Of a DNA stretch of 64,000 bases, positions 1 to 64,000 are shown one piece after another. Both the position numbers and the translations under genes were made by a program. The first letter of the stretch is position 1, and the number at the start of each line of letters is the position of its first letter. The notes beneath the pieces were generated by a model, which saw only the letters and a list, made by a program, of their open reading frames with translations, made no database searches and was not told the origin of the DNA. Origin of the DNA: Massilia sp. erpn (GTDB lineage: Bacteria; Pseudomonadota; Gammaproteobacteria; Burkholderiales; Burkholderiaceae_D); assembly GCF_024400215.1 (NCBI RefSeq), contig NZ_CP053748.1, positions 4,278,001 to 4,342,000 on the forward strand, read 5' to 3'.

Positions 1-667
1 TGGCGGACTTGCCGTTAAACGCGGTGATGGCGGTGGAAGCGACTTCGCCCACATTGCCGACATTCAGCACGACATTGCCATTGGCGCCCAGGCGCACGCT
101 GTTGAGGCGGCCGGCAATATCGAGCGGCGGCTGCTCGCCGCTACTGGTGACAACTTTCATCTTATAGGTGCCGGCCGGCAGGCCGAGCGCGCCCGGATCG
201 ATGGAGAAGGGCATCACGCCCGGGCTCATGGAGCCGAGCTGCACGGGATGCTCGACACCATCGCTGCCGGTCAGAACCAGGGTGGTCTTGCTGCTGGCCG
301 CATCCAAGGTCAGCTCGCCTTTGACTTTGGCGCCGTCCAGCTTGACGGTCTCGCTATTCACCATGACGTCCGAGCCGACCTGGCCACCCAGGGCCAGCAC
401 TTGCATGCTTTGCAGTACGCTGGCATTGGCGCTGGTGAGCTTGGCCATATTGTTGAGCGCTTCGGTTTGCGACAGCTGGGTCAGCTGCTGCACGAACTGG
501 GCCGGATCGCTGGGCGAGAGCGGATCCTGGTTCTTGATCTGGGCCACCAGCAGCTTGGTGAACATTTCCTGGTTGGCGCTCATGCCGGAAGCGGCGACAG
601 GCGCACCGCCGCCCTGCTGGGTGTTGGTGGCCGCATTGGCCGCGTTGCTGAACAGATTGGTTTCCAT
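1..667 (-). CDS. flgD: FlgD, flagellar hook-capping protein (C-terminus beyond window)
   Basis: The first 222 residues of a FlgD protein are present; the gene runs off the left edge. FlgD forms the temporary cap on which hook subunits polymerise. The N-terminal region has the family signature KLLVAQIKNQDPLSP followed by QFVQQLTQLSQTEALNNM (about residues 37-72). A beta-rich FlgD Ig-like/tudor region follows, including a GLPAGTYKMKV segment. The ATG lies 4 bp after the flgC stop, so it belongs to the flgB-C-D transcript. The rest of the rod/hook genes presumably lie left of the window. Confidence 0.93.
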   Translation of the reverse strand, partial: METNLFSNAANAATNTQQGGGAPVAASGMSANQEMFTKLLVAQIKNQDPLSPSDPAQFVQQLTQLSQTEALNNMAKLTSANASVLQSMQVLALGGQVGSDVMVNSETVKLDGAKVKGELTLDAASSKTTLVLTGSDGVEHPVQLGSMSPGVMPFSIDPGALGLPAGTYKMKVVTSSGEQPPLDIAGRLNSVRLGANGNVVLNVGNVGEVASTAITAFNGKSA

Positions 668-670
668 GAA

Positions 671-1087
671 TTAGCCTTCGCCGAGTTTCAGGAGGGATTG
701 CTGCATGCCGCGGATGCGGCCCAGCACTTCGACATTGGTCTCGAAGGCGCGCGAGGCCGACATCATATCGGTCATCTCGGCCACCTGGTTCACGTTGGGG
801 TAGAACACCATGCCCTCGGCATTGGCCAGCGGGTTGCCCGGGTCATGTACTTTGCGCAGCGCCTCGGCGCTTTCCACCACGTCCAGCACTTGCACGCGGC
901 CGCCGGCGGCGCCGTTGAAGCCTTCGTTCATGACGGCGGCAAACACCGGTTTGCGGGCGCGGTAGGTCTCGGCCTCGCTGCCGGCCACCGAATCGGCATT
1001 GGCCAGGTTCGAGGCGACCGTGTTCAGGCGCACGGTCTGGGCCGCCATGGCCGAGCCGGCAATCTGGGAGATGTCCTTGAAGCTCAT
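671..1087 (-). CDS. flgC: FlgC, flagellar proximal rod protein
   Basis: A full-length FlgC of 138 aa, the usual size. FlgC is one of the proximal rod proteins that cross the periplasm. It has the N-terminal rod/hook motif with SNLANADS near residue 28, and the C-terminal motif with VEMTDMMSASRAFETN-type residues near 105-120. An AAGGAT Shine-Dalgarno lies before the ATG. It starts 2 bp after flgB and is followed closely by flgD, giving one tight operon. Confidence 0.95.
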   Translation of the reverse strand: MSFKDISQIAGSAMAAQTVRLNTVASNLANADSVAGSEAETYRARKPVFAAVMNEGFNGAAGGRVQVLDVVESAEALRKVHDPGNPLANAEGMVFYPNVNQVAEMTDMMSASRAFETNVEVLGRIRGMQQSLLKLGEG

Positions 1088-1089
1088 GC

Positions 1090-1455
1090 TTATCCTTGTC
1101 CGTTGATGGCTTTGGCCAGGCCGCGCAGCTTCATATTGACGAAGGTCAGGCTGGTCTGGAAATCGGTGGCGTTTTGCGAGAAGGCGGCTTGCTCGACGCC
1201 GATCTCGACCGTGTTGCCATCCTTGCTCGGGTGGTAGGGCACGCGGTACAGCGCTGCGTCATCGCCCGAGAGGGTCAGTTCGCCATCGGCTTCGGCCTGC
1301 ACGCGGGCCAGGGAAGAAGCGAAATCCATGTCCTGGGCCTGATAGCCCGGTGTGTTCTCGTTGGCAATATTGGAGGCCAGGATGCGGGTGCGTTCCGCTC
1401 GCAGTTGGAGCGCGTCGCTGTGCAGGCCGACCGCGTCTTTGAAATTGATGCCCAT
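1090..1455 (-). CDS. flgB: FlgB, flagellar proximal rod protein
   Basis: FlgB of 121 aa, first gene of the minus-strand rod/hook operon. The N-terminus MGINFKDAVGLHSDALQLRA and the motif ILASNIANENTPGYQAQDMDF (about residues 25-45) are typical of FlgB, as is the C-terminal block FVNMKLRGLAKAI. I chose the ATG at 1455 because AGGAG lies just upstream and because the reading frame before it lacks family similarity. It is divergent from flgA, the two sharing a region of about 120 bp. Confidence 0.94.
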   Translation of the reverse strand: MGINFKDAVGLHSDALQLRAERTRILASNIANENTPGYQAQDMDFASSLARVQAEADGELTLSGDDAALYRVPYHPSKDGNTVEIGVEQAAFSQNATDFQTSLTFVNMKLRGLAKAINGQG

Positions 1456-1578
1456 TTTCTGTCTCCTAGATGAAACTGTCGCTAATTTGAAACACGGTAC
1501 CAGGCTGCCATGTACAATTGCGGCCACAGCTTCCCCACCGGGGAGCCGAGCCGCTACGCTATAGTAAAGGTATTGCCC

Positions 1579-2304
1579 ATGTTCAACAATCCTATTGTAC
1601 CCCGTTTGGTGATTTTATTGCTTACCGGAATCACAAATATGTCGGCTTTGGCTGACACCTTACCGGAACAGGTGATCGCCCAGGTGCACAAGGCTGCTGT
1701 GGAACAATTGCAACGCCAGGCCGAACGGGCCGGGCTGGCCGAGGTCAAGGCCGAAGCCGAGGTGGTGCGCGGCAGCCGGCCGCTGCCGCTATGCCGCGCG
1801 CCGGTGACGGTGGAGGGCGCCGACACGCGCGCCCCGGCGCGTATGCGCTTCCTCGCGGTCTGTCCGGGAGCGGAGGGCTGGCGGTACGATTTCGTGGTGC
1901 GCGGCAAGCTGTCGGCCAAGGTGGCGGTGATGGCGGCCGATGTGGCGGCGGGCAAGCCGCTGGGCCTGGCCGATGTGTCGCTGGAGCGCAACGACATCAC
2001 CACCGTGCCCGACGCGCTGGCCGATCTGGCCGCCGTCGATGGCATGTCGGCGCGGCGCAGCCTGCGCGCCGGCGAGGTGCTGCGGCCGAATATGCTGGTG
2101 GCGGCCTTGCTGGTGAAGCGCGGCGAGATGGTGCGCATTGTCGCCAAGCGTGAGCAGATCGAAGTGAGCATGGCGGGGGAAGCGCTCGATGCGGGGGCGC
2201 GCGGTGCCATCGTGCGGGTGCGCAATGCCAGCGGCACCACCATCCGCGCCCGCGTCATCGACGCTGGGACGGTGGAGCCTGCTGACCTGCCGGGGGCCAA
2301 TTAA
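1579..2304 (+). CDS. flgA: FlgA, P-ring assembly chaperone
   Basis: A 241-aa protein with an N-terminal signal peptide (hydrophobic residues about 7-24, likely cleavage after SALA) and a C-terminal SAF-type domain with SARRSLRAGEVLRPNML and VKRGEMVRIVAKREQIEVSM, as in FlgA. FlgA is a periplasmic chaperone that helps FlgI form the P ring. The ATG at 1579 gives a proper signal peptide; the frame is open further upstream but without similarity. The gene is divergent from flgB. Its TAA overlaps the stop of the convergent muramidase gene. Confidence 0.92.
   Translation: MFNNPIVPRLVILLLTGITNMSALADTLPEQVIAQVHKAAVEQLQRQAERAGLAEVKAEAEVVRGSRPLPLCRAPVTVEGADTRAPARMRFLAVCPGAEGWRYDFVVRGKLSAKVAVMAADVAAGKPLGLADVSLERNDITTVPDALADLAAVDGMSARRSLRAGEVLRPNMLVAALLVKRGEMVRIVAKREQIEVSMAGEALDAGARGAIVRVRNASGTTIRARVIDAGTVEPADLPGAN
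2301..2304. other. Shared TTAA double stop for convergent genes
   Basis: The tetranucleotide TTAA supplies the TAA stop of flgA on the plus strand (2302-2304) and the TAA stop of the muramidase gene on the minus strand (2301-2303). The two genes therefore end within 4 bp of each other, with no space for a conventional intergenic terminator. Confidence 0.9.
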
Positions 2305-3095
2305 TCCTCCGGACGCTGGGCGATGCGCGCCGCCAGGCGCGTGAGTTTCTCGGCGTAGCCGGGATCGGTGGCATAACCGCCCTGGACCAGGCCCTGGGCG
2401 AAGGCACGGGCGTTATTGCCCGCATTCAAAGCTTTTTGATAACGCGGATTATCCAGCAGCAGGCTGGCATAGTCGCGGAAGGCGGCGCCCTGGTCGGGGT
2501 AACTGCGGAAGCGTTCCACCTTCTTCATTGCCACGCCACCTTCATACTCGGTGGTGCGGGCCGGATTGACCTCGCCCTGCCACTGGCCGCCGGCCTTGAT
2601 GCCGAACAGATTATTGCTGTCGGCGCCGCCGGGCAGGCGCAGCGGACGCTGGCCCCAGCCCGATTCCAGCGCCGCATGGGCGGCCACGATGTCGGGCGCC
2701 ACACCGAGCCGCTCGCCGGCTTCCGCCGCCCACGGCCGGATGCTGGCCAAAAACTGTTCCTGGGTTTCGCTGTCGGCGCCGGTATTGGCGGCCGGCGTCG
2801 TGCCATCGATGGCGCCACCGGCCAGGCGCGCGCGCAGGGCCGCCGCTTCCACGCTCAGGGCGTTGCCGGCGCCGTTGTCGGGTGCGCTGAAGCCGGCGCC
2901 ATGGGCCAGGAAATCCTGCACGTCGGACTGCACCTGGCGGAAGGCGGCACCAAAGCGCTGGCCGCCGTCGCCGCCGGCACTGGTGAAGGCGGCCGGCAGC
3001 ACAGCCTGGGTTGCGCCCATATTCGAGCGCGTCGCCTGGGTGGCGGCGGTGGCGTGCGTGGCGGCCGTGCGCGCGAAGAAATCAGACGGGTTCAT
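2301..3095 (-). CDS. Flagellum-associated glucosaminidase (FlgJ C-terminal-domain type)
   Basis: A 264-aa protein. Residues about 115-260 form a glucosaminidase/muramidase domain with the catalytic-glutamate motif AHAALESGWGQ, NNLFGIKAGG, YPDQGAAFRDYASLLLDNPRY and GLVQGGYATDPGYAEKL, as in the C-terminal half of FlgJ. The first ~110 residues are Ala/Thr/Gln-rich and do not show the rod-capping domain of enterobacterial FlgJ, so this is a stand-alone peptidoglycan hydrolase that probably opens the cell wall for the rod. The ATG at 3095 overlaps the end of flgN. No signal peptide is seen, which would fit export through the flagellar secretion apparatus; that is inference. Confidence 0.85.
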   Translation of the reverse strand: MNPSDFFARTAATHATAATQATRSNMGATQAVLPAAFTSAGGDGGQRFGAAFRQVQSDVQDFLAHGAGFSAPDNGAGNALSVEAAALRARLAGGAIDGTTPAANTGADSETQEQFLASIRPWAAEAGERLGVAPDIVAAHAALESGWGQRPLRLPGGADSNNLFGIKAGGQWQGEVNPARTTEYEGGVAMKKVERFRSYPDQGAAFRDYASLLLDNPRYQKALNAGNNARAFAQGLVQGGYATDPGYAEKLTRLAARIAQRPED

Positions 3096-3510
3096 AAGTC
3101 TGGTCCTCGCCCTTGAGTACTTTTTCCATGATCGTATATTGCTCGACGAGCAAGTCGCCATTGCGCTTGCCACGGGCTTTCGCCTCGAGCACCATCTGTT
3201 CCAGTTCAGCCCAGTCCGCTTCGAGGCGGGCGCGTGGCTCATGCTTGAGCAGGGCAAACACCTGGGCCATGCCGCCTTGCGCGCCGACCAGGCGTTCGGC
3301 CAGCTCGACGCGCAGGCGGCGCCGCGCTTCCATGCTGTCGACCAGGGTGGAAATCTCGCCGGCGATCTCGCCCAGACGCGCCTGCTGGTGGCGCAGCGCG
3401 GCCTGGAACTGCTGCTCGAGCAGCTCGAGCAGGCTGCGGTAAGCCTGCTGGTCCTCGGCCACGCCTTGCAGCATGCCGAGCATGGCTTGCTGGCGCGTCA
3501 TCTGGTTCAC
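3082..3510 (-). CDS. flgN: FlgN family export chaperone
   Basis: A 142-aa, mainly helical protein: residues 15-130 are long charged helices with LLELLEQQFQAALRHQQ and ALLKHEPRARLEADWAELEQMV, as expected for the FlgN family of chaperones for the hook-filament junction proteins FlgK and FlgL. It starts with GTG at 3510, overlapping the flgM stop (GTGA arrangement); an in-frame ATG at 3501 is an alternative. It lies between flgM and the muramidase gene. Family sequence conservation is weak, so the call rests on size, helicity and the flgM partner. Confidence 0.8.
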   Translation of the reverse strand: MNQMTRQQAMLGMLQGVAEDQQAYRSLLELLEQQFQAALRHQQARLGEIAGEISTLVDSMEARRRLRVELAERLVGAQGGMAQVFALLKHEPRARLEADWAELEQMVLEAKARGKRNGDLLVEQYTIMEKVLKGEDQTYEPV

Positions 3511-3782
3511 TTTTCGCTCCCGTGGAAGCGCTGGATCAGGCCGGCCAGCTTGCCGGCATTGAAGGGCAGCTCGCCCTTGGCCAGGGCGTCGCGCAGCTGG
3601 GCCACTTTCTCGTGGTCGATATCGGGCAGGTCGCGCAGCGCCTGCAGGGCCGGTTGCAGCACAGCCGATTGCAGTTCGGCCGCCTCGGCTGGGGCAGCGG
3701 CGGCCTTGGCGCCGTCGGCGGCCGTGACCTCGCTGACTTGCTGCACGCTGACCCCGCCCGGGGTGGCGGTGGTGATACGCAT
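3507..3782 (-). CDS. flgM: FlgM, anti-sigma-28 factor
   Basis: A 91-aa protein with the C-terminal FlgM pattern: an acidic/hydrophobic helix VAQLRDALAKGELPFNAGKLAGLIQRF (residues about 60-88). FlgM binds FliA and holds it inactive until it is exported through the finished hook-basal body. The ATG at 3782 has an AAGGGGG Shine-Dalgarno. It sits between motB and flgN, only two genes from its target sigma factor fliA, which differs from the usual flgA-M-N order. Confidence 0.88.
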   Translation of the reverse strand: MRITTATPGGVSVQQVSEVTAADGAKAAAAPAEAAELQSAVLQPALQALRDLPDIDHEKVAQLRDALAKGELPFNAGKLAGLIQRFHGSEK

Positions 3783-3804
3783 ACGTTGCCCCCTTGTCTT
3801 GTTT

Positions 3805-4809
3805 TCAATGGCCATTGCCGTTGCCCTTCGCACCCGGCAGCAGCTTATTGCGCAGCTGCTGCAGTATATTAACATCAGGCAACTCAGAATCCACATCCAT
3901 CGTTAACGGACTCTTCTTGCCGGGCATGCCGAACATGGCCGAAATCGCGGCGGCCTGCCCCTTGGTGAGAATGAGCAGCTCGATGCGGCGGTTGATGCCG
4001 GCTGTCGCATTTTTGACATCGAGCGGGGCGCGGTCGGCCATGCCGACCACCTGCAGCACGCTGTCGGTGGGCATGCTGCCGGCCAGCAGCTGGGCACGCG
4101 CCGACATGGCGCGGTTGGACGACAGGTTCCAGTTGGAGAAAGCGGAGTGGCTGGTGTCGGCGTATTGCAGGGAGTCGGTGTGGCCGACGATCAGCATCTG
4201 GTTTTCCATCTTGGCAAACAGCGGCCCCATCTTGCGCATCAGGGCTTGGAATTTGCCGGTCGGCACAGCGCTGCCGCGCACGAACATGCCCTGGTCGTCG
4301 GTATCGTGCAGCATCACGCGCAAGCCGTAGGGCGTGACCACCGATTCCAGGTTGCTGGCCAGGCCGGCATCCTCGCTCATATTGGTCAAGGCCTTGGCCA
4401 GCTGCTGCAAATCGTTGGGCGTGTCGTAGCTGACGCGCTCGGGCTGGGCCTGGGGATTGGTCTGGGTGCTTTGCGTGGCGTTGCCGGGCGCATCGGTATT
4501 GCCGGTGCGGGTCATGGGGAAGCGCTCGATCAGGCTGCCGCGCGGGCCGCCGATCTGTTGCGGCATCACGCCCTTGCCCTGGTCGGTCTTGTTGCCGTCA
4601 GCCTCGGTCAGGATCTGCTCCAGGCTCTCGGTATTGCGCGAAGCCATCAGCCACAGCACCAGGAACAGGCACATCAGGGCGAGGCAGAAGTCGGCGAACG
4701 CTACTTTCCAGGCGCCGCCGTGCTCGTCGTGCTTGTGCTTGCCGCCACCGCGCTTGACGATGGTCGCTTCGTGGTGCTTATCATGCGGCTTTAGCACGGC
4801 CACCTCCAC
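3805..4809 (-). CDS. motB: MotB-type stator protein
   Basis: A 334-aa MotB homologue. A single membrane helix (about residues 36-57) begins with AFADFCLAL; Asp40 aligns with the proton-binding aspartate of MotB. Residues about 180-305 are an OmpA-like peptidoglycan-binding domain with IVGHTDSLQYADT, SSNRAMSARAQLL and NRRIELLI. Together with MotA it forms the torque-generating stator. The start overlaps the motA stop by 29 bp. Its position next to fliA matches the lafS-lafT-lafU arrangement of lateral flagella. Confidence 0.94.
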   Translation of the reverse strand: MEVAVLKPHDKHHEATIVKRGGGKHKHDEHGGAWKVAFADFCLALMCLFLVLWLMASRNTESLEQILTEADGNKTDQGKGVMPQQIGGPRGSLIERFPMTRTGNTDAPGNATQSTQTNPQAQPERVSYDTPNDLQQLAKALTNMSEDAGLASNLESVVTPYGLRVMLHDTDDQGMFVRGSAVPTGKFQALMRKMGPLFAKMENQMLIVGHTDSLQYADTSHSAFSNWNLSSNRAMSARAQLLAGSMPTDSVLQVVGMADRAPLDVKNATAGINRRIELLILTKGQAAAISAMFGMPGKKSPLTMDVDSELPDVNILQQLRNKLLPGAKGNGNGH

Positions 4810-5692
4810 GGCGAGAATCCGGCTCGCTATCGCGGCCTTCCATGGCGTTGATCCAGCCCTCGAGCTGGGCGAAGCTTGGCTTGATATTCAGCTGCACCAG
4901 GCGGCGGCCGGCGTCGATGGCCAAGAGCGGCGGCTTGCCGGCCACGTGGGTCACCAGCACCACCTTCACGCATTCCATGGTGGACGCTTCCTGCACCACC
5001 AGCTGCTTCATCATATTCGACAGCGGATCGAGCAGGCCGTAGCAGAAGAAAATGCCGATGAAGGTACCGACCATGGCCGCGCCCACGTGTTCGGCGATCT
5101 CGCCCGAAGTGGCGCCGCCGCCCACGCTGTTCATGGTCATCACGATGCCGAGCACGGCGGCCAGAATACCGAAGCCGGGCATGGCTTCGCCGATTTTCTG
5201 CAGCGATTTGGCCGGCTGGGTCAGCTCTTCATGGATGGCTTCCAGTTCCTGCTCGAGCACGCCTTCCAGTTCGTGCGCGTTGATCTTGCCCATGGCCATC
5301 AGGCGGAAGTTATCGACGATGAAGGCAAGCAGTTTCGGCTCTTCCAGCACGGCCGGATAGCGCTGGAACAGCGGGCTTTCCTTCGGCGCCTCGACGTGGG
5401 CGTCGAGCGCTTTCAGGCCGCCGGCCGCCAGTTGCAGCAGTTCATACATGAGCAGCAGCAATTGCCGCTGGAATTCGGAATCGTATTTCTTGCGGAACAC
5501 GATTTTCTTGAGCTGGCCGCCGGTTTCACCCAGCACATGGCGCGGATTGCCCAGCACGAACGCGCCGAGGCCGGCGCCGGCAATGATGATCAGCTCGATC
5601 GGCTGCCAGATGGCGTGGAAGGTGCCACCCATCATGGCGAAACCGCCGAACACACTGCCGAGCACGATGAGAATACCGACTAATTGCTGCAT
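4781..5692 (-). CDS. motA: MotA-type stator protein
   Basis: A 303-aa MotA/LafT homologue with four expected membrane segments (N-terminal pair about residues 3-50, second pair about 165-220 including MPGFGILAAVLGIVMTM and GTFIGIFFCYGLLDPL). The cytoplasmic loop contains the MotA-like KSPLFQRYP-type region. It partners MotB in ion-driven rotation. The gene follows fliA by 36 bp and overlaps motB. Charged residues in the cytoplasmic loop are plentiful; which ion is used cannot be told from sequence alone. Confidence 0.94.
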   Translation of the reverse strand: MQQLVGILIVLGSVFGGFAMMGGTFHAIWQPIELIIIAGAGLGAFVLGNPRHVLGETGGQLKKIVFRKKYDSEFQRQLLLLMYELLQLAAGGLKALDAHVEAPKESPLFQRYPAVLEEPKLLAFIVDNFRLMAMGKINAHELEGVLEQELEAIHEELTQPAKSLQKIGEAMPGFGILAAVLGIVMTMNSVGGGATSGEIAEHVGAAMVGTFIGIFFCYGLLDPLSNMMKQLVVQEASTMECVKVVLVTHVAGKPPLLAIDAGRRLVQLNIKPSFAQLEGWINAMEGRDSEPDSRRGGGRAKAA

Positions 5693-5728
5693 GATTGCTT
5701 GCCTTTCATTTCATTATCTTGGTACTGC

Positions 5729-6463
5729 TCAACGCTGCAGCACTGCCTTCATCTTGCCCAGGGCCGCCTTGTTCAGCTGGCAGACGCGGGCATCCGTCAG
5801 ATCCAGTACAGCGGCAATTTCTTTATAGCTCAGCTCGAACTCGTAATACATCTGCACCACGCGCTGCTCGCGCTCGTCCAGGCCGTTGAGCGCCTGTTCC
5901 AGGCTGCGCCGCACCATCAACTGGTCTTCCGGACTGGGCGCGCTGCCGGTGTCGGCAAAGGTGTCCTGCAAGAGGTCGTCGAAACTGGCGATCTGCTCGG
6001 CGTTCTCATCGAGCAGATAGCTCTGGTATTCCTCGGGCGTCAGGCCGAGGCCAGCGATCGCTTCGTGCTCGGCCGGCTCGCGTCCGAGCTTGCGCGTCAG
6101 CGCGCGCATGGCATCGCGCAGCTTGTGGCTGTGCTGGCGCACGGCGCGCGGGCGCCAGTCCTGGCGCCGCAGCTCGTCGAGAATGGCGCCGCGGATGCGC
6201 AGGCTGGCGTAGCTGCCGAAGGCGGCGTCGGGCGCGCCGTAGCGGCGCAGCGCTTCGAGCAGGCCCATCAGGCCAATCTGCTCCATATCGTCGCGGTCGA
6301 TCGCGCCCGCCACCTGCGAATTGAGCTGGCGCACGATGCGCTTGACCAGGGGCGCATAGTCCACCAGGCACTTCTGTTCGGCGGCCGGACTGAGTACCGG
6401 CGCGGCGGCAGCCGTTTCGCCATAGCCTTCGGCGCAGGCTTCCGCTTGTTCTAGATATGCCAT
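5729..6463 (-). CDS. fliA: FliA-type flagellar sigma factor (sigma-28)
   Basis: A 244-aa sigma factor with region 2 (VDYAPLVKRIVRQL, DDMEQIGLMGLLEALRRYG, FGSYASLRIRGAILDELR), region 3 (KLGREPAEHEAIAGLGL) and region 4 (LDEREQRVVQMYYEFELSYKEIAAVLDLTDARVCQL), the full FliA layout. It should direct the late genes (flagellin, fliD, motAB). AGGAG lies 11 bp upstream of the ATG. Its position between fliL and motA equals that of lafS in lateral flagellar clusters. Confidence 0.95.
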   Translation of the reverse strand: MAYLEQAEACAEGYGETAAAAPVLSPAAEQKCLVDYAPLVKRIVRQLNSQVAGAIDRDDMEQIGLMGLLEALRRYGAPDAAFGSYASLRIRGAILDELRRQDWRPRAVRQHSHKLRDAMRALTRKLGREPAEHEAIAGLGLTPEEYQSYLLDENAEQIASFDDLLQDTFADTGSAPSPEDQLMVRRSLEQALNGLDEREQRVVQMYYEFELSYKEIAAVLDLTDARVCQLNKAALGKMKAVLQR

Positions 6464-6500
6464 GAAAATCCCATCTCCTGCTTGGCTTCGGGGTCGGGCA

Positions 6501-6983
6501 TTATTCGAGAATCATCTTGCCGATCATCACATTGGTGAAGGGCTTTTCCAGTCTTTCCTTTTCATACGTCTCATCGAAAGCCTTGTTCAGCTCTTCGGCG
6601 AACTGGTCGATGGACATGGTTTCCGCCTTGGCCATCGGCAGCGCCGACAGCGACTTGACGGCAATGCTGCGCAGCAGCGGCAAGTGTTCCTTGGCCTCTT
6701 TTTCCTTTTCCGCGGTGGTGGCCACCACCAGATCGGCTGACATATAGTGTGGCACGGCATCGCCCGGCGCCTTGCGCAGCATGACGATGACCTTGTCCAC
6801 GGTCAGGTATTTGGGTGGCTTGCCATCGCCGCGCGGCGGCTCGGCCTTGGCGTGGGCCGAGGCTGACGCGGGCGTGGCCGCGTTGGCGGCGCCTTTGCCC
6901 ATATACCAGACGGCGCCGCCGGCCACGGCGGCGGCCAGCACGGCCACCCCGGCCAGGGCGATGATCAATTTCATATTCTTCAT
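6501..6983 (-). CDS. fliL: FliL, basal-body/stator-associated membrane protein
   Basis: A 160-aa protein with one N-terminal membrane helix (residues about 5-28), an Ala-rich linker and a periplasmic FliL domain (KYLTVDKVIVMLRK to the C-terminal KPFTNVMIGKMILE). FliL supports stator function and swarming. It lies between fliK and fliA, in the lafE-lafF-lafS position of lateral systems. Confidence 0.88.
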   Translation of the reverse strand: MKNMKLIIALAGVAVLAAAVAGGAVWYMGKGAANAATPASASAHAKAEPPRGDGKPPKYLTVDKVIVMLRKAPGDAVPHYMSADLVVATTAEKEKEAKEHLPLLRSIAVKSLSALPMAKAETMSIDQFAEELNKAFDETYEKERLEKPFTNVMIGKMILE

Positions 6984-6990
6984 CCTTGTC

Positions 6991-8193
6991 TTACTCCTGA
7001 TCGCTCAGCATGGCAAAGGTGGAAGTCGTCCCGTCCTCGGAGAGGGCGCGGCCCGGTTCGCGGCCGTTCGGCTCGCGTTCGGGTTGACGGCCACGGCCGT
7101 CGGCATCGGCAAAGCCCTGGCCGCGGCCGCTGGCCGAGACCGTCACCGCCACCTCGCCATATTGGCGCTGGGACAGATCCTGGCGCATGGTGTCGCCGAT
7201 GGTGTTCAATTGACGCAGTACTTCGCCATGGCTGGCCGACAGGCTCACCTGCAGGGCGCCGGCCGTGTGGCGGATCGAGATTTCCACGCTGCCCAGATTG
7301 GGCGGGTCGAGGCGGATCACGGCATGGTCGCTATTGCGCTGCAACTGCAGCTGCAGGCGGTCGCCCAGGGCGGCGCGCAGCGGCTGCTGCCACTGCTCGG
7401 GCGCACCGGCCAGCTTCACGCTGTCGGCGGCGGCGCCGTTCTGCAGGGCCGTGTTGGCAAACAGGGTCTTGAAGCCGGTGCCAGCCAGGGCGGCGTCGCC
7501 GGCCGCTTCCTTGATGGCGGCCTGGGTGTCGCCGCTGCGGCCGCCCTGTACGGTGTTCAGCTCAGCCAGCAGGGGCGCGGCATTTTCGCGCGTGCCGGCG
7601 GCGGCCTGGCCGGCCAGCGCCATGGGCAGCGCGGCGGGACGTTCATTGACTGCCGGCTGCGGCGCGGCTTGGCCCTGGCCTTGCAACTGGCTGGCCAGCT
7701 GCGGTGGCAGCGGCAAGGCGTTGCGCGCGGCCGCGTCGCCGTGTTGCGGCGCCAGCGCGCGGGCCTGCTGTTCAGCTTGCGCCGCCAGCAAGGCCGGATG
7801 GGTCGGGGCAGCGTTGTTGGCGTCGATCGCGGTGATGCCGGCTGCGCCCGCAGGCTGGCTGACTGCCGCATTCACGGCCGCCGGTGCGGCGGCGACGGCG
7901 GGCGCCAACGCGGCCAACATGGCGGGCTGAGGCAGGGTGCTGAAAGCGGCGGTGGCGGCGCTGGCGTCGGCTGGGGCGGCGGCTTCGTCGGCGCCGTGGC
8001 TATCCTCGGTTTCCGCGGGGGCGCCATCCGGCATGCCGGCCGTGTCGACCAAACCCAGCAATTGACCAAAGAGGGGGAGAGGAGCGGCACCCGCAGCCGT
8101 GCTCAACACACCGGCCGCCACGGGGGCGGGCGGCGCGATGTCGAGTAGGGTAGGGGCGGCAGCCGGGGCTGCGCCTAGGGATGTCATGCTCAT
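6991..8193 (-). CDS. fliK: FliK, hook-length control protein
   Basis: A 400-aa protein with a long Ala/Pro-rich N-terminal ruler region (residues 1-250) and a C-terminal FliK domain (about 265-350): DHAVIRLDPPNLGSVEISI, ALQVSLSASHGEVLRQL and YGEVAVTVSASGRGQG. FliK measures the hook and switches the export gate through FlhB. The start overlaps the fliT-like gene by 4 bp. A second FliK-like protein is encoded at 22946-23905. Confidence 0.9.
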   Translation of the reverse strand: MSMTSLGAAPAAAPTLLDIAPPAPVAAGVLSTAAGAAPLPLFGQLLGLVDTAGMPDGAPAETEDSHGADEAAAPADASAATAAFSTLPQPAMLAALAPAVAAAPAAVNAAVSQPAGAAGITAIDANNAAPTHPALLAAQAEQQARALAPQHGDAAARNALPLPPQLASQLQGQGQAAPQPAVNERPAALPMALAGQAAAGTRENAAPLLAELNTVQGGRSGDTQAAIKEAAGDAALAGTGFKTLFANTALQNGAAADSVKLAGAPEQWQQPLRAALGDRLQLQLQRNSDHAVIRLDPPNLGSVEISIRHTAGALQVSLSASHGEVLRQLNTIGDTMRQDLSQRQYGEVAVTVSASGRGQGFADADGRGRQPEREPNGREPGRALSEDGTTSTFAMLSDQE

Positions 8194-8501
8194 GCGTCGT
8201 TTCCGATTACTTCGTTATCAAGGGAGTAGGCATACCAGCCTTCTTTATTATTGTTCATGCTGCTCAGGCGTTCGGCCGTTTCATTGCAGGCGGCCGTACA
8301 ACGCGCCAGTGCCGCGCCATGCTGCTGGCGCAGCGCCGCCAGCGCCGCCATTTCGGGCGCCGTCCAGCGGCCTTGCTGGGCCAGGGCCGGCAAGGTGGCG
8401 GCCACCAGCGCGTCCGCCGCCAGCAGTGCCGTCCAGTCGGCGGCAATGCTGGCGGCGCTCAGCTTTTGCGCCAGTTGCAGCAGGGTTTGCTGCCTATCCA
8501 T
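8190..8501 (-). CDS. fliT: FliT-like small flagellar chaperone
   Basis: A 103-aa, largely helical Ala-rich protein encoded between fliS and fliK, overlapping fliS by 8 bp and fliK by 4 bp. Size, helicity and position downstream of fliD-fliS match FliT/LafC-D-type chaperones of the filament cap, but the sequence is poorly conserved. The function is inferred mainly from context. Confidence 0.68.
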   Translation of the reverse strand: MDRQQTLLQLAQKLSAASIAADWTALLAADALVAATLPALAQQGRWTAPEMAALAALRQQHGAALARCTAACNETAERLSSMNNNKEGWYAYSLDNEVIGNDA

Positions 8502-8880
8502 TCGCTTGCACGCCCAGCCAGCCTTGCTTGATGGTGGTCTGCAACGTCACCACCTCATCGATAATTTCAGGGTTCATATCGATGCCGGCGCGGTACAGGC
8601 GGGCGGCGCAATAGTCATATAGACGGCTCAGATTGACGACCACTTCGCCGCCATTCTCGAAATCGAGCGAGCTGGCCATGCCATTGATGATTTGCGTGCA
8701 CTTGTTCAGGCTGTTCGCCTTGAGTTCGTAGCGGCGCGCCACGATGTGGGCGCGCGCACGGGCCAGCTCTTCCAGCAGGCCATCGGTCAGTACCAGCACC
8801 AGCTCGACCGGGGAGGCGCGGGCTGTCTGCGCATCCAGGTTGACCGAGTGGTAGCTGCTGTAGGCATCCTGGTTCATCAT
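8494..8880 (-). CDS. fliS: FliS, flagellin export chaperone
   Basis: A 128-aa FliS with the family N-terminus (AYSSYHSVNLDAQTARASPVELVLVLTDGLLEEL), where residues 5-35 include the Y-x-S/T-V pattern, and the helices NKCTQIINGMASSLDFENGGEVVVNLSRLYDYCAARL. It keeps flagellin unfolded in the cytoplasm until export. The gene lies 36 bp downstream of fliD and overlaps the fliT-like gene. Confidence 0.93.
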   Translation of the reverse strand: MMNQDAYSSYHSVNLDAQTARASPVELVLVLTDGLLEELARARAHIVARRYELKANSLNKCTQIINGMASSLDFENGGEVVVNLSRLYDYCAARLYRAGIDMNPEIIDEVVTLQTTIKQGWLGVQANG

Positions 8881-8916
8881 TGTTTCACCGTCTTGCGTTA
8901 GGGGTTGGTTGATTGC

Positions 8917-10305
8917 TTAGTTGCTGCTCTTGTTGCCGAACATGGCATCGAACATGCTCAAAGTACCGTTCATCTGGCTCTGCAGGGTTTGCAGCTTGAC
9001 GTACTGGTCCAGATAGCGCTTGTAGACGCCTTCGTACTGGCGGTCCAGTTCGGCTTGCTTGCTGGTCAGCTTGATCTGCAGCTTGTCCAGAGCGCCGCGG
9101 CGATTCACCAACTGCCCCTTGGTCAGATCGGTCCACTGGTTCATCAGTTTGTCCATGCCGCCCAGCACGCCGCTCGGGGCCGACAGGCTGGCGCTGCCGA
9201 AGATCTTGTCCAGCGAGGTCGGGTCGGCCGCCAGCGCCTTGCCCAGGCGGGTGGAGTCGAGGGTCAGGCTGCCTTCGCGGGTGGCCATGATGCCGTACGT
9301 CACCAGGCTTTGCGTACCCAGGGCTTGGCGCATCGAATTTTTCATGCCGTTGCGCAGCGCCACCAGGCCGGAATCGTTGGCGAAGACGCCGGGCGCCACG
9401 CCGGTTTTGGGGTCGCCAGGATTGGTCACATCCTTGAGCACTGCATCCAGCTTGTTATAGGCGTCGACGAAGGCTTGCACATTGGCCGCCGTGCCTGCGG
9501 CGTCATTGCCGACCGTCAGCGTGACCGGCGTCTCGCCCACGGCCTGGGCCTTGGTGAAGGTCATCGACACGCCATCGATCACGTTGCTGAAGGTATTCGA
9601 TGCCTGGGTAATCTTTTCACCTGTGCCTTGGGGGCCGACCCAGACCACGGCATCCTGTGCCGCCTGCATCACTTTCGGAGCGCCCAGGGACGTTTGCAGT
9701 GCCGGATCGGTGACGCCGCTGACATCGAGATGGTCGATGGAGGTGGCCTTGCCGGTGGCGTTCGAACTCAGTACCAGAGTGGTCTGGCCGTTGACGGTCA
9801 GGGTGGAGGCGGTGATGCGCGCATTATTATTGGCCGCGACATTGATGGCGGCCGCGATTTCCTTGGCCGTCAGGGTGCCGTTCAAGTCCTTGTCGGCGCT
9901 GGCCAGGTCGACCGTGAAATTACTGCCGTCGCCCAGCACCAGGTTGAGTGTGCCGCTGCCGGCTGCCGTGGTATCGGTGATGCCGCCATAGGATACCTGG
10001 CCGGCCGTGGCCAGCTGCTGCACGTAGAAGGAATAGCTGCCGGCAGTCGCGGTAGAGGTGGCCGTGGCGGTACCGACGGCCGAGCTGAACGTGGCCGAAT
10101 TGGCAATCACGCTCTTTTTCGAGGTCAGGGCGGCGAGCGAGGTTTCAAACGCCTTGATGGCGGCGCTGACCTTGGCCAGGCCGGCCTGGTCGGCTTGCAT
10201 GCCTCTTACTGAGGTGTCCTGACGGGCCACCGCGCCAGCCAGGTATTTGTTGGCCATGGCTTTGGCGGTTGGAACGGGATCGTAAACTGGGGCGGTGATT
10301 GCCAT
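8917..10305 (-). CDS. fliD: FliD, flagellar filament cap
   Basis: A 462-aa FliD. The N-terminal domain contains AIKAFETSLAALTSKKSV and SYSFYVQQLATAGQVSYGG; the C-terminal domain contains QSLVTYGIMATREGSLTLDSTRLGKALAADP and a terminal coiled coil (about residues 395-450). It caps the growing filament. It heads the minus-strand run fliD-fliS-fliT-fliK-fliL-fliA-motA-motB-flgM-flgN; the 82-bp gap to fliJ probably holds its promoter. Confidence 0.94.
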   Translation of the reverse strand: MAITAPVYDPVPTAKAMANKYLAGAVARQDTSVRGMQADQAGLAKVSAAIKAFETSLAALTSKKSVIANSATFSSAVGTATATSTATAGSYSFYVQQLATAGQVSYGGITDTTAAGSGTLNLVLGDGSNFTVDLASADKDLNGTLTAKEIAAAINVAANNNARITASTLTVNGQTTLVLSSNATGKATSIDHLDVSGVTDPALQTSLGAPKVMQAAQDAVVWVGPQGTGEKITQASNTFSNVIDGVSMTFTKAQAVGETPVTLTVGNDAAGTAANVQAFVDAYNKLDAVLKDVTNPGDPKTGVAPGVFANDSGLVALRNGMKNSMRQALGTQSLVTYGIMATREGSLTLDSTRLGKALAADPTSLDKIFGSASLSAPSGVLGGMDKLMNQWTDLTKGQLVNRRGALDKLQIKLTSKQAELDRQYEGVYKRYLDQYVKLQTLQSQMNGTLSMFDAMFGNKSSN

Positions 10306-10366
10306 TTTCGTGCTCCGTGGAAATATATTGGAAGTGTACTCTGGTAAGGGGCGACCTAAGTAGTGT

Positions 10367-10386
10367 TCCTATGAAATTTATTTCGT
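10367..10386 (-). promoter_or_regulatory. Possible late-class promoter of the fliD transcript
   Basis: Reading the minus strand, the gap between fliJ and fliD contains AATAAATTT (near 10375-10383) about 72 bp before the fliD ATG. A very similar AATAAACTT lies about 83 bp before the flagellin ATG. The TAAA core resembles a sigma-28 -35 element, but no good GCCGATAA -10 element follows, so this is only a candidate. Confidence 0.25.
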
Positions 10387-10387
10387 A

Positions 10388-10828
10388 TCAAAGGGCTTTT
10401 TGCCCGCGGAGCCACAATTGTGTTGCCAGTTCATCATTCTTTTTGCGCTCCTGCTGCGCCTGTTCCTTGCGCACCGTCTGCTGGGTCTTCTCCAGCACCT
10501 GGCCCAGCACTTCGCGCTTGGCATAGGCCGCGTTCAAGGCGCGCTGCGAGACGGCCATATCGGCTTCGTGCATGCTCAGGTCGAGGCGGTGGGTGTCGAC
10601 CAGCTGCATCACCGCTTCCTTGTAATTGCCGCAATTGACCGACAGGGCCAGGGGCAGGCTGCCGCTGGCGCCGCTATTCGTATACAAGCTGGTGAGGCGG
10701 TCCAGGCTTTTCTGGTAGCGCTCGCGCACGCTGTTTTTTTCCGCCATCTCCGCCTGCAGCTTTTCCACTTCCGTATTGCGCAGCGAGACCAGGGTATGCA
10801 GGTTGCGGATCGTGTTGTGGTGTTTCAT
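10388..10828 (-). CDS. fliJ: FliJ, flagellar export ATPase stalk protein
   Basis: A 146-aa coiled-coil protein (NTIRNLHTLVSLRNTEVEKLQAEMAE at residues 5-30; LEKTQQTVRKEQAQQERKKNDE at 110-135), of the expected FliJ size. It is the central stalk of the FliI ATPase ring. It overlaps fliI by 4 bp (ATGA) and is last in the fliE-F-G-H-I-J operon. Confidence 0.88.
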   Translation of the reverse strand: MKHHNTIRNLHTLVSLRNTEVEKLQAEMAEKNSVRERYQKSLDRLTSLYTNSGASGSLPLALSVNCGNYKEAVMQLVDTHRLDLSMHEADMAVSQRALNAAYAKREVLGQVLEKTQQTVRKEQAQQERKKNDELATQLWLRGQKAL

Positions 10829-12135
10829 GCCATCAGCCTTTCAAGTTCTTCCACGCAGGGGAGATAGGGCGCCGCTTCCTTGGTGCCCTGGCACAGGAAT
10901 TCTTCGATGTGGGGATGCAGGTTGACGGCCCGGTCGGTCACCGGGTCGGCGCCGGGCACGTAGGCGCCCAGCGGAATCAGGTCGCGCACCCGTTCGTGGC
11001 GCGCCATCGTCGCCTTGAGTGCGCGCGCCGCCTGCATATGTTCCTTGCTGATCACATGGTTCATGCAGCGGCTGATCGAGGCGGCGACGTCGATGGCCGG
11101 GTAGTGGCCCCGTTCGGCCAATTCGCGCGTGAGCACGATGTGGCCGTCGAGGATGGCGCGCGCGGTATCGACCACCGGGTCTTGCTGGTCGTCGCCTTCG
11201 GCCAGCACGGTGTAGATGGCGCTCATGCTGCCGTCCTGGTTTTCGCCGTTGCCGGCCGATTCCACCAGCTGCGGCAGATTGGAAAACACGGACGGCGGAT
11301 AACCCTTGGTGGCGGGCGGCTCGCCCAGGGCCAGCGCCACTTCGCGCAAGGCCATGGCGTAACGGGTGAGGGAATCGACCAGCAGCAGGACATTCTTGCC
11401 CTGGTCGCGGAAATGGGCGGCGATCGAATGGCACAGCTCGGTGGCCATGATGCGCATCAGCGGCGACTCGTCGGCCGGCGCGATCACCAGCACGGCCTTG
11501 CGCAAGCCATCCGGCCCGAGCGACATTTCGACGAATTCGCGCACCTCGCGCGAACGTTCGCCGATCAGGCCGACCACCACCACATCGGCCACGGTCTGGC
11601 GCGTGATCAAGCCCAGCAGCACGGATTTGCCGACGCCGGAACCGGCCATCAGGCCCACGCGCTGGCCCTGGCCCAGGGTCAGCATGGCATTGATGGCGCG
11701 CACGCCCACATCGAGCGGTTCGGTGACGGGTTTTTTCTTCAGGGGATGCACGCGCGGCGGCTGCATCTCGAGCGGAAAGTCGCCGCCCAGCTTGCCCAAG
11801 CCGTCGATCGGCTCGCCCAGGCCATTGACCATGCGGCCCAGCCAGCCGGGACCGATCTGCAGGCTGAGCTTGTCCGAGCCGGGCAGCACGCGCGCGCCGG
11901 TGGTCAGGCCGGCCGCCTTCTTGAACGGCATTAAAAACGATAGCTTGTCACGGAAGCCCACCACTTGCGCATCGAGCCAGCTGCCGTCGACCGTCTCGAT
12001 CTGGCAACGCTGGCCGGTGTACAGCGGGCAGCCGACGGCCTCGAGCAGCAAGCCGGAGGCGCCCACCAGGCGGCCCGTCGGGGTCGCCAGCGGTACTTCA
12101 TCCAGCTCCAGCTTGCGCAAGGCATCGGCTATCAT
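10825..12135 (-). CDS. fliI: FliI, flagellum-specific export ATPase
   Basis: A 436-aa F1-beta-like ATPase with Walker A GLMAGSGVGKSVLLG (about residues 160-175), Walker B NVLLLVDSLTRYAMA and the type III ATPase block REVALALGEPPATKGYPPSVFS. It drives delivery of flagellar substrates to the export gate. It is coupled by 4-bp overlaps to fliH upstream and fliJ downstream. Confidence 0.97.
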   Translation of the reverse strand: MIADALRKLELDEVPLATPTGRLVGASGLLLEAVGCPLYTGQRCQIETVDGSWLDAQVVGFRDKLSFLMPFKKAAGLTTGARVLPGSDKLSLQIGPGWLGRMVNGLGEPIDGLGKLGGDFPLEMQPPRVHPLKKKPVTEPLDVGVRAINAMLTLGQGQRVGLMAGSGVGKSVLLGLITRQTVADVVVVGLIGERSREVREFVEMSLGPDGLRKAVLVIAPADESPLMRIMATELCHSIAAHFRDQGKNVLLLVDSLTRYAMALREVALALGEPPATKGYPPSVFSNLPQLVESAGNGENQDGSMSAIYTVLAEGDDQQDPVVDTARAILDGHIVLTRELAERGHYPAIDVAASISRCMNHVISKEHMQAARALKATMARHERVRDLIPLGAYVPGADPVTDRAVNLHPHIEEFLCQGTKEAAPYLPCVEELERLMA

Positions 12136-12836
12136 TCTTCACTCTCGGCTTCATCGCCGGTATCGGCGGCCTGTAACTGATTATCGACCTGTTCCATGAC
12201 CGCGGCAAGCCGCTGATGACAGCCGGCATCAACTTCACTGTCGCCAGCCTTGATGCGGCATTCGCCCACTTCCAGGCGGGCGTCGGCGATCAGGTTCCAG
12301 CGCTTGGCGCGTTTCGGATCGAGTTCGTTGATGCGGCGCATCTCTTCTGGATTCAGGAACACATCGATCTCTTCGCGCGTCGGCGGCATCGAGGCCAGGG
12401 TCTCGTCGACCAGGGCCATGATCTGCACCGGCTGCAGCGCCAGCTCGGCGCGGATCACCTGGCGCGCCACCTTGGCCACCAGGTCCACCACTTCCTTACG
12501 CTGGGCGGCGCGGTAATCGGCGCGCAGCTTTTTCAAGCTCTTCAGCATGGCGTCGACCGGGCGCGCGGCATGCTCGAAGCCGGCCAGCACTTCCTGTCGG
12601 CCTTCTTCGCGGCCCTGTTCGGTGCCGGCGCTGCGGCCGGCCTCGAAACCGTCGTCCTGGCCGCGCTGCAAGCCGGCCTCATAGCCTTCGCGCTGGCCCT
12701 GCTCGAAACCTTCGCTGAGCGAAGCCTGCCACTGGGCCGAATCGACTTGCACGCCGCCATGGGCGCCGTTGCGCAGCGAGGGCGGCGGCGTGAACTGGGC
12801 CAGCGGCGGGAAGCGGTAGGGACGGAATTGCTTCAT
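12132..12836 (-). CDS. fliH: FliH, negative regulator of FliI
   Basis: A 234-aa FliH. Residues about 40-82 carry the characteristic run of GxxxG repeats (GFEQGQREGYEAGLQRG, GFEAGRSAGTEQGREEGRQE), followed by a V-type-ATPase-E-like domain (VVDLVAKVARQVIRAEL and DVFLNPEEMRRINEL). FliH binds FliI and links it to FliN. The ATG at 12836 overlaps the fliG stop (ATGA); the longer open frame upstream is just the antisense-frame continuation over fliG. Confidence 0.92.
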   Translation of the reverse strand: MKQFRPYRFPPLAQFTPPPSLRNGAHGGVQVDSAQWQASLSEGFEQGQREGYEAGLQRGQDDGFEAGRSAGTEQGREEGRQEVLAGFEHAARPVDAMLKSLKKLRADYRAAQRKEVVDLVAKVARQVIRAELALQPVQIMALVDETLASMPPTREEIDVFLNPEEMRRINELDPKRAKRWNLIADARLEVGECRIKAGDSEVDAGCHQRLAAVMEQVDNQLQAADTGDEAESEE

Positions 12837-13861
12837 TCGACCACCGTTTCGGCGAACAGCTGCACTTCGACTTCGCCGGCGTCGGCCAGGGCCTTGACGG
12901 TACCCATGATTTCCTGGCGCGTCGATTCGATGCGCGACAGCGGTACCGGGCCGGCGCGGCGCATCATGTCCTCGAACGCTTGCGCCTGGCGTTTCGGCAT
13001 GGTACGCAGCACGGCGTCGCGGATCGACAGCTCGGCGCCCTTGAGCGCGATGGCCCACTGTTCCAGCGGCACTTCCTCGATGATGCGGGTGAGGGTGACT
13101 TCGGTCTGGGTCGAGAGGATGAGGAAGTCGTACATCGACAGCTCGATCTGCTCCACCACTTCCGGATCGTGGGCGCGCAGCAGTTCGACGATCTGGGCGC
13201 GGTTGCCGGGCAGGCGGTTGAGGATCTCGGCCACCTGGCGCACGCCTTCCACGCTGGTGCTCTGCATGTCGAAACTGCTCAGGCAGCGGTTGACCAGCTC
13301 GTCGAGTTCGGCCAGCAGGTCGCGGTCGATCTCATCCAGGCGCGCCAGGTTCAACAGCACCAGGTCGCGTCCTTCCAGCGGCAGGGCGTCGAGGATCTGG
13401 CCGGCCAGGGTGGGCGGCAGGAAGGCCAGGAAGACCGCCTGCATGCGCACGTGCTCGTTGGCAATGTAGTCGGCCAGCCATTTGGCCGAGGCCCACTGCA
13501 GGCGCGCCATTTTCGGGCGCAGCTCGTCGCCGTAGATATTGTTGAGCACGGTGTTTGCGATATCGCCGCCCAGCGCCAGGTCGAGCGAGCGCTTGAGGTA
13601 GCTGCGCGAGGCGCCATGCACGCCCGACTGCTGGCGGTAATCGTCGAAGAAGGTCTGCATGGCCAGCTTGACCGATTCGACCTTGATGCCACTCATGCGC
13701 GACATCACTTGCGTCACTTCGAGCAGCTCTTCGCGCGACAGGCAGCGCAGCACGGCCGCAGCCGGCTCTTCGCCTATGCTCAGCAGCACGATGGCTGCCT
13801 GTTCCACCGGGCTCAGCAAGCCATCGGCGACGTCATCATTGAGGTGAGTGAGATCGGCCAT
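12833..13861 (-). CDS. fliG: FliG, flagellar motor switch protein (divergent)
   Basis: A 342-aa FliG: N-terminal domain with SPVEQAAIVLLSIGEE, middle domain, and C-terminal torque domain with IALKGAELSIRDAVLRTMPKRQAQAFEDMMRRAGPVPLSRIE. The FliM-binding EHPQR motif of standard FliG is replaced by EHVRM at residues 136-140. The gene overlaps fliF by 26 bp and fliH by 4 bp. FliG couples stator force to the C ring. Confidence 0.95.
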   Translation of the reverse strand: MADLTHLNDDVADGLLSPVEQAAIVLLSIGEEPAAAVLRCLSREELLEVTQVMSRMSGIKVESVKLAMQTFFDDYRQQSGVHGASRSYLKRSLDLALGGDIANTVLNNIYGDELRPKMARLQWASAKWLADYIANEHVRMQAVFLAFLPPTLAGQILDALPLEGRDLVLLNLARLDEIDRDLLAELDELVNRCLSSFDMQSTSVEGVRQVAEILNRLPGNRAQIVELLRAHDPEVVEQIELSMYDFLILSTQTEVTLTRIIEEVPLEQWAIALKGAELSIRDAVLRTMPKRQAQAFEDMMRRAGPVPLSRIESTRQEIMGTVKALADAGEVEVQLFAETVVE

Positions 13862-15650
13862 TTTTCTGCATCCATTGTTTGACGACTTCTGCCACGCGTT
13901 CGGGCTCTTTCTCTGCCAGTACCTTCAGGTGGTCGACCATGACGTCGACCGACGAGCCGGTAGGGGGCAGATCGTAATTTTCCAGCAGCGGCACCACCGG
14001 CATGCCGGCCCCATCGAGTTCGCCGGCCTTCTCGCTGACCACACCTTCCGGCGCGCCGAGGGCGGCCGCCGTGGCGGCTGGGGTGGTGCCGGCCGCGCCC
14101 GGCAGGGCTGCGCCTTCGCCGGCAGCGCTGCCCACCGTGGTGGCGTTGATGGCGCGGCGTTCGGCGGCCGTGCGCGGCTTGGCCGGAGCGAAGCGGGCGG
14201 TGAGCAGGCGCAGCAGCGGACGGGCCAGCAGCAGATAGCCGAGCAGGGCGGCCACGGCGTAGCCGATCCAGGCGCTGAAATCGACCACATTGTCGCGTTC
14301 CTGCCACCATGGCACTTCGGCCGCTTTCGGCGGGAAGTTCATGGCCGTCACCACCAGGGTGTCGCCGCGTTCGGTATTGATGCCCAGGCCATTGCGCAGC
14401 ACCTTGTCGATATTGGCCAGTTCGTTGGCGCTCCAGCCGGTTTTCGGCGTCGGCGCGGCGGCATGGGCCAGCACCACGGCCACGCTCTGGCGTTCCAGGC
14501 GGCCGCGCGCACGCTTGGTCTGGGTGATGCTGCGGTCATACGCATATTGACGCGTGGTAGCGTTCTTGCGCGCCGTGCCGTCGGGCAGGGCGCCCGCTGC
14601 GGCGCCGGCAGCCCCCGGGGCGGCGCCCGGCGCGGCCGTATTCGGCGCCGGATTGCCGGCGGCATCGGCAGCCTGCTGCGGCGGACGGTTGGACAGGGTG
14701 CCGGGCACGCCCATCACCATGCGGTTGCGGTCTTGCTCGTCGCGCATGGCTTCGCTGGTGACTTTCGGCGTTTCGCCGTATTTCTCCACCGTTTCTTCCA
14801 CCTTGTCGTTGTCGACGGCGGCCGTGACGCTGATGCGGAAATTGTCGTCGCCCACGATCGGACCGAGCAAGCCCTTGATATTGCCGCGGATTTCATCCTG
14901 GATGCGCTTGCCGCTCTCGCTATTGGCGGCGTTGGCGTCATAGCCGTCGGCCAGGTCGACATGCGAGGACAGCAGGTTGCCGGCCTGGTCGACCAGGCTC
15001 ACGCGCGCCGGATTCAGGCTGGCCACGCTGCCGGCCACCATATTCACGACGGCGGCGATGGTTTCGGGACTGAGCTGGCGGCCCGGCTTGGTGGCCACCA
15101 CCACCGAGGCCGACGACTTGTCGCCGTCGCTCGACACGAACGAGGTCGATTTGGCGATCGACAGGTGGACGCGCGCGCTGGCGATGGCATCCAGGGTCAT
15201 GATCGATTGCGCCAGCTCGCCTTCCAGGCCGCGCCGGAAGCGCACGTCCTGGACGAACTGGGAGACGCCCAGCGGGTCATTCTTGTCCATCAGCTCCAGG
15301 CCGGCCGGCAGCTGCGCCGTCACACCCTTCGAGGCAAGCAGCATGCGCACCTTGCCTAGCATGCCTTCCGGCACCATCACCTGGCCGCTGTCGGGGTGGA
15401 CGCGGTAGGGGATGTTCTCGGCATCGAGCACATGCATCATATCGGCCGCCGCCACCTTTTCGCGCGCGCCGAAGACGGGCTTGTAGGCGGACTGGTCCTT
15501 CCAGAGGAACATCAGCACCAGGGCGGTGATGCCGATGGCCAGCACCAGCAGCGGATACAGGGTTTTCAGCAGGGCAGGGGAGAGCGCGGGCGCCGCATCC
15601 GGATTGTCGGAGCGCCAGCGTCCGAAAGCGGACTTGAGGGTGTTGATCAC
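13836..15650 (-). CDS. fliF: FliF, MS-ring protein
   Basis: A 604-aa FliF, slightly long for the family. The first membrane helix is at about residues 30-50 (LYPLLVLAIGITALVLMFLW). The periplasmic ring-building motifs include RVHPDSGQVMVPEGMLGKVRM, FRRGLEGELAQSIMTLDAIASARVHLS and ATKPGRQLSPETIAAVVNMVAGSV. A Pro/Ala-rich insertion (about 315-360) and a second membrane helix (about 465-487) precede the cytoplasmic tail. The extreme C-terminus is encoded over the start of fliG. Confidence 0.96.
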   Translation of the reverse strand: MINTLKSAFGRWRSDNPDAAPALSPALLKTLYPLLVLAIGITALVLMFLWKDQSAYKPVFGAREKVAAADMMHVLDAENIPYRVHPDSGQVMVPEGMLGKVRMLLASKGVTAQLPAGLELMDKNDPLGVSQFVQDVRFRRGLEGELAQSIMTLDAIASARVHLSIAKSTSFVSSDGDKSSASVVVATKPGRQLSPETIAAVVNMVAGSVASLNPARVSLVDQAGNLLSSHVDLADGYDANAANSESGKRIQDEIRGNIKGLLGPIVGDDNFRISVTAAVDNDKVEETVEKYGETPKVTSEAMRDEQDRNRMVMGVPGTLSNRPPQQAADAAGNPAPNTAAPGAAPGAAGAAAGALPDGTARKNATTRQYAYDRSITQTKRARGRLERQSVAVVLAHAAAPTPKTGWSANELANIDKVLRNGLGINTERGDTLVVTAMNFPPKAAEVPWWQERDNVVDFSAWIGYAVAALLGYLLLARPLLRLLTARFAPAKPRTAAERRAINATTVGSAAGEGAALPGAAGTTPAATAAALGAPEGVVSEKAGELDGAGMPVVPLLENYDLPPTGSSVDVMVDHLKVLAEKEPERVAEVVKQWMQKNGRSHSPQ

Positions 15651-15688
15651 GTTGGGGGCTTTCGCGGGATACGGGGAGAAAGGCTAGC

Positions 15689-16036
15689 TTACAGCGGGAG
15701 CTTGATCAGTTCATCAACCGCGCCCATCACCTTGTTGCGCACTTGCATCAACATCGAGAAGGACAGGCTGGCTTCCTGGCTGGCGAGCATGGCGCCGACC
15801 AGGTCGTTGGAGCGGCCGGCATCGACGTCGGCCATGGCCTGGCCGGCGGCCTGGTCGGCCGCGTTGACGCCGGCCACGGCGTCTTGCATCGACTGGGCGA
15901 AGGAAGCGGGTTGGGCGGCGGTGGGGCCGAATTGGGCGGCCGGTGCCACGGGCGCGGCCTGGTGCGCGAGGTCGGCGGCCGCATTGGCCAGCGACGCCAG
16001 ATCGGCCTTGATCAGGCCAGCGATTTCATTTGCCAT
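15689..16036 (-). CDS. fliE: FliE, MS-ring/rod junction protein
   Basis: A 115-aa FliE, first gene of the fliE-J operon. The C-terminal half shows the FliE pattern SFAQSMQDAVAGVNAADQAAGQAMADVDAGRSNDLVGAMLASQEASLSFSMLMQVRNKVMGAVDELI, in which conserved residues of the family occur at 50-112. The ATG at 16036 is chosen because GGAGGT lies 7 bp upstream; an upstream in-frame ATG at 16060 lacks this. It is divergent from fliM. Confidence 0.92.
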   Translation of the reverse strand: MANEIAGLIKADLASLANAAADLAHQAAPVAPAAQFGPTAAQPASFAQSMQDAVAGVNAADQAAGQAMADVDAGRSNDLVGAMLASQEASLSFSMLMQVRNKVMGAVDELIKLPL

Positions 16037-16516
16037 CTTGTCACCTCCACTTTCATGCAACGTTGATACTGGTTATGCGTCCAGGCTGTCGGCGCCGCGG
16101 TGGCGGCGCCTGTCAGTCAAACCCGGACAATTCCGGCGTCCGCTTGCGCTGGCGGACGCGCGAAATATTACTTCAACGAAATTAATTGCGCTAGAAAATG
16201 ATACGGTGCGCCGCTCGGCTCGAGTCTGTGTGGAACACTGCATGAATGACAAAAGCTCTTACAAATCATGCACTAAGCGCTTGCTTTTCATGGTGCAGCT
16301 CAGCAGCAACAGGGCCAGCGCAACAGATTGAAGCTTACCTGTTGGCAACTTTCCTGTAAAGGCTTATTTAGGGAGGGAATATTGATTCATGGCAATAACA
16401 CCGAATATGATGTATTCTACGCTACCGAGATCGTCCTACCCGCCAGACTTTTACGCTAGGATGTAGCATGCAGGCCGCATCCGCCTGCGCTGGCGGGGAC
16501 CGAGCCGGGAAACAGG
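16037..16516. promoter_or_regulatory. Divergent regulatory region between fliE and fliM
   Basis: A 480-bp region without a convincing gene, separating the two early flagellar operons. It contains two perfect GC-rich inverted repeats, 16091-16110 (8-bp arms, 4-nt loop) and 16136-16159 (8-bp arms, 8-nt loop), then an AT-richer stretch at 16160-16430. In lateral flagellar loci a regulator gene (lafK) often lies here; none is present. I find no clean sigma-54 (GG-N10-GC) or sigma-28 site. Confidence 0.55.
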
Positions 16517-17398
16517 GTGCATACAGAGTTCCGACTTGACCACAATATGACAAACACAAAAACGACAGTGCAACATCAGGTACTGGACCCTTGCTTGCTG
16601 GGGCGCCCCGTCCACCGCCTGCCCGTGTTTGCCGGCCAGTTGCGTGAGGATCTGGTGCAGGCCATGCGCCTGGCCATGAACCGGCGCTACTGGGGCAGCA
16701 TGCAGGTCAGCGACGTGGCGTTCAGCCGCCTCGACGGCAGCGAGGCAGCGCGCCGCTGGCTCAACTTCTCGGCCCCGGCCGGCAACCTGTCCTTCGCCAT
16801 CGAGCGCAAGGTTCTGCTTAGTATTCTCAACTACCGTTACGGCCGCGGCAAGGGCGCCGAAGCCGTGCCCGACGAGGACCAGGTGCGCGTCACAGCGACC
16901 GAAGAGCGCTTGGCTGTTGTTTTGGGGCAACAGCTAGCCGGCACCCTGGCCGGCCGCATCGAAGTCAACCTGCCGCCCAGCGACAAGCCGGCGGCCGAAG
17001 AGATCAAACCGCTGCCCTCGGTGCAGCCGCCGCGCGGCAGCTGGATCATCACCGTCAGCGTCAGCGAAGCGGCCAGCGGCTTGACCGGCAGCGTCTGGTT
17101 TGCGCTGGACAAGACCATGATGTCGGACGTGCTGCGCGGCCTGCTGCCCGAGCGCGAGAGCAAGCGCGGCGGCAAGAGCGCGCCGCCGCTGGCGAGCCGC
17201 CTGCAGGTGGGCTTGAACGGGCGCCTGGTGAGCAAGGAAATCACGCTGGGCGCCTTGTTCGACCTGAACGTGGGCGATGTGATTCCGGTCAGCCTGCACC
17301 GTGCCGATGTTCTGCTGGAAGAATCGCGCCTGTTCACGGCCGCCGTGACCGAGCACAAGGGAAAACTCTGCCTAACCTCTTTTGAAGATATCGAATGA
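16517..17398 (+). CDS. fliM: FliM, flagellar motor switch protein (atypical)
   Basis: A 293-aa FliM-like C-ring protein (283 aa if the ATG at 16547 is used). The C-terminal SpoA-type domain (SRLQVGLNGRLVSKEITLGALFDLNVGDVIPVSL, about residues 215-255) is clear. The N-terminal CheY-binding motif (LSQxEIDALL-like) is absent, and the FliG-binding GGxG motif is replaced by GRGKG at 109-113. It overlaps fliN by 4 bp and heads fliM-N-P-Q-R-flhB-flhA. This resembles lateral-type FliM; how direction is controlled is unknown. Confidence 0.88.
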   Translation: MHTEFRLDHNMTNTKTTVQHQVLDPCLLGRPVHRLPVFAGQLREDLVQAMRLAMNRRYWGSMQVSDVAFSRLDGSEAARRWLNFSAPAGNLSFAIERKVLLSILNYRYGRGKGAEAVPDEDQVRVTATEERLAVVLGQQLAGTLAGRIEVNLPPSDKPAAEEIKPLPSVQPPRGSWIITVSVSEAASGLTGSVWFALDKTMMSDVLRGLLPERESKRGGKSAPPLASRLQVGLNGRLVSKEITLGALFDLNVGDVIPVSLHRADVLLEESRLFTAAVTEHKGKLCLTSFEDIE

Positions 17399-17775
17399 AC
17401 ATGATGAATGTAAATCCCAATAGCGCCAGCGACGCCCTGCTGGATGATATGTCGGAAGAGATGATCATCGACCAGGTCAGCCATGAACTGGCCGAGGCGC
17501 CGCTGGCCGCGCCCAAGCGCGATCTGCCAGCCATGATGCGCAAGATTCCCGTGACCCTGACCCTGGAAGTGGGCTCGGCCCGCATCTCGCTCGAAGAGCT
17601 GATGCAGATCGGCCCCGACAGCGTGGTCGAACTCGACGTGCTGGCCGGCGAACCGTTGGTGATCAAGGTCAACGGCACGGCCATCGGCCGCGCCGAAGTG
17701 GTGGTGGCGGGCGAGAATTATGGTTTGAAAGTGGTGGATCTGGACGGCCTCAATCTGGACATGATGGCGCCATGA
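17395..17775 (+). CDS. fliN: FliN, flagellar motor switch protein
   Basis: A 126-aa FliN with an acidic N-terminal tail and the C-terminal SpoA domain: KIPVTLTLEVGSARISLEELMQIGPDSVVELD and LVIKVNGTAIGRAEVVVAGENYGLKVVDL (residues about 48-118). It forms the lower C ring and docks FliH. It overlaps fliM and fliP by 4 bp each. Confidence 0.95.
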   Translation: MNMMNVNPNSASDALLDDMSEEMIIDQVSHELAEAPLAAPKRDLPAMMRKIPVTLTLEVGSARISLEELMQIGPDSVVELDVLAGEPLVIKVNGTAIGRAEVVVAGENYGLKVVDLDGLNLDMMAP

Positions 17776-18551
17776 CCGTGCGCCGCCTTCCTGGCCTGGC
17801 CCGTTCGCGGCTGGGCCTTGCTGTGGGCGCCGTCGCGGGCGCCTTCTTGTTGTTGGGTGTCTGCGCCAGCGCGCAGGCCCAGGATCTGCTGGCCAATGTG
17901 GTGCCGGGCGCCAAGACCGACCTGTCGGTGAAGATGCAGATCCTGGTCATCATGACCTTGCTGGGCCTCCTGCCCATCCTGATCATGATGATGACCAGCT
18001 TTACCCGTTTCGTCATCGTGCTGTCGCTGCTGCGCCAGGCCCTGGGCCTGCAGCAGGGCTTGCCCAGCCGCGTGGTGACCGGTGTCGCCCTGATTCTCAC
18101 CCTGCTGGTGATGAAACCGATCGGTGACCAGGTCTGGCGCGACGCCTTCCTGCCCTACGACCAGGACAAGATCGGCCTGCAGGAAGCGCTCAAACTGGCT
18201 GAAAAACCCATTTCGCGTTTCATGCTGGCCCAGACCAGCAAGGCTTCGCTGAAGCAGATCGCCCACCTGGCTGGCGAAGACCATGTGGCCACGCCGGCCG
18301 AACACGGCTTTACCGTCAAGCTGGCCGCCTTCGTGCTGTCCGAACTGAAGACCGCCTTCCAGATCGGCTGCATGCTGTTCATTCCCTTCCTGATCATCGA
18401 CCTGGTGGTGTCTTCGGTGCTGATGGCCATGGGCATGATGATGCTCTCGCCGCTGGTCATTTCGCTGCCGTTCAAGCTCTTGCTGTTCGTGCTGGTCGAC
18501 GGCTGGACCCTGACGGTGAATACGCTCGTGACGAGCATCCAGGCTTACTGA
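17772..18551 (+). CDS. fliP: FliP, flagellar export gate protein
   Basis: A 259-aa FliP with a cleavable signal peptide (hydrophobic 14-33, AQA cleavage site), then the family signatures VKMQILVIMTLLGLLPILIMMMTSFTR, RVVTGVALILTLLVM and SELKTAFQIGCMLFIPFLIIDLVVSS. FliP forms the export-gate core with FliQ and FliR. There is no fliO between fliN and fliP, unlike in primary enterobacterial-type clusters. Confidence 0.97.
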   Translation: MTVRRLPGLARSRLGLAVGAVAGAFLLLGVCASAQAQDLLANVVPGAKTDLSVKMQILVIMTLLGLLPILIMMMTSFTRFVIVLSLLRQALGLQQGLPSRVVTGVALILTLLVMKPIGDQVWRDAFLPYDQDKIGLQEALKLAEKPISRFMLAQTSKASLKQIAHLAGEDHVATPAEHGFTVKLAAFVLSELKTAFQIGCMLFIPFLIIDLVVSSVLMAMGMMMLSPLVISLPFKLLLFVLVDGWTLTVNTLVTSIQAY

Positions 18552-18557
18552 CACCCC

Positions 18558-18830
18558 ATGCTGACTCCTGAAATCGCAGTCGACCTGATCATCGAAGCCC
18601 TGCATATGGTGATGATCATGGTCATGGTGCTGGTGGTGCCGGGCCTGATCACCGGCTTGCTGGTGTCGCTGGTGCAGGCCGCCACCCAGATCAATGAACA
18701 GACGCTGAGCTTCCTGCCGCGCCTGATCGTGACCCTGCTCGCCATCATCCTGACCGGGCGCTGGATGGCCGGCTATCTGATGGACTATTGCGTGTCTATC
18801 TTCACCCGCGCCGCCACCCTGGTCGGCTAG
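18558..18830 (+). CDS. fliQ: FliQ, flagellar export gate protein
   Basis: A 90-aa FliQ with two membrane helices (residues about 15-40 and 52-75) and the motif LVSLVQAATQINEQTLSFLPRL typical of FliQ/SctS. It wraps around the FliP-FliR core of the export gate. It starts 6 bp after fliP. Confidence 0.97.
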   Translation: MLTPEIAVDLIIEALHMVMIMVMVLVVPGLITGLLVSLVQAATQINEQTLSFLPRLIVTLLAIILTGRWMAGYLMDYCVSIFTRAATLVG

Positions 18831-18840
18831 CCTACCCGCG

Positions 18841-19626
18841 ATGGAAGCCCTCCTGGCCCAGTTGCTGCCTTGGCTGAACGCCCTGTGGTGGCCTTTCGTG
18901 CGCGTGCTGGCCTTCCTCTCGGCCGCGCCGGTGCTGGGCGAGGCCATGGTGCCGGTCACGGTGCGCATCCTGGTGTCCCTGGTGCTGGCCGTGGTCATGC
19001 TGCCGCTGACCCAGGGCGCGCTGACCATCGATCCCTTGTCGCTGCAGGCGGTGGCCGCCACGCTGGAGCAGGCCGTCATCGGCGGCGTGCTGGGCCTGGC
19101 CTTCCATTTCACCATGTCGGTCATCATGCTGCTGGGCTTCGTGGTGTCGAGCCAGATGGGCCTGTCGCTGGCGGTGATGAACGACCCGCTCAACGGCCAG
19201 TCCTCGGACGTGGTCTCGTCCCTGCTGCTGATGATGACCATCATCATCTTCTTCAGCGTCGACGGCCACCTGGTGCTGGCCGGCGTGATCGGCGCCAGCT
19301 TCCAGGCCTGGCCTTTGGGCGCCGGCTGGCCCGGCCCTTTGCTGCTGCAGACCGTGGCCTTCAATGTGGCCTGGATCTTCTCGGCCGCCATGCTGCTCGC
19401 CATTCCCATCGTGTTTGCCACCGTGGTGGTGCAACTGGGTTTCGGCTTCCTCAACCGCGTGGCGCCGACCCTGAACCTGTTCTCGCTCGGCTTCGCGGTG
19501 ATCACGATTTTCGGTCTGCTGATGCTGGGGCAGGTGGTGCGTTCCATTCCCAACCACTATGTACGCATGGCGAACCAGATCCTGGACATGATCCAGGTGC
19601 AGATGCGGGCGGCGGGCCATGGCTGA
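18841..19626 (+). CDS. fliR: FliR, flagellar export gate protein
   Basis: A 261-aa FliR with about six hydrophobic segments and the family features RVLAFLSAAPVLGEAMVPVTVRI, DPLNGQSSDVVSSLLLMMTIIIFFSVDGHLVL and NRVAPTLNLFSLGF (residues 20-220). Part of the export gate. The ATG follows fliQ after 10 bp and the end overlaps flhB by 8 bp. Confidence 0.96.
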   Translation: MEALLAQLLPWLNALWWPFVRVLAFLSAAPVLGEAMVPVTVRILVSLVLAVVMLPLTQGALTIDPLSLQAVAATLEQAVIGGVLGLAFHFTMSVIMLLGFVVSSQMGLSLAVMNDPLNGQSSDVVSSLLLMMTIIIFFSVDGHLVLAGVIGASFQAWPLGAGWPGPLLLQTVAFNVAWIFSAAMLLAIPIVFATVVVQLGFGFLNRVAPTLNLFSLGFAVITIFGLLMLGQVVRSIPNHYVRMANQILDMIQVQMRAAGHG

Positions 19627-20755
19627 ATCGGGCGGCGATAAAACCGAAAAGCCCTCACAGCAGAAGCTGAAGAAGGCGCGCTCGGAAGGGCAGGTGGTGC
19701 GTTCGCGCGACCTGGCCACGGCTATCGGCATCCTGGTCAGCCTCAAGCTCTTCGTCTGGCTGTTGCCCATGTACCTGCTGGAGTTCCGCGAAATCTTCCT
19801 GCAAAGCTTTGCCTCGCTGAATAGCGAAGGCGCCATCGACAACACTATGAGCCAGGTCTTCCTCAGCGCCGTGCTGCTCTTGGTGAAAATGATCCTGCCG
19901 CTGTTCGTCGTGCCGCTGTTCATCGTGCTGGGCGGCCTGGTGCCGGGCGGCTGGACCATGTCCTTCAAGAACTGGATGCCCAAGTTCGAACGCCTGAGCC
20001 CGGCCGCCAACCTGGGCCGCACCTTCTCCGGCAAGCACGGCTTCGAGCTGCTGGTCTCGATCGCCAAGGCCGGCGTGCTGCTGTGGGTGCTGGCCCATGT
20101 GGCGCGCTCCACCGTGGGCGACTATGCGCGCCTGCAAGCCATGCCGCTCAACGAAGCCATGCTGCAAGGCTCGGGCCTGATGCTCGACGGCCTGATGTCG
20201 CTGGTGTTCATCTTCATCCTGTTCGCCGTGGTCGACGTGCCGGCCCAGGCCTTCTTCTTCACCCAGGGCCAGCGCATGAGCAAGCAGGAGCTCAAGGAAG
20301 AATACAAGAGCAATGAGGGCCGGCCCGAGGTGCGCCAGCGCATCCGCCAGCTGCAGCGCGCCCTGGCCCAGCGCAGCGCGCGCAAGACCGTGCCCACGGC
20401 CGACGTGGTGATCGTCAATCCGGAGCACTACGCGGTGGCCTTGAAATACGACGAGAAGCGTGCCGAAGCGCCGTTCGTGGTGGCCAAGGGCGTCGACGAG
20501 GTGGCGCTCTACATCCGCCAGATCGCCGCCGAGTTCAAGATCGAGGTGCTGCCATTGCCGCCCCTGGCCCGCGCCATCTACAATACCAGCCAGGTTAACC
20601 AGCAGATACCGGTGCCCCTATACCAGGCGGTATCGCAGGTGCTGCACTATGTGCTGCAACTGAAGGCCTTCCGCGCCGGCCAGCGCCAGGGCGAACCGCT
20701 GTTCCCGAATCAAGTTTCCGTACCAACATCCATGAGTGAGGTTTCGCCGTCATGA
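19619..20755 (+). CDS. flhB: FlhB, export substrate-specificity switch (NPEH variant)
   Basis: A 378-aa FlhB with the N-terminal block GDKTEKPSQQKLKKARSEGQVVRSRDL, four membrane helices and the C-terminal autocleavage domain. The cleavage motif is NPEH (Asn267-His270, codons 20417-20428) instead of the usual NPTH; the scissile Asn-Pro pair is kept, so cleavage remains likely. FlhB changes export from rod/hook to filament substrates on a signal from FliK. It overlaps flhA by 4 bp. Confidence 0.96.
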   Translation: MAESGGDKTEKPSQQKLKKARSEGQVVRSRDLATAIGILVSLKLFVWLLPMYLLEFREIFLQSFASLNSEGAIDNTMSQVFLSAVLLLVKMILPLFVVPLFIVLGGLVPGGWTMSFKNWMPKFERLSPAANLGRTFSGKHGFELLVSIAKAGVLLWVLAHVARSTVGDYARLQAMPLNEAMLQGSGLMLDGLMSLVFIFILFAVVDVPAQAFFFTQGQRMSKQELKEEYKSNEGRPEVRQRIRQLQRALAQRSARKTVPTADVVIVNPEHYAVALKYDEKRAEAPFVVAKGVDEVALYIRQIAAEFKIEVLPLPPLARAIYNTSQVNQQIPVPLYQAVSQVLHYVLQLKAFRAGQRQGEPLFPNQVSVPTSMSEVSPS

Positions 20756-22839
20756 ATTTCCTGAACCGGCTGGTTGCCGAATTGCGTCGCCACAAAATTG
20801 CCACCCCGTTGTTCGTGGTGCTGCTGCTGGCGATGATCATCCTGCCGCTGCCGGCCATCCTGCTGGATGTGCTGTTTACCTTCAATATCGTGCTGGCCCT
20901 GATCGTCATCCTGGTCAGCGTCTCGGCCAAGCGGCCGCTCGACTTCTCGGTCTTCCCCACGGTGATCCTGGCCACCACCCTGATGCGGCTGACCTTGAAC
21001 GTGGCCTCGACCCGGGTCGTGCTGCTGCGCGGCCACGAAGGCACGCATGCGGCCGGTAAGGTGATCGAAGCCTTCGGCAATGTGGTGGTGGGCGGTAATT
21101 TCGTGGTCGGCCTGGTGGTGTTCGTGATCTTGATGATCATTAACTTCGTGGTCGTGACCAAGGGCGCCGAGCGGATTTCCGAAGTGTCGGCCCGCTTCAC
21201 CCTGGACGCCTTGCCGGGCAAGCAGATGGCCATCGACGCCGACCTGAATGCCGGCCTGATCAACCAGGAACGCGCCCAGCTGCGCCGCCGCGAAGTGGCC
21301 ATGGAAGCCGACTTCTACGGCGCCATGGATGGCGCTTCGAAGTTCGTGCGCGGCGACGCCGTCGCCTCCATCCTGATTCTGATCATCAATATCGTCGGTG
21401 GCGTCGCCATCGGTTCGCTGATGCAGAATATGTCCTTCGGCGACGCCTTCCGCCAGTACGCGCTGCTGACCATCGGTGACGGCCTGGTGGCCCAGGTGCC
21501 GGCCCTGCTGCTGTCGGCCGCGGCCGCCATCATCGTGACCCGCGTCAGCGACGCCGGCGATTTCGAACAGCAGGTCAGCGGCCAGTTGCTGGCCTCGCCA
21601 AGCGTGCTGGGCAGTGCCGCCGCCGTGATGGTGATCCTGTCCATCGTGCCGGGCATGCCGTGGATGATGTTCATGACCTTCGCGGCCGTGGTCGGTTATG
21701 TGGCTTGGCGCATGAGCTTGCGCAAGGTCGCACCCGCGCCGTCGAATCTCGAAGCCATCGAAGCGGCGCTGCGCGAAGAGAAGGTGCCCGAACTCGAATG
21801 GCAGAGCCTGCCGGCGGTGCAGCCGCTGCAAGTGCTGCTTGGCTACAAGCTGGTGGGCATGATCGATAAAGCCCATGGCGAACCCCTGACCAAGCGCCTG
21901 CGAGGCGTGCGCCAGAGCGTGTCCGAAGGCATGGGCCTGGTGGTGCCGCAGATCGCCGTGCGCGACGATCTGAGCCTGAAGCCCTCGGCCTATACTGTGG
22001 TGCTGGGCGGCGCTTCCGTGGCCCAGGCTGAAGTGTTTGCCGAGCGCCTGATGGCGATTCCCTCGCCCACGGTGTATGGCCAGATCGATGGCATTCCCGG
22101 CGTGGAGCCGGCGTATGGCATGCCTGTGACCTGGATCGAGCCGGATGCCAAAGCCAATGCGCTCGGCCTCGGCTACCAGGTGGTGGAGCCGCCCAGCGCG
22201 ATTGCCACCCACGTCTCGAAACTGATCCGCGAATACCTGCCCGAGCTGTTCCGCCATGACGATGTGGCCGCCATCATGGAGCGCTTGACGGCGCTCTCGC
22301 CCAAGCTCGGCGGCGCGCTCGACAAGGCGCTCACCCATACCCAGCTGCTGCGCGTCTTCCGCGTGCTGCTGGCTGAGAACGTCTCGCTGAAAGACATCGT
22401 GCCGATCGCCACCACCTTGCTCGACAGTTCGGAAACCACCAAGGACCCCATCCTGCTGGCAGCCGAGGTGCGCTGCGCGCTGCGGCGCCAGATCGTGGCC
22501 GGCCTGTTCGGCCAGAAGAACGAGATGCTGGCCTTTAACCTGGGCGGCGAGCTGGAAAACATGCTGCTCGGTTCCCTGAACCAGGCGCGCCAGAGCGGCA
22601 AGGTGGCGCTCGATAACTTCCCGATCGACCCGCATCTGCTGCAGCAGCTGCAGGTGAATATGCCGGTGGCGCGCGAGCAGATGAAGCAGCAGGCCACGCC
22701 GCCGCTGCTGCTGGTGCTGCCGCAGATCCGTCCGCTGCTGGCGCGCTATGCCCGCCTGTTTGCACCGGGTCTGCATGTGCTCTCGTACAACGAAGTGCCG
22801 GAAAACCGCGAAGTGAGCATTATCGGCACGGTGGGCTAA
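20752..22839 (+). CDS. flhA: FlhA, flagellar export gate protein
   Basis: A 695-aa FlhA. The membrane half carries the FHIPEP-type signature (MRLTLNVASTRVVLL, FVVVTKGAERISEVSARFTLDALPGKQMAIDADLNAGLI; about residues 78-180). The cytoplasmic half has the expected four subdomains, including ALTHTQLLRVFRVLLAENVSLKDI. It forms the nonameric export ring. Last gene of the plus-strand operon, followed by a strong terminator. Confidence 0.98.
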   Translation: MNFLNRLVAELRRHKIATPLFVVLLLAMIILPLPAILLDVLFTFNIVLALIVILVSVSAKRPLDFSVFPTVILATTLMRLTLNVASTRVVLLRGHEGTHAAGKVIEAFGNVVVGGNFVVGLVVFVILMIINFVVVTKGAERISEVSARFTLDALPGKQMAIDADLNAGLINQERAQLRRREVAMEADFYGAMDGASKFVRGDAVASILILIINIVGGVAIGSLMQNMSFGDAFRQYALLTIGDGLVAQVPALLLSAAAAIIVTRVSDAGDFEQQVSGQLLASPSVLGSAAAVMVILSIVPGMPWMMFMTFAAVVGYVAWRMSLRKVAPAPSNLEAIEAALREEKVPELEWQSLPAVQPLQVLLGYKLVGMIDKAHGEPLTKRLRGVRQSVSEGMGLVVPQIAVRDDLSLKPSAYTVVLGGASVAQAEVFAERLMAIPSPTVYGQIDGIPGVEPAYGMPVTWIEPDAKANALGLGYQVVEPPSAIATHVSKLIREYLPELFRHDDVAAIMERLTALSPKLGGALDKALTHTQLLRVFRVLLAENVSLKDIVPIATTLLDSSETTKDPILLAAEVRCALRRQIVAGLFGQKNEMLAFNLGGELENMLLGSLNQARQSGKVALDNFPIDPHLLQQLQVNMPVAREQMKQQATPPLLLVLPQIRPLLARYARLFAPGLHVLSYNEVPENREVSIIGTVG

Positions 22840-22865
22840 GCCCCGCGCCAGCGACGCGTGCAGAG

Positions 22866-22910
22866 ACGGGGCAGCGCATCCAGATGGATGTGCTGCCCCG
22901 TTTTGCTTTT
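22866..22910 (+). terminator. Rho-independent terminator after flhA
   Basis: A 16-bp stem with one G-U pair (22866-22881 against 22886-22901) and an AGAT loop, followed by TTTTGCTTTT. It ends the fliM-flhA operon, 26 bp after the flhA stop. It also lies just beyond the stop of the convergent FliK-like gene and could act on both strands. Confidence 0.9.
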
Positions 22911-22945
22911 GATTGGATAGGAAGAAGGTGGCCGGGGCTAGCCGC

Positions 22946-23905
22946 TCAGGCAGCGGGCGCCACCGGCTCCAGGATTTCCGCCGGCTGCGGCGGTTGCGAC
23001 AGCATGACGGCGATATCGGCCATGGCCTTGAACAGGGGCGGGGTTAACAGCATCACCTGGGCCGGATTCGGATTATTGTTGCTGGCGTCGATCACCGGCA
23101 GTTCGCGCATCAGGCGCGCGCGCAGGATGGACAAGCCGCAATGGCTGGCGATGCTGGCGATATGCGGCAGCATCTCGCGCATATGCTGCATGGCGGCGTT
23201 CTGCGCCGCGCCGATTTCCAACACCACCACGCTGGCGCCGGCCGGCTCCATCTGGATCACCACCTTGCCCAGTTCATGCAGATGCAACTCCAGGCGCAGC
23301 GCTACGCGCACGCGGCGGCGGCGCTGGGTTTCGCTGGCCGGACCCGGCTCGCGTGCCACGACGCGCAGCACCAGCTTCTCTGAACCCCAGGCATAGACGG
23401 CGAAGCGCCAGGCATCCATTTCCGAGACGAAGGGCAGGCCGGTATGTTCGCGCAGGGTATTCTGGCGCGGGTCGGCCTGGAACAGGCTGGCCGGCACATG
23501 CTTGCCCTGCGACTGTTCCAGCATGGCGGCGCGCTGCTCGCCATAGGTGCGCACCATCACCTGCCAGGTCATGGCCATGATATTCGGATCAGGCGCATGC
23601 CAGACCATCTGCCGCGCCAGCAGCTGGTTGGGCAGCATGGCCGCATGTTCGCCCGAGATCAGTGCCTGCGCCGCGGCGGCACCGGCGGCCGCGGCTGCGG
23701 CTTTTCCCGGCTGGGCCAGCACTTCGGCGGCCTCGGCCAGAACGGCAGGGACATTCGGCGTCTGCTGTGGCAGCGTGAAGTCGGCGGCCTCGGCCGGTAC
23801 ATTCTGCACCGGCGGCACGGGCTGGGCCTGGCCAGGCTGCAGGCGGACCAGTTGCTCGTGGAGGGTCAGGGCTGGATTGGTGGGAAGAACGCGATCTATT
23901 GCCAT
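22946..23905 (-). CDS. Second FliK-like (flagellar hook-length control C-terminal domain) protein
   Basis: A 319-aa protein with a Pro/Gln/Ala-rich N-terminus (residues 1-90) and a C-terminal region (about 190-275) resembling the FliK C-terminal fold: RVALRLELHLHELGKVVIQM, ASVVVLEIGAAQNAAMQHMREMLPHI and CGLSILRARLMREL. It lies between flhA and flagellin on the minus strand, separated from flagellin by a terminator. A typical FliK is already encoded at 6991-8193, so this may be a paralogue with a different role. No signal peptide is seen. Confidence 0.65.
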   Translation of the reverse strand: MAIDRVLPTNPALTLHEQLVRLQPGQAQPVPPVQNVPAEAADFTLPQQTPNVPAVLAEAAEVLAQPGKAAAAAAGAAAAQALISGEHAAMLPNQLLARQMVWHAPDPNIMAMTWQVMVRTYGEQRAAMLEQSQGKHVPASLFQADPRQNTLREHTGLPFVSEMDAWRFAVYAWGSEKLVLRVVAREPGPASETQRRRRVRVALRLELHLHELGKVVIQMEPAGASVVVLEIGAAQNAAMQHMREMLPHIASIASHCGLSILRARLMRELPVIDASNNNPNPAQVMLLTPPLFKAMADIAVMLSQPPQPAEILEPVAPAA

Positions 23906-23931
23906 GAGTTAATTATACGCGGACGCCATAT

Positions 23932-23961
23932 AAAAAAAGCCAACCGGATGTCCGGTTGGCT
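23932..23961 (-). terminator. Rho-independent terminator after flagellin
   Basis: A perfect 11-bp inverted repeat (23938-23948 with 23951-23961, 2-nt apex) followed on the minus strand by seven T residues (23932-23938). It lies 44 bp past the flagellin stop, as expected for a very highly expressed gene, and separates flagellin from the FliK-like gene. Confidence 0.93.
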
Positions 23962-24004
23962 CCATGTCCTCCCGGCCAGACTGCGGCCGGGGAAGAATCT
24001 GCTA

Positions 24005-24868
24005 TTACTGCAGCAGGGACATGACCATCGAGGACATGCTGTTGCTTTGTTTCAGCATGGCGGTACCAGCTTGCAGCAGCATCTGGGACGAGGTCATTTT
24101 CGAGCTTTCCGAAGCGTAGTCCACGTCCATGATACGGCCGGTAGCGGCTTTGGTGTTGGTGGAGATATTGGCCAAGTTGCTGTTGATGTGGTCCAGACGG
24201 TTGGACACTGCACCCAGGGTCGACTGCATGTCGGCTACCTTGTCGATGGCATCTTTCAGTTTGGTCAGCATGCCGTTCGCGCCAGCGCCAGTGCTGATCT
24301 CGGTACCGGCTACGGAGCCAGCAGCGTAGGATGCGCCCAGTGCAACCAGTGCGCCGTCGATGGCGGTGAACTTGCCGTCCAGGGCAACGGTCATTTTTTC
24401 CGACGTATCAGCGCCGATCTGGAAGTCCAGGGTGGCGCTGTCCAGCGTACCGCCTTTCAGCAGTTTGTTGCCGCCGAAGGTGGTGTTTTGAACCACGTTA
24501 TACAGTTCCGAACCCAGCGCATCGTATTCGGCTTGCATTGCAGTTTTGTCTGCGACGGTCGAGGAAGCATCAGCAGCCTGGGTTGCCAGATCCTTCATGC
24601 GGATCAGCATGGATTGCACTTCGTTGAAAGCGCCTTCGCCGGTTTGCAGCATCGAGGTGCTGTTCTGGGTGTTTTGCATTGCCACGCCCATGCCGCTGGT
24701 CTGAGCTTTCAGGCGGGTAGCGATCTGCAGGCCGGCTGCGTCGTCCATTGCGGAGTTCACACGGAAGCCGGTGCTCAGACGGGTCATCGAGGTCGACAGC
24801 GACTGTTGGGTTTTGGAGATCGAGTTTTGTGCCGACAGAGCAGCGTTGTTGGTGTGAAGGCTCAGCAT
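24005..24868 (-). CDS. lafA: Flagellin (lateral-type, short)
   Basis: A 287-aa flagellin with conserved N-terminal D0/D1 segments (MLSLHTNNAALSAQNSISKT, STSMTRLSTGFRVNSAMDDAAGLQIATRL) and a C-terminal D1/D0 segment (STLGAVSNRLDHINSNLANIS, MTSSQMLLQAGTAMLKQSNSM). The variable domain is very short, as in lateral flagellins of about 280 aa. The ATG at 24868 has an AGGAG site; the longer open frame upstream is non-coding. The lafA symbol reflects the locus type; fliC would be the neutral name. Confidence 0.93.
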   Translation of the reverse strand: MLSLHTNNAALSAQNSISKTQQSLSTSMTRLSTGFRVNSAMDDAAGLQIATRLKAQTSGMGVAMQNTQNSTSMLQTGEGAFNEVQSMLIRMKDLATQAADASSTVADKTAMQAEYDALGSELYNVVQNTTFGGNKLLKGGTLDSATLDFQIGADTSEKMTVALDGKFTAIDGALVALGASYAAGSVAGTEISTGAGANGMLTKLKDAIDKVADMQSTLGAVSNRLDHINSNLANISTNTKAATGRIMDVDYASESSKMTSSQMLLQAGTAMLKQSNSMSSMVMSLLQ

Positions 24869-25171
24869 TTGGTAACTCCTGTTAGGTGGGTTCGGTTCGG
24901 AGCTGCATTGTCTTGCGCTCTCAGAAGTACAAGACGACCACCACGAAAAGTTTATTAAGTGCCGTACGGAAATTTTTTCGAATATTTTTGAAGGCGCGGG
25001 GAAAACTACGCAAAAACAAAGACTTGCATATTTCCTGATGGAAAAAATTTTCATCGCCCGAACCGAAGCGGGTGGCGTGAGCCGGCCGAAGGCTGCAGGC
25101 CCGGCAATGGCAGCAGCTGGACGGTGCGCGGTTTGGCGCGCTTTTTGCAGGTTAAGCTGGCATGGATGTAA
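24869..25171. promoter_or_regulatory. Flagellin leader and promoter region
   Basis: About 350 bp separate flagellin from the next gene. The first 180 bp are AT-richer than the surroundings and should hold the flagellin promoter. On the minus strand, AATAAACTTTTC lies about 83 bp before the ATG, similar to a sequence before fliD; no convincing sigma-28 -10 element follows. The remainder shows no gene; an open frame across it is the shadow of the neighbouring gene. Confidence 0.4.
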
Positions 25172-25174
25172 ACG

Positions 25175-25199
25175 CAAAAAAGGCCGCATGAGCGGCCTT
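25175..25199 (-). terminator. Terminator of the PEP-CTERM gene
   Basis: An 8-bp perfect stem (25180-25187 with 25192-25199) with an ATGA loop, followed on the minus strand by a run of T (25175-25181). It lies 22 bp beyond the stop of the PEP-CTERM gene. Confidence 0.85.
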
Positions 25200-25220
25200 C
25201 TGCTTGAGTGGTGAGCGCGA

Positions 25221-25793
25221 TTACTCCGTTTTGCGGCGGCGAAGCACGCTGCCCATGATGCCCAGGCCGGCCAGCAGCATTCCATAGCTTGCTGGTTCCG
25301 GGACGGCGGGAATGGCGACATCGGTCACCGAAAGATTGCGAAACTGGCCAGCACCGGCAACGTTGGTGGCAAATTGTTCGAGCATGATATGGCCCGTGCC
25401 GGTAAAGGCTATGCTGTAATGGTTCCACTTCCCGTCATTGATAAGCGTAACGGGCGTGCTGTAGCCGCCCGAGCCGGCCAGCCAGCTATGCGAACCTGGG
25501 AAGCCCTCGCTCAGGCCGACAAAACCACCGCCGACGGTGTTTGCTGTGCCGCGGTAATCAAAGTTGATGACTGCATTGGTAAACGACGCGGTCGTGTAGA
25601 TATCGCCCCCCGAATTGCCAGAACTAAAGGACAAAATCCCATCATTCACGGCGGCAAATGAGTAGCCATTTCGGGTCCAGGCATTCAGGTTGCTGAAGTT
25701 TTCACTGAAATAAGTGGTTGCAGCCGCTGCCTGGCCCGTGATGCCTGCGAAAAGCAGGATGGCGATCGTGGCTGAAAGAGAGAGTTTGCGCAT
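25221..25793 (-). CDS. PEP-CTERM sorting-domain exported protein
   Basis: A 190-aa exported protein. It has a signal peptide (residues 1-24, cleavage near GQAAAA) and a C-terminal PEP-CTERM signal: VPEPASYGMLLAGLGIMGSV followed by LRRRK (about 164-187). Between lies a beta-rich region with FSENFSNLNAW and FDYRGTAN, resembling a lectin/glucanase-like jelly roll but not assignable. PEP-CTERM proteins are processed by exosortase and sent to the envelope or extracellular polymer. It is a singleton with its own terminator; its base composition is more AT-rich than the flagellar genes. Function unknown. Confidence 0.9.
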   Translation of the reverse strand: MRKLSLSATIAILLFAGITGQAAAATTYFSENFSNLNAWTRNGYSFAAVNDGILSFSSGNSGGDIYTTASFTNAVINFDYRGTANTVGGGFVGLSEGFPGSHSWLAGSGGYSTPVTLINDGKWNHYSIAFTGTGHIMLEQFATNVAGAGQFRNLSVTDVAIPAVPEPASYGMLLAGLGIMGSVLRRRKTE

Positions 25794-25912
25794 AAGGGTT
25801 TACTTTGAGTTTTGAAAATGTAGGTGAGCCGAAGGGTATTTTGTCTTTTGTTAAATTTTGACCTTTTTGTAAAAATTAGTCAATCGACATTATTTTTCTT
25901 GAACGTATAAAG

Positions 25913-25950
25913 AAAAACAGCGCGCACCTTGCGGTGTCGCGCTGCTTTTT
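25913..25950. terminator. Bidirectional terminator downstream of ETF-QO
   Basis: An inverted repeat (25918-25928 with 25933-25944, one-base bulge, TTGC loop) flanked by five A on the left and five T on the right, so it can terminate on either strand. It lies 24 bp past the ETF-QO stop, whose transcript (minus strand) it most likely ends. Confidence 0.85.
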
Positions 25951-25967
25951 CGTGGATTAGCCGAGTC

Positions 25968-27635
25968 TTACATATTCGGATAATTCGGTCCGCCGCCGCC
26001 TTCCGGCGTGATCCAGACGATGTTCTGGGTCGGATCCTTGATATCGCAAGTCTTGCAGTGCACGCAGTTCTGCGCGTTGATCTGCAGGCGGTCCTGGCCC
26101 TCGTCCGTTTTCATGAACTCATATACGCCGGCCGGGCAGTAGCGCTGTTCGGGACCGGCATACTTGGCCAGATTGACGTCAACCGGCACGCTGGCGTTCT
26201 TCAGCGTCAAGTGGATCGGCTGGTCTTCCGCATGGTTGGTATTCGAGATGAACACCGAGGACAGGCGGTCGAAGGTCAGCTTGCCGTCCGGTTTCGGATA
26301 GACGATGGGCTGGTAATTGGCCGCCGGCTTCAGGCATTCATGGTCGGCGTGGCTGTGGTGCAGCGTCCACGGCGCCTTGCCGCGGAAGATCAGCTGGTCG
26401 ACGGCGGTCATGATGGAGCCGACATACAGACCCTTGTTCAGGTACTGCTTGACGTTGCGTGCCACGTGCAGCTCTTCGTGCAGCCAGGATTTCTCGAACG
26501 CTGCCGGATACGCGGCCAGCTCGTCGTGCTGACGGCTTTCGCCCAGCGCGGCGGCCACGGCTTCGGCGGCCAGCATGCCCGATTTGATCGCGGCGTGGCT
26601 ACCCTTGATGCGGCTCATGTTCAGGAAACCGGCGTCGCAGCCGAGCAGGGCGCCGCCCGGGAAGACCAGCTTCGGCAGCGATTGCAGGCCGCCGGCCGTG
26701 ATCGCGCGCGCGCCGTAGGAAATGCGCTTGCCGCCTTCGAAGAAGCCGCGGATGGCCGGGTGCGTTTTATAGCGCTGGAATTCCTCGTAAGGCGAGAGGT
26801 AGGGATTCTCGTAATTCAGGCCGACCACATAGCCCACCATCACCTGGTTGTTTTCCAGATGGTAGAGGAAGGAGCCGCCATAGGTCTTGGTGTCGAGCGG
26901 CCAGCCGGTGGTGTGGATCACCAGGCCAGGCTGGTGCTTGGCTGGATCGATTTCCCACAGTTCCTTGATGCCGATGCCGTAAGCCTGCGGGTCTTTGCCT
27001 TTGTTCAGGTCGTACTTGGCCATCAGCTGCTTGCCCAGGTGGCCGCGCGCGCCTTCGGCGAACAGGGTGTATTTGCCGTGCAGTTCCATGCCGAGCTGGA
27101 ATTCGGGGCCGGCTTCGCCATCGCGCTTGACGCCCATATTGCCGGTGGCGATGCCCTTGACCGAGCCGTCCTCGTTGTACAGCACTTCGGCCGCGGCGAA
27201 GCCGGGGAAGATTTCCACACCCAGCGCTTCGGCTTGCTGGCCCAGCCAGCGCACCACATTGCCCAACGAAATCACATAATTACCATGGTTCTCGAAGCAG
27301 GCCGGCAGCAGGAAGTTCGGCGTCTTGTAGGCCTTGTTTTCGGTCAGGAAGAGCACGCGGTCTTCCGTCACTTCCGTGTTCAGCGGGGCGCCCAGCTCTT
27401 TCCAGTTGGGAATGAGCTCGGTCAGCGCTTTCGGGTCCATCACCGCGCCGGACAGGATGTGCGCGCCGAGCTCACCGCCTTTTTCCAGCACCACGACCGA
27501 AATCTCCTGACCCTTCTCCTGTGCCAGTTGCTTGATGCGGATGGCTGCCGACAGGCCAGCAGGGCCGCCACCAACGATAACGACGTCATACTCCATCGCA
27601 TCGCGCGGACCATACTGTTCAACGAGGTTTGTCAT
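25968..27635 (-). CDS. Electron transfer flavoprotein-ubiquinone oxidoreductase
   Basis: A 555-aa ETF-QO that passes electrons from ETF (fed by acyl-CoA and other dehydrogenases) to ubiquinone at the membrane. An N-terminal FAD-binding motif VVIVGGGPAGLSAAIRI lies at residues 18-34. The C-terminus is a ferredoxin-like domain with CPAGVYEF and NCVHCKTCDIKDP, supplying the 4Fe-4S cysteines. The ATG at 27635 gives the usual family length; the longer frame upstream adds no similarity. It supports fatty acid and branched-chain amino acid oxidation. Confidence 0.97.
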   Translation of the reverse strand: MTNLVEQYGPRDAMEYDVVIVGGGPAGLSAAIRIKQLAQEKGQEISVVVLEKGGELGAHILSGAVMDPKALTELIPNWKELGAPLNTEVTEDRVLFLTENKAYKTPNFLLPACFENHGNYVISLGNVVRWLGQQAEALGVEIFPGFAAAEVLYNEDGSVKGIATGNMGVKRDGEAGPEFQLGMELHGKYTLFAEGARGHLGKQLMAKYDLNKGKDPQAYGIGIKELWEIDPAKHQPGLVIHTTGWPLDTKTYGGSFLYHLENNQVMVGYVVGLNYENPYLSPYEEFQRYKTHPAIRGFFEGGKRISYGARAITAGGLQSLPKLVFPGGALLGCDAGFLNMSRIKGSHAAIKSGMLAAEAVAAALGESRQHDELAAYPAAFEKSWLHEELHVARNVKQYLNKGLYVGSIMTAVDQLIFRGKAPWTLHHSHADHECLKPAANYQPIVYPKPDGKLTFDRLSSVFISNTNHAEDQPIHLTLKNASVPVDVNLAKYAGPEQRYCPAGVYEFMKTDEGQDRLQINAQNCVHCKTCDIKDPTQNIVWITPEGGGGPNYPNM

Positions 27636-27826
27636 GATAATTTTTATAAGAAACTGAATGTTGAAGGAAATTAGCACGAGTGTGCTTCTTTTTCCCCCGG
27701 ATTGCAAGGTGGCGCCATTGTGAGGGACATTATTAGATGTCGCAATCTAATACTGGCGTTTTGTGTAATCATTACGATCAGACAGCAAGAACGCTGTCGG
27801 AATTTGAACACTGACAGGAGCGGCAC

Positions 27827-28603
27827 GTGGGTATAGAAGTCAATTTTGAGGGCAAGATCGCCTTGATCACCGGCGCATCGAGCGGGCTTGGCGCGCGTTT
27901 CGCCAAGGTGCTGGCCAGGGCGGGAGCCCAGGTGGTGCTGGCCTCGCGCCGCATCGAGCGGCTGAAAGAGCTGCGCGCGGAAATCGAGGCCGACGGCGGC
28001 GCCGCCCATGTGGTCACGCTCGACGTCACCGATTATGCGAGCATCAAATCGGCCATCGCCCATGCCGAAACGGAAGCCGGCCCGATCGATATCCTGGTGA
28101 ATAACTCCGGCGTGTCGACCACGCAACGCCTGGTCGACGTGACGCCGGAAGACTACAACTTCGTGATGGACACCAATCTGCGTGGTGCCTTCTTCGTGGC
28201 CCAGGAATCGGCCAAGCGCATGATCGCGCGCGCCAAGGGCGATCCGAAGAAGCAGCATCGCATCATCAATATCGCCTCGGTGGCGGGTCTGCGCGTGCTG
28301 CCGCAGATTGGCGTCTACTGCATGAGCAAGGCCGGCGTGGTGCAGATGACCAAGGCCATGGCGGTGGAGTGGGGCAAGTACGGCATCAACACCAATGCCA
28401 TCTGCCCCGGCTATATCTCGACCGAGATCAACGAGGATTATTTCGCCAGCGAGCAGGGCAAGAAGCTGATCGAACTGCTGCCGCGCAAGCGCGCCGGCAA
28501 GCCGGAGGATCTGGACGGCCTGCTGCTCTTGCTGGCCGGCGAGGAAGCCCACTTCATCAACGGCGCCATCATCTCGGCCGACGATGGCATGACCGCGACC
28601 TGA
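27827..28603 (+). CDS. SDR family oxidoreductase
   Basis: A 258-aa short-chain dehydrogenase starting with GTG, 8 bp after AGGAG. Cofactor motif TGASSGLGARFA (residues 15-26), NNSG motif at about 91, catalytic Ser in INIASVAGL, and YxxxK as YCMSKAG (about 164). The substrate is not determined. It sits divergently from ETF-QO with a 191-bp gap and before the PAS-LuxR gene, among ketone-body genes, so a hydroxyacyl or keto substrate is plausible. Confidence 0.93.
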   Translation: MGIEVNFEGKIALITGASSGLGARFAKVLARAGAQVVLASRRIERLKELRAEIEADGGAAHVVTLDVTDYASIKSAIAHAETEAGPIDILVNNSGVSTTQRLVDVTPEDYNFVMDTNLRGAFFVAQESAKRMIARAKGDPKKQHRIINIASVAGLRVLPQIGVYCMSKAGVVQMTKAMAVEWGKYGINTNAICPGYISTEINEDYFASEQGKKLIELLPRKRAGKPEDLDGLLLLLAGEEAHFINGAIISADDGMTAT

Positions 28604-28617
28604 GGGGCGGGGCGGCG

Positions 28618-29169
28618 CTAGAGCTGCACCCCGACCAGCTTATGCACCAGTTCCGACGAGGTGGCCGCGTCGAACTTGCGCATCAGCTTGGCGCGGTGCA
28701 TCTCCACCGTGCGCGGACTGAGGTCGACCTGGCGCGCAATGACCTTGCTGGTCTTGCCTTCCACCAGCAAGGCCGCGATTTCGCGTTCGCGCGGGGTCAG
28801 CTCGGCCGTAACGGGCCGCTTCTCGCTCACATCCTCGAAGGTCCAGATGCCCGGCCCCAGCGGTTCGTTCGGCTGCAGCGCATGGCCCGTCACATGGCAC
28901 CAGAACAGCTCCTGATTGGCGCGGCGCATGATGCGCTCGTCCGAATAGCGGCCCTTGGCGTTCATGATGGGGATGATGCGGTCGCCCGTGCGCAGGAATT
29001 CGTCGAGGGTGGGGTAGAGGATTTTGAAGGATGTGCCGGTCAATTCGGCGCGCGTATAGCCGAACATGCGCGCCAGCGCCTCGTTACAGGACTGAATCAC
29101 GCGGTTCTCGGAAATGCACATGCCGACGGGTGCGTGCAAGAAGATATGTTCGTAGTCGATCGCGTTCAT
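28618..29169 (-). CDS. PAS-LuxR family transcriptional regulator
   Basis: A 183-aa regulator. A PAS domain fills residues about 5-115 (MFGYTRAELTGTSFKILYP, then a segment ending in WTFEDVSEKR), and a LuxR-type HTH fills about 118-178 (LTPREREIAALLVEGKTSKVIARQVDLSPRTVEMHRAKLMRKF). No phosphoacceptor receiver domain. The ATG at 29169 lacks a strong Shine-Dalgarno, so the start is less certain. It is divergent from scoAB, 108 bp apart, and is the natural candidate regulator of those genes. Confidence 0.88.
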   Translation of the reverse strand: MNAIDYEHIFLHAPVGMCISENRVIQSCNEALARMFGYTRAELTGTSFKILYPTLDEFLRTGDRIIPIMNAKGRYSDERIMRRANQELFWCHVTGHALQPNEPLGPGIWTFEDVSEKRPVTAELTPREREIAALLVEGKTSKVIARQVDLSPRTVEMHRAKLMRKFDAATSSELVHKLVGVQL

Positions 29170-29277
29170 CTGGACGGGCACAGGTAGTTCTACGGTATTG
29201 TACTTTTGATTCGCGTATTCTATTCTGATACGCCATCTTGACCACACAGCAAGCTTATCAAAAATAGAGGGGAAGCT

Positions 29278-29976
29278 ATGAACAAAGTTTATCCCGATGC
29301 AGCGGCCGCCCTGGCCGGCATCGTAGAAGATGGACAAACCATCGCCGTCGGCGGCTTCGGCCTGTGCGGCATTCCGGAAGCGCTGATCGCGGCCTTGCGC
29401 GATACCGGCGCCAAGCAGTTGACCGCCATTTCCAACAACGCCGGGGTCGATGGCTTCGGCCTGGGCCAGTTGCTGGAAACGCGCCAGATCAAAAAAATGA
29501 TTTCGTCCTATGTGGGCGAGAACAAGGAATTCGCGCGCCAGTTCCTGGCCGGCGAACTGGAGCTGGAATTCACGCCGCAAGGCACGCTGGCCGAGAAGCT
29601 GCGCGCCGGTGGCGCCGGCATTCCTGCCTTCTTCACCAAGACCGGCGTCGGCACCATCGTCGCCGATGGTAAGGAAGTGCGCGAATTTGATGGCGAACAA
29701 TATGTGATGGAACGCGCCCTGGTGGCCGACGTGGCCCTGGTCAAGGCCTGGAAGGCCGACAAGGCTGGCAACCTGATCTACAGCAAGACCGCGCGCAACT
29801 TCAACCCGAACGTGGCCGCCGCCGGCAAGATCACTGTGGTGGAAGTGGAACAGCTGGTCGAAATCGGCGAGATCGACCCGGACGAAGTCCACACTCCCGG
29901 CATCTTCGTGCACCGCATCGTGCTGAACGCCACCCCGGAAAAACGCATCGAACAGCGCACCGTGCGTTCGAACTGA
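29278..29976 (+). CDS. scoA: Succinyl-CoA:3-ketoacid CoA transferase subunit A
   Basis: A 232-aa alpha subunit with the GG-x-GLCGIPE motif ([14 protein letters not shown], residues about 24-37), [15 protein letters not shown] and [16 protein letters not shown]. With subunit B it transfers CoA from succinyl-CoA to acetoacetate, letting the cell burn ketone bodies and PHB-derived acetoacetate. A GAGGGGAAG ribosome site precedes the ATG. It is 10 bp from scoB. Confidence 0.95.
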
Positions 29977-29986
29977 GGAGACAGAC

Positions 29987-30637
29987 ATGGCTTGGACTCG
30001 TGATGAAATGGCCGCGCGCGCGGCGAAAGAGCTGCAGGACGGCTTTTATGTGAACCTGGGCATCGGCCTGCCGACCCTGGTGGCCAACTATGTGCCATCG
30101 GATATCGAAGTGTTCCTGCAATCGGAAAACGGCTTGCTCGGTATTGGCCCCTTCCCGACCGACGCGGAAGTCGATGCCGACGTGATCAATGCCGGCAAGC
30201 AGACCGTGACGGCGCTACCCGGCGCCGCCTACTTCAGCTCGGCCGATTCCTTCGGCATGATCCGCGGCGGCAAGATCAACCTGGCCATCCTGGGCGCCAT
30301 GCAGGTGTCGGAGCAGGGCGACCTGGCCAACTGGATGATCCCCGGCAAAATGGTCAAGGGCATGGGCGGCGCGATGGATCTGGTGGCCGGCGTCAAGCGC
30401 GTGGTGGTGTTGATGGAACACGTCGCTACCGCCAAGGACGGCTCGACCTCGCACAAGCTGCTGAAGAAATGCGACCTGCCGCTGACCGGCGTCGGTGTGG
30501 TGGACCTGATCATCACCGACCTCGGCGTGATGGAAGTGACGGCAAGCGGCCTGAAAGTGACCGAGCTGGCCCCTGGCGTAAGCCAGGACCAGATCGCCGC
30601 CGCCACCGGCGTGGAGCTGGATTTCTCGGCCTTGTAA
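29987..30637 (+). CDS. scoB: Succinyl-CoA:3-ketoacid CoA transferase subunit B
   Basis: A 216-aa beta subunit. The catalytic glutamate lies in [13 protein letters not shown] (about residues 45-57); [11 protein letters not shown] and [21 protein letters not shown] are family blocks. It acts as a complex with ScoA. The operon ends with a strong terminator right after the stop. 3-Hydroxybutyrate dehydrogenase, the upstream step, is encoded 3 kb away at 33791-34585. Confidence 0.96.
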
Positions 30638-30655
30638 GCTTCAGCGCTCCCTCCC

Positions 30656-30683
30656 AAAAGGCATGCTGTGGCATGCCTTTTTT
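30656..30683 (+). terminator. Terminator of scoAB
   Basis: An 11-bp perfect stem (30656-30666 with 30671-30681) with a TGTG loop and a T tract to 30683. It lies 18 bp after the scoB stop. Confidence 0.93.
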
Positions 30684-30767
30684 GTTACAAAGTGTGCATA
30701 TTTAATAACTTCTTATCTGTATAGTAAGTGGTGGTACTACCCCATAACAATACTCAAGGAGGTTTGC

Positions 30768-30956
30768 ATGCGTGCTTTGAAATACGGCGCGGCAGCGCTG
30801 GCTTGTGTGGTATCCCTTTCGGCGCTGGCTTTGCCCGCGCCGTTCTATTTGTGGCAAAGTAAGTTGAACGGTAGCCTGGTCTGTGCCCAGAATTCTCCGG
30901 GCTGGAACTGGACCCGTTTCAGTGGTCCTTATCCGAACGCCCGCTGCGGCCGTTAA
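30768..30956 (+). CDS. Small exported protein of unknown function
   Basis: A 62-aa protein with a signal peptide (residues 1-22, ALALPAP cleavage region) and a mature part of about 40 residues rich in aromatic residues and proline with two cysteines (VCAQNSPGW and NARCGR), which could form one disulfide. A consensus AAGGAGG lies 5 bp before the ATG, arguing that it is real and well translated. It has its own terminator. I do not recognise the family. Confidence 0.7.
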   Translation: MRALKYGAAALACVVSLSALALPAPFYLWQSKLNGSLVCAQNSPGWNWTRFSGPYPNARCGR

Positions 30957-30969
30957 GCCCCCTCGGCAC

Positions 30970-31002
30970 CGGGGAGGCATGGTCTGCTCCCCGATTTGTT
31001 TT
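30970..31002 (+). terminator. Terminator of the small exported protein gene
   Basis: A 7-bp GC-rich stem (30970-30976 with 30987-30993) with a 10-nt loop followed by ATTTGTTTT. It lies 14 bp after the stop. Confidence 0.7.
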
Positions 31003-31056
31003 GTGCTTCGCTGAAGTCACGCAAATATGGATACTGCTCACCTCGCAGGTGCACAG

Positions 31057-31431
31057 TTAGGTCGCTTGAATCTCTGCCGCCAGTTTCAAGCGCAGGCCAA
31101 TCGCCTGCAAGCGCTTATCGCGCGTCCAGAGCAAGGTGCCGGGGAGCCGGCTGGCGGAAGCAAGCAAATGTGCATCGATATAGCCGATACCGCTGCCGTG
31201 CAGAACGTGCATGTCAATAAACTCTAAGACCTGCTTTAACGGAGTAATGGCGGCTTGGGGCAAGTCGTAAAATGTCTCGAGCCAGGGTGCGCGGCGGCTC
31301 AGATTCCCCATGGACAGTTCGCCGAGTACAAAGGGGTGCATTAACACCATGTCTTGCTTGCGGAGTGTGTTGATTACGTGTTCAGGCCGGCGCAGATGAT
31401 CTATCCATACCGATGTGTCAATGAGGATCAA
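31057..31431 (-). CDS. vapC: VapC-type PIN-domain toxin
   Basis: A 124-aa PIN-domain ribonuclease. The four acidic residues are in place: Asp in ILIDTSVWIDHL (residue 5), Glu in VLGELSMG (about 38), Asp in GYIDAHLLAS (about 85) and Asp in LWTRDKRL (about 105). VapC toxins cleave specific RNAs when free of antitoxin. It overlaps the antitoxin gene by 4 bp (ATGA). The region has lower GC than its neighbours, fitting a mobile module. Confidence 0.93.
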   Translation of the reverse strand: MILIDTSVWIDHLRRPEHVINTLRKQDMVLMHPFVLGELSMGNLSRRAPWLETFYDLPQAAITPLKQVLEFIDMHVLHGSGIGYIDAHLLASASRLPGTLLWTRDKRLQAIGLRLKLAAEIQAT

Positions 31432-31628
31432 ATCCGCTCCCAGCGGCGACGCGGGATGTCTTCGACATCGGGTTCGGTGCCCCCATTTTCAAATATCCAA
31501 CGTCCTGCCTCGACATGGATAAACGTTGAAAACGCCTTTTCAGCAAGTTCTTCGTTACTGGCAGATCCAAAATATTTACGTGCCCGGTCTAATAAGTCCT
31601 TGTCGACTTGAATGCTGACTTTGTTCAT
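31428..31628 (-). CDS. vapB: VapB-type antitoxin
   Basis: A 66-aa antitoxin. The N-terminal half has a ribbon-helix-helix-like pattern (VSIQVDKDLLDRARKYFGSASNEELAEKAFSTFI) and the acidic/basic C-terminus (EPDVEDIPRRRWERI) would bind the toxin. AGGAGG lies 5 bp before the ATG. Translationally coupled to vapC and presumably autoregulates the pair. Confidence 0.88.
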   Translation of the reverse strand: MNKVSIQVDKDLLDRARKYFGSASNEELAEKAFSTFIHVEAGRWIFENGGTEPDVEDIPRRRWERI

Positions 31629-31700
31629 CGCATACCTCCTTTCGCCCTATTTCTCAATATAGCAGTGGGCGCCGTTTGCACTATTGATGAGCGGCAATGA

Positions 31701-31734
31701 AAACAGCCCCGGACATTGCTGTGCGGGGCTGTTT
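31701..31734 (-). terminator. Terminator of dctA
   Basis: A perfect 10-bp inverted repeat (31701-31710 with 31725-31734) with a 14-nt loop. Reading the minus strand it ends in GTTTTC, 18 bp after the dctA stop. Confidence 0.75.
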
Positions 31735-31751
31735 GACTGATCGCTGCAGGT

Positions 31752-33059
31752 TTAGTCGCCGTGTGGCGCCAATACCGGGGCTGCTGCGGTTTGCGGATTG
31801 GCGTGGCTGGGGTTCGCCAGTTCGCGCTGCAGGGTGGCGTGATCCAGCTCGTTTTCCCATTTCGATACCACCACCGCGGCCACGCCGTTGCCGACGAAGT
31901 TGGTCAGCGCGCGGCATTCGCTCATGAAGCGGTCGATGCCGAGGATCAGCGCCATGCCCGCCACCGGAATGGTCGGCACCACGGCCAGCGTGGCGGCCAG
32001 GGTGATGAAGCCGGCGCCGGTGATGCCGGAGGCGCCTTTCGACGTCAGCATCGCCACGCCGAGAATGGTCAGTTCCTGGGTCAGGGTCAGGTCGGTGTTG
32101 GTGGCCTGGGCCACGAACAGGGCCGCCATCGTCATATAGATATTGGTGCCGTCCAGGTTGAAGGAGTAACCGGTCGGCACCACCAGGCCCACCACGGGCT
32201 TGGCGCAGCCGAGTTTTTCCAGCTTGTTCATCAGCGAGGGCAGGGCGCTCTCGGAGGAGCTGGTGCCCAGCACGATCAGCAGTTCCTCTTTGATGTAGAG
32301 GATGAAGCGGCCGATCGAGAAGCCGGTGAATTTGGCGATGGCGCCCAGCACGACGAAGACGAACAGGCCGCAGGTCAGGTAGAAGGAACCCATCAGCTTA
32401 GCCAGCGGCAGCAGCGAGTCGATGCCGTATTTGCCGATGGTGAAGGCCATGGCGCCGAACGCGCCGATCGGGGCGGCCTTCATGATGATGTTGACCATGC
32501 TGAAGATGGCGGCCGAAGCGTCGTCGATCAGCTTGACGATATGGCGGCCTTTTTCGCCCGACAGCGACAGCGCGAAGCCGAACAGCACGGAGATCAGCAG
32601 CACCTGCAGGATATCGCCCTTGGCGAAGGCGTCGACCGCCGTGTTCGGGATGATGTTCATCACGAAGTCGATGGTGGACTGGTGCTTGGCTTTTTCGGTG
32701 TATTGCGCGATGGCCTTGGTGTCGAGGGTGGCCGGATCGGCGTTGAAGCCGGCGCCCGGCTGCAAAATGTTGGCGACAAAGAGGCCGATCACCAGCGCGA
32801 AAGTGGAGACGACTTCGAAGTAGAGCAGGGCCTTGCCGCCCACGCGGCCGATCTTCTTCACGTCCTGCATGCCGGCGATGCCCGAGACCACGGTGCAGAA
32901 GATCACCGGCGCGATGATCATTTTAATCAGTTTGATGAAGCCATCGCCCAGCGGCTTCATGGCCACGGCGTCGGCCGGCAGGTAGATGCCCAGCAGGACG
33001 CCGCAAGCAATCGCAAACAGCACCTGGACATACAGAATCTTGTAAAAAGGTTTTTTCAT
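31752..33059 (-). CDS. dctA: DctA, C4-dicarboxylate transporter
   Basis: A 435-aa member of the glutamate/dicarboxylate-cation symporter family. Family motifs: [19 protein letters not shown] (about residues 45-63), the serine-rich re-entrant loop [13 protein letters not shown] (about 268), [19 protein letters not shown] and [13 protein letters not shown]. It takes up succinate, fumarate and malate with protons. The ATG at 33059 has GAGGG upstream; the longer frame is not coding. The gap to the divergent gene at 33226 holds a palindrome. Confidence 0.96.
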
Positions 33060-33139
33060 GATGGCCCTCTTTGTCTCCAATGGTCTCCAATGGGCGTGAT
33101 CATGCTTGAGAATCATGGTCATCACTATTGTGATTATCC

Positions 33140-33161
33140 CCATTGCGGTTAACCACAATGG
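33140..33161. promoter_or_regulatory. 22-bp palindrome between dctA and the carbonic anhydrase gene
   Basis: An almost perfect palindrome: arms CCATTG and CAATGG around a GGTTAACC core, with one unpaired base on each side. It lies about 80 bp upstream of dctA and 65 bp upstream of the divergent gene. A TATAAT (33185-33190) for the plus-strand gene follows. The shape suits a dimeric repressor or activator; the binding protein is unknown. Confidence 0.45.
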
Positions 33162-33225
33162 CGCAAAGTACAAGTCGATGCCGGTATAATCCGCCTGCAA
33201 ATCCGCAAGCTGTTTTGAGCCTCCT

Positions 33226-33753
33226 ATGCCTTTACAAAGCTATCTCGACACCTCCCCCGAACTGGCGGACGGTGTGTACGTCCACGAAACCGGCCAGATC
33301 ATCGGCGATGTGAAGATCGGCCGCGATTCCTCGGTCTGGTGCAATACCGTGCTGCGCGGCGATGTGAACCGCATCGTCATCGGCGAATGCAGCAATGTGC
33401 AGGACTTCGCCATGGGCCATGTCTCGCACAGGAATGCGGCCAAGCCAGACGGCTCGCCTCTGACGATTGGGAATTACGTCACGATCGGCCATTCGGTGCT
33501 GCTGCATGGCTGTACGATTGGCGACGAATGCCTGATCGGCATGGGTTCCATCGTGATGGACGACGTGGTGGTGGAACCGCGCGTGATGCTGGGCGCGGGC
33601 AGCCTGGTGGCGCCGGGTAAGGTGCTGCGCAGCGGCTATCTATATGTGGGAAGGCCGGCGATGCGGGTGCGCGAACTGACGGCGGAAGAAATCGCCTACC
33701 TGAAATACTCGGCCGAGCACTATGTGCGCGTCAAGAACAATTATATGAAGTGA
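33226..33753 (+). CDS. Gamma-carbonic anhydrase family protein
   Basis: A 175-aa left-handed beta-helix protein (YrdA/gamma-CA type) with hexapeptide repeats from about residue 25 to 130 ([56 protein letters not shown]). Putative metal ligands: His in GHVSH, and two His in [11 protein letters not shown]. Trimeric in the family; activity varies, so hydration of CO2 is likely but unproven. Confidence 0.92.
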
Positions 33754-33780
33754 AAAAGGCGCGCGGTCCCGCCGCGCGCC
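33753..33780 (-). terminator. Terminator of bdhA
   Basis: A perfect 9-bp GC-rich stem (33758-33766 with 33772-33780), 5-nt loop, followed on the minus strand by five T (33753-33757). It lies 10 bp after the bdhA stop and abuts the stop of the convergent carbonic anhydrase gene. Confidence 0.88.
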
Positions 33781-33790
33781 GTGTGCCGGC

Positions 33791-34585
33791 TTATTGCGCG
33801 GCCCAGCCGCCATCCATATTCCAGGCCGCGCCGCGCACCTGGACAGCAGCATCGCTGCACAGGAAGACGGCCAGTTCGCCCAGTTGCTCGGGCGTGACGA
33901 AATCGGCCGAAGGCTGCTTTTCCGACAGCAGGGCTTTTTTCGCGGCCTCGTTGCTCAGGCCATCGGCGCTGGCGCGCGCATCGACCTGTTTCTGCACCAG
34001 CGGCGTCAGGACGAAGCCGGGGCAGATTGCGTTCGCGGTGACGCCGGTCTGCGCCGTTTCCAGCGCCGTCACCTTGGTCAGGCCCACCAGGCCGTGCTTG
34101 GCCGCGACATAGGCCGATTTCCCGGCCGAGCCGACCAGGCCGTGCACCGACGCCAGGTTGATGATGCGGCCCCAGTTCTGCGCCTTCATGCGCGGCAGCG
34201 CCAGGCGGCTCGTATGGAAGGCGGAGCTCAGGTTGATGGCGATGATGGCATCCCATTTCTCGACCGGGAATTCGTCCACATTGGCCACGTGTTGAATACC
34301 CGCGTTGTTGACGAGGACATCGACGCCGCCGAATTTTTCGGCGGCGAAGGCCATCATGGCTTCGATTTCGGCCGGTTTCGACATGTCGGCATTGTGGTAG
34401 GCGGTGCGCACGCCGAACTCGCTGGCCACGCCAGTCTGCAGCTGCTCGATCTCGCCCGCGTCGCCGAAGCCGTTGAACAGGATATTGGCGCCTTGCGCGG
34501 CCAGGGCGCGCGCGATGCCAAGCCCGATGCCGGAAGTGGAGCCGGTAACGAGTGCGGTCTTGCCCTTGAGTTGGGTGCTGGTCAT
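33791..34585 (-). CDS. bdhA: 3-Hydroxybutyrate dehydrogenase
   Basis: A 264-aa SDR enzyme with the D-3-hydroxybutyrate dehydrogenase pattern: LKGKTALVTGSTSGIGLGIA (residues 6-25), NNAGIQHV, SxxHGLVGSAGKSAYVAAKHGLVGLTKV with Tyr and Lys, and CPGFVLTPLVQKQ. It oxidises 3-hydroxybutyrate from PHB to acetoacetate with NAD, feeding ScoAB. The ATG at 34585 follows GAGGA. Divergent from the hydrolase gene at 34721. Confidence 0.93.
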   Translation of the reverse strand: MTSTQLKGKTALVTGSTSGIGLGIARALAAQGANILFNGFGDAGEIEQLQTGVASEFGVRTAYHNADMSKPAEIEAMMAFAAEKFGGVDVLVNNAGIQHVANVDEFPVEKWDAIIAINLSSAFHTSRLALPRMKAQNWGRIINLASVHGLVGSAGKSAYVAAKHGLVGLTKVTALETAQTGVTANAICPGFVLTPLVQKQVDARASADGLSNEAAKKALLSEKQPSADFVTPEQLGELAVFLCSDAAVQVRGAAWNMDGGWAAQ

Positions 34586-34720
34586 AGTGTCCTCTTTTGG
34601 AAGTCGGTTTGTTGGTCCATGCTGCTGTACGCTACACTTCGTTAGGCTTTTAAGCGCGGCGCAAGTAGAATGTAGCCCAAAAACCAAGACTGGGCCATCC
34701 CGAAACCATAAGGAAGCGGC

Positions 34721-35602
34721 ATGATCGAAGCGAAAATCAAATCGGTGCAGTGTTTCTCCATGTCCGGCCTGCACACCATGGCCTACAAGGAGTGGGGCGA
34801 GCAGGACAACCCGAACGTGCTGGTTTGCGTGCATGGCGTGACCCGGGTGTCGGACGATTTCGATAATATGGCACGCGCCCTGGCCGGCCATTACCGCGTG
34901 ATCTGCCCCGATGTGGTGGGCCGCGGCCGCTCCGGCCGCCTGCGCAATCCCCAGCTCTATCGCGTTCCGCAATACGTGAGCGATATGGTGACGCTGCTGG
35001 CGCGCGTGCTGGCCAATGGCGAACGCCAGAGCGTGGACTGGTTCGGCACCTCGATGGGCGGCTTGATCGGCATGGGCTTGGCCGGACTGCCGGACAGCCC
35101 GGTGAGCAAGCTGATACTGAACGATATCGGTCCGGTGCTCGATCCGGTCGCCTTGCAGCGCATCGGCGACTACATCGGCCAGGATCTGCGCTTCCCCAGT
35201 TTTGAAGTGGGCGCCAAATTCGTGCGCGATGTCTCGCTGCCCTTTGGCCCGCATACCGACGAGGAGTGGCACAAGCTGGCGGCCGACGTGCTGCGCCAGG
35301 ATGCGGACGGCAACTGGGTGCGCCACTACGATATGGGCCTGGCTCAGCCTTTCCGCTCTGCGACGCCGGAATCGGCCGCTGCCGACGAGGCCCTGCTGTG
35401 GACCTTCTACGACGCGATCCGCTGCCCGACCTTGCTGGTGCGCGGCGGCGAATCCGACCTGCTGTCGCGCGAAACCGCGCGCAGCATGACCGAACGTGGA
35501 CCGAAGGCGAAACTGGTGGAGATCCCCGGCGTGGGCCATGCGCCCACCTTCATCCACGACGACCAGATCGCCATCGCCAAAGACTTTTTGTTAAACCATT
35601 AA
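34721..35602 (+). CDS. Alpha/beta hydrolase
   Basis: A 293-aa alpha/beta-hydrolase. Oxyanion motif VCVHGVTR (about residue 37), nucleophile Ser in WFGTSMGGLIGMG (about 109), acid in GGESDLLS (about 245) and His in GVGHAPTF (about 273). No signal peptide, so cytoplasmic. Substrate unknown; its place beside bdhA makes a hydroxyacid ester or oligomer possible, but that is inference. Followed after 10 bp by the RidA-like gene, likely one operon. Confidence 0.88.
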   Translation: MIEAKIKSVQCFSMSGLHTMAYKEWGEQDNPNVLVCVHGVTRVSDDFDNMARALAGHYRVICPDVVGRGRSGRLRNPQLYRVPQYVSDMVTLLARVLANGERQSVDWFGTSMGGLIGMGLAGLPDSPVSKLILNDIGPVLDPVALQRIGDYIGQDLRFPSFEVGAKFVRDVSLPFGPHTDEEWHKLAADVLRQDADGNWVRHYDMGLAQPFRSATPESAAADEALLWTFYDAIRCPTLLVRGGESDLLSRETARSMTERGPKAKLVEIPGVGHAPTFIHDDQIAIAKDFLLNH

Positions 35603-35612
35603 AGAGAGAAGA

Positions 35613-35963
35613 ATGGAAATCACCCGACTGCACGTAGGCAAACGACTGTCCGAAGTCGCCATCCACAACAACACCGTGTATCTGGCCGGCCAGATCGCCG
35701 AAAACACCGAGAACGATATCCAGGGCCAGACCCGCGAAGTGCTGGGCCATGTCGACCGCCTGCTGGCCGAAGCCGGCAGCGACAAGACCTGCATCCTGTC
35801 GGCCCAGATCTACCTGGCCGACCTGGCCGATTTCGCTGGCATGAACGAAGAGTGGGACGCCTGGGTGCCAGGTGGCCACACCCCGCCGCGCGCCACCGTG
35901 CAGGCCAAGCTGGCCAATCCAGCCTGGCGCGTTGAAATCGTGGTGGTTGCCGCCCAGCGTTAA
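35613..35963 (+). CDS. RidA/YjgF family protein
   Basis: A 116-aa member of the RidA family, with VYLAGQIAENTENDIQGQTREVLGHVDRLLAEAGSD (residues 22-57) and the Arg-containing PPRATVQAKLANPAWRVEIVVVA near the C-terminus. RidA proteins hydrolyse reactive enamine/imine intermediates. The Arg that binds the carboxylate is present. Ribosome site AAAGAGAGAAG precedes the ATG. Confidence 0.93.
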   Translation: MEITRLHVGKRLSEVAIHNNTVYLAGQIAENTENDIQGQTREVLGHVDRLLAEAGSDKTCILSAQIYLADLADFAGMNEEWDAWVPGGHTPPRATVQAKLANPAWRVEIVVVAAQR

Positions 35964-36040
35964 GCGGCTCTTCAGCCGGGGCGCCGCGATCGGCGCTAAG
36001 ATAGCAAGGTTCACAGTATTCAAGGTTGGTAGGGTTTCAT

Positions 36041-38287
36041 ATGGTTTCTATCGCGGCGCTGAATAGCGCAACGTCGGACCAGCTGGTGCAGGGTTTGTCC
36101 GCCGATGACGGCGCCCGCGTGCTGGCTGCGCTGGATTACGCCAGCGAGGTATATGCGGGCAAGACCGCGCTGAGTGGCGAAAACGCCTTCGATTTCGCCG
36201 TGGGCGTGGCCGGCACGCTGGCCTTCCTGCGCACCGATGCCGAAACCCGCATCGCCGGCCTGATGTTCGAATTGACGCTGCTCGACGCCGATCAGGCGCC
36301 CAGCATCGAACCGCGCTTCGGCAAGGAAGTTAATGAGCTGGTGACGGGCGTGCGCCAGCTGATCCGCCTGCGCGAGCTGACGCAGGCGCAATCGTCCGGC
36401 CCGGGGCGCGGCAAGAACGCGGCCCAGCTGGCGGTGTCGCAGGTGGAAACCCTGCGCAAGATGCTGTTGGCCATGGCCAGCGATATGCGCGTGGTGCTGG
36501 TGCGCCTGGCCTCCTGCTGCGCCACGTTGCGCCACTTCGCCGACAACAAGATCTTCACCGAAAAGACCCGCGCTTACGGACGCGAAACCCTGGACCTGTA
36601 CGCGCCGCTGGCGAACCGCCTCGGCATCTGGCAGATCAAATGGGAGCTGGAGGATCTGGCGTTCCGCCTGATCGAGCCGGAATCGTACAAGCGCATCGCC
36701 AAGATGCTCGAAGAAAAGCGCATGATGCGCGAGAGCTTCGTCACCTCGTCCATCGAGCGCCTGCAAAGCGAGCTGAAATCGGCCGGCATCAGCGCCGAAG
36801 TATTCGGCCGGCCCAAGCATATCTACAGCATCTGGAACAAGATGCGCGGCAAGGAGCTGGACTTCTCGGAACTGTACGATGTACGCGCCTTCCGCGTCAT
36901 CGTGGCCGATGTGAAGACCTGCTATACCGTGCTGGGCGTGGTCCACAATATCTGGACCCCGATCCCGAAAGAATTTGACGACTATATCTCGCGTCCCAAA
37001 CCGAACGGCTACCAGTCGCTGCACACCGTGGTGATGGCGGAAGACGGCCGTCCGCTGGAAGTGCAGATCCGCACCCAGGAAATGCATAACTTCGCCGAAT
37101 ATGGCGTGGCCGCGCACTGGCGCTACAAGGAGGAGGGCGGTTCCAACTTCGCCGGCCAGAAGTACGACGAGAAAATCGCCTGGCTGCGCCAACTGCTCGC
37201 CTGGAAAACCGAGGTGGCCGATGCCGTCGTCGGCGAGGAACAGCTGCAGCGTGAATGGGTGGAGAAGCTCAAGGCTGCCGCATTGGATGACCGCATCTTC
37301 GTGCTGACGCCGCAGGCGCGCGTGCTGGAACTGCCGGTCGGCGCCACGCCGATCGACTTTGCCTACCATTTGCACAGCGATGTGGGCCACCGCTGCCGCG
37401 GCGCGCGCGTCGATGGCGCGATGGTGCCGCTGAACACGGCGTTGAAGAGCGGGCAGACCTGCGAAATCATCACCGCCAAAGGCGCGCCCGGCACGGCCGG
37501 CCCATCGCGCGACTGGCTCAGCCCCGGCTACACTGTCAGCAACCGCACGCGCTCCAAGGTGCGCGCCTGGTTCCACGCCATCGATATGCAGGAAACCCTG
37601 TCGCATGGCCGCAGCCTGGTGGAGAAATCGCTGCAGCGCGAAGGCAAGACCGCCGTCAATCTGGAGGCGCTGGCGCAGAAGCTGGGCTTCTCCAAGGTGG
37701 ACGATCTGTTCCTGGCCTGCGGCAAGGACGAATTCAGCCTGCGCCATGTGGAGCAGGCCTTGCACGACACCGGGGAGGTGGCCGAGCCTGAGGATGCCGT
37801 CATCCTCAACAAGAGCCGCGCCTCCAGCGTGGAGCAGGGCGCCAAATCTGGCGTGCTGGTGGTCGGCACCGACGGCTTGATGACGCAGCTGGCCAAGTGC
37901 TGCAAACCGGCGCCACCCGATCCCATCGTCGGTTTCGTCACGCGCGGCAAAGGCGTATCGATCCACCGCATCACCTGCAAGAACTTCGCCGAGATGCGCA
38001 GCAAGGCGCCGGAGCGCGTGATCGTGACCGAGTGGGGCAATACCCGTTCCGATACCGTCTTCCCGGTCGACCTCTTCGTGCTGGCAGGCGACCGCCAAGG
38101 CCTGCTGCGCGACATCTCCGAGGTCTTCTCGCGCGAGAAGATCAATGTGATCGGCGTGAATACGCAAAGCGCCAAAGGCCAGGCGCGCATGACCTTCACC
38201 GCCGAAATCGGCTCCACCGCGCAGCTGAACAAGGCGCTCGCTGCGATCAGTGAGGTCAGCGGCGTGCTGGAAGCGCGCCGCGCATAA
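36041..38287 (+). CDS. relA: RelA, (p)ppGpp synthetase
   Basis: A 748-aa long RelA/SpoT-type protein. The N-terminal hydrolase domain lacks the HD motif (FEL at the usual HD place), so it should only synthesise. The synthetase domain is intact (VFGRPKHIYSIWNKM, LYDVRAFRVIV, PKPNGYQSLHTVV, LEVQIRTQEMHNFAE; about residues 240-370). TGS (DDRIFVLTPQARVLELP), a Cys-containing zinc-finger region (LAKCCKPAPPDPIVGF) and an ACT domain follow. Translation probably starts at the ATG 36041 rather than an upstream TTG. It raises ppGpp on amino acid starvation. Confidence 0.95.
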   Translation: MVSIAALNSATSDQLVQGLSADDGARVLAALDYASEVYAGKTALSGENAFDFAVGVAGTLAFLRTDAETRIAGLMFELTLLDADQAPSIEPRFGKEVNELVTGVRQLIRLRELTQAQSSGPGRGKNAAQLAVSQVETLRKMLLAMASDMRVVLVRLASCCATLRHFADNKIFTEKTRAYGRETLDLYAPLANRLGIWQIKWELEDLAFRLIEPESYKRIAKMLEEKRMMRESFVTSSIERLQSELKSAGISAEVFGRPKHIYSIWNKMRGKELDFSELYDVRAFRVIVADVKTCYTVLGVVHNIWTPIPKEFDDYISRPKPNGYQSLHTVVMAEDGRPLEVQIRTQEMHNFAEYGVAAHWRYKEEGGSNFAGQKYDEKIAWLRQLLAWKTEVADAVVGEEQLQREWVEKLKAAALDDRIFVLTPQARVLELPVGATPIDFAYHLHSDVGHRCRGARVDGAMVPLNTALKSGQTCEIITAKGAPGTAGPSRDWLSPGYTVSNRTRSKVRAWFHAIDMQETLSHGRSLVEKSLQREGKTAVNLEALAQKLGFSKVDDLFLACGKDEFSLRHVEQALHDTGEVAEPEDAVILNKSRASSVEQGAKSGVLVVGTDGLMTQLAKCCKPAPPDPIVGFVTRGKGVSIHRITCKNFAEMRSKAPERVIVTEWGNTRSDTVFPVDLFVLAGDRQGLLRDISEVFSREKINVIGVNTQSAKGQARMTFTAEIGSTAQLNKALAAISEVSGVLEARRA

Positions 38288-38316
38288 GGCGGGCGCCGTC
38301 CCTTAAACGAGCTGCA

Positions 38317-39561
38317 TCAAGTGCATTGCCACATAAAGGCGGTAGTCCGGCAGGGCGCGCAGCTGAAGCCGTAGCAGATGCCGCCGCTGCCCCACAGCCA
38401 TTCCTCGCCGTCCTCGTCCGGCAGCTCGGAATCGAGCTGCATCATGAACTGCATCTTTTCGCCGCAGCAGGGGCAGGGCGGGTGGTCCGCGCTTTGTACC
38501 CAGGATGGGAAGCCGCCGATGCGGTGCAGGTTCTCGCGGCCGTTCGACAGCGCCCAGTCCTGCCAGCGCCAACGGGCAGGCGTCGGCGCCAGCTTGACCT
38601 CGCACTGCTGCAGGGGCGTAGCCACAAATTCGGGCGCGATTTCACCCTTGTCGAGAGAGGTGACTGCGCCCGATGCCTCATGCCGGTAGTGCAGCACCGG
38701 CTGTTCCATGCCCAGGCAGGAGAGGCAGGTTTCAAGCGAGGCTAATTGCGGCCGCTCGGACAGGCCTATACGATTTTCCGGCAGCTCCACCAGGCGGTGC
38801 AGCGCGCCGCCGCAAAGCCCGCATTGGCCTGAACCCGTGCCGCCGAAGCGGTATGCACCTTCTTCCGCTTCGAGCTGCCAGCTCGGATGAATGCGCGGCA
38901 GGTTCCAGCTTTGGGTCGGTGGCTTGAAATGCTTGCGCGGGAAAATCAGGTGCAGGGGTTCGTCAGTGTAGAGCGCCTGTCCGCTTTCGGAGAAGCTGAT
39001 GCTCTCCAGGTAGAGCGCCATGGGATGCTCGGTTGGGATGCTTTTCGCCAGCGATGCGCAGAGATCCAGCGCGGCGGGCTGCCGCGTTTCGAGCAGGCAT
39101 TCGAAGGCCTGCATGCGCACGTCCTTGTCCGCGTTTGCGCCAGCCTTGTCTGCAAGGAAGGCGATGGCGGATGCCGGCGCTTCGCGCCATGGCCAGCCTG
39201 CATAGTAGCTGCCTTGATTCGGCTGTACCTCAAACAACCGTTCCAGGAAGGGATGCAGTGCGGCCGGCTTTTGCAGACTGGCGTAGGCGATCAGCGCATC
39301 GATGTTTTCATCGAGGCTATCGGCATCAAGCGCCGCCACCCACTTGCGCACCTGGCGATCAAGGGCTTCTTCCGACAGATGCGACAGCGCCGCATCGAGG
39401 CAGGTGCCGCCGTCATATTGGTTGGCGATGATCGCGTCCAGGAAGCCTTCGATTTCCGGCTCTGGGCCGCTCAGGAAATCGCGCAGCATTGCATAAGCTC
39501 CCTGGCGAGGGCGGTCGGCGCTGAAGTGGCTCAGGATATCGTTTAAAGTGGGTTGGTGCAT
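38317..39561 (-). CDS. Cys-rich protein, DUF1963/YwqG-like C-terminus
   Basis: A 414-aa protein I cannot name. The first ~200 residues are helical and repeat-like (LSEEALDRQVRKWVAALD, KDVRMQAFECLLETRQPAALDLCASLAK). The C-terminal half carries several CxxC pairs (CGLCGGAL, TCLSCLG, CPCCGEKM, SCAPC) and the pattern IGGFPSWVQ, CPCCGEKMQFMMQLDSE, which resembles DUF1963/YwqG proteins. The cysteines probably bind zinc. It ends close to relA and starts 3 bp after the stop of the CDF exporter gene, so both are co-transcribed. Confidence 0.8.
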   Translation of the reverse strand: MHQPTLNDILSHFSADRPRQGAYAMLRDFLSGPEPEIEGFLDAIIANQYDGGTCLDAALSHLSEEALDRQVRKWVAALDADSLDENIDALIAYASLQKPAALHPFLERLFEVQPNQGSYYAGWPWREAPASAIAFLADKAGANADKDVRMQAFECLLETRQPAALDLCASLAKSIPTEHPMALYLESISFSESGQALYTDEPLHLIFPRKHFKPPTQSWNLPRIHPSWQLEAEEGAYRFGGTGSGQCGLCGGALHRLVELPENRIGLSERPQLASLETCLSCLGMEQPVLHYRHEASGAVTSLDKGEIAPEFVATPLQQCEVKLAPTPARWRWQDWALSNGRENLHRIGGFPSWVQSADHPPCPCCGEKMQFMMQLDSELPDEDGEEWLWGSGGICYGFSCAPCRTTAFMWQCT

Positions 39562-39564
39562 GGT

Positions 39565-40491
39565 TCAGTGTTCGCAAGTGCCGTTGATTTCCGCCTGCAG
39601 CGTGACGTGGTCGATATCGTGTCTGGCCAGCAGCATGGCCTTGATGGCGGCCAGGATCTGCGGCCATTGCTGCAGGTCGGTGATTTCCACGTGGCCGATC
39701 AGCGCCGGATGGCCGGGCGACATATCCCATACATGCAGGTCATGCACGGCCAGCACGCCGTGCACAGCTTCCAGGTCGCGGCCCAGCTGCGGATAGTCGA
39801 TATGCGAAGGCACGCCTTCCATCAGATGGTGTCCCGATTCGCGCAGCACGCCGATGGTCGATTTCAGGATCAGCAGTGAGACCAGGATCGAAAGCAGCGG
39901 GTCGATCTGCATCCAACCCGTATACATGATGACGCCGCCCGCAATCAGTGCCGCCACGGAGCCGAGCATATCGCCCATCACATGCACCAGGGCGGCGCGG
40001 GTGTTCATATTCTCGCTGTCCTTCGACAGCACAAAAGCAACCACCAGATTGATCGCCAGGCCGATAGCGGCCACCACCAGCACCATGCCGCCTTGCACCG
40101 GTTGCGGCTGCGCGAAACGCTGGATGGCTTCAAACACGATCCAGCCCACTACGGCCAGCATGGCCAGGCCATTGACGAAGGCGGCCAGCGCCTCGGCGCG
40201 GCCAAAGCCGAACGAGTAATTGGAAGAAGGGCGGCGCTTGGCGATCAGCTGCGCCAGCAGGGCCAGGCCGAGCGAGGCGGCGTCCGTCACCATATGGCCG
40301 GCGTCGGAGATCAGTGCCAGCGAATTGGAGGCGAAGCCGGCCAGCACTTCGATGACTGCGAAACCCAGCGTCATAAAGAGCGCGATGGCAAGCGCGCTCT
40401 GGCTGCGTTTCTCGCTGAAGTGGGCGTGTTTGGCATCGCCGTCGCGGTGGGCGTGCAGATGCTCGGTAGTAGCTGTAGTCTTGGTTTGCAT
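39565..40491 (-). CDS. Cation diffusion facilitator (zinc-type) exporter
   Basis: A 308-aa CDF transporter. Six membrane segments begin near residue 35 after a His-rich N-terminus (EHLHAHRDGDAKHAH). Metal-site motifs: SDAGHMVTDA in TM2 and HVMGDMLGS in TM5, giving the HD-HD site typical of Zn/Cd exporters. The C-terminal cytoplasmic domain has VHDLHVWDMSPGHPALIGHVEI. It exports metal ions in exchange for protons. The ATG at 40491 gives the family-like start. Confidence 0.94.
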   Translation of the reverse strand: MQTKTTATTEHLHAHRDGDAKHAHFSEKRSQSALAIALFMTLGFAVIEVLAGFASNSLALISDAGHMVTDAASLGLALLAQLIAKRRPSSNYSFGFGRAEALAAFVNGLAMLAVVGWIVFEAIQRFAQPQPVQGGMVLVVAAIGLAINLVVAFVLSKDSENMNTRAALVHVMGDMLGSVAALIAGGVIMYTGWMQIDPLLSILVSLLILKSTIGVLRESGHHLMEGVPSHIDYPQLGRDLEAVHGVLAVHDLHVWDMSPGHPALIGHVEITDLQQWPQILAAIKAMLLARHDIDHVTLQAEINGTCEH

Positions 40492-40555
40492 AGTGCTCCG
40501 TTGTGTGCGCTGAATATAGCATAGCGCTACATGCAATGTTTTCTTGGGAAAACAC

Positions 40556-40584
40556 TTGTAATTTATGGAGCCGCTCCCTATAAT
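40556..40584 (+). promoter_or_regulatory. Sigma-70 promoter of the tRNA-Val genes
   Basis: TTGTAA (40556-40561), exactly 17 bp, then a consensus TATAAT (40579-40584). The predicted start lies just before the first tRNA (40595). A GC-rich segment follows the -10 element, as in stringently controlled tRNA promoters. Confidence 0.88.
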
Positions 40585-40594
40585 GCGAGTCCTC

Positions 40595-40671
40595 GGGCGG
40601 TTAGTTCAGCTGGTTAGAATACTTGGTCGACATCCAAGGGGTCGCAGATTCGAATTCTGCACCGCCCACCA
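40595..40671 (+). tRNA. tRNA-Val (anticodon GAC), copy 1
   Basis: A 77-nt tRNA with encoded CCA: 7-bp acceptor stem GGGCGGT/ACCGCCC, anticodon arm CTTGG-TCGACAT-CCAAG with anticodon GAC, and T arm with TTCGAAT loop. GAC reads valine codons GUC and GUU. Confidence 0.97.
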
Positions 40672-40704
40672 GAACATATAGTAAGATAGCAATTCAAAGA
40701 CAAC

Positions 40705-40781
40705 GGGCGGTTAGTTCAGCTGGTTAGAATACTTGGTCGACATCCAAGGGGTCGCAGATTCGAATTCTGCACCGCCCACCA
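40705..40781 (+). tRNA. tRNA-Val (anticodon GAC), copy 2
   Basis: Identical in sequence to the copy at 40595-40671 and 33 bp after it, so the two form a tandem repeat with 110-bp period and are presumably processed from one transcript. Anticodon GAC, CCA encoded. Confidence 0.97.
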
Positions 40782-40813
40782 GACACTGTAAGAGCGAGAA
40801 AGGCAAACCGGTT

Positions 40814-40849
40814 ATGACACCGCGAACTACCACCAAGGTATGTGAGTGA
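40814..40849 (+). CDS. Candidate thrS leader peptide
   Basis: An 11-codon ORF encoding MTPRTTTKVCE. Four of 11 codons are Thr (ACA, ACT, ACC, ACC), three of them consecutive. GAAAGG lies about 10 bp before the ATG. It sits 136 bp upstream of the threonyl-tRNA synthetase start and is followed by a strong terminator, so ribosome stalling at low Thr-tRNA could favour readthrough. Not proven; it could be chance, as the ORF is very short. Confidence 0.5.
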   Translation: MTPRTTTKVCE

Positions 40850-40890
40850 CGCTAGTCGACCGGCTTTCTTTTGCTTTGTCAATTTGAAGA

Positions 40891-40918
40891 AAAAACGCGG
40901 CTAGTCCGCGTTTTTTTT
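40891..40918 (+). terminator. Terminator/attenuator between tRNA-Val genes and thrS
   Basis: A GC-rich stem (40895-40900 with 40906-40911) with a CTAGT loop, preceded by six A and followed by eight T. It ends the tRNA transcript or serves as the conditional terminator of thrS, 67 bp before its ATG. Confidence 0.9.
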
Positions 40919-40984
40919 CGTCCGCAGTTCCCGCATTTCATTTTCAGCACTATTTTTATCCGGCCCTTGCGCCGATTGGAGATC

Positions 40985-42895
40985 ATGATGGTATCAGTCC
41001 GACTTCCCGATGGTTCCGTGCGCCAGTTCGATGCGCCAGTCACGGTGGCCCAGGTGGCCTCCAATATCAGCACCAGCCTGGCGAAAGCCGCGTTGGCCGG
41101 CAAGGTGGATGGCAAGGTGGTCGACACCTCCTTCCTGATCGAGAAAGACTCGGACATTGCCATCATCACCGACAAGGATGCCGATGGCCTGGATGTGATT
41201 CGCCACTCGACCGCCCACTTGCTGGCCTATGCGGTGAAGGAGCTGTATCCGGATGCGCAGGTGACCATTGGTCCGGTCATCGAAAATGGCTTCTACTATG
41301 ACTTCTCCTACAAGCGTCCTTTCACCCCGGACGATCTGGCGGCCATCGAGAAGAAGATGCAGGAGCTGGCCAAGAAGGACGAGCAGGTAACGCGCAAAGT
41401 GCTGCCGCGCGACGAAGCCGTGGCCTACTTCAAATCCATCAATGAGCATTACAAGGCTGAGATCATCGCCTCCATCCCGTCCAACGAGGATGTGTCGCTC
41501 TACACCGAAGGCGGTTTCACCGACTTGTGCCGCGGCCCGCACGTGCCATCGACCGGCAAGCTGAAAGTGTTCAAGCTGATGAAGCTGGCCGGCGCTTACT
41601 GGCGCGGCGACTCCAAGAATGAAATGCTGCAGCGCGTGTACGGCACCGCCTGGGCCAAGAAGGAAGATCAGGAGCAGTACCTGCACATGCTGGAAGAAGC
41701 CGAGAAGCGCGACCACCGCAAGCTGGGCAAGCAGCTTGACCTGTTCCACTTCCAGGACGAGGCGCCAGGCCTGATCTTCTGGCATCCGAAAGGCTGGACC
41801 ATCTGGCAGCAGGTGGAGCAGCATATGCGCGAAAAGTACCGCGTCAACGGCTACCAGGAAGTGAAAGCGCCGCAGATTCTCGACCATACGCTGTGGGAGA
41901 AAACCGGCCACTGGGGCAACTACCGCGAAAACATGTTCACCACGGATTCGGAAAGCCGCACCTACGCGCTGAAGCCGATGAACTGCCCAGGCCACATCCA
42001 GATCTACAACGCCGGCCTGCATTCCTACCGCGACCTGCCGCTGCGCTTCGGCGAGTTCGGCCAGTGCCACCGCAACGAGCCTTCGGGCGCGCTGCACGGC
42101 GTGATGCGCGTGCGCGGCTTCACCCAGGACGATGGCCACATCTTCTGTACCGAAGCGCAGATCGAAGCCGAGGTGACGGCCTTCCACGGTCAGGCCATGG
42201 AAGTCTATAAGGAATTCGGCTTCAGCAATATCGACGTCAAGATCGCCCTGCGTCCGGATAACCGCATCGGCACCGACGAGGTGTGGGATGCGGCGGAAGA
42301 GGCGCTGCGTTCGGCGCTGCGTTCCTGTGGCGTGGAATGGACCGAGCTGCCGGGCGAGGGCGCCTTCTACGGCCCGAAAATCGAATACCATCTGAAGGAC
42401 AGCCTGGGTCGCCCATGGCAGGTTGGCACCATGCAGGTGGACTTCTTCATGCCTGAGCGTCTGGATGCGGAATACGTCGATGTCGACAACACCCGCAAGA
42501 CCCCGGTCATGCTGCACCGCGCGATCGTCGGCTCGCTGGAGCGCTTCATCGGCATCCTGATCGAGAACTATGCCGGGGCCATGCCGATGTGGTTGGCGCC
42601 GGTCCAGGTATCGATCCTGAACATCTCTGACGCGCAAGCCGAATATGCAACGGAACTGGCCGCAAAGCTGCGTAAACTGGGCTTCCGCGTGCAGGCTGAT
42701 TTGCGGAACGAGAAGATTACGTATAAAATACGCGAACATTCCGTCCAAAAACTGCCGTACATTCTGGTGATCGGTGACAAAGAGCGGGATGCCAACACCG
42801 TGGCCGTGCGCGCACGGGGCAATGTCGATCTGGGCGTGATGTCCATCGATGCCCTGGTGGAGCGACTCCAGCAGGATGTCGCTACCAAAGCCTGA
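40985..42895 (+). CDS. thrS: Threonyl-tRNA synthetase
   Basis: A 636-aa class II synthetase. TGS domain at residues 1-62 ([22 protein letters not shown]), editing domain with [17 protein letters not shown] and [19 protein letters not shown], catalytic core with [11 protein letters not shown] (zinc-binding Cys) and [27 protein letters not shown], and an anticodon-binding C-terminus. It charges tRNA-Thr. Two adjacent ATGs (40985, 40988) follow GGAG. First enzyme gene of the thrS-infC-rpmI-rplT-pheST operon. Confidence 0.98.
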
Positions 42896-42945
42896 CGGGG
42901 GAACCCGCATACCGGCCGTTTATCAGATTTTTAAAGGAAACTACA

Positions 42946-43467
42946 ATAGCTACTGACAAGTCGCATCGCATCAATGGCGAAATCACCGCACCCGAAATGC
43001 GTCTGAGTGGGGTGGAAAACGAACCGCTCGGTATCGTGAGCCTGGCCGAAGCCTTCCGTCTGGCGGAAGAAGCGAACGTGGACCTCGTGGAAATCGCGCC
43101 GAACGCGACTCCACCGGTCTGCCGTCTGATGGACTACGGCAAGTTCAAGTATTCGGAGCAGAAAAAAGCCCACGAAGCGAAATTGAAGCAGAAAGTCATC
43201 TCGGTGAAGGAAGTCAAATTCCGTCCCGGTACCGATGACGGCGATTACAACATCAAGCTGCGTAATCTGATCAAGTTCCTGGAAGACGGCGACAAGACCA
43301 AGATTACGCTGCGTTTCCGCGGCCGCGAAATGGCGCACCAGGACATCGGTATGCGCATGCTGGAGCGTCTGAAGGGCGATCTGGAACCCCATGGCCAGGT
43401 AGAACAGTTCCCGAAAATGGAAGGCCGCCAGATGATCATGGTTCTGGCGCCGAAAAAGAAAAAGTAA
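42946..43467 (+). CDS. infC: Translation initiation factor IF-3 (apparent AUA start)
   Basis: A 173-aa IF-3 if translation starts at ATA 42946. The N-terminal family sequence ([21 protein letters not shown]) lies upstream of the first ATG (42997), and AAAGGA lies 8 bp before the ATA. The N domain ends near residue 80, the C domain has [25 protein letters not shown]-3 rejects non-AUG start codons, so an AUA start would allow autoregulation as known for AUU in E. coli infC. Confidence 0.93.
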
Positions 43468-43662
43468 GATACAATAGACGGTTTCCGGGCGAATTCTTCG
43501 CCGGGGAACCGTTTTGCGTGAATTTGCGGCGTGCAAGCGCCGCAAAATGTAGTGGCCCCGCTGCCGCTGCATCAACAAGTGAAAGCAGGCATCTAAGTGC
43601 GGCGTAGGGCTGCCACCTGCAATCCTGTTAAATTTGGAGCTAGCTGAAAAGCTAGATGTGTT
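43468..43662 (+). promoter_or_regulatory. Structured leader of rpmI-rplT
   Basis: This 195-bp gap has three hairpins: a long stem at about 43479-43515 (ACGGTTTCC paired with GGGAACCGT, with an inner stem), a TTTGCGGCG/CGCCGCAAA stem near 43523-43548, and a 6-bp stem with a GAAA tetraloop at 43640-43655. The last one lies between the GGAG ribosome site (43636-43639) and the rpmI ATG. In other bacteria L20 represses rpmI-rplT translation through leader structure; this leader probably has the same role. Confidence 0.55.
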
Positions 43663-43860
43663 ATGCCAAAAATGAAGACCAAGAGCTCCGCGAAGAAGCG
43701 TTTTCGCGTGCGTCCAGGTGGTACTGTGAAATCGGGCATGGCTTTCAAACGCCACATCCTGACCAAGAAAACCACCAAAAACAAGCGTCAACTGCGTGGT
43801 ACCCGTAACATCAATGCGTCCGACGTCACGAGCGTCTACCGCATGATGCCTACCGCTTAA
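43663..43860 (+). CDS. rpmI: Ribosomal protein bL35
   Basis: A 65-aa L35 with the typical N-terminus [20 protein letters not shown] and [17 protein letters not shown]. Component of the large ribosomal subunit. GGAG lies 23 nt before the ATG, separated from it by a hairpin. Followed by rplT after 25 bp. Confidence 0.98.
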
Positions 43861-43885
43861 TCTCACACTCATTTAAGGAGCTACT

Positions 43886-44245
43886 ATGCCTCGAGTAAAA
43901 CGTGGGGTTACTGCGCGTGCCCGTCATAAGAAAGTACTGAATCTGGCCAAGGGTTACCGTGGTCGTCGCAGCAAGGTTTACCGTATTGCCAAGCAAGCAG
44001 TTATGCGCGCTGGCCAGTACGCATACCGCGACCGCCGTAACAAGAAGCGCGTCTTCCGCGCCCTGTGGATCACCCGTATCAACGCGGCTTCCCGCGAACA
44101 CGGCCTGACCTACAGCGTATTCATGAACGGCCTGAAAAAAGCCGCGATTGAACTGGACCGTAAAGTCCTGGCCGATATGGCTGTGATGGACAAGCCAGCG
44201 TTTGCTGCGATTGTCAACGTCGTCAAAGCCAAGATCGCTGCTTAA
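43886..44245 (+). CDS. rplT: Ribosomal protein bL20
   Basis: A 119-aa L20 with [20 protein letters not shown], the [26 protein letters not shown] block and [19 protein letters not shown]. It binds 23S rRNA early in assembly and is the known autogenous regulator of its operon in other bacteria. AAGGAG lies upstream of the ATG. Confidence 0.98.
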
Positions 44246-44254
44246 TTGCCAGTG

Positions 44255-44323
44255 ATGGGCGCCGCTTCCGGGCGGTGCTCATAAAAAGAAGCGGGGCATG
44301 GTGCGAACCTATGCCCCGTTTTT
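44255..44323 (+). terminator. Competing hairpins / attenuator before pheS
   Basis: A terminator (stem 44292-44299 with 44311-44318, followed by TTTTT) lies between rplT and pheS. Upstream, 44259-44265 pairs with 44272-44278, and CCGCTTC (44262-44268) can instead pair with GAAGCGG (44288-44294), which overlaps the left arm of the terminator. A 9-codon ORF (44255-44284, MGAASGRCS) covers the first hairpin but has no Phe codons, unlike the E. coli pheM leader. Confidence 0.65.
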
Positions 44324-44350
44324 AATTTCCACCACAGGAAAAACAGTCGG

Positions 44351-45367
44351 ATGAACTCCCTCGAACAACTCGTCGTCGCGGCCCAGGCTGACTTTATCGC
44401 CGCCGCAGACGCTGCCGCCCTGGAAAACGCCAAAGCCAAATATCTGGGCAAGACCGGCCAGATCACCGAAATGATGAAGGGCCTGGGCAAACTCGACCCG
44501 GACGCCAAGAAGGCGCAGGGCGCCCTGATTAACGCCGCCAAGGTGCAGATCGAAGCCGCGCTGACCGCGCGCCGTGATGCCCTGGCCGAAGCCCAGCTGC
44601 AGCTGCGCCTGAATGCCGAAGCGATCGACGTGACCCTGTCGGGCCGCGGCCGTGCGCCGGGCGGCATCCATCCCGTGATGCGCACCTGGGAACGGGTGGA
44701 AGCGATCTTCCGCTCGATCGGCTTCGACGTGGCCGGTGGTCCCGAGATCGAAACCGACTGGACCAATTTCACCGCCTTGAACAGCCCGGAAAACCATCCG
44801 GCCCGTTCGATGCAGGACACCTTCTACATCGAAGGCAACGACAGCAGCGGCAAGCCGCTGCTGCTGCGTACCCACACCAGCCCGATGCAGGTGCGCTATG
44901 CGCGCAGCCATCAGCCGCCGATCAAGGTGATCGCGCCGGGCCGCACCTACCGCGTCGACAGCGACGCCACCCACTCGCCGATGTTCCACCAGGTCGAAGG
45001 CCTGTGGATCGCCGAGAACATCAGCTTCGCCGACCTGAAAGGCGTCTACCTGAACTTCGTCAAGGCCTTCTTCGAGACCGACGACCTGCAGGTGCGCTTC
45101 CGTCCTTCCTACTTCCCGTTCACCGAACCGTCGGCCGAGATCGACATCGCCTTCGGCAGCGGTCCGCTCAAAGGGCGCTGGCTGGAAGTGTCGGGCTCCG
45201 GCCAGGTGCACCCGAACGTGGTGCGCAACTTCGGCCTCGATCCGGAAAAATACATCGGCTTCGCGTTCGGCTCCGGCCTTGAGCGCCTGACGATGCTGCG
45301 CTATGGCGTCAACGACCTGCGCCTGTTCTACGAAGGCGACCTGCGCTTCCTGAAGCAGTTCAACTGA
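44351..45367 (+). CDS. pheS: Phenylalanyl-tRNA synthetase alpha subunit
   Basis: A 338-aa alpha chain: N-terminal coiled coil (about residues 1-90) and class II catalytic core with [43 protein letters not shown] and [16 protein letters not shown], then [22 protein letters not shown] (motif 3). It charges tRNA-Phe as an alpha2beta2 complex with PheT. Confidence 0.98.
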
Positions 45368-45420
45368 GCGCCGCCGACCCGGCGTTGTGAACCGAAACTA
45401 AAAGAATACGAAGGCTGATT

Positions 45421-47847
45421 ATGCAATTCTCCGAAAACTGGCTCCGTACCATGGTCGATCCGAAGATGACTTCGGATGAACTGGCGCACCTGCTGACCAT
45501 GTCCGGCCTCGAAGTGGAAGAAGTGGAACCCGTGGCACCGCCATTCTCCAACGTGGTGGTAGGCCATGTGCGCGAAATGGCCAAGCATCCGAACGCCGAC
45601 CGCCTGAACGTGTGCCAGGTGGACGTGGGCACCGGCACCTTGCTGAATATCGTCTGCGGCGCGCCGAACGTGCGTCCGGGCCTGAAAGTGGTGTGCGCCA
45701 CGGCCGGCGCCGTGCTGCCGCCTGGCGCCGACGGCAAGCCGTTTGAAATCAAGGTGGGCCAGCTGCGCGGCGTCGAGTCGCAAGGCATGCTGTGCTCCGC
45801 GCGCGAACTGAAGCTGTCGGAAGACCATGGCGGCCTGCTGGAACTGCCGGACGATGCGCCGGTGGGCCAGAACTTCCGCGACTACTTCGCCCTGAATGAC
45901 CTGAAGTTCACCATCAAGCTGACCCCGAACAAGGCGGACTGCCTGTCGGTGCTGGGCGTGGCGCGCGAAGTGGCGGCCCTGACCGGCGCGCCGCTGACAC
46001 TGGCGCAATACCGCCCGGTGGCTGTCAACATGGACGAGAAGCTGCCGGTGAAGATCAGCGCCCCCGAGCTGTGCGGCCGTTTCGCCGGCCGCGTGATCCG
46101 CGGCCTGAACGCCAAGGCCAGCACGCCGGAATGGATGAAGCAGCGCCTCGAGCGCAGCGGCCAGCGTCCGGTGTCGGCCCTGGTCGACATCTCCAACTAC
46201 GTGATGCTGGAAGTGGGCCGTCCATCGCACGTTTTCGATATGGACAAGATCCACGGCAGCCTCGATGTGCGCTGGGGTAAGCAGGGCGAGACCCTGAAGC
46301 TCCTGAACGGCAACACCATCGAAGTCGACGGGTGGGTCGGCGTGATCGCCGACGAGAAGGAACTCGAATCGCTGGCCGGCATCATGGGCGGTGACGCCAC
46401 CGCTGTTTCGCTGGAAACCGAGAACATCTATCTGGAAGCCGCGTTCTGGTGGCCCAACGCCATCCAGGGCCGCGCCCGCAAATACAATTTCAGCACCGAT
46501 GCCGCCCACCGCTTCGAGCGTGGCGTGGATGCCGAAACCATCGCCGAGCATATCGAGCGCATCACCTCGCTGATCGTGGAAATCTGCGGCACGCCGCAAA
46601 CCAAGGTCGGCCCGATCGATGACCAGAAGGTGAATATGCCGCAGCGCGCTCCCGTGAGCATGCGCACCGCGCGCGCGCAGAAGGTGATCGGCGTGCCTTT
46701 GACCGACGAAGTCGTGGCCGACATCTTCCAGCGCCTGAACCTGGAATTCACCCTGGCCGACGGCGTGTTCTCCGTGACCGCGCCGAGCTACCGCTTCGAC
46801 ATCGAGATCGAGGAAGACCTGATCGAGGAAGTGGCGCGCGTCTATGGCTTCGAGAACATCCCAACGCTGCCGCCGGTGGCCGCCAGCCAGATGCTGATCG
46901 CGCCGGAAGACACCCGTTCCGTGTTCGCCGTGCGCCACCAGCTGGCCGGCCTGGGTTACCAGGAAGTGGTGAATATGAGCTTCGTGGAAGCGGCCTGGGA
47001 GCAGGATTTCAGCGGCAACGACAATTCGATCAAGCTGCAAAACCCGATCGCCAGCCAGCTGAGCGTGATGCGTACTTCGCTGATCGGCAGCCTGGTCGCC
47101 AATGTGCGCTATAACCTGAACCGCAAGGCCAGCCGCGTGCGCCTGTTCGAAGTGGGCGCCATCTACCAGCGCGACGCGTCCGTGGCCGATGGTCCGCTGA
47201 CCGTGGCCGGCTACCACCAGCCGCAGCGCGTGGCCGCCATGGCCTACGGCCCTTGCGAGGACGAGCAATGGGGCCAGGCCACCCGCGACATCGATTACTT
47301 CGACGTCAAGGCCGACCTGGAAGCCCTGTTCGCACCTGCCACCCTGCGTTTCGCCAAGCTGGCGCATCCGGCCCTGCACCCGGGCCGCGCCGCCTCGGTC
47401 GAGCTGGACGGCAAGGTGATCGGTTTCCTGGGCGAACTGCATCCGCGCTGGCTGCAGAAATACGATCTGCCGAAAGCGCCGGTGTTGTTCGAAGTCGATG
47501 CAGTTGCACTGCAGCAACGTGCTGTGCCACAATATGCCGAGATTTCGAAGTTCCCGGGCGCCAGCCGCGACCTCGCCGTGCTGGTCAGGCAGGATGTGGC
47601 GGCCCAGGATCTGCTCGACGCTTTCCACGGCGCGGCGCAGGCGCACGCGGCAGGCCGCATCGTGCAAGCCATTGTTTTGTTTGATGAATATCGCGGCAAA
47701 GGGCTGGAAGCGGACGAAAAATCGCTTGCTTTCCGCTTTAGCTTGCAAGATACTCAAAACACCCTGCAAGACGAAGTGGTCGATGCCCTGATGGCCGCGC
47801 TGGCTGATGCTGCCGTGCAAAAACACGGCGCCAAACTGCGCGCTTGA
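45421..47847 (+). CDS. pheT: Phenylalanyl-tRNA synthetase beta subunit
   Basis: An 808-aa beta chain: tRNA-binding EMAP-like domain ([25 protein letters not shown], residues about 40-65), B3/B4 editing domain, B5 domain ([23 protein letters not shown]), catalytic-like domain and C-terminal ferredoxin-fold anticodon domain ([16 protein letters not shown]). 53 bp after pheS. Confidence 0.98.
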
Positions 47848-47891
47848 TAGCTTCCTTGCAGTAACAAGGGTTTTTATTCAGTTAACACCAG

Positions 47892-47912
47892 GGAGTCCGG
47901 CGATGCCGGACT
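47892..47912 (+). repeat. Perfect inverted repeat upstream of ihfA
   Basis: A 9-bp perfect stem (GAGTCCGGC, then GAT, then GCCGGACTC), 45 bp after pheT, not followed by a T tract. It contains an ATG in the ihfA frame. It may be an mRNA stabiliser or translational control element. Confidence 0.6.
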
Positions 47913-48007
47913 CATGTTCTTTGAGAAGGCAGGGCAGGAAAATTAATAACAACGACGTTGATTCCGCCGTACTCCAATCCGCATTGGATGCCGATCTGCA
48001 CCGCGCG

Positions 48008-48355
48008 ATGCAGGTAGCCAAGGTACGCCAGGAAGCTGAAAGAGATTTGCCGACGCTGACCAAGGCGGAGCTGGCCGAACTGCTGTTCGAGCAGGTGGGC
48101 CTGAACAAGCGCGAGGCCAAGGATATGGTCGAAACCTTCTTCGACGAGATCCGCAATGCGCTGGAGCGCGGCGAAGCGGTGAAATTGTCCGGTTTCGGCA
48201 ATTTCCAGCTGCGCGACAAGCCGCAGCGTCCAGGCCGCAACCCGAAGACCGGGGAAGAGATTCCGATCACGGCGCGCCGCGTCGTGACCTTCCATGCCAG
48301 TCAAAAGCTGAAGAGCATGGTGGAAGACAGCGCCGCGCTGGCGCGGGCTGCCTGA
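48008..48355 (+). CDS. ihfA: Integration host factor alpha subunit
   Basis: At least 115 aa, with the IHF/HU fold: [87 protein letters not shown] bends DNA at specific sites. The start is uncertain: the frame is open further up, with ATG at 47903 (GGGAG site, but inside a 9-bp hairpin) and an ATT at 47942 after a purine-rich stretch. Standard pheT-ihfA-merR neighbour order. Confidence 0.9.
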
Positions 48356-48368
48356 GTAAGGACGCCGC

Positions 48369-48785
48369 ATGAACGATCGCCTCGGCAAGTCGGAACTGGT
48401 GGTGCTGCCGCCGATTCCCGCCAAGCGCTACTTCACCATCGGCGAAGTGAGCGAGCTGTGCGGCGTGAAGCCGCATGTGCTGCGCTACTGGGAGCAGGAA
48501 TTCACCCAGCTCAAGCCGGTCAAGCGGCGCGGCAACCGCCGCTATTACCAGCATCATGAGGTGCTGCTGATCCGGCGCATCCGGGAATTATTGTATGAGC
48601 AGGGCTTCACAATCAGCGGCGCCCGCAATAAACTCGACACCCGGGCATACGATCCGGCGCAGGAAGAGTATGATGAAGGCTCCGGCCCCGGTTCCGATGC
48701 CGGTGCGCAGCCGTCCGCGCCGCCACCGCTGGACCGTGACATGATACGCAGCGAACTGCTGGCGATCCTGGATTTGCTGAAGTAA
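48369..48785 (+). CDS. MerR family transcriptional regulator
   Basis: A 138-aa MerR-type protein, with HTH YFTIGEVSELCGVKPHVLRYWEQEFTQLKPVKRRGNRRYYQHHEV at residues 21-65, then a short coiled coil and an Asp/Pro-rich tail. No conserved metal-binding cysteines. The gene regularly follows ihfA in betaproteobacteria; its target is unknown to me. The gap to ihfA is 13 bp. Confidence 0.93.
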   Translation: MNDRLGKSELVVLPPIPAKRYFTIGEVSELCGVKPHVLRYWEQEFTQLKPVKRRGNRRYYQHHEVLLIRRIRELLYEQGFTISGARNKLDTRAYDPAQEEYDEGSGPGSDAGAQPSAPPPLDRDMIRSELLAILDLLK

Positions 48786-48807
48786 GGCAGGGGCGAGGAG
48801 CACAAAG

Positions 48808-48832
48808 AGGCGCGCGCATAGCGCCTTTTTTT
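48808..48832 (+). terminator. Terminator of the thrS-merR operon
   Basis: Stem AGGCGC/GCGCCT (48808-48813 with 48821-48826), 7-nt loop, T tract to 48832. It lies 22 bp after the MerR stop. Confidence 0.85.
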
Positions 48833-48861
48833 CGTCCGGCGCGGCCTGTTTTTTTTAGTGA

Positions 48862-48879
48862 TACAATATCAATATTGTA
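48862..48879. promoter_or_regulatory. TACAATAT palindrome upstream of the response regulator gene
   Basis: A perfect inverted repeat TACAATAT-CA-ATATTGTA about 90 bp before the ATG of the response regulator gene, flanked by two AGTGATA direct copies (48857-48863 and about 48889-48895). TACAAT could serve as a -10 element. A likely operator; the protein is unknown. Confidence 0.45.
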
Positions 48880-48967
48880 GTTTTGTTAGTGATAGTGCAG
48901 ACGCTGATCCGGAGCGGCGTTCGCTCCAGGGCTTCTTTCCCATGCAGGTACAAGACGAGGGAAAACA

Positions 48968-49600
48968 ATGATACGCGTTGCCATTTGTGACGATCATCAG
49001 ATAGTAAGAGCGGGCTTCAAGCAGATTTTCTCGTCCTCGGACGAGTTCAATGTGGTGGCGGAAGGCAGCACGGGGCGCGAGGCGCTCGACATCGCCCGCC
49101 GCGAGATTTGCGATGTGCTGCTGCTGGATATTGCCATGCCCGACCAGAGCGGCATCGATACCCTGCGCACCATCCGCCAGGGCCAGCCCGATCTGCCGGT
49201 ACTGATCCTGTCCGGCTATCCGGCGCAGCAATACGCGCTGAACCTGTTCAAGATGGGCGCCAACGGCTACCTGAACAAGGAATGCGAGGCCGAGGAATTG
49301 ATCACCGCCGTGCGCACCGTGCACCAGGGCCGGCGCTACGTCAGCTCGCAAGTGGGCGAGCTGCTGGCGCAAAGTTTCGACCGCGATCCGAACACAGCCC
49401 TGCATACGGAGCTGTCGGACCGCGAATTCCAGGTCTTCCTGCGGCTGGCGCGCGGCGCCACCGTGTCCGATATCGGGGTGGCGCTCTCGCTCAGCATCAA
49501 GACGGTCAGCACTTACCGCACCCGCATCATGGAAAAAATGGGCTTGCAGTCGAATAGCGATCTGACCTACTACGCCATGAAGAATAATCTGCTGGATTGA
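48968..49600 (+). CDS. NarL/FixJ-type response regulator
   Basis: A 210-aa two-component regulator. Receiver at residues 1-120 with DDHQ, phosphoacceptor Asp54 in LLLDIAMPD, and Lys in NGYLNKECEAEE. C-terminal LuxR HTH (LSDREFQVFLRLARGATVSDIGVALSLSIKTVSTYRTRIMEKMG). It is followed by the sensor kinase gene on the same strand, 124 bp away, and is probably its partner. Confidence 0.95.
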   Translation: MIRVAICDDHQIVRAGFKQIFSSSDEFNVVAEGSTGREALDIARREICDVLLLDIAMPDQSGIDTLRTIRQGQPDLPVLILSGYPAQQYALNLFKMGANGYLNKECEAEELITAVRTVHQGRRYVSSQVGELLAQSFDRDPNTALHTELSDREFQVFLRLARGATVSDIGVALSLSIKTVSTYRTRIMEKMGLQSNSDLTYYAMKNNLLD

Positions 49601-49724
49601 AAAATAGTTCCTGAGTGCAAAGGGTGCGCACGGTAGGATTTCCGGCGGGAAGTATTTTGAGGGCCAGTCTATAATGAACGGCCCGGCTTTCCGCCGATGC
49701 ACACCTAGAAGGATGCCTGTCAGG

Positions 49725-51278
49725 ATGTATTTCACCGATCAATCGGCGCCCAAACACCGGCTACCGCTGTACAAGACGGTTCTGTGCATTACCTGCGCAC
49801 TGATCCTGATCGTCAACGGCCTCAGCCTGTTTCACAATCTGCGTTCGCTGAAGGGCGCCAATGCCCAACTGGCGCAGAGTTCGCGCGTGGCCGAGCGGCT
49901 GCAATACCTGAATGTCCTGGTGCTCGACGCGGAAAGCAGCACGCGCGCCTACTTCATCTCCGGCAATGAAAACTATCTGGGCCCGATGCGCGGCGCCCTG
50001 AAGGATAGCGAAACCGAATTCCGCGAACTGGAGCAACTGCTCCAGGATAATCCCAACCAGCTCAAAAACCTGGCCCAGCTGAAGAATCTGGTGCGCCGCA
50101 AGCTCGGCATCCTGAGCCAGGGCCTGGACGTCTACCGCCATGGCGGCCTGAATGAGATCGTCAATATCGCCCGCGTCAGCGACAGCCGCAGCAGCATGGA
50201 TGAAATCCGCCTGCAGGTGGTCATCATGGTGCAGGAGCAGAACGAAACCATGGCGCAGCGCAGCGCCAGCTTCTACCAGGAATATGAAAAGGCCGTGCTG
50301 CTGGGCACTGGCATCAACGCCGTCGCCATCGTGGTGCTGATCATGTTCTACCAGCTGGTGCGGCGCAGCTTTGGCCACCGCGCGGCGGTCGAGCATGCCT
50401 TGCAAGCCTCGAACGAGAACCTGGAATCGACGGTGGCCCAGCGTACCGAGCAGCTGTCCGTGCTGTCGCGCCACCTGATCAGCATCAGCGAGGAAGAGAA
50501 GGTGCGCCTGTCGCGCGAACTGCATGACGAGATGGGCGCCAACCTGACCTCCATCAGCATGGACATCACGGCCGTCACCATGCAGCTGCAAAAGACCGAC
50601 CCCGAGCTGGCTTCCAAGCTCAAGCGCGCGCGCGCCACCCTGCTCGAAACGGTGGAATTGAAGCGCCGCATCATCGAAAACCTGCGCCCCAGCCTGCTCG
50701 ACAACCTGGGCCTGTGCGCCGCCATCGACAGCTACTGCGAGGAATTCGCGCGCCTGGCCGGCATTCCCTGCGATACTGAAATCGGCCCGGAGGTCGACGG
50801 CATCGCCAAGGCCGGCGAGACCAGCCTGTCGATCGCGCTGTTCCGCATCGTGCAGGAATCGCTGACCAATATCCGCAAATACGCGCGCGCCGACATGGTG
50901 TCGGTGACGCTCAAGCGCAATGGCGAAGGCATGCTGGTCCTGCGCATCATCGACGATGGCGTGGGGATTGCCTCCAACACCCTGGTGAAACCGATGTCGC
51001 ATGGCTTGCTCGGCATGCGTGAGCGAGCTTTGCTGCTGGGGGGGACTTTGAATATCCGGCGCGGACGGGGCGACAAGGGTACCTGCATCGAGGTGCATAT
51101 CCCACTGCGCCCCAAGGCGGAGACTGCGAACCAGTCTCCGGCGGCGGCCCTGGCGGCCGCCAAGCTGGGCGGCATCAGCAGCGGGCTACATCGACGAGCA
51201 GACGATCATACTCCGTCTTCGCCACCTTATAGCACTCGCCCGCATAGCGCTCCAGACCCGCACGATCAAGTACAGTGA
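49725..51278 (+). CDS. CHASE3-type sensor histidine kinase (HisKA_3)
   Basis: A 517-aa membrane kinase. TM1 at about residues 16-36, a periplasmic CHASE3-like helical domain (LDAESSTRAYFISGNENYL), TM2 at about 205-222, coiled coil, HisKA_3 dimer domain with the phospho-His in LSRELHDEMGANLTSI, and an HATPase domain with DDGVGI and GLLGMRERALLLGG. The start (49725 or 49713) is not certain. The last ~34 codons overlap the convergent Crp/Fnr-like gene and are low-complexity, so the true protein could be a late extension of the family. Confidence 0.92.
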   Translation: MYFTDQSAPKHRLPLYKTVLCITCALILIVNGLSLFHNLRSLKGANAQLAQSSRVAERLQYLNVLVLDAESSTRAYFISGNENYLGPMRGALKDSETEFRELEQLLQDNPNQLKNLAQLKNLVRRKLGILSQGLDVYRHGGLNEIVNIARVSDSRSSMDEIRLQVVIMVQEQNETMAQRSASFYQEYEKAVLLGTGINAVAIVVLIMFYQLVRRSFGHRAAVEHALQASNENLESTVAQRTEQLSVLSRHLISISEEEKVRLSRELHDEMGANLTSISMDITAVTMQLQKTDPELASKLKRARATLLETVELKRRIIENLRPSLLDNLGLCAAIDSYCEEFARLAGIPCDTEIGPEVDGIAKAGETSLSIALFRIVQESLTNIRKYARADMVSVTLKRNGEGMLVLRIIDDGVGIASNTLVKPMSHGLLGMRERALLLGGTLNIRRGRGDKGTCIEVHIPLRPKAETANQSPAAALAAAKLGGISSGLHRRADDHTPSSPPYSTRPHSAPDPHDQVQ

Positions 51279-51984
51279 TATTGCCGCGGCGGTAAGTGAT
51301 CATGCCTTCCTCCTGCAGCTTACCGGCGGCGGCCGTGATGCTTTCGCGGCGCACGCCGAGCATGATGGAAATCATTTCCTGGGTCACTTTGAGTTCATTG
51401 CTGGCCGAGCGGTCCAGGCGGTCGAGCAGCCAGCGGCACAGCTTCTGCTCGATCGAGCTGTGGCGGCCGCCGACGGCGTTTTGCGCCATCTGGGCGAACA
51501 GGGCGGTGTTGTAGCGCATCAGCAGCTGGGGCAGGGCGCCGCCCTGGTTGAACGCCTGGCGCAGATGCTGGGCTTTCAGGCGGTAGCCATAGCCGGCGCT
51601 TTGCACCACGCCGCCGCACATGGCGCGCTCGCCTTCGAACATCGAGACGCCCACCACGCCTTCATGGCCGACCACGGCAATCTCCGTGGTCGCACCGTCT
51701 TCCATCACATACAGCAGCGACACGATTGCCGTCGTTGGAAAATACACGTTTTCCAATTTGCTGCCATACTCAAATAATTCCTTGCCAAACGGCAGCTGTA
51801 CCAGTTCCAGGTGCTCAAACAGGGATTCCAGAACTTCACGAGGCAGGGCCGCCAGCAGCTCGTTTTGCTGGGCGCCGCTATAGCTGACAACAGGCCGGGA
51901 CGCAACTTTGAACTCGCGTTCGCCCATGGGCAGAGGACGGGAGGTCGGGGTTTTTACGGAAGCGCCAAGTTGAGTGTTGTTCAT
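51175..51984 (-). CDS. Crp/Fnr family transcriptional regulator
   Basis: A 269-aa regulator with an N-terminal cNMP-binding-like beta-barrel (LPFGKELFEYGSKLENVYFPTTAIVSLLYVMEDG, residues about 67-100) and a C-terminal winged helix (LKVTQEMISIMLGVRRESITAAAGKLQEEGMITYRRG). There are no N-terminal Fnr-type cysteines and the PTAIVSLL-type sensor lacks the classical cAMP-binding RE-TA signature. The ATG at 51984 follows GAGGAAC. It overlaps the kinase gene by 104 bp, tail to tail. Confidence 0.92.
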   Translation of the reverse strand: MNNTQLGASVKTPTSRPLPMGEREFKVASRPVVSYSGAQQNELLAALPREVLESLFEHLELVQLPFGKELFEYGSKLENVYFPTTAIVSLLYVMEDGATTEIAVVGHEGVVGVSMFEGERAMCGGVVQSAGYGYRLKAQHLRQAFNQGGALPQLLMRYNTALFAQMAQNAVGGRHSSIEQKLCRWLLDRLDRSASNELKVTQEMISIMLGVRRESITAAAGKLQEEGMITYRRGNITVLDRAGLERYAGECYKVAKTEYDRLLVDVARC

Positions 51985-52206
51985 TTTGTTCCTCACAAGC
52001 TTAAAGTACACAAGTCGCAATCGGCGCCGGCTGCCGTAACCGGGTGGGCTTCTGTTCTCGCTTCCACTTAACCGATCGCGTTGGTGCTACTTTAAGTTCT
52101 TGTGTGCCTGACGAACATAAGACGGGTTTCCGCCTCCGTGTAGGCTGCCAGCATGGCGCTTTGTCAGCATAGTCCTACTGCAACTTAACTGAAACTTAAG
52201 CCAGCC

Positions 52207-54273
52207 TCAGGCATGGCGCTGGCGGCGCTCGCCGCGCGACGCCAGGCGCGGCTTGTTGGCGCTCCACAAATGAGGCGGGGCCACGGTTTCCACGGTATTC
52301 GTGGCTTTGGCCTGGCGTTTTGATAAACTTCCTTGCGGCAATTCTTCTTGCAAACGGAAACGGCTCAGCGCCGCGTTCAGGCGCTCGGTTTCCTGGTGCA
52401 CGCGGTCGGCTCCTACAGCGGCGTCCTGCACCAGTTCGGCGTTCTGGCGGGTCATATCGTCGATGCGGGCCAGGGCCTGGTTGAGGCGGGCGATCTCGCG
52501 GCTCTGGCCCGCTTCGGCGGCGCTGATCTGGCCGATGATGGCGGCCGTGCCCTGCACCGACTGCACCACCTGTTCCATGGTCGTGCCGGCCGTGTTCACC
52601 AGGCCGCTGCCGGTCTCCACCTTGCTTACCGAATCGACGATCAGGGCCTTGATTTCCAGCGCGGCGGCGGCCGAGCGCTGGGCCAGATTGCGCACCTCGG
52701 CCGCCACCACGGCGAAGCCGCGCCCCTGTTCGCCGGCGCGCGCCGCTTCCACCGCGGCGTTGAGGGCCAGGATATTGGTCTGGAAGGCGATGCCGTCGAT
52801 CACGCCGATGATGTCGGCGATGCGTTTCGAGCTGCCGCTGATCGAGGCCATGGTGTCGACCACGGCCGCCACGTTCTCGCCGCCGCGTCCGGCAATGGCG
52901 GCGGCCGACTGCACCAGTTCCAGGCTGTCCTCGGCGTGGCTGGCGTTGCGCTGCACGGCGGCCGCCAGCTCGCCCATCGACGCCACTGTCTGCGACAGCG
53001 CTTCGGCCTGGCTGGCCGTGTGGCCGGACAGGGTGCTGTTGCCGCCGGCCAGCTGGTCGGCCGCCGCGCCGATGCGCGCGGCGCCGCTGCGGATATCGCG
53101 CAGCAGGATTTCCAGCGAACCGGTCATGGCGCCGAAGGCATTCGCCAGGCCGCCGATCTCGTCGCGCGCCGGCGAGGCGGTGCGCACGCTCAGGTCGCCA
53201 TCGGCGGCGGCATGCACGGCGCGGTTGAGCATGCCGATATCGCGCGAGAAGGAGGCGTAGAAGCCGGCGCACAGGTAGGCCGCCAGCAGCAGGGCAGCCA
53301 GCACCGACAGCAGCATCAGGTTGCGGCGCAGCGCGTCGCGCGCCATGCGCTCCTGCAACTGGCCATCGAGCGCCTTGGCGGCCGCCGCGCCGAGGCGGTA
53401 GAGGCCGTCGGCCGCGCCATGGCCGGCGGCGCTGAATTCCTTGCCCGTGCTCTGGTTGTAGGAGTTGCTGACTTCGTTCTTCATGCGTTCGAGGAAGGTC
53501 AGCGCGGCCGGAATAGTGGCCAGCTGGCTGTCCAGCGGCGCTTTCAGCGCGGGCTGGGCCGCCAGCAGGGAAGTGAGCTGGGCCGGCAGGCGCTCCAGTT
53601 CGTGGCGCGCGATCATGGCCGTGGCGTTCAGCATCTGGTCTTCATTGCCTTCGAACAGGCCGGTGTCGATGTAGGCGCCGCCGCGTCCGGCCAGCAGGGA
53701 CAGGCTGTCGGCCGTGTCGGGCACGGTCTTGAGGAAGGTGGCGATCAGGGTCTTGCTCTGCACATCGGGATCGACGCTGAGCAGGGAACGGTCGGCCACC
53801 AATGCCGCCAGCTTGTGCAGCTGGCCCAGCAAGGCCGTGTGCTGCGTGAAACTGGCCTTGGCGTCCAGGCTGGCCTGCTTGTCCTGCAGCGCGGCCCAGC
53901 TCTTGCGCGCGGCCTGCCATTCGGCCAGGTCGGCCAGGCCGGACTGCTGGCGCTGGAAGCTGTCGAGCTTGTTCAACTGGGCCGTGATCTGCTCGCCCAG
54001 CGCCTTATCTTCGGCCGTCTGGCGCGTGGACAGGCGCAGATGCTCGGCGCTGCGGCGCTGCAGCAGCAGGCGGCCCGCCTCCTGCACCTGCAGCACATAG
54101 GCCGCGCCGCGCTGCTCCAGCCCGGTGGCCGCCACGGACTTGTTCAGCTCATGCATGAGCAGTACCGACACCAGCAGCAGTGGCAGCAGGAAGACCAGGG
54201 ACACCAGCAGGAATTTGGGCAAAAGGCGCAGACGCTGCATCAGGACGATGGCGGGCCGCAGGACGGTCATCAT
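52207..54273 (-). CDS. Methyl-accepting chemotaxis protein
   Basis: A 688-aa chemoreceptor. TM1 at about residues 19-40, a long periplasmic helical ligand domain (40-320), TM2 at about 323-345, HAMP, and a signalling domain with the hairpin [40 protein letters not shown]. No C-terminal NWETF-type CheR-binding pentapeptide. The ligand cannot be told. It is not in the flagellar locus, which has no chemotaxis genes. Confidence 0.95.
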
Positions 54274-54431
54274 AAAATTTCCTTATTGGTAATAAAAGTT
54301 ACTTAATGGAAATTTTATAGGTCAAATATGACAGGCCGATGAATTTTTCTGATGGAAAACTGCAATTTCGATGAAGAAAGCATGAAGCTTGTTCAAGCTA
54401 TAATCGCCCGACCCTTCGCACCGAGTCCGCC

Positions 54432-54848
54432 ATGAACTCCTACACCTATCTGCTGGAAACGCCCTCGATCGACACCTACCGCGCCCTGCGCACCGGCTCC
54501 GGCCTGAGCGCCAAGAGCGCGGAAGCGGCCAGCCGCGGCCTGCCGAATACGCTGTTCGCGGTGCAGGTGAGGTGCGGCGAGGACGTGGTCGGCATGGGCC
54601 GCGTGATCGGCGATGGCGGCACCGCTTTCCAGGTGGTTGACATCGCGGTGCTGGGCGCCCACCAGGGCCGGGGGCTGGGCAAGGGCATCATGCGTGAAAT
54701 CGCTGCCTGGCTGCGGCGTGAGGTGCCGGAAAGCGGCTATGTCAGCCTGATCGCCGACGGCAAGGCGCAGGAGCTGTACGCCCAATACGGTTTCGTGCCG
54801 ACCGCGCCCGCCTCGGTCGGCATGTGCTGGCGGCCGGACCCGGCTTAA
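54432..54848 (+). CDS. GNAT family N-acetyltransferase
   Basis: A 138-aa acetyltransferase with the acetyl-CoA motif VVDIAVLGAHQGRGLGKGIMREI (Q-x-x-G-x-G at about residues 78-83) and a C-terminal LYAQYGFVPTAP segment. Substrate unknown. Its stop codon shares TTAA with the stop of the convergent LysR gene. Confidence 0.93.
   Translation: MNSYTYLLETPSIDTYRALRTGSGLSAKSAEAASRGLPNTLFAVQVRCGEDVVGMGRVIGDGGTAFQVVDIAVLGAHQGRGLGKGIMREIAAWLRREVPESGYVSLIADGKAQELYAQYGFVPTAPASVGMCWRPDPA
54845..54848. other. Second shared TTAA double stop
   Basis: TTAA supplies the TAA stop of the GNAT gene on the plus strand and of the LysR gene on the minus strand, the same arrangement as between flgA and the muramidase gene at 2301-2304. 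Confidence 0.88.
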
Positions 54849-55729
54849 GGCGCGGACTGCCGCTCGGCCAGGAAACGCAGCAGGCGCGCCGTCAGACCCG
54901 CCTTGGGCGCATTCGCCGGCCATACCGCATACACGTCCAGCGCCTCGACTTGCCAGCCGGGCAGGGGCTCGAGCAGGCGACCGTCCGCCAGCTCCTGCTG
55001 CACCAGGAAGACCGGCGGTGCCGCCAGGCCCAGGCCGGCCACCGCCAGTTGGCCAAGCGCGTCGATGCTGTCAACCATCACGCGCGGCTCATACGCGACC
55101 AGCACCTGTTTGCCCTTGCTATTGGTGAGCAGCTTGCTGTTCTTCGTCATCTTCACGCCCAGCCAGTCCCAGCTGGATAACTCCTCGGGCTGCTTCACCG
55201 TCCGCCCCTGCACCAGGGCGCTGGCGCCGACCAGCACCCGTTCCATGGCAAAGAGCCGGCGGCACTTCAAGGCGCTGTCATCCGGCTGGCCGATGCGGAT
55301 GGCCAGGTCGAAGCCGGCGCCGATGATGTCCTGCTTGACGTCGCTGAAATTGATGGACAGGGCGATCCTGGGATAGCGGCGGGCGAATGCCGCGATATCG
55401 GCCGTCAACGCATTGCGGGTGAAAAAGGCCGGCATGGTCAGGCTTAGTGCGCCGGCCGGCTCGCGCGAACGGCCTGCGATCGCATCCAGACCGCTTTCCG
55501 CCGCCTCGACAATCTTGCTGGCCGAAGCGAACAGCTCTTCCCCCTCATGCGTCAGCGACAGCTTGCGGGTCGAACGGTAGAGCAGAGCCACGCCCAGGCG
55601 CTCTTCCAGCAGGGAAATGTGGTGGCTGATCACCGAGGGGGACAGGTCCAGCAGTTTCGCCGCCCCGCGGAAGGAACCGGTTTCCACCGTCTTGGCGAAG
55701 ATCGCCATGGCGCGCAGCTCATTAATCAT
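54845..55729 (-). CDS. LysR family transcriptional regulator
   Basis: A 294-aa LysR protein: HTH at residues 2-62 (AIFAKTVETGSFRGAAKLLDLSPSVISHHISLLEERLGVALLYRSTRKLSLT), effector domain after about 90. It is divergent from a LysE-type exporter gene with a 102-bp gap, a common regulator-exporter pairing. It probably controls that exporter. Confidence 0.95.
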   Translation of the reverse strand: MINELRAMAIFAKTVETGSFRGAAKLLDLSPSVISHHISLLEERLGVALLYRSTRKLSLTHEGEELFASASKIVEAAESGLDAIAGRSREPAGALSLTMPAFFTRNALTADIAAFARRYPRIALSINFSDVKQDIIGAGFDLAIRIGQPDDSALKCRRLFAMERVLVGASALVQGRTVKQPEELSSWDWLGVKMTKNSKLLTNSKGKQVLVAYEPRVMVDSIDALGQLAVAGLGLAAPPVFLVQQELADGRLLEPLPGWQVEALDVYAVWPANAPKAGLTARLLRFLAERQSAP

Positions 55730-55831
55730 TGCTCAGGTTTTTCGCACAGTGAAATTGAAGTGTAGCGGCTTATCGATCAATAAGGGCGAGTGTAGCATTT
55801 GCCGCACGATGTTAATCATTTAAGGAAAACC

Positions 55832-56428
55832 ATGACCATCCTCCTCAGCTTCGTCCTTGCGACCATCGTGGTCAGCCTGATGCCCGGCCCCTCCATGATC
55901 CTGATCATCATCACGGCGCTGGAGCACGGCCTGGGCAAGGCCATGCAGGCCACCTTGGGCGCAGTATTGGCCGATGCCATCCTGCTGGCGCTGGCCTTGT
56001 GCGGGCTGGGCGCCATCATCCACGCCTCCGCCCTGGCGTTCCAGTCGCTCAAATGGATAGGCGTGCTGTATCTGATTTATCTCGGCGCGATGCAGCTGAG
56101 AAGCAAGGTGGCGCAAGAAGACATGCCGTCGCCAGCGCCGGGCCATGCCTTCCTGCAGGGGCTGGGCGTTACGCTGCTGAACCCGAAAATCATCGGCTTT
56201 CTGATCGTGTTTTTCCCCCAGTTCATCAAGCCGCAGGCGCCCCTACTGCCACAACTACTGATACTGGCCCCGCTCTTCCTGCTGGTAGTCTTCCTGGTCT
56301 TCGCTGCCTTCGCCCTGGCAGCGCGCGGCGCCCGCCGCTTCCTCGGCAGCACGCGCGGCAAGCGCATTTTCAAGAACCTGTCCGGCTGCTCGCTGATCGG
56401 CTGCGGCATCTTTTCCGCCACAGTTTGA
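55832..56428 (+). CDS. LysE family exporter
   Basis: A 198-aa membrane protein with five to six helices and the LysE/RhtB signature (VVSLMPGPSMILIIITALEHGLGKAM, residues 10-35; LYLIYLGAMQLRS; FLQGLGVTLLNPKIIGFLIVFFPQFI). It exports amino acids or related compounds. Start at 55832, where AAGGAAA lies 5 bp upstream; the longer frame has no family similarity. Confidence 0.93.
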   Translation: MTILLSFVLATIVVSLMPGPSMILIIITALEHGLGKAMQATLGAVLADAILLALALCGLGAIIHASALAFQSLKWIGVLYLIYLGAMQLRSKVAQEDMPSPAPGHAFLQGLGVTLLNPKIIGFLIVFFPQFIKPQAPLLPQLLILAPLFLLVVFLVFAAFALAARGARRFLGSTRGKRIFKNLSGCSLIGCGIFSATV

Positions 56429-56485
56429 GATGCGCGCAGGCAACAGGAAGCTGTGAAAGCCTTGCCGCCTGTCGCATAATGCAAT

Positions 56486-56512
56486 CATGGGTGGCGCTCC
56501 CGTTCACCCATG
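56486..56512. repeat. Inverted repeat upstream of the OmpR-type regulator gene
   Basis: Perfect 8-bp arms CATGGGTG and CACCCATG (56486-56493 with 56505-56512) with an 11-nt spacer, ending 18 bp before the regulator ATG. It may be an operator or a leader hairpin that covers the region upstream of the start. Confidence 0.4.
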
Positions 56513-56530
56513 GACAACGGTTAGGCAGCC

Positions 56531-57223
56531 ATGCGCGTACTGCTGGTGGAAGACGATGCCGTGCTGGCCGATGGCCTGGCGCGCGTGCTGCGCGGCCATG
56601 GCATGGCGGTGGAGCTGCTGCGCAGCGGCAGCGAGGCCGATGCGGCGCTGCTGCGGCCCGATGCGGCCGAGGTGGTGGTGCTGGATATCGGTCTGCCCGG
56701 CCTGGATGGCCTGGAAGTGCTGCGCCGTCTGCGCGCCCGCGCCGGCGCCGTGCCGGTGCTGCTGCTGACGGCGCGCGACGCCATCGAGGACCGCGTGCGC
56801 GGCCTGGAGCTGGGCGCCGACGATTACCTGGTCAAGCCTTTCGCCACGCCCGAGCTGGTGGCGCGCCTGAAGGCGCTGGCGCGCCGCAATGCGCCGCAGC
56901 CGGCCGTGCTGGCGCTGGGCAGCCTGACGCTGGATACGCAGGCCAAGCGCGCGCGCGTCGGCGAACGCGTGATCGATCTCTCGGTGCGTGAATGGGCGGT
57001 GCTGGAGTATCTGCTGCTGCACAGCGCGCGCGTGGTCTCCAAGCAGCAGATCATCGACGCCATCCTGCCCTGGGGCGAGGATGTGACGACCAATGCGGTC
57101 GAGGTGTATATCTCGCGCGTGCGGCAGAAGACGGCCGACGCGGGCATCAGCATCCGTACCATCCGCGGCTTCGGCTATATGCTGGAGGCGGCGGCAGCGA
57201 CAGCGGCGGACGGCCATGCCTAG
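56531..57223 (+). CDS. OmpR-type (TctD/QseB-like) response regulator
   Basis: A 230-aa response regulator. Receiver with EDD (residues 7-9), phosphoacceptor Asp52 in VVLDIGLPGLDG, Thr/Lys in LLTARD and DDYLVKPF. C-terminal winged helix (LSVREWAVLEYLLLHSARVVSKQQI, AVEVYISRVRQKTADAGISIRTIRGFGYML). Overlaps the kinase gene by 8 bp. Just downstream of this pair lie 11-bp direct repeats of the type such regulators bind. Confidence 0.96.
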   Translation: MRVLLVEDDAVLADGLARVLRGHGMAVELLRSGSEADAALLRPDAAEVVVLDIGLPGLDGLEVLRRLRARAGAVPVLLLTARDAIEDRVRGLELGADDYLVKPFATPELVARLKALARRNAPQPAVLALGSLTLDTQAKRARVGERVIDLSVREWAVLEYLLLHSARVVSKQQIIDAILPWGEDVTTNAVEVYISRVRQKTADAGISIRTIRGFGYMLEAAAATAADGHA

Positions 57224-58589
57224 CATCCGCCTGCGCCTGCTGAAATGGCTGATCGCCCCGATCCTGCTGATCAATCTGGCCGGTGGCGCGCTGACCTATG
57301 CGCTGGCCTGGGTGCCCGCCCAACGCGCTTTTGACGAAGGACTGTCCGATGCGGCGCGCGCCTTGGCGGCGCGCCTCTCGCTGACGGGCGGCGCCTTGCA
57401 GCTGGACTTGCCGCCGCAGGCGGAAAAAGTCCTGCGCAGCGGCGCCGGTGACGCCGTCTATTTTGCCGTACGCCAGCAGGGCGGCGGCCTGCTGGCCGGC
57501 GATCCCGACCTGCTGCTGACGGCCTTCGAGCCGCAGCGCGAATTGAACCCGACCCAGAGTCAGGCCCAGGACGGCAATATGCACGGCGCGCCGGTGCGCA
57601 TCGCTGTGCATCAGGCCAGCGTGGAGGGCCGCCGCGTCACCATTGCGGTCGCCAAGACCTTGCGCGAAAGGACGCAGGCGCGGCAAGCCATCTTCCGCGC
57701 CCTGATGCTGTTGGAAGCGCTGCTGACGCTGAGCGCCGTGGGCCTGATCTGGTTCTCGGTCAGCACTGGCTTGCGTCCGCTGAACCGGCTGCGCAGCGAG
57801 CTGAATGCGCGCGGCGGCGCCGAGCTGGAGCCCATCCCCGACACCAACGTGCCGTATGAGCTGGCGCCGGTGGTGACGGCCTTCAACGGCCTGCTGGAGC
57901 GGGTCAGCGAGGGTGCGCAGGCGCAACAGCATTTCCTGGCCAATGTGGCGCATCAGCTGCGCACGCCGCTGGCGGGCTTGCAGGCGCAGCTCGAATGGCT
58001 GGGCCAGCGCGAAGGCGGTCCGGCGTCCGATCCCGGCGTGGCGCAGTCGCTGCGCCTGATGCTCTCATCGACCGAGCGCATGATACGTCAGACCAACCAG
58101 CTGCTGGCGCTGGCGCGCGCCGAACCCAGCCACTTCGAAAAGACCCGGCTCGAAGCGCTGGCCCTGGACCGCCTGGTGGAGGAATCGATCCAGCCTTTCG
58201 TCGAGCAGGCTGCGCGCAAGGATATCGACCTGGGCTTCGAGCTGCACGCCACCAATGTGATGGGCGACCGCTTCCTGCTGCGCGACCTGATCGACAATCT
58301 GGTCGACAACGCCATCCGCTACACGCCGGCGCATGGCCGCGTCACGGTGAGCTGCCGCCGCGAAGGCGAGGGCGGCGTGCTCGCGGTGGAGGATAGCGGT
58401 CCCGGCATCCCGCCCGCCAAGCGCGAAGCGGTGTTTAGCCGCTTCGTGCGGCTGGACGAGAAAACGGCCGGCAGCGGCCTGGGTCTGGCGATCGTGCGCG
58501 ACATCGCCATTGCCCATGGCGCCAGCGTCGCCATCGACAGCGCGCCGGGCGGGCAGGGTGCCTTGATCAGCGTGCACTTCCCGCCTTAA
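57216..58589 (+). CDS. Sensor histidine kinase (TctE/QseC-like)
   Basis: A 457-aa kinase. TM1 at residues about 10-32, periplasmic sensor with QQGGGLLAGDP and EGRRVTIAVAKTLRER, TM2 about 163-182, HAMP-like linker, HisKA with His246 in NVAHQLRTPLAGL, and HATPase with DNLVDNAIRYTP, EDSGPGIPP and GSGLGLAIVRDIA. The ATG at 57216 overlaps the regulator stop. Ligands of homologues are tricarboxylates, but this cannot be read here. Confidence 0.95.
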   Translation: MPSIRLRLLKWLIAPILLINLAGGALTYALAWVPAQRAFDEGLSDAARALAARLSLTGGALQLDLPPQAEKVLRSGAGDAVYFAVRQQGGGLLAGDPDLLLTAFEPQRELNPTQSQAQDGNMHGAPVRIAVHQASVEGRRVTIAVAKTLRERTQARQAIFRALMLLEALLTLSAVGLIWFSVSTGLRPLNRLRSELNARGGAELEPIPDTNVPYELAPVVTAFNGLLERVSEGAQAQQHFLANVAHQLRTPLAGLQAQLEWLGQREGGPASDPGVAQSLRLMLSSTERMIRQTNQLLALARAEPSHFEKTRLEALALDRLVEESIQPFVEQAARKDIDLGFELHATNVMGDRFLLRDLIDNLVDNAIRYTPAHGRVTVSCRREGEGGVLAVEDSGPGIPPAKREAVFSRFVRLDEKTAGSGLGLAIVRDIAIAHGASVAIDSAPGGQGALISVHFPP

Positions 58590-58607
58590 ACCTCCTTTCT
58601 GTTGCAC

Positions 58608-58646
58608 TGTCAGGGATTTGTCAGCATTTCCTCAGGGAAATGACAG
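58608..58646 (+). promoter_or_regulatory. Tandem 11-bp direct repeats (Pho-box-like) before the pilin operon
   Basis: TCAG occurs at 58610, 58621 and 58632, exactly 11 bp apart, within CTGTCAG, TTGTCAG and TCCTCAG units; a fourth, less similar ATGACAG follows at 58640. The unit and spacing resemble PhoB/OmpR-family sites. A 7-bp hairpin (58625-58631 with 58636-58642) overlaps the last units. A TAGACT (58657-58662) suits an activator-dependent -10 element. Confidence 0.55.
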
Positions 58647-58701
58647 CTTTGGGGACTAGACTGCCCTCATTGAATGGCATCCATGCGCGAAGGAGGGGAA
58701 G

Positions 58702-59124
58702 ATGAACAAGGGTAGAAACGGCTTCACCCTGATCGAAGTGATGATCACCGTGGCGATTGTCGCCATCCTGATGTCGGTGGCGGTGCCGGCCTACACCAAC
58801 TACATCACGCGTGGCCGCCTGAGCGAAGTGTTCACCGGCCTTGGCGGCGTGCAGACCGCCGCCGAACAGCACTGGGCCAACCGCCGCACCTATGCCGGCA
58901 TGGACGCCCTGGCCAGCTTCCCCAAGGATAGCGACAACTTCACCTATGCCCTGACTGTGGGTACGGCGTCGGCCTACACCGTGACGGCCACGGGCCGCAA
59001 CAAGATGAATGGCTTCGTGTATACCGTCGACCAGAACGGCACCCATGCCACCACGGCCACTCCGTCCTGGGGCACGAATGCCAGCTGCTGGGTCGATAAG
59101 AAGGGCGGCCAATGTTCCAACTAA
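58702..59124 (+). CDS. pilE: PilE-like type IV pilin
   Basis: A 140-aa prepilin. Processing site G-FTLIE after residue 7 (GRNGFTLIEVMITVAIVAILMSVAVPAYTNYI), hydrophobic helix, then RTYAGMDALASFP and a C-terminal disulfide loop (Cys in ASCWVDKKGGQC). GAAGGAGGGG precedes the ATG. First gene of the operon; whether it is a minor pilin or a PilE-type adhesion pilin is open. Overlaps fimT by 13 bp. Confidence 0.92.
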   Translation: MNKGRNGFTLIEVMITVAIVAILMSVAVPAYTNYITRGRLSEVFTGLGGVQTAAEQHWANRRTYAGMDALASFPKDSDNFTYALTVGTASAYTVTATGRNKMNGFVYTVDQNGTHATTATPSWGTNASCWVDKKGGQCSN

Positions 59125-59762
59125 AGTCCAGGCCACGGCCACCGCGCCGCGCGCAGGGCGGCTTCACCATCATCGAAACCATGGTGGTGGTGGGCATCGT
59201 GCTGTTCCTGCTGGCGGTCGGCATTCCCAGCATGAGCGAGTGGATGATGACCAACAAGGCCGCCGCTTCCTCCGAGTTCTATCTGGATGGCCTGTCGCTG
59301 GCGCGGCGCGAAGCCATCTCGCGCAATGCCGAAAGCCGCATCGTATTCAGCCCGAATCCCGCCAATGGCCAGCTGGATTGGCAGGTGGACGTGTGCTATC
59401 CCGTGCCCGGCACGCCCTGCAATCCGAACAGCGGTGTGTGGTCCACGGTGGCGGCGCCCGCGGCCAACGATCCGAAAGGCGCCACCGGTTTCAAGTCCGT
59501 GCTGCGCAGCGCGCAAACCCTGCCGGACAACGATGTGCTGGCGCCCACGCTGCAGCCGGAGGGCGCCACCTCGATCTATTACACACCCCTGGGCTGGGTC
59601 GATACGGCGGTGGACGACCGCATCACCCAGCTGCGCCTGACGCCGTCCAGCAAATATGCCAGCGTGATTCCCACCTCGGCCCTGGCGATCTCGCTGGCCG
59701 GCGTGCCCGCCAAATGTGATCCCACTGTGAATGCGCACGACTCGCGCGCCTGTCCGCCATGA
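59112..59762 (+). CDS. fimT: FimT/GspH-type minor pilin
   Basis: A 216-aa pseudopilin with G-FTIIE processing site (about residue 17, QGGFTIIETMVVVGIVLFLLAVGIPSM), followed by AAASSEFYLDGLSLARREAISRNAESRIV as in FimT/FimU. Several cysteines (VCYPVPGTPC, KCDPT). It probably helps prime pilus assembly with PilV-W-X. Overlaps pilV by 4 bp. Confidence 0.92.
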   Translation: MFQLKSRPRPPRRAQGGFTIIETMVVVGIVLFLLAVGIPSMSEWMMTNKAAASSEFYLDGLSLARREAISRNAESRIVFSPNPANGQLDWQVDVCYPVPGTPCNPNSGVWSTVAAPAANDPKGATGFKSVLRSAQTLPDNDVLAPTLQPEGATSIYYTPLGWVDTAVDDRITQLRLTPSSKYASVIPTSALAISLAGVPAKCDPTVNAHDSRACPP

Positions 59763-60181
59763 AAACGCCCATCCATCCCTCGCGCCGCCAGCAAGGCGTG
59801 GCCCTGCTTGAAGTGCTGGTTTCCGTCGTGATCCTGGCGATTGGTCTGCTGGGCGCGGTCGGCCTGCAGGCGCGCTCGTATGCCGCCTTGTCCGACGCGG
59901 GTCTGCGCGCCGAAGCCACCATGGCGGCCGACAAGCTGCTCGGCACCATGAGCAACGACCAGGCCAATCTCGGCAACTACGCCCTGGCCGACGGCGGCCA
60001 GCCCAAGGACGAGCTGAAACCCTGGCTGACCGAGACCACCACCGCCATCCCGAATGCCAAGGTGACGGTGGCGGTGACGCCGGAACTGCGCCGCACCCGT
60101 GTCGATCTGCGCATCGCTTGGACGCGCAAGGCCGGCGGCGTGGAAAACGAACACCGCATCACCTCCTATGTGACGAACTGA
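59759..60181 (+). CDS. pilV: PilV minor pilin
   Basis: A 140-aa minor pilin with the PilV-type N-terminus QQGVALLEVLVSVVILAIGLLGAVGLQ (processing after the Gly at about residue 13). The Glu at +5 is present. Followed after 1 bp by pilW. Confidence 0.92.
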   Translation: MKTPIHPSRRQQGVALLEVLVSVVILAIGLLGAVGLQARSYAALSDAGLRAEATMAADKLLGTMSNDQANLGNYALADGGQPKDELKPWLTETTTAIPNAKVTVAVTPELRRTRVDLRIAWTRKAGGVENEHRITSYVTN

Positions 60182-60182
60182 T

Positions 60183-61349
60183 ATGCGCGCGCCCACCACA
60201 ATACGCCGCGCCGGCGGCTTTTCCATGATCGAGCTGATGGTCAGCGTGGTGATCGGCATGCTGGCCGTGATGTTCGCCACCCGGCTCTTCATCCAGGGAG
60301 AGCAGAACAAGTCCGCCGCCGTCGGCGGTTCGGACACCATGCAGAACGGCATGCTGGCCCTGTTCTCCATCAATAACGACGCCTCGCAGGCCGGCTGGGG
60401 CTTGAACGATGCCCTGATCGCCGGCTGCGATACGCGCCTGAGCGATACCAGCGGCTTCACCCTGGCCCAGAGCGCGCGCAACGGCGTACCGACCACGCCG
60501 CTGGCGCCCGTCGTCATCCAAAGCAATGGCCTGAACTCGGACCAGATCACGCTGTACTCGGGCAGCTCGATGAGCGGTGTCGGCTCGGTCAAGGTGCGCC
60601 AGGACTACAACGCCGGCAATACGATAGGCGTGTCCGACACCGCGCCTTTCGGCTTCAACCAGAACGATGTGATCGTGGTGACGCCGGAACCGGCGGGCGG
60701 CCAGTGTTCGATAGCGCAGCTCTCGGCAGCGCCCGCTGCCTCGACCTTCACCTTCACCGCGGGCGGCAGCAACCGCTTCAACGGCGCCGGCCTGCCCACC
60801 ACCTATAAGGCCGGCCAGGCGCGCGTCTTCAATCTGGGCCAAGCGGCGCGGCTGTCCTTCCACACCTGGTCGGTGCAAAACGGCATGCTGCTGCTGCGCG
60901 CCACCGACCTGGCCGGAACGTCGGCCGCGCCCAGCGCCGTGATCGACCATGTGGTGGCGATCAAGGCGCAGTACGGGCTCGATACGCGGGTGGGCGACCT
61001 GTTCACGCCCACCACCGGCATGCAGGTCGGCGTCTGGAGCAACGACATGATGGATGCCGACGGCGACGGCATCATTGGCAGCGCGGGCGACTTCCAGCGC
61101 ATCGCGGCGATCCGCGTGGCGGTGGTGGCGCGCAGCAAAATGCCGGAAAAAGCCGATCCTAAGACAGGCGAATGCAGCGCTACCACGGAAACGCCGAAAA
61201 TCTTCAGCACCAAATCGCCCGCCACGGTGGCGGCGCAAGAGATTACGGTGACGCTGGCGCTGGCCGGCGATCCGCTCAGCTGGAAATGCTACCGCTACCG
61301 CGTCTTCGAAACCATCGTCCCGATCCGCAACGCAGGCTGGAGGCCATGA
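60183..61349 (+). CDS. pilW: PilW minor pilin
   Basis: A 388-aa minor pilin, with G-FSMIE processing site (about residue 12, GGFSMIELMVSVVIGMLAVMFATRLF) and the long C-terminal region of PilW. The stop TGA overlaps the pilX start. Part of the priming complex for the type IV pilus. Confidence 0.93.
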   Translation: MRAPTTIRRAGGFSMIELMVSVVIGMLAVMFATRLFIQGEQNKSAAVGGSDTMQNGMLALFSINNDASQAGWGLNDALIAGCDTRLSDTSGFTLAQSARNGVPTTPLAPVVIQSNGLNSDQITLYSGSSMSGVGSVKVRQDYNAGNTIGVSDTAPFGFNQNDVIVVTPEPAGGQCSIAQLSAAPAASTFTFTAGGSNRFNGAGLPTTYKAGQARVFNLGQAARLSFHTWSVQNGMLLLRATDLAGTSAAPSAVIDHVVAIKAQYGLDTRVGDLFTPTTGMQVGVWSNDMMDADGDGIIGSAGDFQRIAAIRVAVVARSKMPEKADPKTGECSATTETPKIFSTKSPATVAAQEITVTLALAGDPLSWKCYRYRVFETIVPIRNAGWRP

Positions 61350-61933
61350 TGAACATCAAGCGCGCTGCGCAGTCCGGGATCGCCATGCCGATCATGCTGA
61401 TCATGCTGGCCGTGATGCTGGTCAGCAGTATCTATCTGCTGCGCTCCAGCACTTCGACCACCATCACCACGGCCAATCTGGCGTATGACTCGGCGCTGAG
61501 CAAATCGGCCGACCTGGGCATCCACACGGCTTTCGCCTGGCTCAGCACCGTCGCCAAGTCGCAGCTGAATGCCGATGTCGCTGCCTCCGGCTATGTATCG
61601 ACGCTGAATCCGATCCATACCGTCAGCACGCCCGCGTTCTGGAACGGTTCCGTGACCATCGACGATCCGGCCAAGGAAAACCGTATCGAGTATGTGATCC
61701 ATCGCATGTGCACTTTCGCCGGCGCCTACAACTCGACGGTGCCGCCCAACAGCTGCACGGTGACGGCGGCCAAGGCCAAGGTCAAGGCGGCCACCATGGT
61801 GGGCGACAGCCTGTCCTCGGACGCGCCGGCCTACCAGGGAAAACCCGAGCTGCATTATGTGATCACCTCGCGCATCTTCGGTCCGCGCGGCGGCAATGTG
61901 GTGAACCAGGCCGTAGTGATGATGGGGCCGTGA
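61346..61933 (+). CDS. pilX: PilX minor pilin
   Basis: A 195-aa protein with an N-terminal PilX-like helix (QSGIAMPIMLIMLAVMLVSSIYLLRSS). As usual in PilX, the +5 Glu of other pilins is absent. Two adjacent ATGs, 61346 and 61349; the first overlaps the pilW stop. Two cysteines (RMCTF, NSCTV) lie in the C-terminal domain. Confidence 0.9.
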   Translation: MMNIKRAAQSGIAMPIMLIMLAVMLVSSIYLLRSSTSTTITTANLAYDSALSKSADLGIHTAFAWLSTVAKSQLNADVAASGYVSTLNPIHTVSTPAFWNGSVTIDDPAKENRIEYVIHRMCTFAGAYNSTVPPNSCTVTAAKAKVKAATMVGDSLSSDAPAYQGKPELHYVITSRIFGPRGGNVVNQAVVMMGP

Positions 61934-61969
61934 AGCGGCCAGCAATAGCGACAAATGAATGGAACGACC

Positions 61970-64000
61970 ATGAAAATCTCCGCCGCCCTTGTCTTTGCTG
62001 CGCTGTGCGCCGCCGCCTCCCTTGCCGGCGCTGCACCGACGAATATCGCGCAAGTGCCGCTGCTGAACATCAGCGGCACCGGCACCGTCAAGCCGAACCT
62101 GATGCTGCTCTTCGATAATTCGGGCTCGATGGAACAATCCTATACGCCGGACTATGTGAACGACAGCCTGTGCCGCTCGCGCGCCCAGCTCTCCAGCGGC
62201 ACCACGGCCTGCACCGTGGGGCATCCGCCTTTCATGAGCCCCGATTTCAACCGCCAGTACTACAATCCCGCGCTGCGCTACCAGCCGCCGATCAAATGGG
62301 ACGGCACTTTTTACCAGGAGCAGACGGCGGGCAATACCAGCAACTGGACCAATGTGGTCAGCGACGGCTTCAATGTGCTGAACACGGATTTGTACGGCAA
62401 TTCCGATACCGCAATCAACCTGGTGACGGGCTACCCCGACCTGCAATGGTGCGACCCGTCCAATACCAGTGACTGCAAGCGCAATACCGCCACCTACAAT
62501 TATCCCGACAATACCTACCGCAATGCCGGCGCCATCAGCGTCGGCCCGTATTACTACACGATAGGCGTGGCCGAGTTCTGCACCGACGATTCGATGGTGA
62601 ACTGTAAATCGACGTCGGCCGGCGCGGCGGCGCCGGCCGGCTATCCGGTGCCGGTCAAGGTCCGCTGGTGCAATAGCACGGCGCTGACCAGCTGCCAGGC
62701 CAAGCGCGTCGGTTCCTTCATCTATCCGCGCTACTCACAGGCCACCGGCGCCATCGCCTCCTACGGCACGATTGCCATCGGTGCTTCGAAAACCACATCT
62801 TCGCTGAATATCACCTCGGTAGTGGTGAACGAGAACGGCACCAACCGCACCGTGACCAACAGCAGCGTGACGGCATCGACCGGCACCGATACCGCCTTGA
62901 AGCAGCAGACTGTCGCCAGCGCGCTGGCAGCCAGCATCGTGGCGCGCACCAGCGTCAGCAACGCCTACTATGCCTGCGTGCGCACGCCGCTGGGCCAGCC
63001 CAGCGTGCCGGCCTGCTCGACCTTCGGCATCACCCTGGCGGCCGACAATGTGGTAGCCGTGGTGCCCGTCACTTGCACCGGCAGCAAATCGCTGGCCACC
63101 TGCCAGACCATCAACGACAATACGCGCGCCGGCTGGGGCATTACCGTCAGCACCAGCAGCGTGACCTTCCCATCCACCGCCCTGATGGCGATTTCCGGCA
63201 CGACGGCCGACGTGAATCCGGCCTCCGTGCTGGCCAGCCTGTCGCTGGGCGGCACCACGATCGCCAGCAATATCACCATCGGCCGCAACGCCAACACCGC
63301 CACGGCGGTCAGCCGCATCGTGTCGGCCATCGGCACCAGCGGCACTTACCGCGCCTACACCGGCGGCAATGCGATCACGCCGACCTGCCAGGCAGCCAGC
63401 GCCACCACGGTCTGCATCGTGGTGAATGGCTCCACCAGCAGCGGCTCGAACCTGACGGCGGGTTCGCAAAGCAGCAAAGGCACGATGGCCTTCTCCTTCA
63501 CGCCCACCGTGGCCAGCACCGACAATATTCCCACCACGGTGGTGGCGCTGTCGGCTGGATCGGCCGCGCCCAGCACCTTTGTGCGGGTCAACATCGTGAC
63601 CGGTTCCACCTATCCGAAAAGCAGCGCGCGCAGCGACTGCACGGCCAGCGCCGGCGTCTGCACCTATGCCGAGGAAATGACCAACTTCGCCAACTGGTAT
63701 TCGTATTACAAGACCCGCCTGCAAATGATGAAGACCTCGGTCGGCATCGCCTTCTCGGCTGTCACCAGCAATTACCGGGTGGGCTATGTGCGCTTGTCCG
63801 TGGTCGGCGCTGCAGGTGCCGTCGACCAGAAGCCGGCCGACTTTACCGGCACGGCGCGCAGCACCTGGTACTCGAATCTGTACAACACCAGTACCAGCGG
63901 CTCGACTCCCAGCAGGCCCGCGCTGGATAATGTGGGCAAGATGTTCGCCAACCAGGCGCCATACAACTACGCCTCTGGGCAGGAGGTGGTGCAGTTCCCT
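61970..64000 (+). CDS. pilY1: PilY1 tip adhesin (C-terminus beyond window)
   Basis: The first 677 residues of PilY1; the frame is still open at the window end. A signal peptide (residues 1-21), then the start of a von Willebrand A domain with the MIDAS motif FDNSGSM (Asp49, Ser51, Ser53). A long Ser/Thr/Asn-rich insertion (about residues 245-545) follows, then the vWA continues with FANWYSYYKTRLQMMKTSVGIAFSAV. The beta-propeller expected at the C-terminus lies outside. PilY1 sits at the pilus tip and senses surfaces. An in-frame ATG at 61955 is an alternative start. Confidence 0.92.
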   Translation, partial: MKISAALVFAALCAAASLAGAAPTNIAQVPLLNISGTGTVKPNLMLLFDNSGSMEQSYTPDYVNDSLCRSRAQLSSGTTACTVGHPPFMSPDFNRQYYNPALRYQPPIKWDGTFYQEQTAGNTSNWTNVVSDGFNVLNTDLYGNSDTAINLVTGYPDLQWCDPSNTSDCKRNTATYNYPDNTYRNAGAISVGPYYYTIGVAEFCTDDSMVNCKSTSAGAAAPAGYPVPVKVRWCNSTALTSCQAKRVGSFIYPRYSQATGAIASYGTIAIGASKTTSSLNITSVVVNENGTNRTVTNSSVTASTGTDTALKQQTVASALAASIVARTSVSNAYYACVRTPLGQPSVPACSTFGITLAADNVVAVVPVTCTGSKSLATCQTINDNTRAGWGITVSTSSVTFPSTALMAISGTTADVNPASVLASLSLGGTTIASNITIGRNANTATAVSRIVSAIGTSGTYRAYTGGNAITPTCQAASATTVCIVVNGSTSSGSNLTAGSQSSKGTMAFSFTPTVASTDNIPTTVVALSAGSAAPSTFVRVNIVTGSTYPKSSARSDCTASAGVCTYAEEMTNFANWYSYYKTRLQMMKTSVGIAFSAVTSNYRVGYVRLSVVGAAGAVDQKPADFTGTARSTWYSNLYNTSTSGSTPSRPALDNVGKMFANQAPYNYASGQEVVQFP

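Follow-up and report, generated by a model that had tools for sequence, protein, structure and literature searches.

A Threonine-Codon Leader between tRNA-Val Genes and thrS in Massilia and Other Burkholderiales Has the Layout of a Ribosome-Mediated Attenuator

A Leader Region Separates Two tRNA-Val Genes from thrS

The window, by which we mean the whole 64,000-nucleotide stretch of Massilia sp. erpn DNA that was analyzed, carries thrS, the gene for threonyl-tRNA synthetase (ThrRS), as an open reading frame (ORF) at 40985–42895, with ATG codons at both 40985 and 40988; this gene and the parts upstream of it described below lie on the forward strand. Upstream of it are two genes for tRNA-Val (GAC), at 40595–40671 (ARAGORN; 62 bits with the Rfam tRNA model) and 40705–40781 (ARAGORN), which look identical and are spaced 33 nt apart. 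They are preceded by a sigma-70-like promoter, TTGTAA-17-TATAAT (40556–40584), with 10 of 12 consensus matches (shuffles average 0.6), which, judged on its sequence, is the probable start of a transcript running through tRNA-Val, the leader, and thrS; consensus matching gave no further promoter-like site in 40450–41050. From their product sequences, the genes downstream of thrS read as infC, rplT, pheS, pheT, and ihfA. The infC start seems to be a non-standard ATA at 42946–42948 (ATA GCT ACT GAC AAG), preceded by AAAGGAAA, and the list of open reading frames puts it at 42997; rare start codons are common in IF3 genes.

The gap between the end of the second tRNA-Val (40781) and the thrS ATG (40985) measures 203 bases, as a sequence-only reading of this DNA had stated, and the 11-codon Thr-rich ORF that it described there is confirmed. 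This leader ORF, MTPRTTTKVCE (40814–40849; ATG ACA CCG CGA ACT ACC ACC AAG GTA TGT GAG TGA), has Thr at codons 2 (ACA), 5 (ACT), 6 (ACC), and 7 (ACC) and is preceded by the Shine-Dalgarno (SD) sequence AGAAAGG (40797–40803). The SD sequence falls within the 5′ arm of a stem, P0 (40791–40813, as 40791–40802 and 40808–40813), whose 3′ arm, GACCGGCTTTCTTTTGCTTT (40858–40877), pairs with the leader ribosome site; both arms are taken from the minimum-energy fold of the free transcript and from coevolution. Region 1, CCGCGAACTA (40820–40829), covers codons Pro3 to Thr6 and is predicted to pair with region 2 when free of ribosomes. Region 2, CGCTAGTCG (40850–40858), the putative 5′ half of an antiterminator, lies directly 3′ of the stop codon, and its partner, region 3, CGCGGCTAGT (40896–40905), consists of the terminator's left arm and loop. 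The terminator claimed for this gap is also present, as a 13-bp hairpin with the loop CTAGT at 40888–40918 (−15.1 kcal/mol, z = −4.1 versus 200 shuffles), the right half of which (40906–40918) includes the U run. The first gene after the putative attenuator is thrS. Right before the thrS ribosome site GGAG there is also a small hairpin, CCGGC...GCCG (40960–40981), which many, though not all, of the genus loci read possess and which is a possible second control layer.

The Leader Is Conserved as a Coding Sequence within the Genus

A strong ThrRS match (first 200 residues) was found in 73 of 74 genomes of the genus, the window's own included, and the upstream stretch of all 73 was read (30 loci and 43 stretches). 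The leader pattern occurred in 72 of these 73 regions; the remaining one is cut by a contig end and holds only the right part of the terminator. Because the search pattern fixes ATG ACA CCG CG(A/G) ACT, these codons do not vary among the 72 complete regions, each of which begins its leader with MTPRTT, so the conservation of the ORF and its Thr codons on which the sequence-only reading had made its proposal depend is borne out. Codon 4 is CGA in 72 of 72 leaders. Codon 6, which the pattern leaves free, is ACT in 46, ACC in 14, ACG in 8, and ACA in 4, so that all four Thr codons are used and never another residue; variation limited in this way to third positions is typical of coding sequence. 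Thr also stands at codon 7 in 64 of the 72. Region 2 was located in 70 of the 72 leaders, and in 66 of these it begins 3 nt past the first stop-codon base; the GC core of the terminator was recognized in 71 of 72.

The pattern occurs once in the Massilia sp. erpn genome, with no further leader copies, and a similarity search of that genome returned four weak matches (68–79% identity), none reaching the leader ORF or the terminator. One genome of the genus, G008, a single contig listed as 100% complete, had no strong ThrRS match and no leader pattern, and its thrS may be divergent. In seven genes of the window, CGA accounts for 3 of 166 Arg codons, and ACA and ACT for 2 and 12 of 112 Thr codons, which means that the leader begins with rare codons.

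Thr-Rich Leaders Occur across the Order

For the order we read the upstream stretches of the best 144 of 294 ThrRS-carrying genomes, ranked by ThrRS score, which represent 82 genera and 32 families. A tRNA-Val (GAC) lies upstream of thrS in 101 of the 144, and a terminator in 122; simple and stricter terminator scans missed the terminator of the window itself or those of relatives; the order counts use a looser rule. The gap before the terminator is at least 80 nt in 97 of these 122 genomes and shorter than 80 nt in 25. Under a loose leader rule (SD, short ORF, and [RPL]T near the ORF start), leaders were found in 73 of the 97 genomes with room, in 46 of 58 genera, and in 20 of 24 families, compared with means of 7.2 genomes, 6.7 genera, and 5.8 families in 40 shuffles (maxima 12, 11, and 9). 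With at least three Thr required, the rule retained 52 genomes, 33 of 58 genera, and 15 families, where shuffles gave 1.3 each (maximum 4). Two leader picks, in G122 and G213, were judged wrong by eye, which leaves 71 of 144 genomes and 20 of 32 families; both were excluded from this count and from the smaller-footprint folding, and, with G307 (start unclear), from the family swaps and the larger-footprint folding described below, while the comparison of the loose rule with shuffles (73 of 97) retains all. In 12 of the 32 families the rule found no leader, and in some of these the tRNA-Val terminator alone precedes thrS.

The enrichment is for Thr. In one genome per genus, SD-preceded short ORFs with at least three Thr codons were present in 29 of 58 genera (mean 1.8, maximum 5, in 60 dinucleotide shuffles) and those with at least four in 24 (mean 0.6, maximum 2, in 60 shuffles); when all genomes were used and the SD was allowed two nt further upstream, these counts rose to 33 and 26. 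Thr was by far the most enriched residue. Arg was raised (19 genera versus 5.5, maximum 11), since the Thr run follows an Arg codon, and other residues stayed at or near shuffle level. Leader peptides of the order include MFRTRTTTQR, MSFRTTTTGTLNLG, MFKRTTTTRISR, MKHWRTTTTRHSHAS, MQLNRTTTTS, MTPRTLTETTSERR, and MPRTRTTTGFFSRRG; Thr-poor leaders also exist, namely MTPRTFPSLI (two Thr), MPRTRLFFGAINRRG (one Thr), and MTPRTWSFHSGL (one or two Thr). Carriers include Duganella, Oxalicibacterium, Cupriavidus necator, Ralstonia, Acidovorax, Comamonas, Roseateles, Piscinibacter, Rhodoferax, Aquitalea, Vogesella, Aromatoleum, and Thauera. Of 45 genera, 33 carry the codon pair CGA ACT (40823–40828 in the window) and 6 carry CGA ACG. 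Aquitalea-type leaders such as that of locus L204 also retain CGA ACT, even though by eye their 1:2 stem seems to draw on other Thr codons, and pairing alone may not account for this.

We also built a covariance model from 25 Oxalobacteraceae leaders (25 of 40 references aligned; L052, L054, and L055 had been removed from the reference list). Matches came from 54 of the 300 genomes of the order that were searched. In 35 of the 54 the top match sits immediately before thrS (within about 210 nt), and it lies elsewhere in G101, G149, G324, and G326 (all E > 0.001), the remaining 15 being outside the comparison; secondary matches elsewhere were the second and third of G233 and the second of G282. 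Thirty non-beta thrS loci, two of them nearly without upstream sequence, yielded one weak ORF with three Thr (L092), a count made without shuffle control.

These distributions bear on the simplest alternative, namely that the terminator is merely the end of the tRNA-Val operon, that thrS is expressed from leftover readthrough or a promoter of its own, and that the ORF is incidental. Several lineages look as this account would have it: 25 of the 122 terminator-bearing genomes have the short gap, and little beyond a terminator separates tRNA-Val from thrS in families f14, f35, and f37, in one of the two f36 genomes, and in part of f24 and f43, which leaves a leader no room; a tRNA-Val terminator without a leader may be the older state. 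Yet most of the 97 longer gaps hold an ORF, many more than shuffles would yield; region 2 coevolves with the terminator arm (see below); consensus matching found no promoter-like site between terminator and thrS in the window; and the f49 genomes, which have no detected tRNA upstream, and Acidovorax (L057) still carry leader and terminator. We regard this account as very unlikely. In f14 (L216, L264, and L276) and similar genomes, tRNA-Val and thrS are about 56–77 nt apart with a terminator and no leader, a state that perhaps precedes the origin of the leader or follows its loss.

P0 and the 2:3 Pairing Coevolve between Families

Duplex energies of the candidate strands were compared with those of shuffles of the same stretches in one genome per genus (46 genera). 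Because the genera and families are related, the p values from these shuffles and from the swaps below are guides rather than exact probabilities, and on that footing the 2:3 pairing (40850–40858 with 40896–40905) gave a Fisher p of 5.6e-7, with 8 of 46 genera below 0.05, and the 1:2 pairing a Fisher p of 0.001, with 6 of 46 below 0.05; the window genome alone gave p = 0.080 for 2:3 and p = 0.395 for 1:2. Coevolution was assessed by swapping partners between families (5000 swaps; 44 genera, 20 families). Own 2:3 pairs were better than swapped ones by 1.31 kcal/mol, with only 7 of 5000 swaps as good, and 1:2 was weaker (145 of 5000). P0 showed the strongest coevolution, at 2.71 kcal/mol with 0 of 5000 swaps as good, in 43 genera and 19 families, one genus being dropped because its stretch was too short. 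This coevolution supports the earlier suggestion that a long stem could hide the leader ribosome site, and P0 is also part of the minimum-energy fold of the free transcript. For the stems, in which the sequence-only reading had proposed to look for compensatory changes, coevolution appears across families for P0 and 2:3; inside the Oxalobacteraceae covariation is nil or weak (none for P0), because the stems hardly vary there. The 209-nt region as a whole does not fold clearly better than its shuffles (z = −1.11; 26 of 200 shuffled versions fold at least as well).

The same strands enter a second alternative, in which ThrRS itself binds the leader RNA at an operator of the E. coli type and acts on the terminator or on translation. 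There is precedent in E. coli, where ThrRS controls thrS on its own mRNA (PMC9976931), and by eye the UAGU or UGGU of region 2 and the terminator loop resembles the Thr anticodon NGU. Pairing with the ACUA of the ORF, however, accounts for UAGU, the spacer from terminator to thrS differs in both length and sequence among the Massilia loci compared by eye, and an RNA operator would not need the Thr-coding constraint seen at the synonymous codon 6. We consider control by ThrRS binding very unlikely. The small hairpin before the thrS ribosome site recurs in part of these loci.

A Folding Model Reproduces the Proposed Switch

We modeled the switch by folding the transcript as far as the terminator loop while a ribosome masked 17 nt on the 5′ side and 15 nt on the 3′ side of the first P-site base. 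This footprint was picked after a smaller-footprint result, because the smaller ones did not cover the ribosome site; the folding across genera also included Thr codons that come before the Arg-Thr pair. For the window transcript (40782–40905), 2:3 pairing was 0.00 both in the free state and with a ribosome on the stop codon, and stalls at Thr codons 2, 5, 6, and 7 gave 0.77, 0.64, 0.65, and 0.44; the exact numbers are not to be trusted because they shift with the transcript end, being nearly the same for an end at 40907 and falling to 0.04–0.37 in the stalled states for an end at 40904 (0.24–0.75 with the start at 40784). P0 pairing was 0.70 in the free transcript. A stall at codon 2, which covers the ribosome site, had the largest effect in the window model. 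Smaller footprints gave stalled 2:3 values for the window of 0.00–0.05, 0.03–0.41, or a mean of 0.14.

Across 44 genera, 2:3 pairing in the stalled state exceeded that in the free state by 0.363 (0.029–0.149 in 12 shuffles) and that at the stop codon by 0.415 (0.056–0.151 in 12 shuffles). The full switch appeared in 22 of the 44 genera, compared with 2–9 in shuffles, and was absent from the other 22. The smaller footprint gave the same direction in 41 of 45 genera with differences exceeding those of 12 shuffles, and in absolute terms its pairing in the stalled state did not exceed that of shuffles (0.346 versus 0.349–0.467).

The antiterminator of the sequence-only reading was a different one, CCGCG inside the ORF (40820–40824) pairing with CGCGG of the terminator's left arm (40896–40900), an arrangement under which translation would block antitermination; both motifs are present and complementary, CCGCG in 72 of 72 genus leaders (as the search pattern requires) and CGCGG in 71 of the terminator cores, and the window genome reaches p = 0.023, but this 1:3 pairing gives no signal over 46 genera (Fisher p = 0.24, 2 of 46 below 0.05, the window genome included) or in family swaps (1824 of 5000 as good), has a pairing of only 0.00–0.02 in every modeled state of the window, and is disfavored on logical grounds as well, since a ribosome stalled at Thr 5–7 would cover CCGCG and favor termination, all of which makes it scarcely credible. 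What finds support in the layout proposed there is a Thr-codon attenuator, whose leader reaches well outside the genus, together with the stem over the leader ribosome site; the strands assigned to the antiterminator do not find it.

A Proposed Mechanism for Attenuation at thrS

Taken together, the sequences and the folding model make it very probable that this element is a ribosome-mediated transcription attenuator, adjusting thrS to the availability of charged tRNA-Thr. Computation finds each part of such a device: an ORF with Thr codons (Thr enriched over shuffles, codon 6 changing only synonymously), an intrinsic terminator ahead of the first structural gene (seen in the window and, across the order, in 122 of 144 genomes), conservation of both, coevolution of P0, and an antiterminator that can be blocked from the stop codon and excludes the terminator (region 2 positioned alike in 66 of 70 leaders, 2:3 coevolution, and the modeled switch).

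In the course of events that we infer, from tRNA-Val co-transcription through leader translation, stalling, and readthrough to a physiological response, the transcript would start upstream of the two tRNA-Val genes and continue through the leader. In free RNA, or once the leader ribosome has gone, P0 would sequester the ribosome site (with 40858–40877) and region 1 would pair with region 2, leaving region 3 available to region 4, so that the terminator forms and thrS is off. When Thr-tRNA is sufficient, a ribosome at the stop codon would cover region 2, and the terminator would again form. When Thr-tRNA is short, a ribosome stalled at Thr codon 2, 5, 6, or 7 would leave region 2 free to pair with region 3; the 2:3 helix would then exclude the terminator, and polymerase would enter thrS and the genes behind it.

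A more elaborate version, which we put forward tentatively and think rather less likely to hold than to fail, is a two-sensor attenuator within a tRNA operon, in which thrS is read only as long as a ribosome stays at the beginning of the leader. The leader ribosome site would here be one strand of a master helix, P0, and in leaders of the MTPRT type the rare codons ACA (2), CGA (4), and ACT (5) would hold the ribosome, with codon 2 as the main sensor. If this were true, the tRNA promoter would feed thrS, and Thr shortage alone would open thrS with tRNA-Val output unaffected.

The Element Resembles Known Attenuators in Layout

The leader attenuators of Proteobacteria (trp, his, thr, leu, ilv, and pheA) have a short ORF with cognate codons and a region 2 near the stop codon, and in classical attenuators 2:3 is the antiterminator and 3:4 the terminator. 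The putative thrS attenuator shares this layout. It differs in standing before an aminoacyl-tRNA synthetase gene, not a biosynthetic operon, and in having its leader behind tRNA genes, and the likeness found is one of layout. The nearest model, Rfam Leu_leader (RF00512), gives an end-to-end alignment that scores 25.9 bits versus a cut-off of 50, below the score for membership. At its cut-offs Rfam 15 matched nothing in the window, tRNAs included, and a short-stretch scan gave both tRNAs above cut-off; in 20 further loci the only matches were tRNAs and HPnc0260, which overlaps tRNAs and lies below cut-off. Known Rfam leaders were accordingly rejected for the window and these 20 loci, none matching at cut-off. 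A T-box was likewise rejected, with no Rfam covariance-model match in the window at gathering scores or in 40500–41100 up to E = 5. The T-box riboswitch of Firmicutes thrS senses tRNA charging and can control a terminator, as the element described here would, but it does so by binding tRNA directly.

The attenuator leader of pheST is PheM, with Phe codons. Classical attenuation before synthetase genes is described for pheST in gamma-proteobacteria and for leuS and trpS in Streptomyces (PMC1262725). Those systems belong to other clades and use Phe, Leu, or Trp codons instead of Thr; in the window, pheS and pheT are among the genes behind the putative thrS attenuator. A possible thrL leader before thrS in Streptomyces lividans, MKRVRPFLETTPGFVPAR (two Thr), with a leaderless start and no clear terminator (PMC8079986), shares the presence of a Thr-containing leader peptide before thrS, but this actinobacterial peptide bears no resemblance to MTPRTT by eye. 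In E. coli the same gene is regulated, with translational control by ThrRS bound to an mRNA operator that mimics tRNA (PMC9976931).

The mechanism looks to be of a known kind and the element new for thrS in Betaproteobacteria. To our knowledge, the E. coli operator has neither a leader peptide nor a terminator switch. The text covered from PMC2965389, PMC4833913, PMC6429828, PMC4603805, PMC9976931, PMC1262725, and PMC8079986 mentions no betaproteobacterial Thr leader before thrS. An earlier mention may exist in Lopatovskaya and others (2010), which reportedly treats attenuation of aminoacyl-tRNA operons, or in Vitreschak (2004).

Implications for thrS Control

Regulation of E. coli thrS, with ThrRS repressing its own mRNA, is textbook material. 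An attenuator at thrS here and ThrRS repression there would mean that the same gene is under different control systems in related clades, and 20 of the 32 sampled families (15 with at least three Thr codons) seem to use a leader-peptide attenuator for thrS. Since no Rfam 15 leader family matched at cut-off in the window or in the 20 further loci, the element would allow a leader gene to be annotated in many genomes. At this locus one terminator joins a tRNA operon to an aminoacyl-tRNA synthetase operon, which suggests a way in which a tRNA terminator could be recruited as an attenuator.
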